Shown here: piece by piece, positions 1-49,301 of the stretch
Position numbering within the stretch: the stretch's first letter is position 1
Layout of the letters: every line of letters begins with the position of its first letter
From: Anaerolineae bacterium
GTDB lineage: Bacteria > Chloroflexota > Anaerolineae > Aggregatilineales > J027
Reading direction: 5' to 3'
DNA: 49,301 bases
Assembly (NCBI GenBank): GCA_019913005.1
Contig: JAIOHL010000075.1
Location: forward strand, 1-49,301
The notes under the pieces: generated by a model
What the model was told of the DNA's origin: nothing
The model's input: the letters and a program-made list of their open reading frames with translations, nothing else
Database searches by the model: none
Translations under genes and position numbers: made by a program

Positions 1-722
1 ATGATGTATTTCGGATTGGACGGGTACGGCTGCCGTCGCTAGGGTTTTTGGCCCCGATGCTGCTCATGTGGGGCGTGTGTGTAGTGATTTTGGTGTGGCA
101 GCGCGATCTGGGGACAGCCACTCTGTTTTTTGTAATTTTTATGCTCATGCTCTATCTTGCCAGCGGACAGTGGATTGTGTTGGCGAGTGCCGCGATCTTG
201 TTTATTGGTGCGATGGTGGTGGCCTATGAGACCTTCGCGGTGGTGGCGCTGCGGGTTAACATCTGGCTTGACCCCTTTGGCGGCAACGCACCAGACAATG
301 AATCTTTTCAATTGGTGCAAAGCCTGATTGCGGTGGCGAGTGGAGGTGTGATTGGAGAGGGCATCGGGCAGGGCGTCCCGACCTTCATTCCGGTGGTACA
401 TTCTGACCTTGTGTTTGCTGCACTTGCCGAAGAATGGGGTTTGGTTGGGGTGGTCGGTTTAATTATCGCCATCTTGGTGATTGTTTTGCGCGGCCTGCGC
501 GTAGCCATGAAGTCCCAACGTCGGCCCTTTGCAGCATTTTTGGCGGCGGGGTTAAGCATTATGATCGGCACACAAAGCCTGTTAATTATCGGGGGGTCAC
601 TGCGTCTTGTGCCACTGACCGGGGTGACGCTGCCCTTTGTGAGTTATGGCGGGTCGTCGCTGCTGACCTCGTTTGTGGCGGGGGGACTGCTACTTATTTT
701 GAGCGAGGAGAGCGAGACATGA
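1..722 (+). CDS. SEDS peptidoglycan glycosyltransferase, FtsW/RodA family (5' end outside window)
   Basis: Integral membrane polymerase that would build glycan strands from lipid II together with a class B PBP. The frame is open to the left edge (first full codon at position 3), so the N-terminal part is missing. The visible part has the usual alternation of hydrophobic helices. It contains the family signatures QRDLGTA near the start, a loop beginning DPFGG, SGGVIGEGIGQG, and HSDLVFAALAEEWG. The Asp in HSD aligns with the catalytic Asp of RodA/FtsW (family knowledge), so the enzyme looks intact. The gene ends in PFVSYGGSSLL, a typical SEDS C-terminus. The stop codon overlaps the start of the downstream PBP-like gene by four bases (ATGA), which implies translational coupling. 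Whether it acts in division or elongation cannot be told from this fragment. Confidence 0.93.
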   Translation, partial: DVFRIGRVRLPSLGFLAPMLLMWGVCVVILVWQRDLGTATLFFVIFMLMLYLASGQWIVLASAAILFIGAMVVAYETFAVVALRVNIWLDPFGGNAPDNESFQLVQSLIAVASGGVIGEGIGQGVPTFIPVVHSDLVFAALAEEWGLVGVVGLIIAILVIVLRGLRVAMKSQRRPFAAFLAAGLSIMIGTQSLLIIGGSLRLVPLTGVTLPFVSYGGSSLLTSFVAGGLLLILSEESET

Positions 723-2188
723 ACAACACCAACATGACTCGTGAACTGCGTCAACTAGCTCGGGGCATCCTCATCGCGTTTGGGGTGGTGCTACTGGCGT
801 CGGTGTTTTATGGGGTGGTGCAGTCCAAATCCTTGACTAATCGCTCGGATAATCCGCGTCGTGTTATCGCTGAACAAACCCTCCAACGTGGCATGATCGT
901 AGATCGTAATGGGGTGGTATTGGCAGCGAGCAGCCCTACGAATACTGGGGATCGTCTGCGACGCATTTACCCCTATCCTGAGATGATCGGCGGGGTAGGG
1001 TATTTTAGCTATACACATGGGACAAGTGGACTGGAAGCGACGTTTGACGATTTGCTGCGCGGGGAGTGGCAAGAATTTGGGGTGTGGGGTGAATTGACCC
1101 AAGACTTGCTGCATCAACAGCCAGATGGGGGGGATTTACGAACCACGCTTGATTTGCGCATTCAGCAGGCAATCACTGAGAGTATTGGTAATCGGAATGG
1201 GGCGGCGGTGGTCATTCAGGTGCCAGATGGCGCGGTGCTGGCAATGGTCAGCCAATATACGCTTGACCCCAATGCCCTTGATGAAAATTGGGACGAATTT
1301 GCTCAGATTCAGCGCCAACGCCTGATCCATAATCGCGTGACGGAGGGCTTGTATCGCCCCGGTAGCATTATGGAGTTAGTGACGCTGATTGGGATGCTGG
1401 CAAATGGCGATTCGCTGGATCGGGTAGTTGAAAATGGTACACAGCCTGTTTCGGTAGGAGGGACAGAATTCCCAGCAAATGTTTTTACCTGCGTGGATGA
1501 ACGAGCAGCGGCCTTTACCGATGAACCTCTGCTGAAAGAGGCATTGGCATGGGGATGTCCACAACCATTCGTGCAGGCGTTTGGGGAAAGCCTCACCGCC
1601 GAAAATTATGATGCCTTGCTGCGTCAACTTGGCCTGTTGGATAAACCGGAATTGTATGATTTCCGCACGATTGTTGGGCAATCCCCTGTTCTGCCAGATG
1701 AGACATCCGCATGGACTTTGGAGGCATTGGGGCAGGGTCGTCTCCGGGTGACCCCGCTGCAATTGGCCCGACTGGTGGCGGCGATTGCGAATGAGGGCAG
1801 TGCCCCGCCGCTTTATATCGCTGATGCGTATCGGATGGCAGGTGAACGTGAGTGGCAGGCGCTTGACCGTCCCTTACTGGAAAAAGCCTTGATGCGGGAT
1901 GAAATCGCCGAGCAACTGCACGACGTGATGCGGTTTGCAGCGGGAAATTCGCTGTTGGTGAAGCTGGCGAATGATACTGGATTGGCGTCGCAGGGATATG
2001 TATTGCATGGTCAAGTCGGCGTGACTTATATCAATCAACAGATGAATAGCTGGTTCTTGGGCTTTATGGATGCGCCGGATGGGTCGTCTGTCGTCGTGGT
2101 TGTCCTGATTGAAAATGCTGCATCCCCCGGTGAGGCGGCGGTTGTGGCGGGGGATGCTTTTCTGGCGACGGTGGTGAATCAGAAGTGA
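719..2188 (+). CDS. Penicillin-binding protein (PBPA/FtsI-like) with degenerate transpeptidase motifs
   Basis: A 489-residue class B PBP-like protein with a short cytoplasmic N-terminus, one membrane segment (about residues 14-33), a dimerisation region (RGMIVDRNG at 58, GTSGLE near 101) and a transpeptidase-fold domain (about 160-489). Conserved structural landmarks are present: LYRPGS, GQGRLRVTPLQLA near 338, and the NSWFLGF strand at 443. The catalytic residues are not. SxxK reads S216-I-M-E219, SxN reads G279-C-P281 inside ALAWGCPQPF, and KTG reads H430-G-Q432. On family knowledge it should not acylate penicillin or cross-link peptides. The start is the ATG overlapping the SEDS stop; a longer open frame upstream lies inside the SEDS gene. 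Its likely role is a non-catalytic partner or activator of the SEDS enzyme (inference). Confidence 0.92.
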   Translation: MNNTNMTRELRQLARGILIAFGVVLLASVFYGVVQSKSLTNRSDNPRRVIAEQTLQRGMIVDRNGVVLAASSPTNTGDRLRRIYPYPEMIGGVGYFSYTHGTSGLEATFDDLLRGEWQEFGVWGELTQDLLHQQPDGGDLRTTLDLRIQQAITESIGNRNGAAVVIQVPDGAVLAMVSQYTLDPNALDENWDEFAQIQRQRLIHNRVTEGLYRPGSIMELVTLIGMLANGDSLDRVVENGTQPVSVGGTEFPANVFTCVDERAAAFTDEPLLKEALAWGCPQPFVQAFGESLTAENYDALLRQLGLLDKPELYDFRTIVGQSPVLPDETSAWTLEALGQGRLRVTPLQLARLVAAIANEGSAPPLYIADAYRMAGEREWQALDRPLLEKALMRDEIAEQLHDVMRFAAGNSLLVKLANDTGLASQGYVLHGQVGVTYINQQMNSWFLGFMDAPDGSSVVVVVLIENAASPGEAAVVAGDAFLATVVNQK

Positions 2189-2192
2189 CTAT

Positions 2193-3209
2193 TTACAAAT
2201 AGCGGGTTCGCAAATCGGCAAATTCGGCTTGATAGGCGTTGGCTAATTGGGCCTTCCGATCAGCGGGCAAAATGGTGACACGTAGGGCATCCATCACAAA
2301 TTGCTCAATGCGGGCCGTGTCAAAGCCAAAGGTATCGGCACAGCGCATATATTCTTCAGTCAAGGTAGTGTTAAACATCGGTGGGTCGTCTGAATTCAAC
2401 GTGACGTATAACCCGGCTTCCAGCAGGCGCGGCAGGGGATGATTTTCCAGCGTATCCACGACCTTTAGACAGACATTGCTGGTGGGGCAGACCTCCAACG
2501 GAATTTGGCGTTGGCGCAGTTCTTCGACAAGCGCCGGGTCTTCCAAACAGCGGACGCCATGCCCAAGCCGCACCGCGTCGGCAAATTTGAGGGCACTCCG
2601 TATACTTTCTGGCCCGACGGTTTCACCCGCGTGGGGAATGCTGATGAGACCAGCGGCCTTGATTTTGGCATAGGCTTCGGGGTATTTTTCAGGTGGGTTA
2701 TCCACTTCAGGGCCGCCCAACCCCAATGCGATTACGCCTTTACCCATGCCGCTGATGGCCCAGTCGGCGATCAGATTGCCTACCTCGACCTCACATTCGC
2801 GCGGAATATCCACAATGTAATTCATCGTGACACCCAACGCTGTCTCACCCCATGCGCGGGCACGATTGAGGGCGTCGAGTTGTTCATCAAAGGGAAGGTA
2901 GCGCGGTGGGGTATAGGTCAGTTCAGTGTAACGGATATTTTGGGCCGCCTGCCCTTCCAAGAATTCACGCCCAAGCAGTTCAATATCGTCGGGGGATTGG
3001 ATACAGCGGCAGATGATCCCATAGATTTCGACAAAGTGCGGAAAATCGCGGAAGGTGTACCACTCCCGGATACCTTCCACTGTATCAGAGGGGAGTGGGA
3101 TGTTATTGCGCTGGGCTAACTTCAGAAGGGTTTCGGGGCGGGTTGACCCCTGCAAATGTACATGGAGTTCAACCTTTGGCATGGCCCGAATAAAGTCGTG
3201 AAGGGTCAT
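2193..3209 (-). CDS. add: Adenosine deaminase family protein
   Basis: A 338-residue metal-dependent amidohydrolase, the usual length for bacterial adenosine deaminases, which convert adenosine to inosine in purine salvage. Visible motifs in order: HVHL near residue 17 (zinc-binding HxH), HAGE near 195 (zinc His and catalytic Glu), RLGHGVR (catalytic His), CPTSN, and NSDDPP near 275 (zinc Asp). It is the last gene of a minus-strand operon, five bases after the CpXC gene, with a GGGGA ribosome site in that gene's end. Related subfamilies act on adenine or aminodeoxyfutalosine, so the exact substrate is not settled by motifs alone. Confidence 0.9.
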   Translation of the reverse strand: MTLHDFIRAMPKVELHVHLQGSTRPETLLKLAQRNNIPLPSDTVEGIREWYTFRDFPHFVEIYGIICRCIQSPDDIELLGREFLEGQAAQNIRYTELTYTPPRYLPFDEQLDALNRARAWGETALGVTMNYIVDIPRECEVEVGNLIADWAISGMGKGVIALGLGGPEVDNPPEKYPEAYAKIKAAGLISIPHAGETVGPESIRSALKFADAVRLGHGVRCLEDPALVEELRQRQIPLEVCPTSNVCLKVVDTLENHPLPRLLEAGLYVTLNSDDPPMFNTTLTEEYMRCADTFGFDTARIEQFVMDALRVTILPADRKAQLANAYQAEFADLRTRYL

Positions 3210-3214
3210 TTGAA

Positions 3215-4573
3215 TTATTCCCCGTCATTGATAACTTGTTCGGCCTGTTCGCGCAGGGTGCTGATACGGGCGACCATATCATGTGCGCCCCGTGCCGACA
3301 GTGTTTCGATCAGATTATCCATGTAGTCCAACAGCGACGGGCCGATTTCTTTGGCGCGTTCAATCAACAGCAGGCGCGTTTCCAATTCATTTTCGGTTTG
3401 CAGAAGTTCATTAATAAACTGCACTTCCGGTGGGGCGCTCTGCTGCATGATCTGGCTGATGATTTGATAGACCTGCTGCAATTTGAGGGCGAGTTGGGCA
3501 TCCTTGCGTTGGGAGGCATCTTGCAGCGTCGCCTCTAGCACATTGATAAACAGATCATCAATCAGCGGGAGGGCTTCTTGCACAGCCTGTTCAATATCGG
3601 GGCTGTTGATAATTTGCTGAAGTAGCATGGCGGACTGCTGAACCATTGCACGCTGTTGATTATCTACTGCCTCGGTTAATTCGGTCAGGCGGGCGCGGAG
3701 ACCTTCAAGGGCTTGCTGTTTGGATACCCTGCCTGACCCCTCGATGCGTTCGGTCAACTTCTCGAAGAAAGTGTAGTCGAGGGCGGGACGAATGAGGCCC
3801 ACAAATGCTTGGAGGGCTTCGTCATCATCCTGATAGCTGATGGCGAGATCAATCAGCTTGGCTTGGGTCAGCTTATCCCCCAACTCATTGAGGTCTTGAG
3901 TGACACGCTCGATAGCGGCTTCTTGGCGGGCGGCGACTTCGAGTAGTTCTTTGCCGTAGGAGGAGTTTTCTAGCAAGATTTGGCGCAGATACAGCATTTG
4001 CTCGGCGGTTTCGCGGCGTCCATTCATGACGGCGGTTTCAATCGCGGCGTTAATCATTTCAAAGAAGGTTTCGTCCAAAGAGGCATCATTTTCGGCGGCC
4101 AGCTTGGGTAGCTCTTCTTCGGATGTACGGAGCATGTCCTCAACTAACTTCAATTTTTCGCGGCGCTCGTTAATCATCTCTTTGGTCAAGCCATCAAATT
4201 CCAAGATGGTATCGGCCATACCTTGCAGGGTAAAGGTGCGGCGGGGGTTGAAGAGATAGCCTTTGCGTTTTTCGGGGGGCAGGCTGTCGGTAATGGCGCG
4301 AGTCATCGTACCGATAATGCGTTCCTGCTCATCCAGTTTTAAGTTCAGTTCCATTGGGATGTTAACCAACAACAATTGTTTGTCGGGGTCGTGATAGGCC
4401 AGTGGGGTGCCAACTGCCATTTGGTAGCCGCAATTGGGACAGCGCACACGATTGACTTGCCCCGCGAGAAAACGCACTTTGGCAGATGGGTCGCGCCCAA
4501 CATCTAATATTTGCTCCACCGGAGCGGCAAAATTATTGCGGCAGTTTGGGCAGGTAATAGTCATTTGGGACAT
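3215..4573 (-). CDS. CpXC domain protein with long helical region
   Basis: A 452-residue cytoplasmic protein. Residues 1-110 resemble the CpXC domain: paired CPNC motifs at about 9-12 and 45-48 suggest a structural zinc site, followed by a beta-rich stretch. Residues 150-452 are strongly helical, charged and rich in Glu, Gln and Leu, probably coiled-coil or helical repeats. No catalytic motif is visible and the function is unknown. It sits between a sensor kinase and adenosine deaminase. The gap to the kinase stop is 30 bases and holds an AGAGGAA ribosome site nine bases before the ATG; the deaminase follows after five bases. Co-transcription is likely. Confidence 0.75.
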   Translation of the reverse strand: MSQMTITCPNCRNNFAAPVEQILDVGRDPSAKVRFLAGQVNRVRCPNCGYQMAVGTPLAYHDPDKQLLLVNIPMELNLKLDEQERIIGTMTRAITDSLPPEKRKGYLFNPRRTFTLQGMADTILEFDGLTKEMINERREKLKLVEDMLRTSEEELPKLAAENDASLDETFFEMINAAIETAVMNGRRETAEQMLYLRQILLENSSYGKELLEVAARQEAAIERVTQDLNELGDKLTQAKLIDLAISYQDDDEALQAFVGLIRPALDYTFFEKLTERIEGSGRVSKQQALEGLRARLTELTEAVDNQQRAMVQQSAMLLQQIINSPDIEQAVQEALPLIDDLFINVLEATLQDASQRKDAQLALKLQQVYQIISQIMQQSAPPEVQFINELLQTENELETRLLLIERAKEIGPSLLDYMDNLIETLSARGAHDMVARISTLREQAEQVINDGE

Positions 4574-4603
4574 TTGCTGGGTTCCTCTGGGTAGGGTCGT
4601 AAG

Positions 4604-6217
4604 TTAGGTGGGTTGTTGCATCTGCCGGGGCAGGGTAATACGAAAGGTCGTGCCTTTGCGGTCATGATAACTGGTCGCGGTGATTGTGCCGCCATGTGCC
4701 TCGATGATAGCCCGCGCAAGAAAAAGCCCCAAGCCTGTGCCGGGGGTGCTGCGCGAGAGTGAGTCGTCGGAGCGATAAAAGCGTTCAAAAATACGTTCGG
4801 CTTCGTCGGGCCGGATACCAATGCCCTGATCGGAAACCGTCAGTTCAATCCAATCCTCATCATATTGACCTGTGATTTTGACCTCCCCACCAACAGGCGA
4901 ATACTTGATGGCATTGGAAATGAGATTATCAATGACCTGACGCAGCCGCCGGGGATCGCCGAGAATAACTGGGAAATCGGGAGGAAATTCGACAGTGAAG
5001 GTATGTTTATTGGTCTGCGTTTGGAAGCGCTCCACCGCGGCTCGAATCAGCTTGTCCAAAGCAATCTCATCAATTTCCAGCCGCACCATGCCTTCCACCT
5101 GAATTTTGGAGGCCATCAGCAGGTTTTCAATGAGTTCGGTCAGGCGATCTGCTTCTTCTTCAATGATGTTCAACCCGCGCCGCATAGTATCCATATCCCA
5201 TTCGGCGTCTTCGCGGCGTAGCGTCCCGGCATACCCCTTAATCAAGGCGACGGGGGTCTTGAGTTCGTGCGAAACCACCGAGATAAAGGTACTTTTCATT
5301 TCCTCGGCTTCACGAAAACGAGTAATATCACGTACAGTGGCGATGATGTTGCGCAGCGACCCATCTTTAAAAAACAACGGGGCATAGGCGATGCCGATAC
5401 TGAGCGATAACCCATCAAGACGTTCTACATCCCCTTCGACATATAAGGTGGTTGGGGTATGGTCGAGTGGGGTGGTTTCTTCAAGTGTGGCATTAAAAGG
5501 CCAGCCCTCTGCGATGGCCTTCTCAAGTGTCATGGCGGGTTCCGGTTTGGCCCAACGGATGATATCTTCATGCAGGCGGCCCAACGCATATTCGGGCATC
5601 CAGCCAATCATGCGGGAAAGCGTGGCATTGATTCGCATGACGCGATGGTCGGCATCCAAAATAATCACCCCATCGCCACTACCATCCAAAATGGCGGCCA
5701 GACGCTGTTTTTCGGCAATAATGGCCTGATACAATCCAGCGTTATGCACTGCGATGGCGGCTTGGTCGGCAAAACTCTGCAAAATCATGTGGTCGTCGTG
5801 GGACGGGTTGCCGGGGTAGGGGCGGAATACATAGATAATGCCCAACATTTCGCCGGAAATGCGCATGGGCAGGTAGACGATTTGCTGAAGATTGGCTTCT
5901 AGGCGGCGGCTGACCAAGCGCAGGCGAAGTTTGAGGTCGTCTTGGTCAATTGCCTCTTCATTTTCACCATTGACCACTTCCAGCAAAGGCTTGAATAATT
6001 CCATCTGTTCGGCGGTTATACCCAAGACGGCCTGTACACGGAGGGTGTTGTCTGGGCCACGCAGGGCAATCATGCCAATCGTGCCGCTTAACATTGAAAC
6101 AGAGGCTTCCAAAACGAGGCGCAAAACCTCATTCAGATCGAGCTGGGCTGTAATTGCCCGCGAAATCTGGAGTAGATAGTCCCGTTGGTGGATGCGGAAG
6201 TCAGGTAAGATAATCAT
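4604..6217 (-). CDS. Sensor histidine kinase with GAF and PAS domains
   Basis: A 537-residue soluble hybrid sensor without membrane segments. Order: GAF-like domain (about 20-165), PAS domain (about 170-300), HisKA dimerisation domain with phospho-acceptor His317 in SHELKTP, then HATPase with N box (NLISNAIKYSP), G1 box (DQGIGI), F box (FERFYR) and G2 box (GTGLGL). It should autophosphorylate in response to a cytosolic or redox ligand bound by GAF or PAS. No response regulator gene is adjacent, so it is an orphan kinase whose operon partners are a CpXC protein and adenosine deaminase. No clear ribosome site precedes the ATG. A possible -10 box (TACACT, 6227-6232, minus strand) lies only nine bases upstream, so the message may have almost no leader. 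Confidence 0.93.
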   Translation of the reverse strand: MIILPDFRIHQRDYLLQISRAITAQLDLNEVLRLVLEASVSMLSGTIGMIALRGPDNTLRVQAVLGITAEQMELFKPLLEVVNGENEEAIDQDDLKLRLRLVSRRLEANLQQIVYLPMRISGEMLGIIYVFRPYPGNPSHDDHMILQSFADQAAIAVHNAGLYQAIIAEKQRLAAILDGSGDGVIILDADHRVMRINATLSRMIGWMPEYALGRLHEDIIRWAKPEPAMTLEKAIAEGWPFNATLEETTPLDHTPTTLYVEGDVERLDGLSLSIGIAYAPLFFKDGSLRNIIATVRDITRFREAEEMKSTFISVVSHELKTPVALIKGYAGTLRREDAEWDMDTMRRGLNIIEEEADRLTELIENLLMASKIQVEGMVRLEIDEIALDKLIRAAVERFQTQTNKHTFTVEFPPDFPVILGDPRRLRQVIDNLISNAIKYSPVGGEVKITGQYDEDWIELTVSDQGIGIRPDEAERIFERFYRSDDSLSRSTPGTGLGLFLARAIIEAHGGTITATSYHDRKGTTFRITLPRQMQQPT

Positions 6218-6291
6218 AGCCTATCTAGTGTAACATTCCTGAAAGGACAACGGAAGATAGCCGTCAGTTTCTAATAGAATTCTGTTGTGGT

Positions 6292-6297
6292 TATAAT
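6292..6297 (+). promoter_or_regulatory. Perfect -10 box placing the fhaA transcript start at the ATG
   Basis: TATAAT lies seven bases upstream of the ATG at 6305. With normal spacing the transcript would begin at or next to the start codon, giving a leaderless message. No Shine-Dalgarno sequence lies in the seven bases between. The -35 region is weak. Confidence 0.55.
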
Positions 6298-6304
6298 CAG
6301 ACCC

Positions 6305-7147
6305 ATGAGTAACTCAAATGATCCCCACTCCACACGACCCCGACGCGGGCGTACCTTATCGTTAGAACGTATTGAGGGCCGCCTGCAAACATTGATTGAA
6401 GACAACCTGACACGCTTGCTGGATGGTCGCTTGCAGCCCCAAACGCTGGCTCGGAAATTGGCCCGTGCTTTGGAAGAAGGTATGCGTAAAGAGGTGGATG
6501 GGTTGTCTGCCCCTGATCTCTACACCGTGGTGCTGAACCCGGATGATATGGAAGATTTGACGGCGCGTTATCATGATGTGGCGTCTCGCTTGGCCGAGCA
6601 ATTGGCGACACTGGCGGCTGATTGGCATCTCAGTATGAACCAGTCCCCGCGCGTGGTGTTGATTAGCGATATTCGGCTTGACCCATTTGAGGTGGATATT
6701 AAAGCTGACCGTACGCCGCCGAGTTTTGAGAAGACGCAACAGATGGAAGCAGCGATTATCTCCCCAACGCCCCAGCGTGAGGCGACGTTGGTTTTGGCAG
6801 GTGGACGACAAATCCAGTTGGATCGGCCCGTGATTAATATTGGACGCCGCACCGATAACCACATTATGGTAGATGATAAGCGGGTCAGTCGCCAACACTG
6901 TCAGATTCGCCTGCGGTTTGGGCGCTATGTGATCTATGATCTTGAAAGCAAAGGTGGCACACAGGTTAACGGCTTGCAGATCAAAGAACATATTTTGCAG
7001 GCCGGGGATGTGATTTCGCTGGCAGGGTATCAGATGGTGTATACCGAAGACCGCAGCACCTCGGAGATTGATCTTGGTGTGTTTAGTGATACTCAATCAT
7101 TTGAAACCCCTAATGACGAATCACTGGATGGAGACAGTACCCTTTGA
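6305..7147 (+). CDS. FhaA-like protein (DUF3662 N-terminus plus FHA domain)
   Basis: About 280 residues. The N-terminal third (LERIEGRLQTLIED onward, to about 120) matches the FhaA N-terminal domain (DUF3662). A linker follows, then an FHA phosphothreonine-binding domain at about 165-250 with GRR, SRQH and a TQVNG loop. In Actinobacteria FhaA is a Ser/Thr-kinase substrate that binds peptidoglycan factors. Here the SEDS/PBP pair lies 4.1 kb upstream. I prefer ATG 6305 over GTG 6287, because the GTG lies just upstream of the TATAAT box. The stop overlaps the TTG start of the next FHA gene, so the two are translationally coupled. No kinase or phosphatase gene is in the window. Confidence 0.88.
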   Translation: MSNSNDPHSTRPRRGRTLSLERIEGRLQTLIEDNLTRLLDGRLQPQTLARKLARALEEGMRKEVDGLSAPDLYTVVLNPDDMEDLTARYHDVASRLAEQLATLAADWHLSMNQSPRVVLISDIRLDPFEVDIKADRTPPSFEKTQQMEAAIISPTPQREATLVLAGGRQIQLDRPVINIGRRTDNHIMVDDKRVSRQHCQIRLRFGRYVIYDLESKGGTQVNGLQIKEHILQAGDVISLAGYQMVYTEDRSTSEIDLGVFSDTQSFETPNDESLDGDSTL

Positions 7148-7584
7148 GTAATGACGTGGTGCTGTTAATCCTCCGATTGGCGGCAAGTGCAGCACTCTTG
7201 GGATTTGTCGGGGCGATTGGATGGATGTTGTGGCAGGATTTTCAGCAATCCACCAAAGTCGCGGTCAAGCAGTCAGCATTTTCACGGGGGCGGTTGGTAG
7301 TGACCAAAAGCGATGTTGAGGGGGTGCAGCCGGGGCAGAGTTGGGTGTTGCAGCGTGTTACCAAATTGGGGCGGGCCACTACCAATACTATCGTCATCGC
7401 GGAACCCTTTGCCTCGAATGAACATGCATTGGTGGCCTGGCGGGGAGGGCAGTGGTGGTTGGAGGATTTAAAAAGCAGCAACGGCACACTGCTCAACGGG
7501 GTGCGGATTCACGAGCCGACGGTGCTTTCGGCGGGGGATGTAATTGGATTCGGGCGGGTGTTGATGCGGTTAGAAATCGAGTGA
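7144..7584 (+). CDS. FhaB-like membrane-anchored FHA protein
   Basis: A 146-residue protein with one N-terminal membrane helix (about residues 6-29) and a C-terminal FHA domain (about 70-146). The FHA signatures are LGRATTN, SNEH in the phosphothreonine loop, and SSNGTLLNG. The family binds phosphothreonine on cell-wall and signalling proteins. The start is TTG in a TTGA overlap with the upstream fhaA stop, giving a four-base overlap and a complete membrane helix. It converges on the small minus-strand gene only seven bases away, with no obvious terminator between them. Confidence 0.87.
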   Translation: MSNDVVLLILRLAASAALLGFVGAIGWMLWQDFQQSTKVAVKQSAFSRGRLVVTKSDVEGVQPGQSWVLQRVTKLGRATTNTIVIAEPFASNEHALVAWRGGQWWLEDLKSSNGTLLNGVRIHEPTVLSAGDVIGFGRVLMRLEIE

Positions 7585-7591
7585 TGGCGAT

Positions 7592-7837
7592 TCATATAGC
7601 GCTCAGTACCCCAATGTTTAATTCTTCACGGTCTGTGTGCAAGAAATAAAGTTCACGCTGGCGATTTGCAGAATGCAAGGGTTTATAGGCTTCCCATGCC
7701 TCATGCCAATCGTCGCCAAAGACCCCAATCACATTCAGTTCAGGAATAACTCGTTTTTCCCCTTCGGTATAGGCCCCGATGGCTTCTAATAGCAACCATC
7801 GCTTGGGATATTGATGACGTATTTCTTGCCAGTTCAT
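7592..7837 (-). CDS. Small hypothetical protein
   Basis: An 81-residue soluble acidic protein, rich in Trp, Glu and Tyr, beginning MNWQEIRHQYP with a C-terminal REELNI stretch. I do not assign a function. The start is well supported by AGGAGT about six bases upstream of the ATG. It starts 16 bases after the stop of the beta-propeller lipoprotein gene and is probably co-transcribed with it. Confidence 0.7.
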   Translation of the reverse strand: MNWQEIRHQYPKRWLLLEAIGAYTEGEKRVIPELNVIGVFGDDWHEAWEAYKPLHSANRQRELYFLHTDREELNIGVLSAI

Positions 7838-7853
7838 ATCACGACTCCTATTC

Positions 7854-9467
7854 TTAATCTCTATTTATCGTACTCCCCTTACCGAAGATAGGCTGAAAGG
7901 TAGGTGTGGCGGAAAATCCATAGGGCATGAAGGTTGGCTGTGGCATCGGTGACTCGCTGGCGGCATCTTCTTGGCTGGGCATTATTTCGGTTTTGAAACT
8001 GGTCGTCGTGCCCAACCACCAATCAAACAAAATGTTCCATTCTTCCACGTAGTCGCCATCATAATCGCTTAAATCGGGGCTTGGGGTCAGTTCCGCCACG
8101 ACCTGACGTGGGATGCCCCCGGCTGCACGCACTAACCATAACGAGGCTTGACCGTCGGCATTGATCCGCGCAAACAAAATGAAATTGCCGTCCATTGACC
8201 ACAGTGGACGTTCATCACGGAACTGAGGGTCATTGGTTAGTTGTTGGGGCATGGCATTCCCAAAAGCATCCGTGATCCAAATACGCCGTTCGAGCAAGAA
8301 GCCGTTCCGACTGAAATCCTGTGGGCCACTGGCGATAGTATTAGACATGGCTTGGGAGCGCATGGCAGAATAGGCGAGACGGGTGCCATCTGGTGACCAT
8401 GCCGGCAAGATGGCCGCAAAATCGGGTGGGGAAAGCCGCTGACCATTAACTTCGATTCGCTTGGATTGGGTGGTGGAGGTTCCCATGCCGACCACAAGGG
8501 CTACCGCGTCTTGGTCGCCCCAAATTGAATTGGGTGGGGCAGGGGCAACAAAATCCTCATAGGGTAGGGTAGGGGCAGTGCCGATAATTTCAGGGGTCTG
8601 ACTCTCGACAGCTTCAGAATCGGCATAGATAGCATAGAGGGAGACGCCATCAAACACGGTGGTATTGGAAGACAGATTATACTGCCAGAATAAAAGTCGC
8701 CTGCCTTGCGGGCTCCATCCAACCAACCGCAGAATGCCTTCAGCGGGGAACTCGTAAATCTCCAATTGTTCCCCGGTTGCTATCGCCACCTTGCGGAGTG
8801 ACTGGTAATTGGGCAGGGTGCTGGCGCCTTGAATAAACCATTCATAAGCAATCCATTGCCCATCGGGACTCCATGCAAAATTTCGCACAAGGCCGCTCGA
8901 TTTTTGGGCCTCGTCCGTCTCTGGCTCAACCAACTGGATAGCATTAGAACCATCGGCGTTGACGACCCAGAGGCTGCCGCTGAGGGTGGCATAGGCGAGG
9001 ATGTCCTCCAATGGCGACCACGCATGTTTGATGATGGGGTCGGTATCTGTATCCCCCACGGAGCGTTCATTACTGCCATCCGCCGCCATGATGCGTAATT
9101 GGCCTAGCGCGGGATCACCTTTTTGGAAAGACAGCCAACTGCCCGAAGGCGACCATTTGGGGGCGGTGCTGCGGCCATCATTGGTCAGGCGCTGTGGCTG
9201 ACCGTCCGGCAGAATTTTTGTCCAAACATCGCCACCTTGCACATAGGCCACCTTGCCCAAGCGGCTCATCAATTCCGCTTCTGTGAGGTTGTTTAATTCA
9301 CTTTGGAGACGGCTGACTTCGGTCTGTAGTGCGGTAATGGTCTGGGTAGCAGCAAAATTGGGTCGGGGTTTATCTTCAATGCCAACTTCGACTTTGCGAC
9401 AGCCATTGAGCAGCATAATGACAGCGGATAACATCAGCGAAAGGCCAATTTTTAGAGGTCGGGTCAT
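7854..9467 (-). CDS. Lipoprotein with TolB/WD40-like beta-propeller repeats
   Basis: About 537 residues from ATG 9467; an in-frame TTG at 9497 would add ten. The N-terminus is a lipoprotein signal: basic MTRPLK, a hydrophobic core and lipobox LNGC. A short coiled-coil segment follows (ALQTEVSRLQSELNNL). The body has repeated blade motifs of the form WSPDG/WSPSG near LAYA or WIAYEW, and DG.P.RLTND, typical of TolB/PD40 propellers. It would be anchored outside the membrane and act as a binding scaffold; no enzyme motif is seen. It lies 79 bases downstream of a two-component kinase on the same strand, so it may be part of that operon or its sensing partner (inference). Confidence 0.82.
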   Translation of the reverse strand: MTRPLKIGLSLMLSAVIMLLNGCRKVEVGIEDKPRPNFAATQTITALQTEVSRLQSELNNLTEAELMSRLGKVAYVQGGDVWTKILPDGQPQRLTNDGRSTAPKWSPSGSWLSFQKGDPALGQLRIMAADGSNERSVGDTDTDPIIKHAWSPLEDILAYATLSGSLWVVNADGSNAIQLVEPETDEAQKSSGLVRNFAWSPDGQWIAYEWFIQGASTLPNYQSLRKVAIATGEQLEIYEFPAEGILRLVGWSPQGRRLLFWQYNLSSNTTVFDGVSLYAIYADSEAVESQTPEIIGTAPTLPYEDFVAPAPPNSIWGDQDAVALVVGMGTSTTQSKRIEVNGQRLSPPDFAAILPAWSPDGTRLAYSAMRSQAMSNTIASGPQDFSRNGFLLERRIWITDAFGNAMPQQLTNDPQFRDERPLWSMDGNFILFARINADGQASLWLVRAAGGIPRQVVAELTPSPDLSDYDGDYVEEWNILFDWWLGTTTSFKTEIMPSQEDAASESPMPQPTFMPYGFSATPTFQPIFGKGSTINRD

Positions 9468-9546
9468 GCCTGTTTTGTGTCTCACTCTTGGCGACAATTT
9501 AGAGTAGATAATGCTCTATGACACGCAACCTGACAAGGGCCGTAGA

Positions 9547-10467
9547 TTAACCGATAGGCACTCGCACGACGACGACGGTACCCTGCCCTGCCCGGCTGCG
9601 AATAGTCGTTTGACCACCATGTCGCTCGATGATGGCGCGTACAAGGGTTAGGCCCAAGCCACTGCCTTCAACTCCGCGTGTGGCGTGCCCACGATAGAGT
9701 TCATCCCAAACATAGGGTAATTCATCTTCGGAAATGCCCGGCCCAGTATCAGCGATTTCGATTGTTACCATCGTACCGCTTTCAAAAGCCCGCAGTTCAA
9801 TCGTATCACCGGGGCGCGTATATTTGATGGCGTTGTCCAGTAAATTGAAGGTTGCCAAAAATAATAAATCGCGGTCGCCATTAATTTTGGGGAGGGGCCA
9901 CGGGGCTTTAGGGATGCTAAGGTTCAATCGCCGATCTGCTGCACGGGGGTCTTCCTCCGCGACCATAAAGACTTCTTCGAGGATTTCATTTAAATCTACT
10001 GGTTCGCGCTCCAATTCGCCGATTTCCAATTGGGCCAGCTTGCGTAAGTCGGCGGTAAGGTGGCTGATGCGAACCGTTTGAGCTTTGACACTATTGAGGG
10101 CCTCTGATCGGGTTTCTGGCGAACCCGAATCGGCGAGATTGGCTAACCCGGCATGAATAGCGGTGAGGGGGTTTTTTAACTCATGGTCAAGGCGGCGGAG
10201 AAAACGGCGGCGCTCATCGGAGGCTTGGGCTTGGATTCGCAAGGTTTCAATTTGAAGCTGCTTTTCGCTGCCACGTTTGTATCGCCAGATAAGTGCCACT
10301 GCCGACAAAATGACTAGACCAGTGCAGAGGGTCAAGGAGGCAAGATCAATACGGACATACACGATGGGATTATCGGTTTGGGCATCAATCAGGAGGGCGA
10401 TCAATAGGGCCGAAAACGCGATCCAGCCAAGCGCAAAACCCCATCGTGAGCGCGGAATTTCGGTCAC
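9547..10467 (-). CDS. Sensor histidine kinase (two-component)
   Basis: A 306-residue kinase with two N-terminal membrane helices (about 11-28 and 41-60) and almost no extracellular loop. HisKA follows with phospho-acceptor His94 in DHELKNP, then HATPase with N box (LLDNAIKYTRPGD), G1 (DTGPGI) and G2 (GSGLGL). With so small an external domain it probably senses the membrane, or a signal passed on by another protein. Start GTG overlaps the regulator's TGA by four bases, a cognate arrangement. The DHELKNP box is characteristic of kinases paired with OmpR-type regulators. Confidence 0.94.
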   Translation of the reverse strand: MTEIPRSRWGFALGWIAFSALLIALLIDAQTDNPIVYVRIDLASLTLCTGLVILSAVALIWRYKRGSEKQLQIETLRIQAQASDERRRFLRRLDHELKNPLTAIHAGLANLADSGSPETRSEALNSVKAQTVRISHLTADLRKLAQLEIGELEREPVDLNEILEEVFMVAEEDPRAADRRLNLSIPKAPWPLPKINGDRDLLFLATFNLLDNAIKYTRPGDTIELRAFESGTMVTIEIADTGPGISEDELPYVWDELYRGHATRGVEGSGLGLTLVRAIIERHGGQTTIRSRAGQGTVVVVRVPIG

Positions 10468-11180
10468 ACCGCCGCCTCCACTGTGCCAATAAAGCGATAG
10501 CCCTGTCCGGGGACGGTTTCAATATACTGTGGGTCGGTGGGATCGTCATCCAATGCCCGCCGCAGTTCGGCAATACGGGTATCTACGGCGCGGGTGCCTG
10601 CCGGATAATCCCAACCCCACACGGCATCCAAAAGGCGTTCGCGGGTAATGAGTTCGTCGGGATGGGTCATTAAATAGGCCAGCAACGCAATCGCCTTGGG
10701 AGTCAGGGCCAATTCCTCGCCATCGAGCCATAAGCGACGCGCCATACGATCCAGCGAAATGGGGCCGCTGGTGAGGCGAGAGGCGGTACTGAGGGGTGGC
10801 TGACCGGGGCGGGCACGGCGTAATACCGAGCGAATACGCGCCACCAGTTCATGGGGGTCAAAGGGTTTGTTCAGATAGTCGTCGGCGCCTTCTTCCAATG
10901 CCATCGCTCGTTCGGTGGATTCGCCCACACGTGTCAGCAAAATCACGGGTGTCCAATTACCGGACTGGCGCAGACGGCGTAAGGCTTCGCGCCCATCTAC
11001 ATTTGGCATCAGGACATCCATCACGATGAGGTTGGGTTCGAAATGGCTGGTCTTATCGAGAGCCTCTTGTCCATCAGTGGCGATTTCGACGGTGAACCCA
11101 GACCGCCCAAAGAAAGAAGCCAAATTGGAGCGGATGGCTTCTTCGTCATCTACCAAGAGGATTTTCGGTTTTGTGTCCAT
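10464..11180 (-). CDS. OmpR/PhoB-family response regulator
   Basis: A 238-residue DNA-binding regulator. The receiver domain (1-120) has the acidic pocket DDEE at 11-14, phospho-acceptor Asp55 in VMDVLMP, and the KPF lysine near 104. The winged-helix domain (about 140-232) has the family signatures LTPKAIALLAYL, RERLLDAVWGWDY, RAVDTRIAELRRALDDDP and YIETVPGQGYRF. It regulates transcription when phosphorylated by the kinase encoded immediately downstream. The ATG is preceded by AAGGATT, a fair ribosome site, and a promoter is visible about 65 bases upstream. Confidence 0.96.
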   Translation of the reverse strand: MDTKPKILLVDDEEAIRSNLASFFGRSGFTVEIATDGQEALDKTSHFEPNLIVMDVLMPNVDGREALRRLRQSGNWTPVILLTRVGESTERAMALEEGADDYLNKPFDPHELVARIRSVLRRARPGQPPLSTASRLTSGPISLDRMARRLWLDGEELALTPKAIALLAYLMTHPDELITRERLLDAVWGWDYPAGTRAVDTRIAELRRALDDDPTDPQYIETVPGQGYRFIGTVEAAV

Positions 11181-11243
11181 GCTGTGAATCCTTTAGTCTG
11201 TTTATTAGTGCTGCCCCACCAAACAGACACTGTCTTACCTGTT

Positions 11244-11271
11244 ATTGTAGTCGAATATGGCGATAGGTAAA
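11244..11271 (-). promoter_or_regulatory. Candidate sigma-70 promoter for the regulator-kinase operon
   Basis: On the minus strand TTTACC (11266-11271) and TACAAT (11244-11249) are separated by 16 bases. The leader to the regulator ATG would be about 55-60 bases. Confidence 0.45.
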
Positions 11272-11412
11272 GTGAACCCCACTCCCTGTCTTATCAAACT
11301 CTAAATGTAGCGTAAGACTGTTGCGCCGCTAGGGTGGGGTTGTTACAAGTCGGCAACACCACGTTACGATTCCGAAAAAGGCCTAGTTTTGGGGGTACTA
11401 GAGAGGGAGGGC

Positions 11413-11418
11413 TATAAT
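11413..11418 (+). promoter_or_regulatory. -10 box for the SDR gene
   Basis: A perfect TATAAT lies 36 bases upstream of the SDR ATG, with a poor -35 (TTGGGG at 18-base spacing). A GGGGAG ribosome site at 11441-11446 lies between it and the ATG. Confidence 0.45.
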
Positions 11419-11454
11419 AAAATCCTGCATATCTCAAATTGGGGAGTGAAAATT

Positions 11455-12246
11455 ATGGATTTAGGATTGGATGGAAAAAAAGTTTTTGTGGCCGCAAGCC
11501 GCAGTGGGTTGGGGGCTGCTACTGCCCGACGATTCAGCCTTGAAGAGGCGTTGGTTGCCATTAATGGCCGTAACCTTGAAACTCTGACGGAAACCGCGCA
11601 GATGATTGAGCGCGAATCCGGGCACACTGTTTGGCCGATTGACGGGGATATTCACCATGAAGCCGGGGCCAAGCACGTGATTGAGACGGCTATTCAAAAA
11701 TTGGGTGGGCTGGATGTTTTGGTGACAAACGCGGGAGGGCCACCACCCGGTAATTTTGAAAAATTTCAGATGAGCGATTGGGAAAGTGCCTATCGTGCGT
11801 TGATGGCAGCACCAATCCAAATGATCCAGACTGCGTTGCCTGCCCTACGCCAATCGACAAGTCCGGCGATTTTGCTGATTACCTCACTGACGACCAAACA
11901 GGCGGGGGATAACTTGATTTTGTCGAACGTGATGCGAGCAGGATTGGCGGGGCTGGTCAAATCGCTGGCGAACGAGCTAGGGCCAAGCGGGATTCGTATC
12001 AATGCCATTTTGCCGGGATGGACAGAGACGGAACGGGTGACGCAGATTTTGTCGGTGGTGGCTTCATCCAGCGGGTCAACAATGGACGAAGAACGGGTCA
12101 AACGCCAAGGTAATATCCCGTTGCGGCGGATGGGCCGACCCGAGGAATTTGGCAATGTGGCGACATTCATCTGTTCCCCAGCGGCGGGTTTTATTCATGG
12201 GGCGCTGATTCCGGTGGATGGCGGTGAAATCCGAGCCACGATGTAG
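11455..12246 (+). CDS. Atypical short-chain dehydrogenase/reductase
   Basis: A 263-residue Rossmann-fold protein of the classical SDR length. The cofactor motif appears as ASRSGLG (14-20), and NAGG (92-95) and the catalytic-region Ser144 are present. The usual YxxxK catalytic pair is replaced: by alignment of LSNVMRAGLAGL with the normal YxxSKAAL segment, Tyr is Ser157 and Lys is Arg161. A known SDR subgroup carries such SN..RA sequences. The C-terminal GRPEEFGNV and VDGG are normal. The activity is therefore uncertain and it may use another mechanism. Start ATG 11455 is chosen for its GGGGAG ribosome site; an in-frame TTG at 11389 lies upstream of the promoter. It is monocistronic and convergent with a cytochrome c gene. 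Confidence 0.85.
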   Translation: MDLGLDGKKVFVAASRSGLGAATARRFSLEEALVAINGRNLETLTETAQMIERESGHTVWPIDGDIHHEAGAKHVIETAIQKLGGLDVLVTNAGGPPPGNFEKFQMSDWESAYRALMAAPIQMIQTALPALRQSTSPAILLITSLTTKQAGDNLILSNVMRAGLAGLVKSLANELGPSGIRINAILPGWTETERVTQILSVVASSSGSTMDEERVKRQGNIPLRRMGRPEEFGNVATFICSPAAGFIHGALIPVDGGEIRATM

Positions 12247-12249
12247 CGA

Positions 12250-12289
12250 AGGCAATTGTAGAAGGGGATAGGGATTGCCTGCTATCCCC
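12250..12289. terminator. Bidirectional hairpin between convergent genes
   Basis: A perfect 8-base stem (12264-12271 with 12282-12289) lies between the SDR stop and the cytochrome c stop. A second perfect 7-base pairing, AGGCAAT (12250-12256) with ATTGCCT (12274-12280), uses the first stem's loop, so the two interlock. No long T run follows on either strand. Confidence 0.45.
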
Positions 12290-12304
12290 CTTGGGAGTTC
12301 AAGG

Positions 12305-12733
12305 TTATTGATCTGCCAACGACAGGATATAAGCAATGATAGAGTCTACTTGTTGATCGTTCAGACGCACACGATAATCAGAAGGGTGAATGCCGCGTGC
12401 ATAGCCATCCGGGACTTTAGCACGTGGTTCAAGGATGGATTCGCGGAGATAGGCTTCGTCTGCGATGACGATGGTTTCGTCGGTCAAGAGGCGTTCAGAA
12501 TTATATAGGCCGTTAAATGCGGCGGCGGTTCGACTGCCAACATAGTGACAGCCGATGCACCCATAATCGTAGGCAAGGCTTTGGCCGTGTGCAACCGCAT
12601 TGGGGTCAAGTGGTGGTGTAGCAGAAGCAAGCTCATCGGAGGCTATAAAGCTCGAAAAAATTCCCGCAAACAGGACTAGGGCCGTTAACACAGCGGTGAT
12701 GCTGGGTAGACAGGCGGAGTTGGTAGTGCTCAT
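12305..12733 (-). CDS. Membrane-anchored mono-heme cytochrome c
   Basis: A 142-residue protein with an N-terminal membrane or signal helix (about 11-31) and a class I cytochrome c domain. Haem binding is by CIGCH near residue 58-62. The segment LLTDETIVIADEAYLRESILEP strongly resembles the cytochrome c domain at the C-terminus of caa3-type oxidase subunit II, but the CuA cupredoxin domain is absent. The C-terminal LNDQQVDSIIAYI helix is typical. It should carry single electrons on the outer face of the membrane. No oxidase genes are in the window, so its partner is unknown. It stands alone, divergent from the TIR gene. Confidence 0.87.
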   Translation of the reverse strand: MSTTNSACLPSITAVLTALVLFAGIFSSFIASDELASATPPLDPNAVAHGQSLAYDYGCIGCHYVGSRTAAAFNGLYNSERLLTDETIVIADEAYLRESILEPRAKVPDGYARGIHPSDYRVRLNDQQVDSIIAYILSLADQ

Positions 12734-12791
12734 GATTTCCCAAAAACCCTTGTATGTGAAATACTACACAAATAAATAACATAGCCCGAAC

Positions 12792-12820
12792 TTGCCACCC
12801 TGTATAGTTTGCCTCATAAT
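12792..12820 (+). promoter_or_regulatory. Sigma-70 promoter for the TIR module
   Basis: TTGCCA (12792-12797), a 17-base spacer, and CATAAT (12815-12820). Predicted transcript start is near 12827. This rules out the earlier in-frame start at 12809 and leaves about 50 bases of leader before GTG 12878. Confidence 0.6.
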
Positions 12821-12877
12821 CGCCATAGGGTGTTGAAAGTCATCTATTTTTTCACAGAAGAAGGGCTAACATTCTTC

Positions 12878-14959
12878 GTGTCCCATATATTTGTCAGCTA
12901 TTCGCGCCGAAATCTTACGTTTGTGACTCAGTTGGTGAAGGAGTTGCAGCAGGCGGGTTTGGCCGTCTGGTTTGACCAAATCAGCATTCAACCGGGTGAT
13001 ATTTGGGAAGCGGCTATTGAGAAGGGCCTTAAAGAAGCGATTGCCGTAATTGTGATTATATCGCCGGACTCGATGGCCTCGGAGTATGTGCGCAAGGAAG
13101 TCAATTTTGCACAGGAATCTGACCAACTCATTCTGCCCGTTTTGTATCAGCCTGCCCAATTGTTTCTCAATTTGCAGACGATCCAATGGGTGGATTTGAG
13201 CAGTGAGACGGTGTATCCAGCCAATCTACAGAAACTGATTGCGGTGTTGAATCGGGAACCGGGGTTATCTGGCAATTCAACAACTCCGCCGGAGGAAGCT
13301 GTCGCCGTAGATGATACGCGAAAACTGAGTCCTACCTTGTTACAGCGTTACCTCCATGTTGTTATCTTTATTGCTGAACAGACCGCTGGACATCTGGCAT
13401 GGCGACGATTGGCGGGGAGTATCAGCACTGCTAGTCAACTCCATACAGGGGCACAGGCGCTGGCCCTCACGCGATTGAATCCACCAACAGTCAGCCGACT
13501 TACTGCTTTGCTGGCGACCAGTCCCTCCGCACAAATTCTGCACCTGATTTGCCGTATCGAAAACGATGTATTTTTCGTGGAGGATGAACAAGGGCGGGAT
13601 ATTGAACTCTCAATCGGGGATTTGGCGCGTATCTTGCAGCGTAGCCCCGTGAAAGTGCTGGTCATACAAGGGCTAATCTCGACAGTGGGGATTCAGAAAT
13701 TATTGGAACAATCCTCGTTGCAAGCCGTCCTAACCATAGGGGCATCGGGGGTCGCGCAGCAGTTGTTTGATGAACATTTTTATGCGACCCTTACCATCGG
13801 CAAGCCGGTACAAGAGGCGTATCAAACCGCGTTGAATCGCGTTGGGATTGACGATACACACGATTTTCAACTGGTCGCTAAACAAGATGCTGTGTTATTA
13901 GACTATCCACCTATCGAAAAGCGTGCCGTGCAGCCAATAATTGACCCCGGCCTGCCACCGATGCGCAATGTACCAATCAATCCCGATTTTGTAGGACAGG
14001 GGCAGTCGCTTTTGGAATTGGGCGAAAAACTTAATGACAGCCGACAGCTTATGATTTATGGCCTGAGCGGGATTGGCAAAAGCTGGCTGGCGAGTGAGTT
14101 TATCTCCCGCTATGGCTGGCGCTTTTCGGACGGTATTGTTTGGGTGCAGGTGTCGGAGCAGACCCGCGCAGAGGACATTTTTAACCAATTGCGGTTGCTA
14201 TTGGAGTTGCCGCTGAGTACCCCCTTAGTGGAATTAGAAAATATCCTGCGTCAACGGCGTGTGCTGATGGTACTCGACCAAGCCAATGACTGGGGGAATG
14301 TGGCAGAATTAAGTGAACTCGCCCAATTTATTAGCCGACTGGACCCAATGGGTGGGACACGGGTGATGTTGACTTCGTGGGAGAGCATCTCAGGTTTGTC
14401 GGATATGAGCGGGGCACGCGATCTGACATTGGTCGAAATGCAGCCTGCCGATGCGGAAACATTGATTCAAAAGTTAATCGCTGACCATGACCTTGCCGCT
14501 GAATTTGAAGATAAACAGGTGCTGCGTCAATTTGTTGAAAAAACGGCGTTTACCCCTTGGTTAATTAAAGAGGCAATACGCGCGGCGCAGCTGGACGGGC
14601 TAGAAGCAGCATTGGAAGATTTGGAGACCCTTACTGCGGATACCACGCGCTTGTTTGAACATCATGTCGGGGAGCAGTATCAAAAACTGCCTGCTCCAAC
14701 CCAAGCCTTTTTGCGGCAACTACAAGGGCTGTCGGATGGGTTTGATCGCCGACTGGTACAGGCGATTGATTCCCAAAGCCGCGAACATTTGCGACAATTA
14801 ATCCAGCGTCAGTTATTGCGTCGTGAGGATCGGTTGTATACCATCCCGCCGACGGTGCGGCTCTATCTGCGCCAACGGTATCCGTTAAGTGAAGCCGAGC
14901 AGGACACGATTGATCAACAAGTTATCCGCTATTGGGTGCAGGCCGGGGGAGCAAAATAG
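12878..14959 (+). CDS. TIR / CHAT-like / NB-ARC (STAND) signalling protein
   Basis: About 693 residues from GTG 12878. Residues 1-130 are a TIR domain (SHIFVSYSRR, GLAVWFD, SPDSMAS); Glu74 in YVRKEV aligns with the catalytic Glu of TIR NADases such as SARM1. Residues about 150-330 resemble a CHAT caspase-like domain (LNPPTVSRL, ILHLICRI, VFFVEDEQG, LVIQGLIST, FDEHFYATL), but the catalytic His and Cys positions hold other residues. Residues about 375-690 form a STAND-type NTPase: P-loop GLSGIGKS (395-402), Walker B VLMVLD (462-467), RVMLTS, then a helical/winged-helix tail. The likely role is an NTP-switched NAD-consuming effector, possibly antiviral. The start gives a TIR beginning at its first beta strand. 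The TPR gene follows after two bases, probably as the sensor arm. Substrate and trigger are inferred, not shown. Confidence 0.85.
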   Translation: MSHIFVSYSRRNLTFVTQLVKELQQAGLAVWFDQISIQPGDIWEAAIEKGLKEAIAVIVIISPDSMASEYVRKEVNFAQESDQLILPVLYQPAQLFLNLQTIQWVDLSSETVYPANLQKLIAVLNREPGLSGNSTTPPEEAVAVDDTRKLSPTLLQRYLHVVIFIAEQTAGHLAWRRLAGSISTASQLHTGAQALALTRLNPPTVSRLTALLATSPSAQILHLICRIENDVFFVEDEQGRDIELSIGDLARILQRSPVKVLVIQGLISTVGIQKLLEQSSLQAVLTIGASGVAQQLFDEHFYATLTIGKPVQEAYQTALNRVGIDDTHDFQLVAKQDAVLLDYPPIEKRAVQPIIDPGLPPMRNVPINPDFVGQGQSLLELGEKLNDSRQLMIYGLSGIGKSWLASEFISRYGWRFSDGIVWVQVSEQTRAEDIFNQLRLLLELPLSTPLVELENILRQRRVLMVLDQANDWGNVAELSELAQFISRLDPMGGTRVMLTSWESISGLSDMSGARDLTLVEMQPADAETLIQKLIADHDLAAEFEDKQVLRQFVEKTAFTPWLIKEAIRAAQLDGLEAALEDLETLTADTTRLFEHHVGEQYQKLPAPTQAFLRQLQGLSDGFDRRLVQAIDSQSREHLRQLIQRQLLRREDRLYTIPPTVRLYLRQRYPLSEAEQDTIDQQVIRYWVQAGGAK

Positions 14960-14961
14960 GC

Positions 14962-16251
14962 ATGGGTACGACAATTAATCCATCGGCACTAACACGCGAA
15001 CAACAGGCGGCGCTCAATAATCTACGCGGTGTTTTGGGTCGCCAACTACGGCCTGCCAGCAAGACTGACCCGACCCTATTGGCAGAGTTGATTCTGCAAA
15101 ACGCTCTGCTGATGCGCGAAAACGGCCTCGCCAGCGAGTTATTAGATTATCTTCAGCGGGTGCGTGACAAGGTGGAAGCTGGAAATCCTCTCCATGCCCG
15201 TTTGAGTATTGAGATGGCTGTCACGCTGGATGCCATTGATGGACAGCAGCAGACGGCGGGGGAGCTTTTCCAAACCACATTGGCTTGGTATCAGGCTCAT
15301 TCACTACCATTGGCGGAGGGGCAGGCTCGCATCGCCTTCGGACGTTTTTTGATTCATCGTAGCCAACTCGAAGCGGCGATGGCGCAGTATCAGGAGGCAC
15401 TTGAATTATTGAAAGATTATCCGGCAGAAACGGCTATTGCTCAAAGCGAAATAGGTAGGGTGTTGGTGGGGCAGGGCAAATTCAGTGAGGCAGTCAGTCG
15501 CTTTGAGAAAGCCTATGCCCTATCCAGCGGTGATGGCAAATCCACCGTGCGCCTGTTAAATGATTTTGCGGCGGCGCTCATTGAGTTGGGAGAGATGGAG
15601 CGGGCCGAAAGATTGCTCCATGAAGGGATAGAGACCTCCACCCAACAGGGGTTATGGCTGGTGCGGGCCAATCTGCGCCGCCAAATGGCCTATATTTATC
15701 ACCTGCGGGCCGAGAAGTTGAATGATGCGGCATCGGCGCAACCTTATCTGGACGAGGCCGAACGCCTGCTCCATCAGACAATAGCCGAAATGCTGCCGCT
15801 GCAAAACACGCTGGATTTGGCAGTGGTGTATCATGACTTGGGGCGTATTGAAACCCAACAACGGCAATTTGCCGAAGCTGAGGCCAACCTGCGTCTGAGC
15901 CTTAAATTATTCCAACGATTGGGCAATTTGCGGAATGAGGCGGTGGCGGAAATAACGCTGGGCACGTTGATGATTTTGAAAAATGGCGATATTGCGGCGG
16001 GGAATGAACATCTCCATCGGTCACTCCAATTGGCAGATAAGGTGGGAGATGGGTTTACCCTTCGCCAAGCGGCTGAGACTTTGACCCGCCTGCATCAGCT
16101 TCAGGCGAATCGGGCCAAAACACAACCCCGCGAAATTCGTATACAGGTTATTGACCAGCTTTCATTTAGTCGAGCAAAACTGGTTGACTATGGATTGCCG
16201 GAGGCCGCCCAAGTGATGACAAGTATGATGACGGAACTTGAGGCGTTATAG
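14962..16251 (+). CDS. TPR-repeat protein downstream of the TIR-STAND protein
   Basis: A 429-residue soluble protein made of tetratricopeptide-type helical pairs over most of its length (from about residue 30), with repeats such as EAAMAQYQEALELL, EAVSRFEKAYAL and EAEANLRLSLKLFQRLG. No enzymatic motif is seen. Start ATG 14962 is preceded by GGGGGAG at 14945-14951 and lies two bases after the TIR gene stop; the earlier TTG at 14932 is inside that gene. In many STAND proteins the C-terminal sensor is a TPR array. Here it is a separate, tightly linked gene, so it is probably the sensor or scaffold subunit (inference). Confidence 0.85.
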   Translation: MGTTINPSALTREQQAALNNLRGVLGRQLRPASKTDPTLLAELILQNALLMRENGLASELLDYLQRVRDKVEAGNPLHARLSIEMAVTLDAIDGQQQTAGELFQTTLAWYQAHSLPLAEGQARIAFGRFLIHRSQLEAAMAQYQEALELLKDYPAETAIAQSEIGRVLVGQGKFSEAVSRFEKAYALSSGDGKSTVRLLNDFAAALIELGEMERAERLLHEGIETSTQQGLWLVRANLRRQMAYIYHLRAEKLNDAASAQPYLDEAERLLHQTIAEMLPLQNTLDLAVVYHDLGRIETQQRQFAEAEANLRLSLKLFQRLGNLRNEAVAEITLGTLMILKNGDIAAGNEHLHRSLQLADKVGDGFTLRQAAETLTRLHQLQANRAKTQPREIRIQVIDQLSFSRAKLVDYGLPEAAQVMTSMMTELEAL

Positions 16252-16268
16252 TTGATAAAGCGAGAACA

Positions 16269-17108
16269 ATGACGACTGATTTAGATTTTCCATTTGACAA
16301 TGAGACAGTGTATTGCGAGAACCATCCTGATCGAGCGGCGATAGAACACTGCGAGGTTTGTGAAAAAGCGCTGTGTGGCTACTGCCTCTATTACACAGTA
16401 GATGGACAGCGGCTTTGCAAAGAACATGCCATGCAAGCCGAGGCTCAAGGGGTGCAGGTTATTTCACCCGCGATTTATGCGGCAGGCATTATTCCGGCGC
16501 AGGCCCGCGCTACCGAATCGGCAGAAAAGGTCGAAGAGGAAGTACGTAAAATAAAAGGGGCGATTGCTGGCAAAAAGGTGATGTATCAGGCCAATAATAA
16601 CGATGTGATGGCGTTCGTTGCCTTACTGGTTTCAGTCATCACTGTGCCAAGCCTTTGCTGCATGGGCGGGGCGTGTTTGCCATTGGTCGGGTTTTTGCTG
16701 TCTGTGTTGGCACTGGTTAATGCCAAAGATGCGGTAGATACCAAACGTACCCGGCAGCAGGCATTTATCGGGTTAGGTGTATCCGGGGTGTTTGGGTTAG
16801 GAATTGCGGCCTGTATTGCGTTTTATGCGGTAGCGATGGCGGGGGCTTTTCAGTCGAACTCGTCGTTCAATTATTACTTCCCGACCTCCAACCCGACCTA
16901 CTATTATTATCTGACGCCAAGCGTTCAACCTATCGCAACTTCAACGCCGCGCTCAACGGCTACACCATCACCGAGCGCGACCTCACGGGTGCAAACGAAC
17001 CCCACCAAAGCGGCATCCCCTCAACCTAAACTCAGCAATGAGGAGGTCGAATGGTGGGAGGCTCTTAGCCAAATATTCGATAGGTCAGCACCAGTGGGAT
17101 TTGAGTGA
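16269..17108 (+). CDS. B-box zinc-finger membrane protein
   Basis: A 279-residue protein. Residues 16-52 form a B-box-type zinc site: C16, H19, H27, C28, C31, C36, C39, C49 and H52. A charged helix follows (about 75-105), then a DUF4190-like pair of membrane helices (about 110-145 and 158-190) rich in Gly and Cys. The extracytoplasmic tail is of low complexity (Tyr/Asn/Ser, then Thr/Pro/Ser from about 215-250). The tail suggests a surface-exposed linker. It starts 17 bases after the TPR gene, so it is likely the third gene of the TIR module, perhaps its membrane anchor. Its last 44 bases overlap the 3' end of the convergent glycosyltransferase-like gene. Confidence 0.8.
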   Translation: MTTDLDFPFDNETVYCENHPDRAAIEHCEVCEKALCGYCLYYTVDGQRLCKEHAMQAEAQGVQVISPAIYAAGIIPAQARATESAEKVEEEVRKIKGAIAGKKVMYQANNNDVMAFVALLVSVITVPSLCCMGGACLPLVGFLLSVLALVNAKDAVDTKRTRQQAFIGLGVSGVFGLGIAACIAFYAVAMAGAFQSNSSFNYYFPTSNPTYYYYLTPSVQPIATSTPRSTATPSPSATSRVQTNPTKAASPQPKLSNEEVEWWEALSQIFDRSAPVGFE

Positions 17109-19116
17109 AATCGGGATGGTCGGGCTGGGCATCGGTACGGAGGAGGCGTCTGCCGTCCGGGTAATGATACACGCCAATACGTAAACTTTGGCCGACTTGA
17201 TCTAAAACGCTGGTATCGGTCAGCGGAATGATATGCTCATCACGGATAACATCGCCGGAGCGCCACCACGACATATGGAATTGATCGTTTTGCGGTTGGC
17301 TGTCGTGCTGTGAAATTTGTGTACCATCCGCCCCTAGTAGATGCACAAAAATGTGATAATCGGCATTGGGTTGGGCGTGGGCCTGCCACCAGAGGGTCAC
17401 TTTTAGACCTACGGGGGTCTTTTCGGCGCGATAACTCAACAATTCCACCCCGTCTTGGAAATTGGCTTGAATCGGTAGGGCATCCTCTGGCGCTGCTACC
17501 AAAACGGGCCAATTTTGCCACATGGGCCAATAGATGACCATTTCACCCCCTGCAATCACTGTTGGGCCAGTAATGGCAAAGACGGTAAAGGGTTGCAGCG
17601 CACCGGGCCATGAGGTCAAACAGGGGTAGAACCATGGGAATACCCCGATAAACGCTGGCGGTTCCTTGAGCATCAAGCGGGCCAGTTGAAGGTCATGCGG
17701 ACAGGTTTTGTCCTCGGTGTCGCGGGTAGCATCAATCACTTCTGGCGAAACCAAACCCTCCAAATCAAGGACGCGGCGGTTCGAGATATGGGCAATCGCA
17801 CCGACATCATTAAGGGCGATGATTTGGTCGGGGGTGGTGTGATCTCTAAACCAGAAACCCGCTGCGACGTGCATCTTGCGTAACTGCCCAACATCATTGG
17901 CAACTTGGTCAGCGTTATACAATCCCCTCTCAAAGACCATACCGGCAACGAGAATTGTCAGAAATAGGGGCAACCCCACTTGAGTGAATTTTTGGGGCAG
18001 ACGCAGCGATTTAAGGCGTTCCTGCTGCAAGAATTGGCTAATGGCCCAAATTCCCAGCGCGGCGGCGAGCGCATAAAATGGAATGGCGGGGGAGACATAG
18101 CGTCCATGATTAATCCAATAGCGTTGCGATCCTAGAAACAAGACACCCAAGACGAAGGCAATCGGCCACAAAGGATAGGCCAGCCCAAAGCCATCACGTT
18201 TACAAGCCTGCCAGAATAACCAGATTGTGCCAATGATGGCTAGGCCGACCAACAGCCAACCGTGATCTTTAAGAGGTGTCCATAAAAAATCGTGCGGGAG
18301 ATTGGGCCATTCTTTGCCGAGAAAAGATTTGGCGCGAAAGGTGTTGGGTAGGGGGTGTCCATCAATCAGCATACAAGCAAGGGGATAAGAACCCGCCAGT
18401 AGAATATATGCGATGATTCCACGCCATGCTGCTTTGAATTTGAGCAGAATGCCACGCGGGGAGGCTTTTTCGAGCAGCGAGATATAAAAAAATCCATCAA
18501 GGCCGATTAGAACGGTGAGCAGATAGGCTTCGGGGCGTCCGAGGGTGGCGAGACCTGCCCAAATACCCGTTGTCCAGCTAAAGGCCCGGCCAAGCCGAAT
18601 ATCGTGTAGATGACTCCACAAGGCGAGAATGCACAGGGTAGCAAAAGCCGTTGTTTCCATCCCCGACAAGCCCATCCACAGATAACGTCCGGTCAGAGCG
18701 GTAAATAGGCCTGCGATGATGCCAATCCAAGCGCGGCGGGTCAACCACCAGCCAAAGCCAGTAATTGCCAATACCGAGAGGACATGCCATATCGCACTCA
18801 GGGCAATCGCAATATCTACTTGGGTCATCAGGGGTGGGCTGGTGACGGCGTAAATCGCGGCCAGCATCAACACCCACAGTGGACTGGTCGCGCCAGCAGT
18901 TAAGGTTGTGCCGTTGTAGGAGAGGCCATCGCCATTGGAGAGTTTATCGGCAAAGCGGACATGAATCCATGTATCGTCCAAGAGTGCCCCGACGTGATCA
19001 TTATTTTGGTCGAGGGTGAGTTGGACGGTGTAGAGCAGATAGGCCAACGCCACCAGTGCAACGGGTATCAATACCAGTGCGGCGCGGCGCGGATTTTCTT
19101 TCATAACATCAAACAT
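17065..19116 (-). CDS. GT-C-type membrane glycosyltransferase with C-terminal beta-sandwich
   Basis: A 683-residue integral membrane protein with about ten hydrophobic helices up to about residue 400. The first loop carries DDTWIHVRFADKLSNGDG, the Asp-Asp pattern of lipid-phosphate-sugar-dependent GT-C enzymes (GT39/ArnT/arabinofuranosyltransferase-like). Residues about 400-530 are an extracytoplasmic region (NDVGAIAH, DLEGLVSPEV). About 560-683 is a beta-sandwich seen in Chloroflexota glycosyltransferases (LKVTLWWQA, YHIFVHLLGADG). It would move a sugar from a polyprenyl phosphate donor to a surface glycan; donor and acceptor are unknown. It is the last gene of the long minus-strand run, starting six bases after the acetyltransferase. 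Its 3' end overlaps the convergent B-box gene. Confidence 0.8.
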   Translation of the reverse strand: MFDVMKENPRRAALVLIPVALVALAYLLYTVQLTLDQNNDHVGALLDDTWIHVRFADKLSNGDGLSYNGTTLTAGATSPLWVLMLAAIYAVTSPPLMTQVDIAIALSAIWHVLSVLAITGFGWWLTRRAWIGIIAGLFTALTGRYLWMGLSGMETTAFATLCILALWSHLHDIRLGRAFSWTTGIWAGLATLGRPEAYLLTVLIGLDGFFYISLLEKASPRGILLKFKAAWRGIIAYILLAGSYPLACMLIDGHPLPNTFRAKSFLGKEWPNLPHDFLWTPLKDHGWLLVGLAIIGTIWLFWQACKRDGFGLAYPLWPIAFVLGVLFLGSQRYWINHGRYVSPAIPFYALAAALGIWAISQFLQQERLKSLRLPQKFTQVGLPLFLTILVAGMVFERGLYNADQVANDVGQLRKMHVAAGFWFRDHTTPDQIIALNDVGAIAHISNRRVLDLEGLVSPEVIDATRDTEDKTCPHDLQLARLMLKEPPAFIGVFPWFYPCLTSWPGALQPFTVFAITGPTVIAGGEMVIYWPMWQNWPVLVAAPEDALPIQANFQDGVELLSYRAEKTPVGLKVTLWWQAHAQPNADYHIFVHLLGADGTQISQHDSQPQNDQFHMSWWRSGDVIRDEHIIPLTDTSVLDQVGQSLRIGVYHYPDGRRLLRTDAQPDHPDFTQIPLVLTYRIFG

Positions 19117-19122
19117 AGGTGA

Positions 19123-19674
19123 TTATGGGTTAAGGGCCTGCCATTCATCACGCAGGATGCCCATGATATGAATATCAAAATACTGCCCGTCACGGAAAGC
19201 GGCTTGGCGTTTGACCCCCTCTAATTGAAAGCCTACTTTTTCATAAGATTTAATGGCGCGGGGGTTGGTGTTGTAGACATATAACTCAACACGATGGAGG
19301 TTGAGTTCAAGGAAGGCATAACGCAAAATGACACGGGTAGCGTCTGTGCCATAGCCTTGCCCCCAATAATTCGGGTCGCCAATAGCAATACCAAACACCG
19401 CCGAGCGATTTTTCCAGTCCGGGGCTTTGATCGAGATGCTGCCAATCAACTGATTGTGGTCGAGGGCGCGAATAGCAAAATCATAATCATCGCTTTTTCG
19501 CATTCTTTCGTACCAATCGGTCTCGTCTTCTTGTGTCTGGGGGAAAACAGCGTCGGTCCACAGATAGCTGAGAAGCTCTAAATTGCCAAACCACCGCCCA
19601 AATTGGGGTATATCTTCGCGGGTGATGGCGTTGAGATAGACTTTTTCCCCTTGTAACAACTGATTGCCGAGCAT
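19123..19674 (-). CDS. GNAT acetyltransferase, RimJ/RimL type
   Basis: A 183-residue GNAT-fold protein of the usual length for this group. Visible features: GEKVYLNAITREDI at the start, the acetyl-CoA-binding segment GQGYGTDATR near residue 118, the LNLHRVELYVYNTNPRAIKSYEK block, and VGFQLEGVKRQAAFRDG. These enzymes acetylate N-terminal residues, amino sugars or small amines; the substrate is not evident. It sits between YqhQ and a glycosyltransferase in the envelope-related operon. An AGAGG ribosome site precedes the ATG. Confidence 0.9.
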   Translation of the reverse strand: MLGNQLLQGEKVYLNAITREDIPQFGRWFGNLELLSYLWTDAVFPQTQEDETDWYERMRKSDDYDFAIRALDHNQLIGSISIKAPDWKNRSAVFGIAIGDPNYWGQGYGTDATRVILRYAFLELNLHRVELYVYNTNPRAIKSYEKVGFQLEGVKRQAAFRDGQYFDIHIMGILRDEWQALNP

Positions 19675-19693
19675 GACAAAACCTCTTTCTTGA

Positions 19694-20659
19694 TTAGTCG
19701 GCGGCGGTGCTTCCGTCCATCGCGGCTAATGGCATGGATGGATTTTCGGCAGGGTGGGCAGATGGTTTGGTAAGTTTTTCGGATTCCAATACCCGTTCTA
19801 GGGCGGCAATGGCAACTTCGATCATCGAGTCATCCGGTTGCCGGGTGGTCAGATGTTGCAGCCAAAGATTGGGGGTAATGACCAATTTCACCAGCGGGTT
19901 TTCGGCATGGCGGGCGGTGAAACGCAAGATTTCATAGGATAGGCCTGCAATCGGTAAAATGAGGGCAACGCGAGACAGCAGCAACAAGAAGAAATTGTGT
20001 GGGCGGCCCACAATCAGGCCAACAATGATGCTTATTATCAGCACAGTACCCAAGAAAGCCGTACCACAGCGCGGATGCTCAATGGATTGAACTTTTACTT
20101 TATCTGTTGTCAATTCATATCCAGCTTCATAGGCATTAATCGTTTTATGCTCTGCTCCATGATACCCGAACAGCCGTTTTACATCAGGCAGTCTACTTAT
20201 TAAAAAGAGATACCCGGTAAACAGACAGAGTTTGACAAGACTTTCGATAGTTTCTACAGTGGCACTGTTCTTAATTCCAAAAGTTGCTTTGGCGCCATCA
20301 GCGGCAGCGGTTGGGAGTATAAAGAACAATCCAATTCCTAGACTCAACGAGACCACGACCATTCCGGTGGCTACGGCTCCGGAGATAAAATCTTCATCCT
20401 CGCCTGCAGCAACATTGGCGCTCCAAATGAGGGCTTTTGTGCCAAGCCCAAGCGCATCCCACAGGCCGATCAAACCACGTACAAAGGGGATTTTACTGAT
20501 CGACCCACGATACAACGCTGAGTTGAGTTTTTCCTCACGCACGACGATTTTGCCTTCGGGGTCACGCACGGCAATCGCGGCGAGATGGACACCGCGCATC
20601 ATGACGCCTTCCATCACAGCCTGTCCACCATAATTAAATTTCGGTTTTGTGGGTGCCAT
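19694..20659 (-). CDS. YqhQ family membrane protein (DUF1385)
   Basis: A 321-residue protein with the family's N-terminal block NYGGQAVMEGVMMRG (residues 9-23), several hydrophobic helices (about 98-120, 145-160, 205-250), and the conserved YHGAEHKTINAYEAG segment and EHPRCGTAF motif. The YqhQ/DUF1385 family is widespread but has no settled biochemical role. The C-terminus carries an extra Ser/Pro-rich tail. Its start lies inside the 3' end of the upstream glycosyltransferase gene (26-base overlap), so it is co-translated with that gene. Confidence 0.9.
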   Translation of the reverse strand: MAPTKPKFNYGGQAVMEGVMMRGVHLAAIAVRDPEGKIVVREEKLNSALYRGSISKIPFVRGLIGLWDALGLGTKALIWSANVAAGEDEDFISGAVATGMVVVSLSLGIGLFFILPTAAADGAKATFGIKNSATVETIESLVKLCLFTGYLFLISRLPDVKRLFGYHGAEHKTINAYEAGYELTTDKVKVQSIEHPRCGTAFLGTVLIISIIVGLIVGRPHNFFLLLLSRVALILPIAGLSYEILRFTARHAENPLVKLVITPNLWLQHLTTRQPDDSMIEVAIAALERVLESEKLTKPSAHPAENPSMPLAAMDGSTAAD

Positions 20660-22079
20660 TTTTCAATCCTATACTGACTCGGACAATCCAACCACTACTG
20701 AGCAGCCATATGATAATCACGCTACTATGAATGACTCGCAGCCAATCGCCGGGTAATCCTGTGGTTTCCAGCCGGAAAATCGCCGGGGTCTCCCATTTGC
20801 CGATACTGGCCCGCCGCCATGCCCCCACCAACGGGGAATGAGCAGGCGAGTAGTGTACCATAGCATAGCGCGTTTCGTCATCGGGATTGTTGTCGCCGAA
20901 GACTTTCGCATAATGCGGGGTGACATAGGTGAATGCCCCCAAAATTTGCACGATCACTCCTAATACACACATGACCAGCATTAGGCTTGCCCAAATTCGA
21001 TGCCGGGGAAGCATCCCCAATGGTAAACACCACAGCGGCACCAATGGCACCAAAAAGCGCGGCCCCCAAACCCATCCACCATGCCATGCCCACCATGCGC
21101 CATAAAAAATGAGGGCTGTTCCGGCTATTATGATAAGTGCCCATGCCAGCGGGGGATTTTTGCGGCGGAGTTTGGGCCATAAAATAAGGCTCAAAATCAA
21201 CGGTGGACTGTAGAGAAAAATGCTTTTGCCGGGGCTGAATAATAAACCGACTATGCCATCAACGGGCAGCAAGCGGAAGGATTCGCCCTCGTATCCTGTA
21301 GCCATGAGATCATGAAAACGCAGATAATTGTGTATGGCAAGGGCAATGATGGCGAGCAGTGGGCCAAATCCAAATAGACTTAAGTGCAATCGGCGGCGGG
21401 GCGTATTTTGCCAAATCAAATAGGCAAGGGCGGGCAGATAAATGATGGCGCTGGCACGGGTCAAGATAGCAAAGCCAATGGCCCAGGACGAGAGTAGGAT
21501 GCTGCGTGTCGAAATTTGGTGGATTAGGGGGGCAACGGCAAGTGTCAGGCAACCAGCGAGTACCGCCTCGCCGAAATAGAGACGGGCATAGGGCCATGTT
21601 AAGGTGCAGAATCCGCCCGCAAACGTTACTAGCAGAGAACGGGGGAGGGAACAGAGGCGACTGGCGATATAGAACACCCCAGCAAGGCTGATGCTCATGG
21701 CGGCGGCGGGAATTAACTGGACGGCAATCGCAGCAAGGGCATAACGATTGGATTGGGTCGCCTTGCCCAATTCGTCAGCGGCAAGCACCATAGGGGCGGA
21801 TAGTAGGGGCAGACCGGGATCATATTTACTATAGGTACGTCCATCGTAGCCGATAATGGTTTGGGGGAGGTCGCTTGGTGGAATGGCAAGGGAATACTGC
21901 AAGGCGATGGAACGGGCGGTTTCATACATCACCTGACCGTCGCTGCTGTAGAAGGGTGTGCCGATGGAAAAAGTGTAGGCCGAAAAGAAGAATAGACCTA
22001 TGGCAAGTGTGGTGAGGGGCAAGGGATGTTGACGGGATACGCCCCCTGCAAAATTCAATCTAATTAAGCTGGAGCGCAT
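20634..22079 (-). CDS. Polytopic membrane protein, GT-C glycosyltransferase-like
   Basis: About 481 residues from ATG 22079 (a TTG at 22088 is possible), with roughly eleven membrane helices. The first external loop contains SSDGQVMYETARSI and then YDGRTYSKYDPGLPLL, the layout of the acidic catalytic loop and sugar-lipid site in GT-C mannosyl- or arabinosyltransferase-like proteins. The core ends in a charged C-terminus. It lacks the beta-sandwich of its operon mate. Substrates are unknown. Its start overlaps the 3' end of the upstream secreted protein gene by 20 bases and its end overlaps yqhQ by 26, so translation of the three is coupled. Confidence 0.72.
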   Translation of the reverse strand: MRSSLIRLNFAGGVSRQHPLPLTTLAIGLFFFSAYTFSIGTPFYSSDGQVMYETARSIALQYSLAIPPSDLPQTIIGYDGRTYSKYDPGLPLLSAPMVLAADELGKATQSNRYALAAIAVQLIPAAAMSISLAGVFYIASRLCSLPRSLLVTFAGGFCTLTWPYARLYFGEAVLAGCLTLAVAPLIHQISTRSILLSSWAIGFAILTRASAIIYLPALAYLIWQNTPRRRLHLSLFGFGPLLAIIALAIHNYLRFHDLMATGYEGESFRLLPVDGIVGLLFSPGKSIFLYSPPLILSLILWPKLRRKNPPLAWALIIIAGTALIFYGAWWAWHGGWVWGPRFLVPLVPLWCLPLGMLPRHRIWASLMLVMCVLGVIVQILGAFTYVTPHYAKVFGDNNPDDETRYAMVHYSPAHSPLVGAWRRASIGKWETPAIFRLETTGLPGDWLRVIHSSVIIIWLLSSGWIVRVSIGLKNGTHKTEI

Positions 22080-23508
22080 TACTACCAACAGCCGCCCAAA
22101 CGTGACGTGGTTCCCCTTCCAAAATCAGAATGCGGGGTGAGCCGCCGATAATTACATTGCCGTTTGCATCCGGTATAGCAGGTGGGGTTTCGATGACATG
22201 TACATTGATACCCTCTGGGCCAACGCCAATACGTGGGGCAGGTAGAGCATTGCCGAAGCTATCTAGGACAGTAGGCTCGTCGCGGAATTTGGACTCGACC
22301 CAAAAATTGACGGGTTGAGTATGCGCCGTCCAAACGATATACAGGGTGCGACCTGCCTGCTGCAAAATCACCAAGCGTCCATTCTGGCTGCGGCTGGCAG
22401 TGGCGGTGAGGGTGGTGTTGAACAGTTCAATAGCAAGGGCGTAGGTATCAAAGGCGGGGCGGCGAGTGTTGTCGGGTCGCAATAATCCATAGGGTGGAGT
22501 CGTGCCAGCCGTAAAATTGGAATCGAAGAGTTTATAAACAGCGATGCGTGAAGCCCCTGCACCCAACGCCATTGCCGTGCCTTGAATCATAAAATCGGCC
22601 TGCTGCTCTAAAGAGATTTGCAGTGGGGCATCTGGTAGGCCGCCATCGGGATCGGCAGTAGGAACGGCATTCAATTCTGTTATCCAGATGGTTTTGTCCC
22701 CGAATCCCGCCTGATCTAACATGGTGCGGACACTGTTGGTGATGTCGCCTGCGCTGTCGGAGGTGAGGGTGATACCGGGTAGGAGGGCGGGGGGAATCAC
22801 GATATTGAGCGTCACGCCGTCAAAAAAATCGTTATTGTCGGGGGTGGAGGGGTCATCTGCCACAATGCTCAAAAACTGTTGCAAAAATGACTCGCGTCCG
22901 GCGGCAATGTCGTTCCACCAGACAAGTCCTCCTACGTAAATACTGGCTTTACTATTGACCGATTTGATGGTCTGATTGGCAATTTTCAATAGGCGATAAT
23001 AATCTTGAGCCGAGCCTGCGAGAGTAGCGGGCTGACCGGGATCATCGGTACGAATATCCGGCGTATCCCAAATAATCCAACGGCGGATGTTGGCGGTCAT
23101 GCGTTGGGCCATCAATTCGCGCAAAAATATGGCCCAGAGATTATTGGGACTATCAATAGGTTCGTATAGTCCGAGGGGAACACCATTGGTTTGCCCATTG
23201 GCGCTGGCCCAGACGGGTGTCCCAATAATAACCCCTACCACCTCACGACCCGAGGACACCGCTTTTGTAATCCACTCCTCGCGCATGACACTTGACTCAA
23301 AAGTACCCGGTCCCTGTGGTTGCAGCTTTGACCAGTCGAATGTGATACGTTCCCATGATATACCTAACTCTTCAGCATCATCAGGCCGCCAATAACCATC
23401 TACGACACCGAAAACGCGAATGGGGTCTTCAGATTCTTGTGCAAGCGACGGGGTGTTCCATAGACTCGAAACCACAACGAGCAAGCAAAAAAAGGCCGTC
23501 CTTTTCAT
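22060..23508 (-). CDS. Secreted glycoside-hydrolase-like TIM-barrel protein lacking the acid/base Glu
   Basis: A 482-residue protein with a cleavable signal peptide (MKRTAFF, hydrophobic core, SLAQE cut near residue 23). The fold pattern suits a clan-A glycoside hydrolase: ERITFDWSKLQP, VVGVIIGTPVWA, RRWIIWDTPDI at 142-152, YVGGLVWWND and IWITELN at 274-280. In clan-A enzymes the fourth strand ends WNEPD with the acid/base Glu; here it reads WDTPD, with Thr149 at that place. The nucleophile-type Glu278 is kept. It may therefore bind rather than cut glycans, or use another acid. The start overlaps the recJ stop by four bases (ATGA). Linkage to GT-C genes supports an envelope-glycan role (inference). 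Confidence 0.72.
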   Translation of the reverse strand: MKRTAFFCLLVVVSSLWNTPSLAQESEDPIRVFGVVDGYWRPDDAEELGISWERITFDWSKLQPQGPGTFESSVMREEWITKAVSSGREVVGVIIGTPVWASANGQTNGVPLGLYEPIDSPNNLWAIFLRELMAQRMTANIRRWIIWDTPDIRTDDPGQPATLAGSAQDYYRLLKIANQTIKSVNSKASIYVGGLVWWNDIAAGRESFLQQFLSIVADDPSTPDNNDFFDGVTLNIVIPPALLPGITLTSDSAGDITNSVRTMLDQAGFGDKTIWITELNAVPTADPDGGLPDAPLQISLEQQADFMIQGTAMALGAGASRIAVYKLFDSNFTAGTTPPYGLLRPDNTRRPAFDTYALAIELFNTTLTATASRSQNGRLVILQQAGRTLYIVWTAHTQPVNFWVESKFRDEPTVLDSFGNALPAPRIGVGPEGINVHVIETPPAIPDANGNVIIGGSPRILILEGEPRHVWAAVGSNALQLN

Positions 23509-25235
23509 TTACCACGCTCCGTAGGGTGAATGTCAAGCACTTGCATTTGTAAAGTGAGACGATCATTCCACTCATTGACTTGTAGGTGATAGGCCATGTC
23601 AATTACGGGGGGCAAATCGCTAAACCAGTGCCCCTGCCCAAAGGCAATCGCATCCATGCCAAATGGCCCGTCACCCACACGCAATTTTAGATGATTATTC
23701 TCCTTGCCGACGAGCCGCGCTTCTCGCACGCGCAGCCTACGGGTAACAAACACGGGTTCCGGGTTTTCAGTCCCTGTCGGCTCTAAGGCTTGAAGTTGGC
23801 TCACCAAATCCATTGTGAGACTCGACATTGGGACATCGGCATCCACAATCAGCGTAGGCCGAGAATCGTGCTGTGAGAGTTCTGTCTTGGCGATTTCGGC
23901 TAGGCGCTGTTGCAGCACGGGGATGTTTTCATTTTGGACGGTGAAACCTGCTGCTTGGGCGTGTCCCCCATGCCGCAACAACAAATCTGCACAGCGATCT
24001 AGGGCAGCAGTGATATTAAATTCGGGAATACTGCGGCACGACCCATGTGACTCGGTTTCGCCCATTTCGACCACGACTGAGGGGCGATAAAACTCCTCGG
24101 TGAGGCGGCCCGCCACCAAGCCGACAATCCCCGGCAAAAATTCGGGGTGAGCGGCGAAAATAAGGGGGGGCGTGTCGCCATTGCCGTTGTTGGTGGTCAG
24201 GGCCATTTCACGGGCCAGTTCATAGGCGGCAAGGGTATATTCTTGGCGGCGAGTGTTGAGACTTTGCAGTTCTTTTGCCAACTCGGTTGCTTCTTGCCAA
24301 TCCTCGGTGACCAGCAGTTTATAGGCAGTGGTAGCGCTTTGCAGGCGTCCGGCGGCGTTGAGACGTGGGCCGATAATAAACCCGATAGTCGTAGTGGTGA
24401 CGTTTTCGGGTGAGACCCCCGCTTCTTCCAATAATTTATACAGGCCGGGGCGGCGGGCTTTGGAAAGCTCATGCAGGCCCAATTGCACCAACTTGCGATT
24501 TTCGGCCCGGGCCAATGGCGCAAGGTCAGCAACCGTGCCAACCGCCACCAAATCCAACAAATCGCGCTGCGAAATAGGAGGTGGGGTGCGTTCCTGTTCA
24601 GTGAACACTTTGAGGAGGGCAGAGGCCAATTTGAACGCGATACCGACCCCCGCCAACATGTCTTCGGGGTAGGGGCAGTTGGTCTGTTTGGGATTCAACA
24701 CGGCATAGGCGGGCGGGATGATTTCACCAATAGAATGATGGTCGGTCACAATGATGTCAAGTCCAGCCTCGCGGCCTGCTTGGACCTCTTCAACGGAACG
24801 GATGCCGCAGTCTACCGTTACGACCAATTTTGTGCCGCGTCGGGCAAGTTCGAGCAAAGCCGGAGTATTGAGGCCATAGCCCTCATCAATTCGATTGGGG
24901 ATGTAATGTTCGACTACTCCGCCTAGTGCGCGAAGGGTTGTGACCAAGACGGCGGTGCTGGTCACACCATCGGCATCAAAGTCGCCATAGACGACGATTT
25001 TCTCTTTGCGTTTAATGGCTTGACGGATACGACCAACCGCCTTGCCCATGCCCAACATTTGCATGGGGTCGTGGAGCTGCAAATCACCCATCAGAAAACT
25101 ACGGGCTGCTGGAGGGGTGGTAAGGCCGCGATTATAGAGCACCTGCGCTAAGACTGGCCCTAGATCACTTAGAGCATTGACAAAATGGACGGGGGCGGCG
25201 GGCGCAAATTGCCAGCGTTTTGGCTGGTGACTCAC
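23505..25235 (-). CDS. recJ: Single-stranded-DNA-specific exonuclease RecJ
   Basis: A 576-residue 5'-3' single-strand exonuclease for recombination and mismatch repair. DHH-domain metal motifs are intact: DFDADG at 85-90, VDCGIRS near 131, and DHH at 165-167. The DHHA1 domain has GGHAQAAGFT, and a C-terminal OB fold ends near VLDIHP. Length is normal for RecJ. The start is GTG with GAGGT four to five bases upstream. It sits near the head of a run of overlapping membrane and glycan genes, an uncommon context. Confidence 0.95.
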   Translation of the reverse strand: MSHQPKRWQFAPAAPVHFVNALSDLGPVLAQVLYNRGLTTPPAARSFLMGDLQLHDPMQMLGMGKAVGRIRQAIKRKEKIVVYGDFDADGVTSTAVLVTTLRALGGVVEHYIPNRIDEGYGLNTPALLELARRGTKLVVTVDCGIRSVEEVQAGREAGLDIIVTDHHSIGEIIPPAYAVLNPKQTNCPYPEDMLAGVGIAFKLASALLKVFTEQERTPPPISQRDLLDLVAVGTVADLAPLARAENRKLVQLGLHELSKARRPGLYKLLEEAGVSPENVTTTTIGFIIGPRLNAAGRLQSATTAYKLLVTEDWQEATELAKELQSLNTRRQEYTLAAYELAREMALTTNNGNGDTPPLIFAAHPEFLPGIVGLVAGRLTEEFYRPSVVVEMGETESHGSCRSIPEFNITAALDRCADLLLRHGGHAQAAGFTVQNENIPVLQQRLAEIAKTELSQHDSRPTLIVDADVPMSSLTMDLVSQLQALEPTGTENPEPVFVTRRLRVREARLVGKENNHLKLRVGDGPFGMDAIAFGQGHWFSDLPPVIDMAYHLQVNEWNDRLTLQMQVLDIHPTERGK

Positions 25236-25294
25236 AGATACCTCTATTTTTTAGCGCGGTCTGAATGACTCCAATTTTTAAATAGCACACTCAT

Positions 25295-25849
25295 CTATTG
25301 GGCTGGTTGTGGTGGTTCGATCCACCCACGCGATTCGGCAAAATTGGTTAAGACGGGAATACGTGGCCGCTTGCCGCTATAGGCTTGAAAACCCAAAAAC
25401 CACGAATAGAGCCAGAGCAGGGGGGACAGTGGGAATAGGATAATCATGATGATCCATAACATGCGGGCGTTGATCATGTTATGACGTGTAAAGGAGGTGT
25501 CCCAGTCCTGCACCATGCCGCCGAAAAAGGCTATCAGGGGAACGGGATAGAATAGGGCGCTGACGGCAAAATCGGTGGTGGTGCGACGATCCGCTTGACG
25601 TTTGTATTCGCGGCGGGGCATGGGGGCGACCCCCAAACCACGCATCTGCCCACCGATGGATTTGGCCTGCCGATTGGCATTATATAGCGGATTCAGGGCT
25701 TGGTTTTTGGCCTGTCGCGCTTCCCGCCCGGGGGTATTGATAAGCTGGCGGCCTTTGCTTTTGGCCTGTCCCAATTCACGCCTCGGCATATTTTGAATAT
25801 CTTGAGCTTTGCGTTGAGAGTTTCTTAAATCACGCAGCGGGTCTGGCAT
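25295..25849 (-). CDS. Hypothetical membrane protein with basic N-terminal region
   Basis: A 184-residue protein from ATG 25849. Residues 1-85 are polar and strongly basic, with repeated blocks like RELGQAKSKGR, GREARQAKNQ and NANRQAK, probably a cytoplasmic helical region. Two hydrophobic segments follow (about 95-112 and 125-155), then a short tail. The function is not recognised. The start is chosen because GGAG lies nine bases upstream and a perfect TATAAT sits 43 bases upstream; the longer frame to 25918 crosses that promoter. It precedes recJ by 59 bases on the same strand. Confidence 0.65.
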   Translation of the reverse strand: MPDPLRDLRNSQRKAQDIQNMPRRELGQAKSKGRQLINTPGREARQAKNQALNPLYNANRQAKSIGGQMRGLGVAPMPRREYKRQADRRTTTDFAVSALFYPVPLIAFFGGMVQDWDTSFTRHNMINARMLWIIMIILFPLSPLLWLYSWFLGFQAYSGKRPRIPVLTNFAESRGWIEPPQPAQ

Positions 25850-25891
25850 AATCCTATGCTCCATGCAATCATAGTTGATGTGAACACTTTG

Positions 25892-25897
25892 ATTATA
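25892..25897 (-). promoter_or_regulatory. -10 box for the hypothetical-recJ operon
   Basis: A perfect TATAAT on the minus strand, with predicted leader of about 36 bases to ATG 25849. I see no good -35 sequence. Confidence 0.4.
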
Positions 25898-25922
25898 ACA
25901 GCTTTGCGAGGTAATCACCTAA

Positions 25923-26867
25923 ATGACCCGACGAGTCGTTTTTATGGGAACACCGGAGTTCGCTGTTCCATCACTACAAGCCTTGATAGATGCTCCCGAT
26001 TTTAAGGTGGTGGGGGTGGTGACACAGCCAGACCGTCCCGCCGGACGTGGCAAACAACTTCAGCAAAGCCCGGTCAAACAGTTGGCACTGCAACATGGCA
26101 TAGAAGTGTTTCAGCCAGAAAAATTGCGTGGGACGGAAGTCATGGCAAAACTACGATCATGGTATCCGCATCTGCATGTGGTCGCGGCCTATGGGCAGAT
26201 TCTGAGACAGGCTGTTCTAGATTTGCCGGAATTTGGTAGTATCAATGTCCATGCCTCCCTGCTTCCGCGCTGGCGAGGGGCGGCCCCCATCCAAGCAGCG
26301 ATTTTGGCGGGCGATCCCGTGACAGGCATCACGATTATGCGGATGGATGCTGGTCTGGATACTGGCCCGATGTTGAGCCAAGCGCAGGTCGAAATCTTGC
26401 CCTATGATACGGGGGAAACCCTACATAATAAGTTGGCGGCGGTGGGTGGGCCGTTATTGGTCAATACCCTGCGTGGATTTTTGAGCCATGACATTTTGCC
26501 GCTACAGCAAGAGGATGGGCTTTCGACCTATGCCCCACGTATCAATAAGGAAGATGGCAAAATCAATTGGGCCGACTCTGCTGCTGCGATTGATCGGCGG
26601 GTACGGGCATTTAACCCTTGGCCGGGTACGTTTACTATTCTCAATGGGCAGACCTTAAAATTACATCTGGGGGTTCCACTGGCTGGAAATCCGCATCAAT
26701 TAAAGGTAGGCCAAATTTCGATTTATGATTCGGATGCGCCGCTGGTGATTGGGACAGGCGAGGGTCGCTATGCCCCATCGCGCCTGCAATTGGAAGGGCG
26801 CAAGGCAATGGGGGTGTTGGATTTCCTCAACGGAGTACCGGAAATGGATGGGGTGATTTTGGAATAG
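25923..26867 (+). CDS. fmt: Methionyl-tRNA formyltransferase
   Basis: A 314-residue enzyme that formylates initiator Met-tRNA using 10-formyl-tetrahydrofolate. Motifs: FMGTPEFAVPSL at the start, QPDRPAGRG at about 36-44, AAYGQIL, then the catalytic segment NVHASLLPRWRGAAPI (Asn and His at 107 and 109), and the conserved MDAGLDTGPM with the catalytic Asp. The C-terminal tRNA-binding OB-like domain begins about residue 205 (YAPRINKEDGKINW). Length is normal. A GCGAGG ribosome site precedes the ATG. It is a single gene closed by a hairpin at 26875-26897; def is not in the window. Confidence 0.97.
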   Translation: MTRRVVFMGTPEFAVPSLQALIDAPDFKVVGVVTQPDRPAGRGKQLQQSPVKQLALQHGIEVFQPEKLRGTEVMAKLRSWYPHLHVVAAYGQILRQAVLDLPEFGSINVHASLLPRWRGAAPIQAAILAGDPVTGITIMRMDAGLDTGPMLSQAQVEILPYDTGETLHNKLAAVGGPLLVNTLRGFLSHDILPLQQEDGLSTYAPRINKEDGKINWADSAAAIDRRVRAFNPWPGTFTILNGQTLKLHLGVPLAGNPHQLKVGQISIYDSDAPLVIGTGEGRYAPSRLQLEGRKAMGVLDFLNGVPEMDGVILE

Positions 26868-26874
26868 AGGTTGA

Positions 26875-26897
26875 GGGGAGGACGCTAAATCCTCCCC
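26875..26897. terminator. Hairpin between convergent fmt and aldo/keto reductase
   Basis: A perfect 8-base stem, GGGGAGGA with TCCTCCCC, with a 7-base loop, followed on the plus strand by an A/T-rich stretch (gatttatttatt). Confidence 0.6.
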
Positions 26898-26904
26898 GAT
26901 TTAT

Positions 26905-27855
26905 TTATTCGGTAAAGAGGGTTTCTATCTTTTCAATCACGTCGGGGTTCAGTTTAACTTCTACCGACTTGAGGGTTTCTTCGAGTTGTTCAACACGGGT
27001 TGCCCCGGTGATCGCACTTGTTACGGCAGGGTAGCGCAGTGTCCATGCGATGGCAAGCTGGGAACGGGTTACGTTTAGTTCATCAGCAAGCGCCTTAAAT
27101 TCTTTGATCCGTGTTACGGCATCCCGATCACTGTCTAGCCAGCGATTGCGCAGCCATTCCAACTGACCTAAGCGGCTTTCAGCAGGTACACCGTTGTCGT
27201 ATTTGCCTGTCAGCAAGCCGCTTGCCAATGGTGACCAGACGACCAGACCCGCCCCATTTTTCTTGGCGACAGGCAGCACATCCCCTTCAAATTTCTCCCG
27301 CACCAAGATGCTGTATTGGGGCTGCTCAACCTGTGGCTTATAGAGATTGTACTTTTCGCAGAGATCAAAGGCGGCTTGGATTTGTGCCCCTGTCCATTCA
27401 CTCGTCCCCCAATAGAGGATTTTGCCTTGATGGATGAGGTCGTCCATTGTGCGGATGGTTTCTTCAAGCGGGGTATCATCGTCATAGCGATGGCAAAAGT
27501 AGAGATCAAGATAATCCGTGCCAATGCGCTGGAGCGATTTATGCACACTTTCCATGAGGTGCTTGCGCGACAATCCTCGGTCATTAACATCATCGCTCAT
27601 CGGCCAGAACACTTTGGACGAGATGACGAGGGTATGGCGTGGAAACTTCGCCAATACTTTACCCATCATCCGTTCGGACTCACCAATCGCATAAACGTCG
27701 GCCATGTCGAAAAAGTTGATGCCCGCTTCATAGGCCCGTTCGATAATTTTGGTGGTGATGTTTTGGTCTTTGACCAACTCCCCAAAGGTTGTCCACCCAC
27801 CAAGACTGAGTGCGCTAATTTTTAATCCGGAGTTACCTAGACGCCGATATTGCAT
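26905..27855 (-). CDS. Aldo/keto reductase, potassium-channel beta-subunit-like subfamily
   Basis: A 316-residue NADPH-dependent TIM-barrel oxidoreductase. The catalytic tetrad is visible: FFDMADVYAIGESE (Asp and Tyr near 50-55), the Lys in VISSKVFWP, and the His in YFCHRYDDDTP. The C-terminal cofactor block TSAITGATRVEQLEE is present. LGGWTTFGE and the overall sequence fit the Kv-beta/YghZ-like subfamily, which reduces aldehydes and methylglyoxal. The start is ATG 27855, with AAGGGAG eight bases upstream, rather than TTG 27861. Confidence 0.93.
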   Translation of the reverse strand: MQYRRLGNSGLKISALSLGGWTTFGELVKDQNITTKIIERAYEAGINFFDMADVYAIGESERMMGKVLAKFPRHTLVISSKVFWPMSDDVNDRGLSRKHLMESVHKSLQRIGTDYLDLYFCHRYDDDTPLEETIRTMDDLIHQGKILYWGTSEWTGAQIQAAFDLCEKYNLYKPQVEQPQYSILVREKFEGDVLPVAKKNGAGLVVWSPLASGLLTGKYDNGVPAESRLGQLEWLRNRWLDSDRDAVTRIKEFKALADELNVTRSQLAIAWTLRYPAVTSAITGATRVEQLEETLKSVEVKLNPDVIEKIETLFTE

Positions 27856-27896
27856 GAACAATGCTCCCTTATCAAGAAATTAGTGCCAAAAAGCCC

Positions 27897-27902
27897 AGTA
27901 TA
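27897..27902 (-). promoter_or_regulatory. Possible -10 box for the aldo/keto reductase
   Basis: TATACT on the minus strand lies 41 bases upstream of ATG 27855. The -35 region is poor. Confidence 0.3.
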
Positions 27903-28002
27903 ACATACAGACATTCGCAACTTCACGGGTGTTGTGGCAAAATGGAACTGTCTGCTATCCATCTGAAAATTACACGGGATTTGACTACCGGAGGGTAAAC
28001 CC

Positions 28003-28914
28003 TTGGCTTTACACGACCCATTTAAACCTGAAGAATATTTGGTCGCGGCGGTTGGCGGTTTGGGCTTGACTGCGGCAATGGTTGGCGCGGCGATGTCGGT
28101 AATGGACGTTCGGCCTGATGACGCCCGCATCGCAGTGTATGTTGGACTGGTTATCATCGCCGGGGCGGTGGCCTTGTGGCTGGTGTTGCTTAAGCCGTGG
28201 CTCCAATTTGATGATTTAAAGACACCCCATTTCACCGGACATCATCACGATCACGATGAGGAGCATCATGAGGAACACCATGAAGAGGGGCTGGGTGAGG
28301 GCTTGGCGACGGCATCACCCGCTGAGGTCATAATTGGGGCGGCTCAGGCGGCTCAAGTTGTCCATGATACCCACAAAGCACCTCCGGTAGCCCCTCAACC
28401 TAAAAATGCGAACACCGATGATCTGACGATTATTGAAGGCATTGGGACCAAGATTGCCGCTGCCTTGAGTGCTGCGGGGATCACAAGTTTTGCACAGGTG
28501 GCCGCCAAGACACCTGCCGAGTTAGCTGACGCTGTTAAAGCGCAAAATATTGATCTGGTGGGTGACGCGAAGACATGGCCGCGACAGGCAAAACTGGCTG
28601 CTGCGGGTGATGCGAATGGCCTTGAAGATTTGAAACGCCGTGTCAAAGAAGGCAAAGGGTACGATGATTTGACTCTCTTGGAGGGGATTGGCCCGAAACT
28701 CCAACAACTACTGCGGGATAATGGCATTATCTCGTTTGCTGATTTGGCGGAGGTCGATGTTGAGCATCTGCGCCACCTCGTTCGCGTCGCCAAGCTGCCG
28801 ACTATGCCTGACACATGGCCCAAACAGGCCGCATTTCTGGCGAAGGGTGACTTAAATGGCTTTGAGCAATATAAGAAACAGCTTAAGGGTGGACGCGAGA
28901 CATCATCCGACTAA
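28003..28914 (+). CDS. Membrane protein with His-rich linker and two helix-hairpin-helix domains
   Basis: A 303-residue protein. Two N-terminal membrane helices (about 12-33 and 43-64) are followed by a His/Glu/Asp-rich cytoplasmic segment (residues 76-95), likely to bind metal. Then come two copies of a helix-hairpin-helix-type domain (about 133-205 and 220-295). Each copy opens with DDLT..EGIG.K, contains TWP.QA and ends with GD.NG; the copies are clear tandem duplicates. Similar domains occur in DNA-binding and ribosomal-protein contexts. The start is TTG with GGAGGG seven bases upstream. It is a single gene whose function is unknown. It could tether DNA or other partners to the membrane (inference). 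Confidence 0.8.
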   Translation: MALHDPFKPEEYLVAAVGGLGLTAAMVGAAMSVMDVRPDDARIAVYVGLVIIAGAVALWLVLLKPWLQFDDLKTPHFTGHHHDHDEEHHEEHHEEGLGEGLATASPAEVIIGAAQAAQVVHDTHKAPPVAPQPKNANTDDLTIIEGIGTKIAAALSAAGITSFAQVAAKTPAELADAVKAQNIDLVGDAKTWPRQAKLAAAGDANGLEDLKRRVKEGKGYDDLTLLEGIGPKLQQLLRDNGIISFADLAEVDVEHLRHLVRVAKLPTMPDTWPKQAAFLAKGDLNGFEQYKKQLKGGRETSSD

Positions 28915-28951
28915 GCTGGTACTCGAAATTTCTTGGCAAGGTTGTCAGGCA

Positions 28952-28976
28952 AACAATGGGCTTAAGCCCAATTGTT
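28952..28976. repeat. Palindromic hairpin element in the spacer
   Basis: GGGCTTAAGCCC (28958-28969) is a perfect palindrome flanked by AACAAT and ATTGTT. The left half (CAATGGGC, 28954-28961) is also perfectly complementary to 28991-28998, so two folds compete just before the terminator. Confidence 0.5.
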
Positions 28977-29012
28977 CGCTGGGGAATTTCGCCCATTGGC
29001 TTAGAAACAGAG

Positions 29013-29043
29013 CAGGGGGACTTTACCCCCTGTTTTTATTTTT
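29013..29043 (+). terminator. Rho-independent terminator of the His-rich HHH gene
   Basis: A perfect 7-base stem (29013-29019 with 29026-29032), a 6-base loop and a T-rich tail to 29043. The T tract overlaps the end of the convergent channel gene. Confidence 0.85.
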
Positions 29044-29878
29044 GCGGACGTAGATAGACAAACCAATAGATGATGGCAACCATAACCGACCCGCCGATGA
29101 TATTGCCAATGGTCACAGGCAGCAGGTTATCCATCAGAAATGATTGAACTGTTAAATCTGGCACATTGAGACCCTGAGTCGTCACAAAATCGCCATCGAA
29201 TCGCTTGATGAGCAGGGCAAAGGGGATGTAATACATATTGGCGATGCTGTGTTCAAATCCGGCACTGACAAAGGCTGTAATCGGAAAGATGATCGCCATA
29301 ATTTTGTCGGTGGTGCTGCGTGCCCCATAGGTCAGCCAGACGGCCACACATACCAGTGCGTTGCACATCATGCCGAGCGCAACGGCCTGTATAAACTCCA
29401 AATGGACTTTATCGTTGGCGATATTTAGGGCGGCTTTGCCAACTACGCCACCACCTGCCGTATATTGTTTGGTCAGGTACATCAGGCCGGCGGTCAGGAT
29501 CGCCCCAACAAAATTGCCAGCATAAACCAATACCCAATTTCGAAGCAGTGCTTTGGTGCTGACCTTGCGACTAGCCCACGCCATCACGATCAAATTATTG
29601 CCCGTAAAAAGCTCCCCACCAGCGACGACGATCAAAATTAGGCCCAAGCAGAATACCAAACCTGCCAATAAGCGGGTTACACCGTAGGGCAAAATTCCGG
29701 TAGCCCCGCTCACCGTCGTCGTGGCAAACACCGCTCCGACACCTACGAATCCGCCCGCCAGCAGCGCAAGCGTAAATACGGAGGCGGCATCCGTCCCCGC
29801 TTTCTTAATCCCGACTTGCTCGGCTCGTTTGGCAATATCAGGAGGGAGTAGTGCGTCAATTCCGTTTGATTCGTTCAT
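29036..29878 (-). CDS. Formate/nitrite transporter family channel
   Basis: A 280-residue FNT channel with six membrane helices. Family features: GG.F.G.GAVFATTT near 42-51, the GGELFTGNN broken-helix motif near 87-95, a central GNFVGA, and the substrate-gating His in AGFEHSIANMYYIP near residue 207-210. The proteins form pentamers that move formate, nitrite or hydrosulphide. Neighbours do not settle which; no formate lyase or nitrite reductase gene is nearby. An AGGAG ribosome site precedes the ATG. A terminator for mdh lies just upstream, so this gene has its own promoter or depends on read-through. Confidence 0.93.
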   Translation of the reverse strand: MNESNGIDALLPPDIAKRAEQVGIKKAGTDAASVFTLALLAGGFVGVGAVFATTTVSGATGILPYGVTRLLAGLVFCLGLILIVVAGGELFTGNNLIVMAWASRKVSTKALLRNWVLVYAGNFVGAILTAGLMYLTKQYTAGGGVVGKAALNIANDKVHLEFIQAVALGMMCNALVCVAVWLTYGARSTTDKIMAIIFPITAFVSAGFEHSIANMYYIPFALLIKRFDGDFVTTQGLNVPDLTVQSFLMDNLLPVTIGNIIGGSVMVAIIYWFVYLRPQK

Positions 29879-29901
29879 AGTCTCCTAAACCCTAACAGAA
29901 C

Positions 29902-29929
29902 AAAAAAGGGCAGATGGTCACACCTGCCC
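29902..29929 (-). terminator. Rho-independent terminator of mdh
   Basis: Read on the minus strand: a 6-base stem GGGCAG/CTGCCC (29908-29913 with 29924-29929) followed by six T residues. Confidence 0.8.
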
Positions 29930-29968
29930 CTGCAAAATTTTCAATTTACTCACCAGCACGTCGGTGGA

Positions 29969-30955
29969 TTACATCATGGATTCCACGTCGGCGCGTTCTT
30001 CCAGCAGTTCCTTCTCAGTCGCTTTGATCTTCTCACGGGCATAGGCGCTCAGTTCCAAACCCGCGACAATCTCATAGCTGCCATTGCCTTTGATGCGTAG
30101 GGGGAAGGAGAAAATCAGCCCTTCGGCAACACCATAGGGATTGCCATCGGACGGAATGGCGATACTTGTCCAATCACCCGCCGGAGTGGGCTTTAGCAGA
30201 CTGCGGACGGTATCAATCGCGGCGTTAGCAGCGCTGGCGGCAGAACTCTTGCCACGTGCATCAATGATGGCCTTACCCCGCTGCTGCACGGTCTTCATGA
30301 AGTCACCTTCGAACCATGCCCGGTCGGTAATTGCTTGTGGAGCAGGTTTACCCTTCACCAGTGCGTGTTCAAAATTGGGGAACTGGGTGGCGCTGTGGTT
30401 GCCCCACACGGCCAGATTGGTTACATCACCGACCAACACGCCAGCTTTTTTGGCAATTTGCGTCTTGGCACGGTTTTCATCGAGACGGGTCATGGCAAAC
30501 CAACGATTGTGTGGAATATCGGGGGCGTTCTTCATGCCGACAAGCGCGTTGGTATTGCAGGGATTCCCGACGACCAGAATCCGCACATCACTGGCGGCGT
30601 GGTCGTTCAAAGCGCGACCCTGCCCAACAAAAATCTTGCCGTTGTCTGACAGCAGTTCTTTACGCTCCATGCCCGCAGTACGGGGTTTGCTGCCGACCAA
30701 GAGTGCCCAGTTGGTATCCTTAAACGCGACGTTGGGGTCGTCGGTTGGGATGATGTCGTGCAGCAGGGGGAAAGCGCAGTCTTCCAGTTCCATTACCACA
30801 CCACGCAGACCATCCATCGCTTGGGGGACTTCCAAAATCTGCAAAATGACAGGTTGGTCTGGGCCAAAGGTTTCACCATTAGCCAGACGGAACAGCAGGC
30901 TATAGCCAATTTGACCAGCCCCGCCTGTCACCGTTACACGAATTGGGGATTTCAC
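29969..30955 (-). CDS. mdh: Malate dehydrogenase
   Basis: A 328-residue NAD-dependent enzyme interconverting malate and oxaloacetate in the TCA cycle. The N-terminal nucleotide motif is GGAGQIGY (11-18); [15 protein letters not shown] and [13 protein letters not shown] (substrate loop Arg) follow, and GNPCNTNA and the catalytic region [11 protein letters not shown] contain the His proton acceptor. It belongs to the cytosolic-like dimeric group (about 328 residues), not the LDH-like group. The start is GTG with AAGGAG eight bases upstream. It is downstream of the 2H-like gene by about 106 bases. Confidence 0.97.
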
Positions 30956-31061
30956 GGCAAATGCTCCTTGAGTTTATTGCATGTCGTTGCACATAGTTTT
31001 ACCAGTCTACCGCGTTCCTTTTCGAAACAATAGGCCGTTCTACTTTAAATCTCTTGCAAAT

Positions 31062-32108
31062 TTACACGCCAGATTTGAAGGTGGCAATGACTTCCCATTC
31101 ATCAATGACCGTCTCCTCAGATTCGCGCTCCTCGATTTCTTCTTCATCCAGCACCGGGGCACGCAGCAGTTCAATCGCTTCAACTGTCCACGGCTGCTCC
31201 TCAAAATTACGCTGCAAAAAGCCTACTAGGGGCGGCAGGCGGTCAGGCGGGATGGTGGCTTTGATGGGGATGACGGCGCGGAAAGTAGCAGGAGCATCAG
31301 GTTCGGGCTGAATACTGGCGGCTAATTGGGTAGTGAGGACATTTTGGGCTGCATGAAGGGCCTCATTATTTTCCAACCGCCACCCGACGATATAGGTTTG
31401 CGCTCCGACAACTTCACTATAAACGCGCTCAAGTCCCGTCTTGATAGGTAGAGATTGGGTGGCCCATTGGTCTAATATGCTGGCGATGGTGTGTGGTTGG
31501 TCGGTGCGAAAGGGAGCTTGCCATTGGAAGAGGCCGCTATCGGGCAATCCCATATCTACGGCTTTAAGGGCGGCGTTAATCATGGCGTCTATTTCTGTTG
31601 GCAAGGTAGCCGCGATGCGATAACGATATACTGGCGGCGTTTCTTCGATAACTTCTGCTGTTCCAGAATCAGCAGCAGGCGAACTTGTAACACCCCCTTC
31701 CTGAAGTAAGTCGGGCACGCCATCCAGACTTTCACGCGGATTCGCATCCGGCTTCGGTAGGGTCAACTCCTCACTTGAATCACGGGCATCCTCTACCACT
31801 GGTAAATTGTCATTGGTGGAGGTTTGCGGCATGATCTTTTCGAGTGTATCGAGTAGCTCGGCTGTCCCAGCACTGACCGCTTTGGCCTCGCCTTCCGGTT
31901 CATCATCTAGGCTGTCGAGGAGGGCTTGGGTCTTACGATCTATCACCACCTCTTGCTGGCTATCTAGCAGACTGTCGGAAATCTCATCGCTCGCATGGTC
32001 GGTGGAGATGGGGCGCGGTTCATCACTTTGGATCAGCGGCAGTTGGTTATCTTCTTGGCCTGTTTTGCGACGGTCATTATCAGGACGAGGCATGTTGTCT
32101 TCTTGCAT
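31062..32108 (-). CDS. Hypothetical protein with acidic disordered N-terminus and 2H-like C-terminal fold
   Basis: About 348 residues from ATG 32108, chosen for its GGAAGGA ribosome site (TTG 32129 is weak). Residues 1-155 are acidic, polar and probably unfolded. Residues about 160-330 follow the layout of 2H (2'-5' RNA ligase-like) phosphoesterases: a beta strand (YRYRIAATLP), a region like APFRTDQPHTI, GWRLENNEALHAAQNVL, then FRAVIPIKATIPPDRLPPLV and WTVEAIELLR. The two HxT/S catalytic motifs are not present, so it would be an inactive member, and the assignment is tentative. It lies 25 bases after the YdjC gene and 106 before mdh. Confidence 0.65.
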   Translation of the reverse strand: MQEDNMPRPDNDRRKTGQEDNQLPLIQSDEPRPISTDHASDEISDSLLDSQQEVVIDRKTQALLDSLDDEPEGEAKAVSAGTAELLDTLEKIMPQTSTNDNLPVVEDARDSSEELTLPKPDANPRESLDGVPDLLQEGGVTSSPAADSGTAEVIEETPPVYRYRIAATLPTEIDAMINAALKAVDMGLPDSGLFQWQAPFRTDQPHTIASILDQWATQSLPIKTGLERVYSEVVGAQTYIVGWRLENNEALHAAQNVLTTQLAASIQPEPDAPATFRAVIPIKATIPPDRLPPLVGFLQRNFEEQPWTVEAIELLRAPVLDEEEIEERESEETVIDEWEVIATFKSGV

Positions 32109-32133
32109 GGCGATCCTTCCAATGCTCAATTAC

Positions 32134-32991
32134 TTAATTTTCGGCAAATGCGGCAAAAGAAACGAGTTCTATGTTGAGGCGCTCAATGACCTCACGGGTG
32201 GCTGGGTGGGTCAAAGCGTTGAGTTCACGCTGTTTTTGTTCACCATTGGGGATGAGCGGGTCATCGTGGCGTCCGGGATGACACATAATTTCAACAGGGC
32301 GCTTGGTAAAAACAGTATCGGCAAGGATGTTGAGCAGATCGCCCAATGTGTTGTTCGGCGCGGCATAGCGGCTTTCAAAAGTGGCCGGATAGCGAGGGGC
32401 CGGACTGTGGGCATAGGCCGCTTGAAGCTGCTGTTTGAGGCCGCGGATAAATTCGGTTGGCATGAAGGGCATAAAAAATTGTAACCCTGCAATGAGTTCC
32501 TCGTCGGAAACGTTCAGATTGCTTTCACGCAGAGGCATACGATATTCGTCGGCGAGGGCAAGGGTGGCTTCGAGGGCGAGTGGATGAATGAAGGCCATGT
32601 GGTAATGGGAATCAAGATGGGTCGGTGGGCGTCCGGTAATTGCGATAAATCGTTCCACTTGACCCGCAATTTCTTGGTATAGTTCGTCGCCATCAAATTT
32701 ACTGGCTGCCGTGATCAATTTGTCCGGCAAAAAGAACTGCCCATTCTCATCAACGAGGGATGGAATTGCACTAGGGGGTAGAATGGGATGCCCATGTGTC
32801 AGGTTGATATGTAGGCCGATGCCCAATCTGGGAACTTGCTGCATGGCTTGTTGAAGGCCTTCTTCGGCATAGGGCAGGTTAATCATCACAGTGGTCGAGG
32901 TCACAATCCCCTTTTGATGAGCCTCAATAATGGCTGAATTGATGCTGGGGGTATACCCAAAATCATCCGCATTAACAATCAGGGTTGGCAT
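32134..32991 (-). CDS. YdjC/ChbG family carbohydrate deacetylase
   Basis: A 285-residue metal-dependent deacetylase. Motifs in order: NADDFGYT (7-14, metal Asp), GLHINLTHG (metal or catalytic His), HLDSHYHMAF (metal His), and CHPGRHDD (near 239). These place it with ChbG, which removes acetyl groups from chitin oligosaccharides, and with hopanoid HpnK-like proteins. The exact substrate is unknown. It is likely first in an operon with the 2H-like gene and mdh. The N-terminal ATG has no membrane or signal segment. Confidence 0.9.
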   Translation of the reverse strand: MPTLIVNADDFGYTPSINSAIIEAHQKGIVTSTTVMINLPYAEEGLQQAMQQVPRLGIGLHINLTHGHPILPPSAIPSLVDENGQFFLPDKLITAASKFDGDELYQEIAGQVERFIAITGRPPTHLDSHYHMAFIHPLALEATLALADEYRMPLRESNLNVSDEELIAGLQFFMPFMPTEFIRGLKQQLQAAYAHSPAPRYPATFESRYAAPNNTLGDLLNILADTVFTKRPVEIMCHPGRHDDPLIPNGEQKQRELNALTHPATREVIERLNIELVSFAAFAEN

Positions 32992-33051
32992 TCCATCCTC
33001 AATCTTGGTTCTGGCTTGTGTGGATTTTCTGTTAAATTTTAGTCAGAGTCT

Positions 33052-33081
33052 TTGTAAAAATCTAAACTCGCTGTCTATAAT
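33052..33081 (+). promoter_or_regulatory. Sigma-70 promoter for the TPR gene
   Basis: TTGTAA (33052-33057), an 18-base spacer and a perfect TATAAT (33076-33081). The predicted leader is about 125 bases and contains a GGAGG at about 33112 that is not followed by a usable start codon. Confidence 0.65.
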
Positions 33082-33215
33082 CACTACCAACTTATTGAGC
33101 ATATCCAATTTGGAGGGCGTTTAGCAACCACCAAATAAACGCAAACAACCTCTGAGTGTTGGAATGGGTAATACATTTAGAATTGAATGGTTTTATCAGA
33201 ACTATGGGGGCCTCT

Positions 33216-34184
33216 ATGGTAGCTACACAGCCAATTTATGATAAAGAGCCGACGCCGGAGTTTAATGAACGGTGTTTAGCCATTCTGCAACAGTGGCAGG
33301 CCGGCACGCTTCCCTTTCAAGAGGCCTCACACCAACTGCACGAGATGGCAGAAGCGACGGGCGAACATCTGGCAAATCTTGGACGAGTGGAAATTCTGCT
33401 TGGGGTGATGCAGGGGTATCGTGGTAACCTCAACGTTTGTATTCAGCATTTTGAAAAAGCCCGTGACCTGTTTGCCGAGGTTGGCAATGATCTCCGCGTT
33501 GTGAAATGCGACCTCAACTTAGGCGAGACCTATCGTCAAAAGGGCGATTTTGGTAAGGCGCGGGAGTTGTTCCAAGGAGTTTATGAAACCGCAACCCAGC
33601 TAGGTGATATTCAACTCCAAGCAATGGCATTGGGTAATGCCGGGCAGATGCTGTTGAGTATGAAACAGGTGGATGATGCCGAAGCCACGCTGAAAAACGC
33701 TATTGCTCTAGCAGCGCAGCGGCCTTCAGAATTTGCCAAAAGCCAAGCCGGATTTTTGTGTGAAGTCCATCATGCACTGGCTGTTGTTTACCTTTCGGCT
33801 AAACGGATGGAGCAGGCGTTGGAACAGGCCCAAAACTCGCTGCATTATGCGCGGATTAGCCAACAACCGCTGAGTATCGGGTTCGCCAATCGCACGATGG
33901 GTGAAGTGATGGCGGGTTTTGATGTGATCCCTGCGGAACTACTGAATGAAGGTTTTTCGGCTGACCCCGGTGATTATTTCCGCGCCGCATTGGAAGCCTT
34001 TTCCGAAATTGATGCTCAAGGTGAACGTGCCCGCACGATGCACGCCCACGCCAAATCACTCGCCAAGCAAGGACGGCGGATGGCGGCGGCCCGCATGTTG
34101 CAACAGGCCATGTTGACGTTTGCAGAATTGGGTATGGTGGATGACTCAGCAAAGGCGGCTGAATCACAGGCCGCGATTTTTTAG
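33216..34184 (+). CDS. TPR-repeat protein
   Basis: A 322-residue soluble protein from ATG 33216 (preceded by GGGGGCC). Tetratricopeptide-type repeats run from about residue 45 to the end: NLNVCIQHFEKARDLFAEVGN, KGDFGKARELFQGVYETATQLGD, VDDAEATLKNAIAL and RMEQALEQAQNSLHYARIS. No catalytic motif is visible. It probably serves as a protein-interaction scaffold. It is a monocistronic gene with a long leader, and convergent with the copper monooxygenase-like gene; an inverted repeat lies between them. Confidence 0.82.
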   Translation: MVATQPIYDKEPTPEFNERCLAILQQWQAGTLPFQEASHQLHEMAEATGEHLANLGRVEILLGVMQGYRGNLNVCIQHFEKARDLFAEVGNDLRVVKCDLNLGETYRQKGDFGKARELFQGVYETATQLGDIQLQAMALGNAGQMLLSMKQVDDAEATLKNAIALAAQRPSEFAKSQAGFLCEVHHALAVVYLSAKRMEQALEQAQNSLHYARISQQPLSIGFANRTMGEVMAGFDVIPAELLNEGFSADPGDYFRAALEAFSEIDAQGERARTMHAHAKSLAKQGRRMAAARMLQQAMLTFAELGMVDDSAKAAESQAAIF

Positions 34185-34192
34185 GCAGAGAT

Positions 34193-34221
34193 GAGGCGAG
34201 AACACAAAGCACGCTCGCCTC
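34193..34221. terminator. Inverted repeat between convergent genes
   Basis: A perfect 8-base stem, GAGGCGAG with CTCGCCTC, with a 13-base loop and no T run. It may act in both directions. Confidence 0.4.
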
Positions 34222-34234
34222 TCTCCATGAACCT

Positions 34235-35632
34235 CTATCGAGTAGCTTGGCGGGTGATGACCGCGCCCAAACACATTTCGTCTTCCGTGCTCTCTCCCCA
34301 AAAGATATAGCGCAAATTATCGCCGTGTGTATTGTCCCACACACAGGTGATGCGTACCGTGTCGCCCCGTTTGAGCAACAGGGGTTCTTGTAGAATATAG
34401 CCGCCCTGCCAATGGAAATCCCAGTCGGGGATGTCCAAAATCACTTGTCCATCCGATTCACTGGGGTTGCTTTCGATACGGATGCTCTTGCCACGCAGGT
34501 GCATATGCGCCAAGACAGAAATCACCTCTAGGTTATAGGGGACAGGATATTCACATGTGCTGGTGACATTGGCAGCATCTTGGTGAATATAATCCTCGAG
34601 CGAGTGCTGACACATATCCATCAGATCTGTCGGCCTGCGACCCGTTTGCTCAAGTATGAGTCGGCGGGCAGTCGCACGATCACATTCCGGGTTGGTGGTA
34701 TCGGCGGGGCAGGGGATTTCAACCGGAGCATACAGGCTGTAGGTGGTCAGTGGCTGAATTTCAGCATCGGCAGGGGCAAGTTGTAAAATCGCGCTGGTTT
34801 GGTCGGGCAGTGCGCCAGCCGAAAGATTGTAGTGGACTTGCATGATGATGAGGCCACCCCCAATCAAGCGAACACCTGTGCCCTCCGGGAAAATGGTAGG
34901 GAATGTACCGGGCGTCCACGAGCCAATGGAGTTTTCGAGGCCGCCATCTACTCCGGCAACATCCGGCCCGCCAAAACACTGCCACCCCAATCCTTCATCT
35001 TGGGCATCGCGTCGTTCTGCTAGAGCACGTCCCCAACCTTCGATCTGATAAAGCAAGACATGATGCACAACACTCGGCTGACCGGGTTGCACCGTATAGG
35101 CGGTGATATAGCGATCTTCAGCAACTTGTGGGTCAATTAGAAAACAGCGGTAATCATCGCGCAGTGTCGCATCAGGGGTGTATTCCGGCATGGTGAGCAC
35201 GACATCTTGGCGAATGGAGGGGATTTCGGTGGGGTTGACTTCGACTGCTTCACTAGGATCGCCGAGGGGGGCGTCGGCTCTGGCCCACTCTACCAGTAAC
35301 GTAATTTCCTCTTCGGTCAATTTGCGCTCATGCAGCATAGCAGGGGATTCTGGCCCCGGCATCCAAGGGGGCATATCGCCAACAGCGGCGGTCAGGGCGA
35401 TTTTGGCTGAGTTTTCAACCGCCGATTCGGGGGTATCCAACGCGACAGTTCCTATCCCGCCTTCGGTGTGACACATCAGACAGTGCTGCGCGATGATGGG
35501 TGCGATGTCGTGATAATAGCTTGGGGGACTGTCGGGGGGATGTGCCATTGAGATGGTGGGTTGGCTACGAATGACCCATACAATACCGAATGCCACTACG
35601 AGTAACCCTAAAAACCGCCACTTTTTCAACAT
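34235..35632 (-). CDS. Cytochrome c / PHM-type copper type II monooxygenase fusion
   Basis: A 465-residue membrane-anchored exported protein. Residues 5-22 form a membrane helix. Residues 38-115 are a cytochrome c domain with haem site C51-LM-C54-H55 and a likely axial Met in DMPPWM. Residues about 140-465 match the ascorbate-dependent type II copper monooxygenase fold (peptidylglycine hydroxylating type). All six copper-ligand positions are kept: H190-H191, H267 in MQVHY, H376-M-H378 in AHMHLRG, and M453 in DEMC. Disulphide-type cysteines are present. The haem domain may feed electrons to the copper sites in place of ascorbate (inference). Substrate unknown. No metal or redox genes are adjacent on the same strand. 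Confidence 0.85.
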   Translation of the reverse strand: MLKKWRFLGLLVVAFGIVWVIRSQPTISMAHPPDSPPSYYHDIAPIIAQHCLMCHTEGGIGTVALDTPESAVENSAKIALTAAVGDMPPWMPGPESPAMLHERKLTEEEITLLVEWARADAPLGDPSEAVEVNPTEIPSIRQDVVLTMPEYTPDATLRDDYRCFLIDPQVAEDRYITAYTVQPGQPSVVHHVLLYQIEGWGRALAERRDAQDEGLGWQCFGGPDVAGVDGGLENSIGSWTPGTFPTIFPEGTGVRLIGGGLIIMQVHYNLSAGALPDQTSAILQLAPADAEIQPLTTYSLYAPVEIPCPADTTNPECDRATARRLILEQTGRRPTDLMDMCQHSLEDYIHQDAANVTSTCEYPVPYNLEVISVLAHMHLRGKSIRIESNPSESDGQVILDIPDWDFHWQGGYILQEPLLLKRGDTVRITCVWDNTHGDNLRYIFWGESTEDEMCLGAVITRQATR

Positions 35633-35713
35633 AGACCCTCGATAAATTCGCTAAATTATTTATATGGATAGTAGCGTGAAACGACCAAAAAAGTTGCAGG
35701 GGATTATGCCAAG

Positions 35714-35738
35714 AAAAAACGGGCCATGTATTGACCCG
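35714..35738 (-). terminator. Terminator closing the SUF operon
   Basis: Minus strand: a CGGG/CCCG-based stem (35720-35723 with 35735-35738) followed by a T run (A tract at 35714-35719), directly after the Rieske gene stop. Confidence 0.75.
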
Positions 35739-35741
35739 CGT

Positions 35742-36080
35742 CTAGTAAGGAGATTGAACATCAATCTGAATATTGCTGCCCTCAATGCGGACAGGGTAGC
35801 GTTTAATGGGGACTACCGCCGGAAAAGTTGGCTTGCCCGTCTTCAGTTCGAAGGTTGCGCCATGCCGATCACATTCGATTTTAGGGTTATCGGCGTCCTC
35901 AATCAGCATTCCCTCTGCCAATGGGCCGTCGTCATGCGTGCAGGCGTCTTCAATGGCATAGATCGTACCCCCCACATTAAATACCGCAATATAGTTTTCA
36001 TCTACTGTGACCACGATGCGTTCACCGGGGGGAAGCTGCTCGGTTGTGGCAATCGTTCTAAAATCGGACAAGTTAACCAA
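35742..36080 (-). CDS. Rieske [2Fe-2S] ferredoxin-like protein
   Basis: A 112-residue soluble Rieske protein. The cluster ligands are C47-T-H49 in ACTHDDGPL and C70-D-R-H73 in ECDRHGATF. The rest is the usual small beta fold (PPGERIVVTVDEN, PVRIEGSNIQIDV). It resembles NirD/dioxygenase-ferredoxin types, with no membrane anchor. It is the last gene of the SUF operon, six bases after the Clp-N/site-2 protease gene and just before the terminator. It may serve as a cluster recipient or electron donor (inference). Confidence 0.92.
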   Translation of the reverse strand: MVNLSDFRTIATTEQLPPGERIVVTVDENYIAVFNVGGTIYAIEDACTHDDGPLAEGMLIEDADNPKIECDRHGATFELKTGKPTFPAVVPIKRYPVRIEGSNIQIDVQSPY

Positions 36081-36086
36081 TCCTCT

Positions 36087-37526
36087 CTAATCTGTACTGC
36101 CAAAAATAGCATAAAATTGCTGGAGACCTTCACGCATCTCATCGCGTTCAATGGCAAAATTTTCGGTCAACGTGGCGGCCTGATTAGCAAATTCACGTCC
36201 CAAAGTGGAGCCTGTGCTATTGGTTGGCACACGCAGTATAAAAATGATCAATAACAGTGTGATGATCCCCATAGGTCGCAGGCTTGCGGCAATATCTTCG
36301 GGTAAGAATGGTTCGATAATACCAAAACCATCTAGCGGTGGAATTGGTAACAAATTGAGCATAATCGCCGTAACTTGGATAAACACGAGAGCAGCCAGTG
36401 GATACCATAAATTGCCCCGTGTACTTAATTGCTCTGGTGTGACCAACCCCAACCAAAAAGGCGCGGAAAAAACAATGGCGCAGATCAAATTTGCAAATGG
36501 CCCTGCGGCGGATACAGCACTGCCCCACCATTTACTGCGAAGGCGATGCCGTTCAATATAGACTGCTCCACCCGGAAGGCCGATTCCACCCGCCAATAAG
36601 ATGACAAGCGGGATAAAAATGCTTACAAGCGGATGGGTGTATTTAAGCGGGTTCATGGTTAGATAGCCTTTTTCGACCACTGTGTGATCGCCACCGAAAT
36701 AGGCTACTAAGGCGTGGGCAAATTCATGGAGGGTTAATGAGATAATCCATCCCCCAATCACAATCACAAGCGGCACTGTTACGTCAGGCCTGATGACGGA
36801 TCCATAGGCGACCATCACCACGATAGCTAACCCTATTAACGCGATTTGCCACGTCGAAAGACCTGTGCCACGTGGTTGGGCCGTTGTTCGGCGTGGGACG
36901 GGTCTGGCAGGGCGGGCAGCAGTCGTCACACTGGCGCGGTTTCCTTGTGGTGCTGAAGCTGAACGGAGGGAACTTATACCCCGTGCTTGTGAATTGGCAT
37001 TGGAAGGAATGCCAAGCCCTGTAAAAACATCAGCGAATTCCCATGTGCTGGGTCGCCATTTTTTGCTAAAGATGCCCGATGGTTCTTCCACATTGGCTTG
37101 GACGTAGGCGCGGATTTTCACCACATCGAATTTGGGAAGTTCCTTAAAAATATTTTCCAAAAAACCGCTAGGGCGCTCTAATACCCCCAACAGAATATGG
37201 CTGCTGCATAAAAAATTGTGCCCCATCTGATGGGCTTCACGTCCCGCTTGGGCAAAATTTAAGCGGACCTCGCTGGTCAGGCCTTTGGTGGTATTGAGGG
37301 GTTCATCCCTGACAACGCTCAATTGATTGGTGACCGCTGTCGTCACTTCGTCAGCCGACAGACCACCCACTTGAAGGGCTTGGCGTGCTAATTCATTGCT
37401 CAATATCCCGATCAACAAGTGTTCGCTATCCAAATAGGGATTATGGCGAGCACGGGCGGCATTGACCGAGATTTCTAATGAATGCACGGCATCGGGCGTG
37501 AGGGCGTCCAAAAAGGTGCTACTCAT
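36087..37526 (-). CDS. Clp N-terminal domain fused to an M50 site-2 metalloprotease
   Basis: About 479 residues from ATG 37526. Residues 1-150 are a Clp N-type double repeat as in ClpC/ClpA (SEHLLIGIL near 36 and SSHILLGVL near 110), the adaptor- and substrate-binding module. A disordered Ser/Arg/Pro-rich linker runs 175-222. From about 225 on is a polytopic S2P-type protease with HEFAH (267-271), zinc ligand motif NLLPIPPLDG (391-400), GG.GLPGGAV and PFANL. The domain pair is unusual. The start overlaps sufU by eight bases, so it belongs to the SUF operon. It could degrade or sense an unassembled Fe-S protein or a membrane regulator (inference). Confidence 0.88.
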   Translation of the reverse strand: MSSTFLDALTPDAVHSLEISVNAARARHNPYLDSEHLLIGILSNELARQALQVGGLSADEVTTAVTNQLSVVRDEPLNTTKGLTSEVRLNFAQAGREAHQMGHNFLCSSHILLGVLERPSGFLENIFKELPKFDVVKIRAYVQANVEEPSGIFSKKWRPSTWEFADVFTGLGIPSNANSQARGISSLRSASAPQGNRASVTTAARPARPVPRRTTAQPRGTGLSTWQIALIGLAIVVMVAYGSVIRPDVTVPLVIVIGGWIISLTLHEFAHALVAYFGGDHTVVEKGYLTMNPLKYTHPLVSIFIPLVILLAGGIGLPGGAVYIERHRLRSKWWGSAVSAAGPFANLICAIVFSAPFWLGLVTPEQLSTRGNLWYPLAALVFIQVTAIMLNLLPIPPLDGFGIIEPFLPEDIAASLRPMGIITLLLIIFILRVPTNSTGSTLGREFANQAATLTENFAIERDEMREGLQQFYAIFGSTD

Positions 37527-37908
37527 CGTCACCCGTCCAGCGTTCTACGTTATAGGCAGCGGCTTTGGCGACCTTGAGTGATAACAAGGCACATTTGCGG
37601 CGGCTCATGGTTATGGGAATGCCAAGTAATTCCATGACGTTATCGCTGGTGATGTGTTTGATTTCATCGAGCGATTTGCCGATTAACTCATCACCTAAAA
37701 TGGAGGCGGTAGCTTGACTAATCAGACAACCTTGACCGTTCCAGCCGATCTGCTGGACGATATTATGTTCGTCCACCTTGAGAGTCAATTCAAGCTGATC
37801 CCCGCATAAAGGATTTTCGTCTGCGGCGTGCAGTTGATAGTCGGGCAGCAACCCCCAGTTATGTGGATGCTGACCGTGATCTATGATGTTTTCTTGATAA
37901 AAATCCAT
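37519..37908 (-). CDS. sufU: Iron-sulfur cluster assembly protein SufU
   Basis: A 129-residue NifU/IscU-like zinc protein that receives sulfur from SufS. The conserved cysteine sites are C35-G-D37 in NPLCGD, C61 in GQGCLIS and C106 in RRKCALL. Length and motifs are those of SufU rather than IscU (the SRRKCALLSLKVAK tail). It lies 13 bases after sufS and overlaps the Clp-N/S2P gene. In Firmicutes SufU replaces SufE; here both are present. Confidence 0.95.
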   Translation of the reverse strand: MDFYQENIIDHGQHPHNWGLLPDYQLHAADENPLCGDQLELTLKVDEHNIVQQIGWNGQGCLISQATASILGDELIGKSLDEIKHITSDNVMELLGIPITMSRRKCALLSLKVAKAAAYNVERWTGDDE

Positions 37909-37921
37909 GTTTTCCTCGCCC

Positions 37922-39178
37922 CTATTTCCGACTGAAACGTCGTTTGGCGATATACAGTGCCTCTACCAGTTTATCCACTTCTGTCAAAGAATTGTAGAGG
38001 TAAAAACTAGCGCGGCTGGTGGCGGGGACATTGAAATGTTGATGCAGCGGCATGGCGCAGTGGTGTCCGGCGCGGACGGCGACCCCTTCGCTGTCCAAAA
38101 TCTGAGCCATATCATGAGCATGGATGTCATCGAGGGTGAAGGTGGCAACCGAACTGCGATAGGGCGCATCGGGGTTAAACAAACGCAAACCGGGCACTTC
38201 GGCAAGACGGTCATGCAAATAGTCGGCGATTTCCCGTTCATAGGCATGAACTCGATCCATACCTAGATTGCTCAGATAATCCACCGCCGCCCCCATCCCA
38301 ATCCCTTCGGCGATGGCGGGTGTGCCTGCTTCAAATTTATAGGGAAGGTCGTTAAACGTTGAACCTTCCAACGTGACGCGGCGAATCATATCCCCACCAC
38401 CCATCCACGGGGGCATGGCTTCGAGCAGGGCCTTTTTGCCATAGAGAATTCCAACCCCTGTTGGCCCACACATCTTGTGACCACTGAAGGCGTAAAAATC
38501 TACGTCGAGTGCCTGCACATCCACAGGCATATGAGGGACACTTTGCGCCCCATCGCCAATCGCAATCGCCCCGACTGCATGGGCCAGTCGCACAATTTCG
38601 GCCATCGGGTTGATGGTGCCCATGACGTTGCTGACGTGCATGATGCTGACGGCTTTGACGGGTTCATCACGCAGAATTTGCTGATAGGCATCCATATCCA
38701 ACCGGAAATCTGGCGTGACCGGGACATAACGAATCCGAAAGCCTTTTTCTTGTTGCAAGATGTGCCATGAGGTCAAGTTGGCGTGGTGTTCCATTACGCT
38801 CAAGACGACCACATCGTTCGGGCCGAGATTGACGCGCCCCCACGTCTGCACGATCAAATTCATGCTTTCGGTGGTGTTGCTGGTGAAGATCACTTCTTTG
38901 CGGGAGGCGGCATTGATAAATTTTTGGACTTTATCGCGTGCCCCTTCATAAAGTTCGGTGGCGGCTTCACTTAAAACATGTACCCCCCGATGGACATTGG
39001 CATGGGTGTGGCGATAATAGTGATTCATCGCCTCAATGACTTGGACGGGTTTTTGGCTACTAGCAGCACTGTCCAAAAAGACCAGCGGTTTGCCGGGATG
39101 AACTTCCTGATCCAGAATCGGAAAATCAGCCCGTACAGCGTCAATATCCCATGCGGTGGGGGGTGTTAATGCGCTCAT
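37922..39178 (-). CDS. sufS: Cysteine desulfurase SufS
   Basis: A 418-residue PLP enzyme that releases sulfur from cysteine for cluster assembly. PLP-binding Lys235 is in FSGHKMCGPTG. The PLP phosphate and ring contacts EHHAN (130-134) and GDGAQSVPH (208-216) are present, and catalytic Cys374 is in RAGHHCAMPLH. The RAGHHC loop marks the SufS (group II) subfamily. The start overlaps the sufE stop by four bases (ATGA). Its sulfur acceptors would be SufE and/or SufU from the same operon. Confidence 0.97.
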   Translation of the reverse strand: MSALTPPTAWDIDAVRADFPILDQEVHPGKPLVFLDSAASSQKPVQVIEAMNHYYRHTHANVHRGVHVLSEAATELYEGARDKVQKFINAASRKEVIFTSNTTESMNLIVQTWGRVNLGPNDVVVLSVMEHHANLTSWHILQQEKGFRIRYVPVTPDFRLDMDAYQQILRDEPVKAVSIMHVSNVMGTINPMAEIVRLAHAVGAIAIGDGAQSVPHMPVDVQALDVDFYAFSGHKMCGPTGVGILYGKKALLEAMPPWMGGGDMIRRVTLEGSTFNDLPYKFEAGTPAIAEGIGMGAAVDYLSNLGMDRVHAYEREIADYLHDRLAEVPGLRLFNPDAPYRSSVATFTLDDIHAHDMAQILDSEGVAVRAGHHCAMPLHQHFNVPATSRASFYLYNSLTEVDKLVEALYIAKRRFSRK

Positions 39179-39633
39179 TCGGATTTCTGTTCCTTTTGCG
39201 TCAGGTCAGCAAAATATTTGAGCAGGGCGACCATGCCTAAGAGACCCTCGCCCTTGCCCATTGAAATGCGTTTGCCAAACAGCCGAAACACGATATCGTG
39301 GGGGACGGCCTTGATGGTCTCGGCTTTTTCGCCCATCAGTGACTCTTGTAAGATGGCAGCCAACGCCTTTGCGGATACCCCTTGTGGATTTTCGACTGCG
39401 AAATAGAAATTAATCCCGCCCTCGGCATTGGGTTCGGTAAAAACATACGCCTCCGACTCACAGCGCTGGACACGATGATCTTCGGGGAAGGGACGCTGGG
39501 CAATGTAGCTGGGGACTTCCTGAAACCGACTGCTGTAGTCCAATAGAATTTCAGCCCGTCCATGTTCGTCAATATCCTCGAACATTTCCATTACGTCACG
39601 CAGGGTTTCGGGATATTCGCTGATGTCTGCCAT
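39175..39633 (-). CDS. sufE: Cysteine desulfuration protein SufE
   Basis: A 152-residue SufE-fold protein that takes persulfide from SufS and raises its activity. The acceptor Cys58 lies in HRVQRCESEAYVF, the expected place after the first helices. The C-terminal half has AKALAAILQESLMG, the family's hydrophobic helix. It shares four bases with sufS. Presence of SufE together with SufU in one operon is uncommon. Confidence 0.92.
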   Translation of the reverse strand: MADISEYPETLRDVMEMFEDIDEHGRAEILLDYSSRFQEVPSYIAQRPFPEDHRVQRCESEAYVFTEPNAEGGINFYFAVENPQGVSAKALAAILQESLMGEKAETIKAVPHDIVFRLFGKRISMGKGEGLLGMVALLKYFADLTQKEQKSE

Positions 39634-39648
39634 CTTTCGTTCACCTTA

Positions 39649-40500
39649 CTATTTTTCGATTGGCACGCCGACAGAATTACCCCATTCCGTCCAACTGCCA
39701 TCGTAATTACGTACTGTAGGATAACCGAGCAAATAGGTCAAGACAAACCATGTATGTGCCGAACGTTCCCCGATGCGGCAGTACGTGATAATATTTTGGC
39801 TGGGGGCGAACCCATTATCCTGTTCATAGAGCGCTTTCAAATCATCGGATGGCTTAAATGTGCCATCCGGTTGAACTGCTTTGCTCCAAGGAATACTTTT
39901 AGCGCCGGGGATGTGTCCGGCCCGTAATGCGCCCTCTTGTGGATAGTCTGGCATGTGGGTCAATTCGCCCTTAAATTCGCCGGGGCTGCGTACATCAATT
40001 AAAGGCAGGTGGCCGTTGACATGACTCAAGACCTGATCGCGGAAGGCCCGCACCTTATAATCGGAGCGTTCTTGGGCATGATAAGTCGAGGTCGGATAAT
40101 GTGGCACTTCTTTGGTTAGGGGACGTTGTTCTTCGACCCATTTGAGTCGCCCCCCGTTCATGATGGCGGCGTTGGTGTGTCCGAATAATTGGAATACCCA
40201 GAACGCATAACACGCCCACCAATTGTTTTTATCCCCATAAAACACCACTTTGGTGTTGTTGCTGATACCATGTTTGGACAGCAGGCTCTCAAAGGATTTG
40301 CGGTCAAGATAGTCACGGCGAACTTGGTCGTTTAAGTCGGTTACCCAGTCAATTTGGATGGCACCGGGGATATGACCGGAGGCGTACAACAGGGGGTCTT
40401 CGTTGGATTCGACAATGCGCACGGCGGGATTGTTTAAGTGCTGTGCGACCCAATCCGTACTAACCAGCGCATCAGGGTAAGCGTAGCCGGAGTTAGACAT
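39649..40500 (-). CDS. Rhodanese-type thiosulfate/3-mercaptopyruvate sulfurtransferase
   Basis: A 283-residue tandem-rhodanese protein. The N-terminal domain (about 12-130) is inactive-type, lacking the catalytic Cys. The C-terminal domain (about 150-283) has the active loop C241-R-I-G-E-R in [10 protein letters not shown], the CRxGxR form typical of thiosulfate sulfurtransferases. It sits between sufD and sufE, 15 bases before sufE, so it may feed persulfide to the cluster machinery. The start ATG is preceded by a good GGAGAACC site. Confidence 0.93.
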
Positions 40501-40563
40501 GATGATGGTTCTCCCTAAATATATAAAGGCAGGTGAGTCACCTGCCCCTATAGATCACAACGT

Positions 40564-41931
40564 TTATTTGTTTTTGGCGGTGTGCATTCCGAGTAATTTA
40601 CGGTCTACATCCGCCAGCAAACGATTCTGCACATCCTCAAAGGGGATGCGCTCCAATACGTCCCAGAAATAGCCATTGAGGAACAGGCGCTCGGCCTCAA
40701 TGCGTGGGACGCCGCGTGTCATCAAGTAGAAGATGTATTCCTCTTCCATCTGTCCAACCGTCGCGGCATGGGTGCAGCGCACATCGTCGGCTTCAATCTC
40801 CAAACCGGGGATGCTGTCGGCACGGGCGGTGTCACTCATGAGCATGTTGCGATTGGCTTGGAAGCCGTCGGTCTTAATCGCCCCCGGCATCACGCGGATA
40901 TTGCCACGCCAAACACTGTGAGCCTCATCTTTGAGAGCGGCCTTGAATAGAAGATCGCTGGTGGTATGGGGGGCGCTGTGGGTTTGATAGGTGTCATGGT
41001 CAAGCAGTTGTGTGCCATCAGCGAAGAACATGCCACTCATGCGACCCCATGCACCTTGTTCATCCAGCGAAATCTGCATGAATGACTTGGTGAGTTTGCT
41101 GCCCATGCTGCCCACAATCCAGTCGAGTTGACCATCACGCGATACGTGACCCCGGCCATGACTGAATTCGTACATATTATGACCCCAGCTTTGCAGGCTG
41201 ACATAACGCAAGTTGGCGGCACGCCCCACCAATAACTCCGTCCCGCCGATATAGCTGGTATGACTATCACCTTCGGGGGAGAGATATTCATGCAAAATGG
41301 TGGCCTGTGCGCCTTCTTCCAACACGATCAAGACATGGCCCAATGTTGCGCCCGTCTGCTCACTGTAGAAAATGCTGTGCAAGGGTAGCTCAACCACTAC
41401 ATTACGCGGCACATAGATAAATAAGCCATGTGTCCATGCGGCAGCATGTAGGGCGGCAAATTTGCCCTCGGATGGTTTAAGGGCTTTTTGGAACAGATGC
41501 TTTTTCACCAAATCGCCATGATCGCGGATGGCGGTGTGTAAATCGGTGAAGACTACACCCTGCTTGGCGATTTTTTCATTCAATTCGCGGTGAACGAGTT
41601 TGCCATCTACCCACGCGATCAAGCCGCCTTGTTCATTGCCAATCAATGGGGCGCGATTTTCGACAGGGATATGTTCCACTGTCGCGCCATTGGGGACGGG
41701 ATAATGTCCGGCGCTGTTCCAATTGATATGGCTGTAATCAGTACGCCGCCAAGCCTCGTCACGTTGGTTTGGCATTGGCATGGATTCATAGATGACCCAT
41801 GCTTGTTGGCGGAGTTCAATGACCCACTCAGGTTCACCAGCAGCCCGCGCATGTTCCAAAATGGCTGACCATTGGAAGGGCGGGGCAGCAATTTCACGTT
41901 TGGCTCGGCGACTAACAGTTGTTGTCGTCAC
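40564..41931 (-). CDS. sufD: Iron-sulfur scaffold protein SufD
   Basis: A 455-residue component of the SufBCD scaffold complex, where SufD pairs with SufB and two SufC ATPases. It shows the right-handed beta-helix core typical of the family (FIYVPRNVVVELPLHSIF, HVLIVLEEGAQATILHEYL, VWRGNIRVMPGAIKTDGFQ) and the C-terminal region with ADDVRCTHAATVGQM and EAERLFLNGYF. The start is GTG; the ribosome site GGAG lies about 12 bases upstream. It is about 80 bases after sufB and 63 bases before the rhodanese gene. Confidence 0.94.
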   Translation of the reverse strand: MTTTTVSRRAKREIAAPPFQWSAILEHARAAGEPEWVIELRQQAWVIYESMPMPNQRDEAWRRTDYSHINWNSAGHYPVPNGATVEHIPVENRAPLIGNEQGGLIAWVDGKLVHRELNEKIAKQGVVFTDLHTAIRDHGDLVKKHLFQKALKPSEGKFAALHAAAWTHGLFIYVPRNVVVELPLHSIFYSEQTGATLGHVLIVLEEGAQATILHEYLSPEGDSHTSYIGGTELLVGRAANLRYVSLQSWGHNMYEFSHGRGHVSRDGQLDWIVGSMGSKLTKSFMQISLDEQGAWGRMSGMFFADGTQLLDHDTYQTHSAPHTTSDLLFKAALKDEAHSVWRGNIRVMPGAIKTDGFQANRNMLMSDTARADSIPGLEIEADDVRCTHAATVGQMEEEYIFYLMTRGVPRIEAERLFLNGYFWDVLERIPFEDVQNRLLADVDRKLLGMHTAKNK

Positions 41932-42011
41932 GGTTATTCATTACTCCAAAAATTGATGTTTGACCCAAGAAGGGCGATATTGTAAACCGCCCCTATAAAA
42001 TACGCTACCAA

Positions 42012-43442
42012 CTAGCCAACACTGCCTTCGAGTTGAATCTCAATCAGGCGGCGCAGTTCCAACGAAAATTCGATGGGTAGTTCCTTCGCCAGTGGTTCGA
42101 TAAAGCCATTGACGACCATCGTGTTCGCCTCGGACTCGCTGAGGCCGCGACTCATCAGATAGAACAACTGCTCCTCACCCACCTTGCTGACACTGGCTTC
42201 GTGCCCAATCGTTACGTCGTTTTCTTCGACTTCGATGTAAGGGTAGGTGTCGGATCGGCTTTCCGGATTGAGTAGTAGGGCGTCACAGACAACATTGCTC
42301 CGCACGCCATGCGCTCCTTCATGTACTTTCAGCAGTCCGCGATAGCTGGCTCGCCCATCGTCTTTGGAAATGGACTTGCTGATGATGCGGCTGGTGGTAT
42401 TCGGCGCGACGTGGACAATCTTGCCCCCCGCATCCTGATGCTGACCGCTGCCAGCAAACGCGATACTGAGCACTTCACCATGTGCCCCCGGTTCCATCAG
42501 ATAGACGGCGGGGTATTTCATCGTTACCTTCGAGCCGAGGTTGGCATCTACCCATTCCATTGTGGCATTTTGATAGGCAACAGCGCGTTTGGTTACAAGG
42601 TTATAGACATTGCCCGACCAATTTTGAATCGTGGTATAGCGGCAACGCCCACCCTTCTTAACAATGATTTCTACTACCGCGCTGTGCAGGCTGTCGGATT
42701 TCCACACCGGAGCGGTGCAGCCTTCGACATAATGGACGAATGCGCCTTCATCTACGATAATCAGGGTGCGCTCAAACTGACCCATGTTTTCGGTATTGAT
42801 GCGGAAATACGCTTGTAGGGGCAAGTCAATATGCACCCCCGGTGGCACATAGATAAAACTGCCACCCGACCAAACGGCAGTATTCAAAGCGGCAAATTTG
42901 TTGTCGGTGGGGGGGATGATTGTGCCAAAATATTCCTTGACTAGTTCGGGGTGTTCGCGCAGGCCCGAATCCATATCGAGGAATAACACGCCCTTTTTTT
43001 CAAGGTCTTCACGGACTTTGTGATAGACCATTTCAGACTCATATTGAGCACCGACGCCACTTAGGAATTTTTGTTCGGCTTCAGGAATGCCTAGCTTATC
43101 AAAAGTATCTTTGATTTCGCTGGGCACCTCATCCCACGAGCTTTCTTGCTTATCTGTGGCGCGGACAAAATAGCGAATATCATCGAAATCAATACCACTT
43201 AGATCAGCACCCCACGCTGGCATGGATTTGCCTAAAAAGGTGTGATAGGCGCGGACACGAAACTCGGTCATCCACTCCGGCTCACCTTTGAGGGCACTAA
43301 TCCAGCGTACCACTTCCTCACTGAGGCCCTTTTCACCTTTAATGGAATAGAATTCCTCGGTGTCGTGGAAACCATATTTCGTGAGATACTCATCGTTGAT
43401 ATGACGTAAAGCCTTCTCGTCACTTGTTAGCCGTTCACTCAT
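42012..43442 (-). CDS. sufB: Iron-sulfur scaffold protein SufB
   Basis: About 476 residues from ATG 43442, selected for GAGGAA eight bases upstream (an in-frame TTG lies at 43457). Conserved SufB blocks are [40 protein letters not shown] with the cluster-related Cys, LVTKRAVAY and [19 protein letters not shown], and the C-terminal [22 protein letters not shown]. The gene follows sufC by 29 bases. SufB is the main scaffold on which clusters form. Confidence 0.96.
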
Positions 43443-43471
43443 GTCACTGTTCCTCAACTACCCTAACAATG

Positions 43472-44254
43472 TTACTCTTCGGTTACTTCGACGCCGTGTT
43501 TTTCAAAGAACGGCTTATAGCCTGCTGTTTCAACTTCTTCTGCCAATTCCGGCCCGCCACTTTCCACGATGCGTCCATCCATCATCAGGTGGATGTACTG
43601 CGGTTGCAAATAATCCAACATGCGTTTGTAGTGGGTAATGACCAAAATGCCGAGATCAGGCCCTTTGAGCTTGTTAACACCATCTGCCACAATCCGCAAG
43701 GCGTCAATGTCGAGACCAGAGTCGGTTTCGTCAAGGATGGCAACGCGCGGCTCAAGGGTAGCCAACTGCAAAATTTCGTTACGTTTCTTTTCGCCACCGG
43801 AGAAACCTTCATTGAGATAGCGACCCGCGAATTTGTGATCAATACCCAGCAAATCCATTTTTTGCGTCAGTAGTTTGCGAAATTGGGGAATGCTGATCCC
43901 TTGATCTTCGGGGTTCTGTGATTTACGGCGGGCATTAATAGCACTGCGCAGGAAATTGGCGACTGAAACTCCCGGTACGGCAACCGGGTATTGGAAGGCA
44001 AGGAATAGACCGAGGCGGCTGCGTTCGTCTGCTTCCAGTTCCAGCACTTCTTCGCCGTCAAAAATAACCTGACCCGCGTCTACAGTATAGGCGGGGTGGC
44101 CCATCAGTGCATAAGCCAGTGTGCTTTTGCCAGAGCCGTTTGGCCCCATCAGCGCGTGTGTCTCGCCCTGATTAATCGTCAGATTCACCCCTTTGAGAAT
44201 AGGTGTGCCATTGATACTGACGTGTAAATTTCGGATTTCGAGGGTGGCACCCAT
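43472..44254 (-). CDS. sufC: Fe-S assembly ATPase SufC
   Basis: A 260-residue ABC-type ATPase of the SufBCD complex. Walker A GPNGSGKS near 38, signature [10 protein letters not shown] near 150, Walker [13 protein letters not shown] near 170, and switch His in VITHYKRM. The GGEKKRNE form is typical of SufC. It is the first gene of the operon. The ATG has AGGAGG 12 bases upstream. Its promoter region is 170-200 bases upstream, leaving a long leader. Confidence 0.97.
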
Positions 44255-44293
44255 AATACTTGAAGTCCTCCTGAGATATTGGAAATTTAGTCA

Positions 44294-44310
44294 AACTCGC
44301 GTACCGAGTT
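44294..44310 (-). promoter_or_regulatory. Inverted repeat in the suf leader
   Basis: AACTCG (44294-44299) and CGAGTT (44305-44310) flank five bases. On the minus strand this lies within the predicted 5' leader, about 40 bases before sufC, and could act as an RNA hairpin or an operator. Confidence 0.45.
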
Positions 44311-44426
44311 GGGAATTTCGTTTGGGTAGTGTTGGGGAAACCTATCACTATGCCTTAATTTCGCGGAAAAGTATACCAGTTTACCCAACATAAATCAATA
44401 AGTGAAAAATTCGTTCAACTAATTCT

Positions 44427-44456
44427 AATTTAGCACGCTGCTGCGCTGTTTGTCAA
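44427..44456 (-). promoter_or_regulatory. Sigma-70 promoter of the suf operon
   Basis: Minus strand: perfect TTGACA (44451-44456), an 18-base spacer and TAAATT (44427-44432). Predicted start near 44420, giving a leader of about 165 bases before sufC. Confidence 0.6.
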
Positions 44457-44486
44457 TAAGTTGAAAAAATATTCAAATAATTGACA
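44451..44486. promoter_or_regulatory. 36-base dyad holding both divergent -35 boxes
   Basis: TGTCAAT (44451-44457) and ATTGACA (44480-44486) form the outer arms, TTGAA (44461-44465) and TTCAA (44472-44476) the inner arms, with three-base gaps on both sides and six bases in the centre. Symmetry is exact in these arms. The outer arms contain the -35 boxes of sufC (minus) and sufT (plus). Confidence 0.7.
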
Positions 44487-44509
44487 CATGGCTTGAGCAG
44501 TGGTAGACT
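44481..44509 (+). promoter_or_regulatory. Sigma-70 promoter of the sufT-like gene
   Basis: Perfect TTGACA (44481-44486), a 17-base spacer and TAGACT (44504-44509). The leader to ATG 44549 is about 33 bases. Confidence 0.65.
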
Positions 44510-44548
44510 GACCATAACAATGCCGGAAACTATTTGGAGCATTTTGTG

Positions 44549-44857
44549 ATGAGCGACGCCGTTCAAACAATGGAAGATAAAGTTCGGGACGCCCTGCGCA
44601 CTGTGGTTGACCCCGAAATTGGCATGGATGTAATTCAATTGGGCCTAGTCCGTAAAGTGGATGTTAGCGAAAATCGCTTGCATGTGATTATGATTTTGAC
44701 GACCCCCTTCTGCCCCTATGCGCCACAGTTGATGGAACAGGTGCGCCGCACGGCTCAAACCGTGTCTGGTCTGACCACAACCATCGAGATGGGCCTCGAA
44801 ATCTGGGACCCCTCCATGATGGAAGAGGGTGCTGCCGATGATTGGGGGCTGTTTTAA
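44549..44857 (+). CDS. sufT: SufT/MIP18-like (DUF59) Fe-S assembly factor
   Basis: A 102-residue small DUF59 protein. The family block VVDPEIGMDVIQLGLV is near 18-33 and the conserved Cys is in TPFCPYAP near 61-64. The C-terminus is acidic. SufT-type proteins help put clusters into target proteins. It is divergent from the SUF operon. The start is ATG 44549, with GGAG nine bases upstream; TTG 44534 would be an extension before the ribosome site. The 3' end carries a terminator. Confidence 0.88.
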   Translation: MSDAVQTMEDKVRDALRTVVDPEIGMDVIQLGLVRKVDVSENRLHVIMILTTPFCPYAPQLMEQVRRTAQTVSGLTTTIEMGLEIWDPSMMEEGAADDWGLF

Positions 44858-44860
44858 ATT

Positions 44861-44917
44861 TTTGACCGCACAACCATAGCTTGGATACGAAACAGGGCGG
44901 TCAAAGGCCCTGTTTTT
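44861..44917 (+). terminator. Terminator after sufT with a competing 9-base pairing
   Basis: The terminator stem is 44891-44898 with 44907-44914, with a T run at 44913-44917. An upstream segment TTTGACCGC (44861-44869) is perfectly complementary to GCGGTCAAA (44897-44905), which overlaps the stem and loop. The two folds cannot both form fully. Confidence 0.75.
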
Positions 44918-44951
44918 GTTTGCCTATTCCACGAATTAGACGAGGTGACCT

Positions 44952-45746
44952 ATGCGTGAATATACCTGTATTGTTGGATTAGATGAGCCTGAATCGAGCG
45001 TCCTACAACAGCGCTTAGATATGCCGATTATCGCCCACGATGTTTTGCCGGGGATGATGCTGAGGGATGGACAATTGTGGGTGGAGGGTGGACGCAGTGC
45101 GCGGATGCTGCCTGTCTCGAAAATGGTATTTCATGGCATTTTTGAAAATGACCTCGATTTTTTGACGGGCTTGGCCCTGTGGGGTGGGCCGTGTTTACCC
45201 AATGCGCGTGCCATGATGGACTGCCGCCTGAAATTGCCGTGTTTGGTACGAGCACTCGATTACACACGTTTTGGCACATCGCCTCGTGGTTATGTGGGGC
45301 CATATGTGCGCTTCGATTCCGATACCGAACGGGTAGCGAAGTGGGGCAATTGGCATTGTGGTGAAAATAAGGCTCGTTTTACTGGGATATGGTCAAGCGA
45401 ACACCCGGCCATTATTGAGCATTATCTCAAAGGGCAAGCGGTGCGTGTTGTAGTCATTGGGGATCGCTACTGGCAGATTCGGTTGGAGGGGGATGATTGG
45501 TTAAAGTCTATTCACCATGCCGCCGCCGCATTTATGGAACTGGATGAGGAATTATTGGACGATACCTTCAATGTGCGCGATGGGTTTGGGTTAGAAATCA
45601 TGGCGAATGATTATATTGTGGCCGAGGATGGCACCAAACACCTGCTTGAAGTCAACCATATCCCTAACGTAACTCGCTTCTCAGAAATATGGGAGGCGTA
45701 TTGCGATTATGTGGTGGAATGGATTCAACGTGAAGGCGAAAACTAG
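44952..45746 (+). CDS. ATP-grasp-like protein of unknown specificity
   Basis: A 264-residue soluble protein. The C-terminal half shows ATP-grasp features: a beta strand around AVRVVVIGDRYWQIR, a stretch LDEELLDDTFNVRDGFGLEIMAND, and the metal-ligand motif LEVNHIPN near 237, as in RimK- and glutathione synthetase-like ligases. The N-terminal region is short and the usual glycine-rich loop is not evident. The substrate is unknown. A GAGGTGA ribosome site lies just before the ATG. It has no gene partner; the upstream sufT terminator may control its expression. Confidence 0.65.
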   Translation: MREYTCIVGLDEPESSVLQQRLDMPIIAHDVLPGMMLRDGQLWVEGGRSARMLPVSKMVFHGIFENDLDFLTGLALWGGPCLPNARAMMDCRLKLPCLVRALDYTRFGTSPRGYVGPYVRFDSDTERVAKWGNWHCGENKARFTGIWSSEHPAIIEHYLKGQAVRVVVIGDRYWQIRLEGDDWLKSIHHAAAAFMELDEELLDDTFNVRDGFGLEIMANDYIVAEDGTKHLLEVNHIPNVTRFSEIWEAYCDYVVEWIQREGEN

Positions 45747-45825
45747 CCTTCTAATAACCCTAAATTTGGGGCTGTAGATGGTTGTCAGAAATATGTTAGG
45801 ATGTTTTAAAAGCTCTTAAATTGCG

Positions 45826-45854
45826 TTGAACAACAAAACAGAGAGCCTTATACT
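45826..45854 (+). promoter_or_regulatory. Sigma-70 promoter of selD
   Basis: TTGAAC (45826-45831), a 17-base spacer and TATACT (45849-45854). The transcript would start about 20 bases before the ATG, and an AGGGG ribosome site follows. Confidence 0.65.
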
Positions 45855-45881
45855 CCTCTTAATTCATAGGGGCATGATTGC

Positions 45882-46940
45882 ATGACATTATTTTCAACCA
45901 ACACCATTAAATTAACGAGCCTTGCAGGGGCAGCGGGTTGTGCTGCCAAGTTGGGAGCAGGTGATTTATCGGAAGTCGCTTTTCCGTTGGGACAGCTTTT
46001 CGATAGTGCTGCCCATCCCAATTTAATGGTGGGTCTGGCTGAACCCGATGATGCTGCGGTCTATAAACTGAACGACACGCAAGCGATTATCAGCACCACT
46101 GATTTTTTCCCACCAGTTGTAGATGACCCTTATTGGTTTGGGGCCATTGCCGCCGCCAACGCCATGAGCGATGTCTATGCAATGGGTGGCGAGGTGTTAA
46201 TGGCAATTAACCTATGTGCCTTTCCCGCCAGTCTTGATCTAGTTATTCTGCGTGAGATTTTGCGGGGTGGGGCGGAAAAAGTGCGTGAGGCTGGGGCGGT
46301 TATTGCAGGTGGACACACGATTATGGATAACGAGCCGAAATATGGCTTGGCCGTAACGGGAGTGGTGCATCCTGACCGCGTATTGACCAAAGGTGGTGCG
46401 CAATCCGGTGATGTGCTGATTTTGACCAAACCACTTGGGGCAGGGGTGATTACGACGGCGCTTAAGCAGGACATAGCCCATGATGACCATGTAGAAAATG
46501 CCATGCGGATTATGGCAACCCTCAATCGTGCAGCAGCACAGGCAGCCCAACAAATTGGCGTTCATGCCATGACCGATGTGACCGGTTACAGCTTGTTGGG
46601 CCATGGGCGAGAAATGGCTAATCTGAGCGAGGTTAATCTGCATATCCATCCTGAATCTCTCCAATGGATGGATGGCGCATGGGACTATGCGGAGCAGAAC
46701 ATTTTCCCCGGTGGGATGGGCCGCAATCGTGGTTTCTATGGTAAATGGGTACAGTTTGCGGACAGCATTGATGAGACAACCCGCAAATTGTTGTTTGACC
46801 CACAAACGTCGGGTGGCTTGCTCATCGCGGTGGGAAGCGAACAGGCCGATTTGCTGCTAAAGACTCTAGCACAACAGGGGATCAATGGTCAGCGTATAGG
46901 AGAAGTGACAGAGGGTGATGGTGTGATAGTCGTTGATTAG
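45882..46940 (+). CDS. selD: Selenophosphate synthase SelD (Cys type)
   Basis: A 352-residue ATP-dependent enzyme making selenophosphate for selenocysteine or selenouridine synthesis. The catalytic site is C20-A-A-K23 in GCAAK, so it has Cys where many SelD carry selenocysteine. Further blocks: DDAAVYKL, STTDFFPPVVDDPYWFG, AANAMSDVYAMGG, GGHTIMDNEPKYGL, DVTGYSLLGHGREMA and FDPQTSGGLL. Length is normal. It has its own promoter. No selA, selB or selU is in the window, so the selenium pathway it serves is not visible here. Confidence 0.95.
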   Translation: MTLFSTNTIKLTSLAGAAGCAAKLGAGDLSEVAFPLGQLFDSAAHPNLMVGLAEPDDAAVYKLNDTQAIISTTDFFPPVVDDPYWFGAIAAANAMSDVYAMGGEVLMAINLCAFPASLDLVILREILRGGAEKVREAGAVIAGGHTIMDNEPKYGLAVTGVVHPDRVLTKGGAQSGDVLILTKPLGAGVITTALKQDIAHDDHVENAMRIMATLNRAAAQAAQQIGVHAMTDVTGYSLLGHGREMANLSEVNLHIHPESLQWMDGAWDYAEQNIFPGGMGRNRGFYGKWVQFADSIDETTRKLLFDPQTSGGLLIAVGSEQADLLLKTLAQQGINGQRIGEVTEGDGVIVVD

Positions 46941-46990
46941 GGTGCGTGCCTGTGGGATATGATAGGCGCTGCCAAAAAAGGGACGGGGCA

Positions 46991-47455
46991 ATGAATATAC
47001 AAGAGCTTGGGATCGTCAACGAGATATTTGTGACTAGCCGACCAGATGGAAACTCAATTGTTGTTGGGGGAACTCTTTTGACCACCCCCAATGAGGATTC
47101 CAATAAATGGACGCGGGTTTTGAGCCATCGTGCGGGTCAAATTTTATGGTATCGTCTCACACTACTTCTGTTTCCAGAACGAGCCTCGGAGGTGACGGCC
47201 CGTGTTTCCACTGCGCCGCTTCGCCCAACCGGGAGCCTGCCATCTGTGACAACACATGTTGAGGTAGCCGCCGCACAAGATGATACCTATCACATCAAAG
47301 GCACGGCGGGTGACGATAGATGGATTGTAACGGTTAATGGGATGGAAATTCGTCGGATGTGGGCAGCCCTAGATGTGGCGCTGTATCCGGCGGGCTGGGA
47401 AGGTGGGGAGCGGGATACTTCTCGGTTACCCAAACCACGTCAAAGCTATCAATAA
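46991..47455 (+). CDS. Hypothetical protein
   Basis: A 154-residue soluble protein from ATG 46991, preceded by GGGACGGGG. Sequence shows a beta-rich pattern (SIVVGGTLLTTP, HIKGTAGDDRWIVTVNGMEIRRMWAALDVAL). I recognise no family. A possible promoter (TATGAT, 46960s) lies just upstream. The stop is followed by a hairpin with a T run. It may be co-transcribed with selD, since the spacing is 50 bases. Confidence 0.65.
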   Translation: MNIQELGIVNEIFVTSRPDGNSIVVGGTLLTTPNEDSNKWTRVLSHRAGQILWYRLTLLLFPERASEVTARVSTAPLRPTGSLPSVTTHVEVAAAQDDTYHIKGTAGDDRWIVTVNGMEIRRMWAALDVALYPAGWEGGERDTSRLPKPRQSYQ

Positions 47456-47488
47456 TTATCAAATCTGGCCTTATAGGGTTTTCAAAAG

Positions 47489-47510
47489 ACGGGCTAAAGG
47501 CTCGTTTTTT
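47489..47510 (+). terminator. Rho-independent terminator
   Basis: Stem 47489-47494 with 47500-47505 (one G-T pair), a short A-rich loop and six T residues at 47505-47510, after the hypothetical gene. Confidence 0.75.
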
Positions 47511-47560
47511 GTTGGAATTTGTTCCATAATTATTAGGATGTTGAATCGTCAAAACCCTCA

Positions 47561-47593
47561 CAATTCAATTTGTGCAAAGTGCTGATTGAATTG
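47561..47593. repeat. Inverted repeat in the spacer before the phosphoesterase
   Basis: A perfect 9-base repeat, CAATTCAAT (47561-47569) with ATTGAATTG (47585-47593), with a 15-base loop. The 206-base spacer 47456-47661 otherwise holds a terminator and a possible promoter. Confidence 0.5.
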
Positions 47594-47650
47594 AGACGGG
47601 CTTGTACAAAATTCCGAAAATTAATTCTCCTCTATAGCCATGAAGTGAAC

Positions 47651-47656
47651 TATAAA
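47651..47656 (+). promoter_or_regulatory. Possible -10 box next to the phosphoesterase ATG
   Basis: TATAAA ends five bases before ATG 47662 and no ribosome site is visible, so a leaderless message is possible. The -35 region is weak. Confidence 0.35.
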
Positions 47657-47661
47657 CCATA

Positions 47662-48279
47662 ATGAAAATATTGGCAGTGAGTGATAATCGGCAACCACAG
47701 TTTCTAAATAGTGAGTTCTTGAAACAGCACTACGGCCATGTAGAAATGTTAATCAGTTGTGGTGACATGGACCCAGATTATTTAGATTTTATCGCGTCCA
47801 TCTTGTCGCTTCCGCTGTATTATGTAAAAGGCAACCACGATCATCAATATACCTCTGAGACACCCGGCGGCATTGATCTCAATATGCGGACTGCCGAGTA
47901 TAAAGGGGTGGTGATGGCAGGAATGCAAGGGTCTATACGCTATAACAAAGGTGATTTGCAGTATTCAGAGTTTGAAATGACGTCAAGAGTGCTCCGTATG
48001 ATGCCGGGGCTGCTGGCACGACGGATGGCAAAGGGTTATGGAGTCGATATTTTTGCAGCCCACAGTCCACCCCGCAACATCAATGATGGGAAAGATTATG
48101 CCCATCGGGGTTTCCGTGCTTTTCGATGGTTAATTCGTTGGGGACAACCGCGCTACTTAATTCATGGTCATGTTGATCTATACGATCAGCGTGTCCCCCG
48201 CGAAGCTCAATTTTTGAAGACGAGTGTCGTTAACATTAATCCAAGCCGAGTAATTACCATCGAGGACGAACCGGTCTAG
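47662..48279 (+). CDS. Calcineurin-like metallophosphoesterase with altered first motif
   Basis: A 205-residue small phosphoesterase, of YfcE/MJ0936-like size. Metal-site motifs: SDNRQ at 7-11 in place of DxHG (Asp8 kept, His replaced by Arg10), GDMD near 34, GNHDH near 57, AAHSPPR near 133 and IHGHVD near 170. Five of the usual sites are present, so some metal binding is likely, but the missing His suggests a changed metal set or substrate. Genes of this type act on phosphodiesters or nucleotides. It is followed after 13 bases by a ParB-like/DUF4032 gene. Confidence 0.83.
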   Translation: MKILAVSDNRQPQFLNSEFLKQHYGHVEMLISCGDMDPDYLDFIASILSLPLYYVKGNHDHQYTSETPGGIDLNMRTAEYKGVVMAGMQGSIRYNKGDLQYSEFEMTSRVLRMMPGLLARRMAKGYGVDIFAAHSPPRNINDGKDYAHRGFRAFRWLIRWGQPRYLIHGHVDLYDQRVPREAQFLKTSVVNINPSRVITIEDEPV

Positions 48280-48292
48280 GAAGGTGAACATC

Positions 48293-49162
48293 ATGAACGA
48301 TATGGACGCCCAAGATGCGGTGCTTAATTCAGCCGCACAACGCGATTTCGCTGATGCACGCATGAAGGCTTTTTGGCAGGGAGTTTGGTCACTCGTCAAT
48401 CGCAAACCGAATGAACTGCTCGATTTTGAGGAAGTCAAACAAAAATTGCGACTAGCGGGCGGAGAGCGTTGGCTCGGCCTACAAAATATTCCCCTCGACA
48501 AAATTGTGGGGAGTGTGGGGCGCTACAACGACTTTACCCGTTCCTTCTTGCCGCGCAAAAGTGTAGATGAAGATCGCTGGCGTCGGGTCAATGCGCTGGC
48601 ACGTGGGGCCTATGGATTGCCCCCCATTGAAGCCTATAAGGTTGGGGATGTTTACTTTGTCATTGACGGCAACCATCGTGTATCGGTAGCCCGTCAATTG
48701 AAAGCCAAAACGATTGAAGCCTACGTGCGGGAGATTCCGACCCCTGTTTCAATTGCCCCGGATGACACCCCGGAGGAGATTTTTCTTAAGGGGGCATACG
48801 CTGAGTTTTTGCGCCGAACGAGGTTAAATTTAGTTCGACCCAACAGTGATGTGCTGTTGACTGAGCCGGGGTATTATCCACAAATCCTTGAGCATATTGA
48901 CGCCCATCGCTATTTCAAAGGGATAGATGAAGACCGGGAAGTCCCCTATGACGAGGCCGTCGCCAGTTGGTATGATAACGTGTATTTGCCAATGATTGAG
49001 GCCATCCGCAAATATGACCTGCTGCGCGAATTCCCTGACCGTACTGAAGCTGACCTGTATGTATGGTTAATTCGGCATCAGGGAGCGCTACGGGATAATT
49101 ATGGTGGTGAATGGTTGTCGGCGGAAGAAACAGCCCGTGATTTCGCCGCCAAATTATCATAA
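48293..49162 (+). CDS. ParB-like/DUF4032 domain protein
   Basis: A 289-residue soluble protein from ATG 48293 (ribosome site AGGAAGG eight bases upstream; a GTG lies at 48284). The middle part contains VIDGNHRVSVARQL near 115-128, the ParB/sulfiredoxin-like fold motif. The C-terminal part, with VASWYDNVYLPMIEAIRKYDLLREFPDRTEADLYVWLIRH, resembles DUF4032. A nucleotide- or CTP-binding role is plausible from ParB-fold knowledge, but no partner is seen. It is probably co-transcribed with the phosphoesterase. Confidence 0.78.
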   Translation: MNDMDAQDAVLNSAAQRDFADARMKAFWQGVWSLVNRKPNELLDFEEVKQKLRLAGGERWLGLQNIPLDKIVGSVGRYNDFTRSFLPRKSVDEDRWRRVNALARGAYGLPPIEAYKVGDVYFVIDGNHRVSVARQLKAKTIEAYVREIPTPVSIAPDDTPEEIFLKGAYAEFLRRTRLNLVRPNSDVLLTEPGYYPQILEHIDAHRYFKGIDEDREVPYDEAVASWYDNVYLPMIEAIRKYDLLREFPDRTEADLYVWLIRHQGALRDNYGGEWLSAEETARDFAAKLS

Positions 49163-49175
49163 ACTACCTTGATTG

Positions 49176-49301
49176 CTAGTGTAAATTAATGAAAGCTAAA
49201 GCCAAGAGAGTGGCATGGACTTTCAGGTCGAACCCAGCGTTGGTGCGGGTATACAAGCGTTGTAGCCCCATCTTCTCCAACTGACTGTTGAAGGTTTCGA
49301 T
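49176..49301 (-). mobile_element. C-terminal end of a transposase (cut by the window edge)
   Basis: An unbroken minus-strand frame of 41 residues runs from the right edge to a TAG stop at 49176-49178. It reads IETFNSQLEKMGLQRLYTRT and continues NAGFDLKVHATLLALAFINLH, a pattern typical of DDE transposase C-termini in insertion sequences. The family is not certain. The element extends beyond the window; no end repeat could be placed. Confidence 0.7.

Follow-up and report, generated by a model that had tools for sequence, protein, structure and literature searches.

A putative site-2 protease with an N-terminal Clp domain encoded in the SUF operon of two families of Chloroflexota

Introduction

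The described systems closest to the gene considered here are the site-2 proteases (S2Ps) and the N-terminal domain of ClpC. Among the S2Ps, RseP carries PDZ domains and its gene is not known to belong to a suf operon; to our knowledge, no SUF operon has been described with an intramembrane protease. The CBS-type S2P group, represented by SpoIVFB and mjS2P, is defined by one or more C-terminal CBS domains, and Pro-sigmaK is engaged by the interdomain linker of SpoIVFB, with the CBS domain likely aiding its positioning (PMC11486902). Regarding ClpC, E32 and E106 are the key residues for phosphoarginine binding (PMC12583610), and ClpC2 and ClpC3 reportedly use the same ligand site as ClpC1 and compete for it (PMC10864484).

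A search of the open-access literature retrieved, among the matches listed, no account of a protein joining a Clp_N domain to an M50 peptidase and none of an S2P in a suf operon, and among the open-access articles on ClpC with SufU and the iron-sulfur cluster none was on this topic by title. Here, such a gene is analyzed in the window, that is, the whole 49,301-nucleotide stretch of contig JAIOHL010000075.1 from an Anaerolineae bacterium (assembly GCA_019913005.1), and compared with its relatives across the phylum. Families are numbered, f1 being that of the window and f92 a second family in the same order.

Results

Organization of the SUF operon

On the minus strand of the window, the order of genes is sufC, sufB, sufD, rhodanese, sufE, sufS, sufU, the fusion gene, and a Rieske ferredoxin gene, with the following features:

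44534..44857, plus strand: SufT-like FeS_assembly_P gene (E=3.4e-18), divergent from sufC
44456-44427 and 44398-44370, minus strand: promoter-like matches upstream of sufC (pattern scan)
43472..44254, minus strand: sufC, first gene of the operon (ABC_tran, E=4.8e-23; named by position)
42012..43457, minus strand: sufB (SUFBD_core, E=5.5e-88; sufB or sufD called from position and length)
40564..41931, minus strand: sufD (SUFBD_core, E=4.3e-76)
39649..40500, minus strand: rhodanese/mercaptopyruvate sulfurtransferase-like gene (Pfam; NCBIfam match under the cut-off)
39175..39633, minus strand: sufE (SufE, E=1.1e-10)
37922..39178, minus strand: sufS, cysteine desulfurase (Aminotran_5, E=3.8e-147)
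37519..37908, minus strand: sufU (NifU_N, E=5.2e-22; best NCBIfam match SufU, 84.5 bits for a cut-off of 92.5)
36087..37532, minus strand: Clp_N-M50 (site-2 protease) fusion gene, 481 aa from a GTG start
35742..36080, minus strand: Rieske-type ferredoxin gene, 112 aa, last gene of the operon (Rieske_2, E=3.2e-16)
35719..35739, minus strand: terminator-like hairpin and U tract after the Rieske gene (pattern scan)

The end of sufU and the start of the fusion gene share 14 nt, in agreement with the overlap claimed in the original prediction, and the Rieske gene begins 6 nt downstream of the fusion gene. The span first proposed for the latter, 36087-37526, is a real open reading frame that runs from an ATG at 37526 to the end of the stop codon at 36087 and encodes 479 aa, the GTG at 37532 being also a possible start. 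Moreover, the gene had been described as ending before the operon terminator; a hairpin is indeed present downstream, but the fusion gene is not the last one, as the Rieske gene (35742-36080) intervenes.

The hairpin at 35739-35719 has a minimum free energy of -12.3 kcal/mol (z -2.2), with 6 of 200 shuffled sequences being as good, and in the near relative L107 a similar hairpin follows the Rieske gene, along with comparable promoter-like matches. In the whole region, 9 terminator-like sites are found for a shuffled mean of 14.8, and 19 promoter-like sites for a mean of 15.3. Because these counts are no higher than chance, both kinds of signal are weak, and a single terminator-like site constitutes weak evidence. 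The same pattern scan gave no terminator-like site at the junction between sufU and the fusion gene. Altogether, the common strand, the absence of a gap, and the conserved adjacency support that the fusion gene is a member of the SUF operon, for which a shared transcript is predicted; the membership originally proposed is thus sustained by the overlap with sufU and by the conserved sufU and Rieske neighbors in f1 and f92.

Downstream of the hairpin, the minus strand at 34235-35632 encodes a protein of 465 aa, in which a copper type II monooxygenase C-terminal domain and, below threshold, a cytochrome-c-like stretch are recognized; its gene cluster (58) likewise follows the operon in other f1 genomes.

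Domain architecture of the fusion protein

The protein encoded between sufU and the Rieske gene is composed of the following elements:

37323..37460, minus strand: Clp_N repeat 1 (34.5 bits), keeping the glutamate equivalent to ClpC E32
37137..37244, minus strand: Clp_N repeat 2 (25.9 bits), with Ser in place of the glutamate equivalent to ClpC E106
36861..37085, minus strand: basic linker, residues 150-224 (11 K+R and 3 D+E), predicted to be cytosolic
36213..36860, minus strand: six-helix M50/S2P membrane domain, residues 225-440 (Pfam, hydropathy)
36714..36728, minus strand: HEFAH zinc motif, residues 269-273, intact
36327..36356, minus strand: NLLPIPPLDG motif, residues 393-402, with D401 as presumed third zinc ligand

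Pfam, the motifs, and hydropathy all corroborate the architecture initially recognized in this gene, namely, a double Clp repeat joined by a linker to a polytopic M50 protease with intact HEFAH and NLLPIPPLDG. Orthologs with 72-98% identity are present in four near-relative loci, belonging to the Chloroflexi/Anaerolineae MAGs CFX5, CFX10, DTUCFX7, and NC_groundwater_1614, and the recurrence of this arrangement in other genera indicates that it is not due to chance.

For the N-terminal half, Pfam Clp_N matches the window protein in two stretches (E=5.5e-14, 52.5 bits for a gathering score of 20.7), and a phmmer comparison with solved structures retrieves ClpC N-domains, the match to 6ucr (E=9.8e-8) covering residues 21-133 of the fusion protein. 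The whole protein gives Clp_N matches only in this comparison (36 sequences), and with a full-length profile only Clp_N-type chains are present among the best 60 of 89 matches. NCBIfam yields solely matches far under the cut-off (ClpB, ClpA, and a daptide HExxH protease). Pfam detects no AAA+ ATPase domain in the fusion protein, which is then not a ClpC unfoldase.

The E32 of ClpC corresponds to E37 of the window protein, and this glutamate is conserved in 23/23 f1/f92 proteins and kept in two of the three f97 proteins, whereas 17/17 proteins of f29 and f32 have lost it. The equivalent of E106 is absent in 43/43 aligned fusion proteins. The suf-linked proteins would therefore retain half of the phosphoarginine apparatus of ClpC, and the pair of glutamates that marks a ClpC-type phosphoarginine receptor is incomplete in the fusion protein. 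Regarding possible partners, ClpS was detected in 0/18 genomes searched, with a signal in 5/14 controls, which makes an adaptor of the ClpS type unlikely; for the McsB-type arginine kinase (PF00217), 0/18 genomes gave a signal and so did 0/14 controls.

Other Clp_N proteins are encoded in the same genome. One of 656 aa (L151, G000:C60, 2948-4918, plus strand) has two Clp_N repeats and a TCAD9/APH phosphotransferase region, being another Clp_N receptor joined to a different enzyme, and frames of similar size with Clp_N matches (659 and 654 aa) are present in G426:C14 and G400:C4. In a second one of 296 aa (L152, G000:C200, 3259-4149, minus strand), Pfam recognizes four Clp_N repeats and nothing else, and G426:C18 holds a 297-aa frame with four Clp_N matches. 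Finally, a 182-aa frame with two Clp_N repeats (L004, G000:C77, 231-593, plus strand) is located directly upstream of a ClpC-like gene.

For the C-terminal half, Pfam Peptidase_M50 (PF02163) matches the window protein with E=3.6e-9 and 36.7 bits (gathering score 27.2), and this score is passed by 8/9 other fusion proteins scanned, the exception being L105 from f97 with 22.8 bits. The similarity to solved S2Ps is weak, being visible only when an M50-only profile is used (RseP, E=0.004; SpoIVFB, E=0.02), as queries with the full protein return Clp_N. The residues H269, E270, H273, and D401 are present in 43/43 aligned fusion proteins, and N393 in 42/43, these counts corresponding to the 43 Clp_N-bearing rows with the short L069 and L123 left out. 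No CBS domain is found by Pfam, which reports Clp_N and M50 only, and so the protein is not an S2P of the CBS type (SpoIVFB/mjS2P group).

Hydropathy gives six hydrophobic segments in the window protein, with one of them before the HExxH helix. At the same threshold, the f92 member L122 shows five segments instead of six, and the 213-aa homolog L043 has no helix ahead of the HExxH helix. According to the positive-inside rule, a basic flank lies on the cytosolic side. With a basic linker ahead of the first helix, this rule would place the Clp_N domain and the N-terminus in the cytosol, a topology inferred from hydropathy and charge. An AlphaFold2 model of the window protein and four close orthologs was set aside (mean pLDDT 33, pTM 0.22).

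Nei-Gojobori dN/dS values, calculated over short stretches against the three close relatives L106-L108, range from 0.05 to 0.10 in Clp_N, from 0.02 to 0.05 in M50, and from 0.07 to 0.20 in the linker; L109 was omitted because its synonymous sites are near saturation. These sequence-based ratios indicate that both domains are under purifying selection, M50 appearing as the more constrained domain of the two. Also, the own genome of the window has a second M50 protein of 219 aa with no Clp_N (L153, G000:C48, 3518-4177, minus strand), and the fusion is consequently not the sole S2P-like protein there.

Distribution of the fusion and its linkage to suf genes

The order of the window, covered with 154 genomes, has strong orthologs (E <1e-40) in 9/10 genomes of f1 (own genome included), 15/18 of f92, and three of f97. 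A set of 400 genomes from the phylum provides 38 others with a strong M50 ortholog (E <=5e-35), all of them in f29, f32, f49, and f3. Pfam confirms Clp_N in 9/9 fusion proteins scanned from f1, f92, f97, f29, and f32, and does not find it in the single f49 member scanned. The 13 proteins of f3 are 213-274 aa long, with no Clp_N by tblastn. However, tblastn overlooks the domain in most f29/f32 proteins, although it is recognized there by Pfam or in the alignment, and the argument for f3 is therefore the short length of its proteins.

Within the f1/f92 lineage, the suf linkage is strong. SufU is encoded just upstream in 21/22 f1/f92 loci whose contig reaches far enough, and the Rieske gene is next downstream in 24/24 (the window plus 23), covering 12 genera for the first adjacency and 14 for the second. 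The exception to SufU is an f1 locus, L113, with no SufU within 2.4 kb upstream; L118 and L123 are outside this count because their contig ends at the fusion gene. For the Rieske gene, 236 nt separate its start from the protease stop in L120, where that strand has a single intervening ORF of 52 aa. Moreover, a possible start codon of the fusion gene overlaps the end of sufU or is located at <=16 nt from it in 20/21 loci including the window, L125 being the remaining one.

Beyond the operon, the flanking genes mostly differ between f1 and f92. The neighbors that they share are one cluster within ~4 kb downstream and two upstream, one of these being SufT-like, in a clustering that omits L061, L065, L077, and L123, where the gene was missed by the crude ORF caller.

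This linkage is absent in the other families that have the fusion. In the flanks of the 21 Clp_N-M50 loci from f97 (3), f29 (6), and f32 (12), SufB, SufD, SufS, and SufU are found in 0/21, the flanks being short on one or both sides in L051, L055, L065, L069, L074, and L104, and sufS is on another contig in 9/9 of these genomes where it was located. Weak SufC-like matches near L046, L050, L059, L103, and L104 (E 8e-13 to 6e-5) were read as other ABC ATPases. Seven f32 loci have the fusion gene directly behind an rlmB-like one (cluster 13, identified by eye). In two f32 contigs (G027:C28 and G247:C14), the fusion gene has rlmB-, cysS-, and radA-like neighbors (named by eye) and shares its strand with a ClpC-like gene ~17 kb away.

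Hence, the domain pair has to be considered apart from the SUF linkage, being the more widespread of the two. The original prediction tied membrane proteolysis to Fe-S assembly and raised the question of whether the pair tracks with suf genes. This tracking is conserved in two families but is no general rule, given the 21 loci elsewhere that are devoid of SufB, SufD, SufS, and SufU in the flanks covered. The refutation foreseen in the original prediction, a domain pair that is common apart from suf genes, is in this way borne out by half, and the pair itself had been tied too closely to SUF. These loci imply that Fe-S assembly as such is not what the domain pair evolved for, and that the architecture has a SUF-independent use, not being a core SUF component in general.

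Phylogeny and history of the insertion

In the M50 tree, which took in all 65 rows supplied, the linked proteins of f1 and f92 form one clade (support 97/93), with the f3 proteins that lack Clp_N as nearest relatives (97/95). On this tree the suf label changes once and the Clp_N label twice, which would mean that either the fusion occurred more than once or f3 and f49 lost Clp_N. The test does not reject a topology that unites every Clp_N-bearing row (p-AU 0.28).

The Clp_N domains of f1/f92 also form one clade (99/99), distinct from the ClpC and ClpB rows. A first Clp_N tree separates them from f29/f32/f97 and the ClpC side (98/90), but when 24 unfoldase or orphan rows are added the deep split is weak (84/83); for this second tree, L105, which has a long branch, and six near-duplicate rows were set aside. 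A single clade holding every fusion is not rejected on the Clp_N tree (p-AU 0.51). The pairing of Clp_N and M50 in Chloroflexota may have had one origin or several, the trees favoring neither.

The region of sufS was read in 24 genomes outside f1/f92, as well as in the f92 genome G412, whose contig ends in sufU. In 13 of the 24, sufU directly adjoins the Rieske gene, with 15-141 bp between matches (f93 3/3, f2 5/5, f94 2/2, f3 2/2, and f97 1/3). For example, the f97 genome G548 has an intact sufU-Rieske junction and its Clp_N-M50 gene on another contig. The other 11 genomes show no Rieske match after sufU (f97 2, f96 2, f29 2, f32 3, f49 2): it is located after sufD in f29 and before sufS in one f32 genome, and the remaining genomes either gave no such match or have a stretch that is cut off early. 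These empty sites outside f1/f92 suggest that the protease gene most likely entered an already existing sufU-Rieske junction. Most likely, an S2P with a ClpC-type domain was recruited into the SUF operon once. In the same reading, SufB matches of two f2 genomes (L132 in G436 and L135 in G488) are split into two or three pieces that are ~0.6 to 1.1 kb apart, a pattern for which inteins or other insertions in sufB are a possible cause.

Discussion

A proposed function coupled to Fe-S assembly

The explanation that we consider best, and toward which we lean slightly, is that of an S2P with a tethered ClpC-type N-domain that, from within the SUF operon, trims or removes a membrane protein for Fe-S assembly. 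The protein would be an intramembrane zinc protease of the S2P type, with its ClpC-type N-domain tethered by the basic linker. In the cytosol, Clp_N would act as receptor for a substrate tail, an adaptor, or a damaged client, and direct it to the active site in the membrane; the protein itself carries no ATPase, and the part of ClpC that serves as receptor would occupy the place of the linker and CBS domain of SpoIVFB. In a common ancestor of f1 and f92, a protease of this kind would have entered the SUF operon. There it would be co-expressed, and it would probably trim or remove a protein that sits in the membrane or is docked to it, at times of demand for Fe-S assembly or when this assembly fails.

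SpoIVFB would be the nearest analog of this proposed mechanism. The operon position in f1/f92 points to a protease activity that is wanted whenever SUF is made, and its conservation suggests, without proof, that membrane proteolysis and Fe-S assembly work together; nonetheless, the same position can reflect convenient co-expression only. Fe-S proteins, including SdhB and aconitase, are reported in the ClpC1 interactome of Mycolicibacterium smegmatis (PMC10433963), so that a ClpC-type N-domain with Fe-S clients is conceivable, but no more than that. A stricter version, a dedicated SUF-coupled protease whose Clp receptor feeds the membrane protease rather than an unfoldase so that it cuts in step with Fe-S supply, seems to us doubtful.

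Alternative explanations

The enzyme could instead be a general housekeeping membrane S2P that has no functional relation to Fe-S assembly and is retained in the SUF operon because expression there is steady. The 21 loci of f97, f29, and f32 with no suf genes nearby, the rlmB-like gene that precedes the fusion gene in seven f32 loci, and the M50 orthologs of f3 and f49 apparently lacking Clp_N are all consistent with this idea. However, a mere passenger would not be expected to keep its place next to sufU in 12 genera and next to the Rieske gene in 14 while the outer genes mostly differ between f1 and f92, nor to retain an overlap or near-overlap with sufU, and we consider it a rather unlikely explanation, on a par with the dedicated protease.

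Regulated intramembrane proteolysis narrows the preferred explanation to one particular mechanism and is somewhat less probable than the passenger. Here, the S2P would cut a membrane-tethered regulator, e.g. an anti-sigma factor, and Clp_N would gate the reaction by the Fe-S state of a partner. Known cases are in line with this, as in ferric citrate uptake E. coli RseP cuts FecR, which regulates a sigma factor (PMC8144685), and Pro-sigmaK is engaged by SpoIVFB through its interdomain linker (PMC11486902); but no gene for a membrane regulator was noticed in or beside the operon among the ORFs of the window, some of them scanned with Pfam, and the divergent neighbor of sufC is SufT-like.

Finally, it is improbable that the membrane-bound Clp_N serves as a decoy or docking site that competes with ClpC for ligands like mycobacterial ClpC2, the protease being secondary: its similarity to ClpC and standalone ClpC2 (8ad9, 9p2p), the E37 kept in 23/23 f1/f92 proteins, the competition of ClpC2 and ClpC3 for the ClpC1 site (PMC10864484), and the further Clp_N proteins with no unfoldase in the own genome would fit, but the E106 equivalent is missing in 43/43, the catalytic residues are fully conserved in the more constrained M50 domain, and the f1/f92 Clp_N domains are a clade of their own (99/99) outside the ClpC rows.

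Comparison with known systems

For the preferred reading, that of a protease serving Fe-S assembly, a conserved S2P in the SUF operon provides a handle on whether this assembly ties to membrane protein turnover, and the fusion provides another on the role of Clp_N domains that are not part of an unfoldase. The operon itself offers candidate partners (SufU, SufB/C/D/S/E, and Rieske), and the related families with an intact sufU-Rieske junction are a natural control.

Compared with ClpC from B. subtilis and S. aureus and ClpC1 from M. tuberculosis, the fusion protein has the same double Clp_N repeat and, in f1/f92, the E32 (pArg2) glutamate. Unlike them, it has neither the AAA+ ATPase nor the E106 (pArg1) glutamate, and the enzyme attached is an intramembrane protease of the ATP-independent type. 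The mycobacterial ClpC2 and ClpC3 also use a Clp_N domain outside the unfoldase, but these are described as small Clp proteins that compete for ligands (PMC10864484), whereas in the fusion Clp_N is joined to a protease. With E. coli RseP, the protein shares the S2P core motifs, and RseP offers a tie between an S2P and iron by the cleavage of FecR (PMC8144685). Lastly, SpoIVFB and mjS2P have in common with the fusion the six-helix S2P core, the HExxH and NxxPxPxxDG motifs, and an accessory domain on a linker. In their case, this domain is a C-terminal CBS and the operon is that of sporulation, whereas here it is an N-terminal double Clp_N and the operon is SUF.
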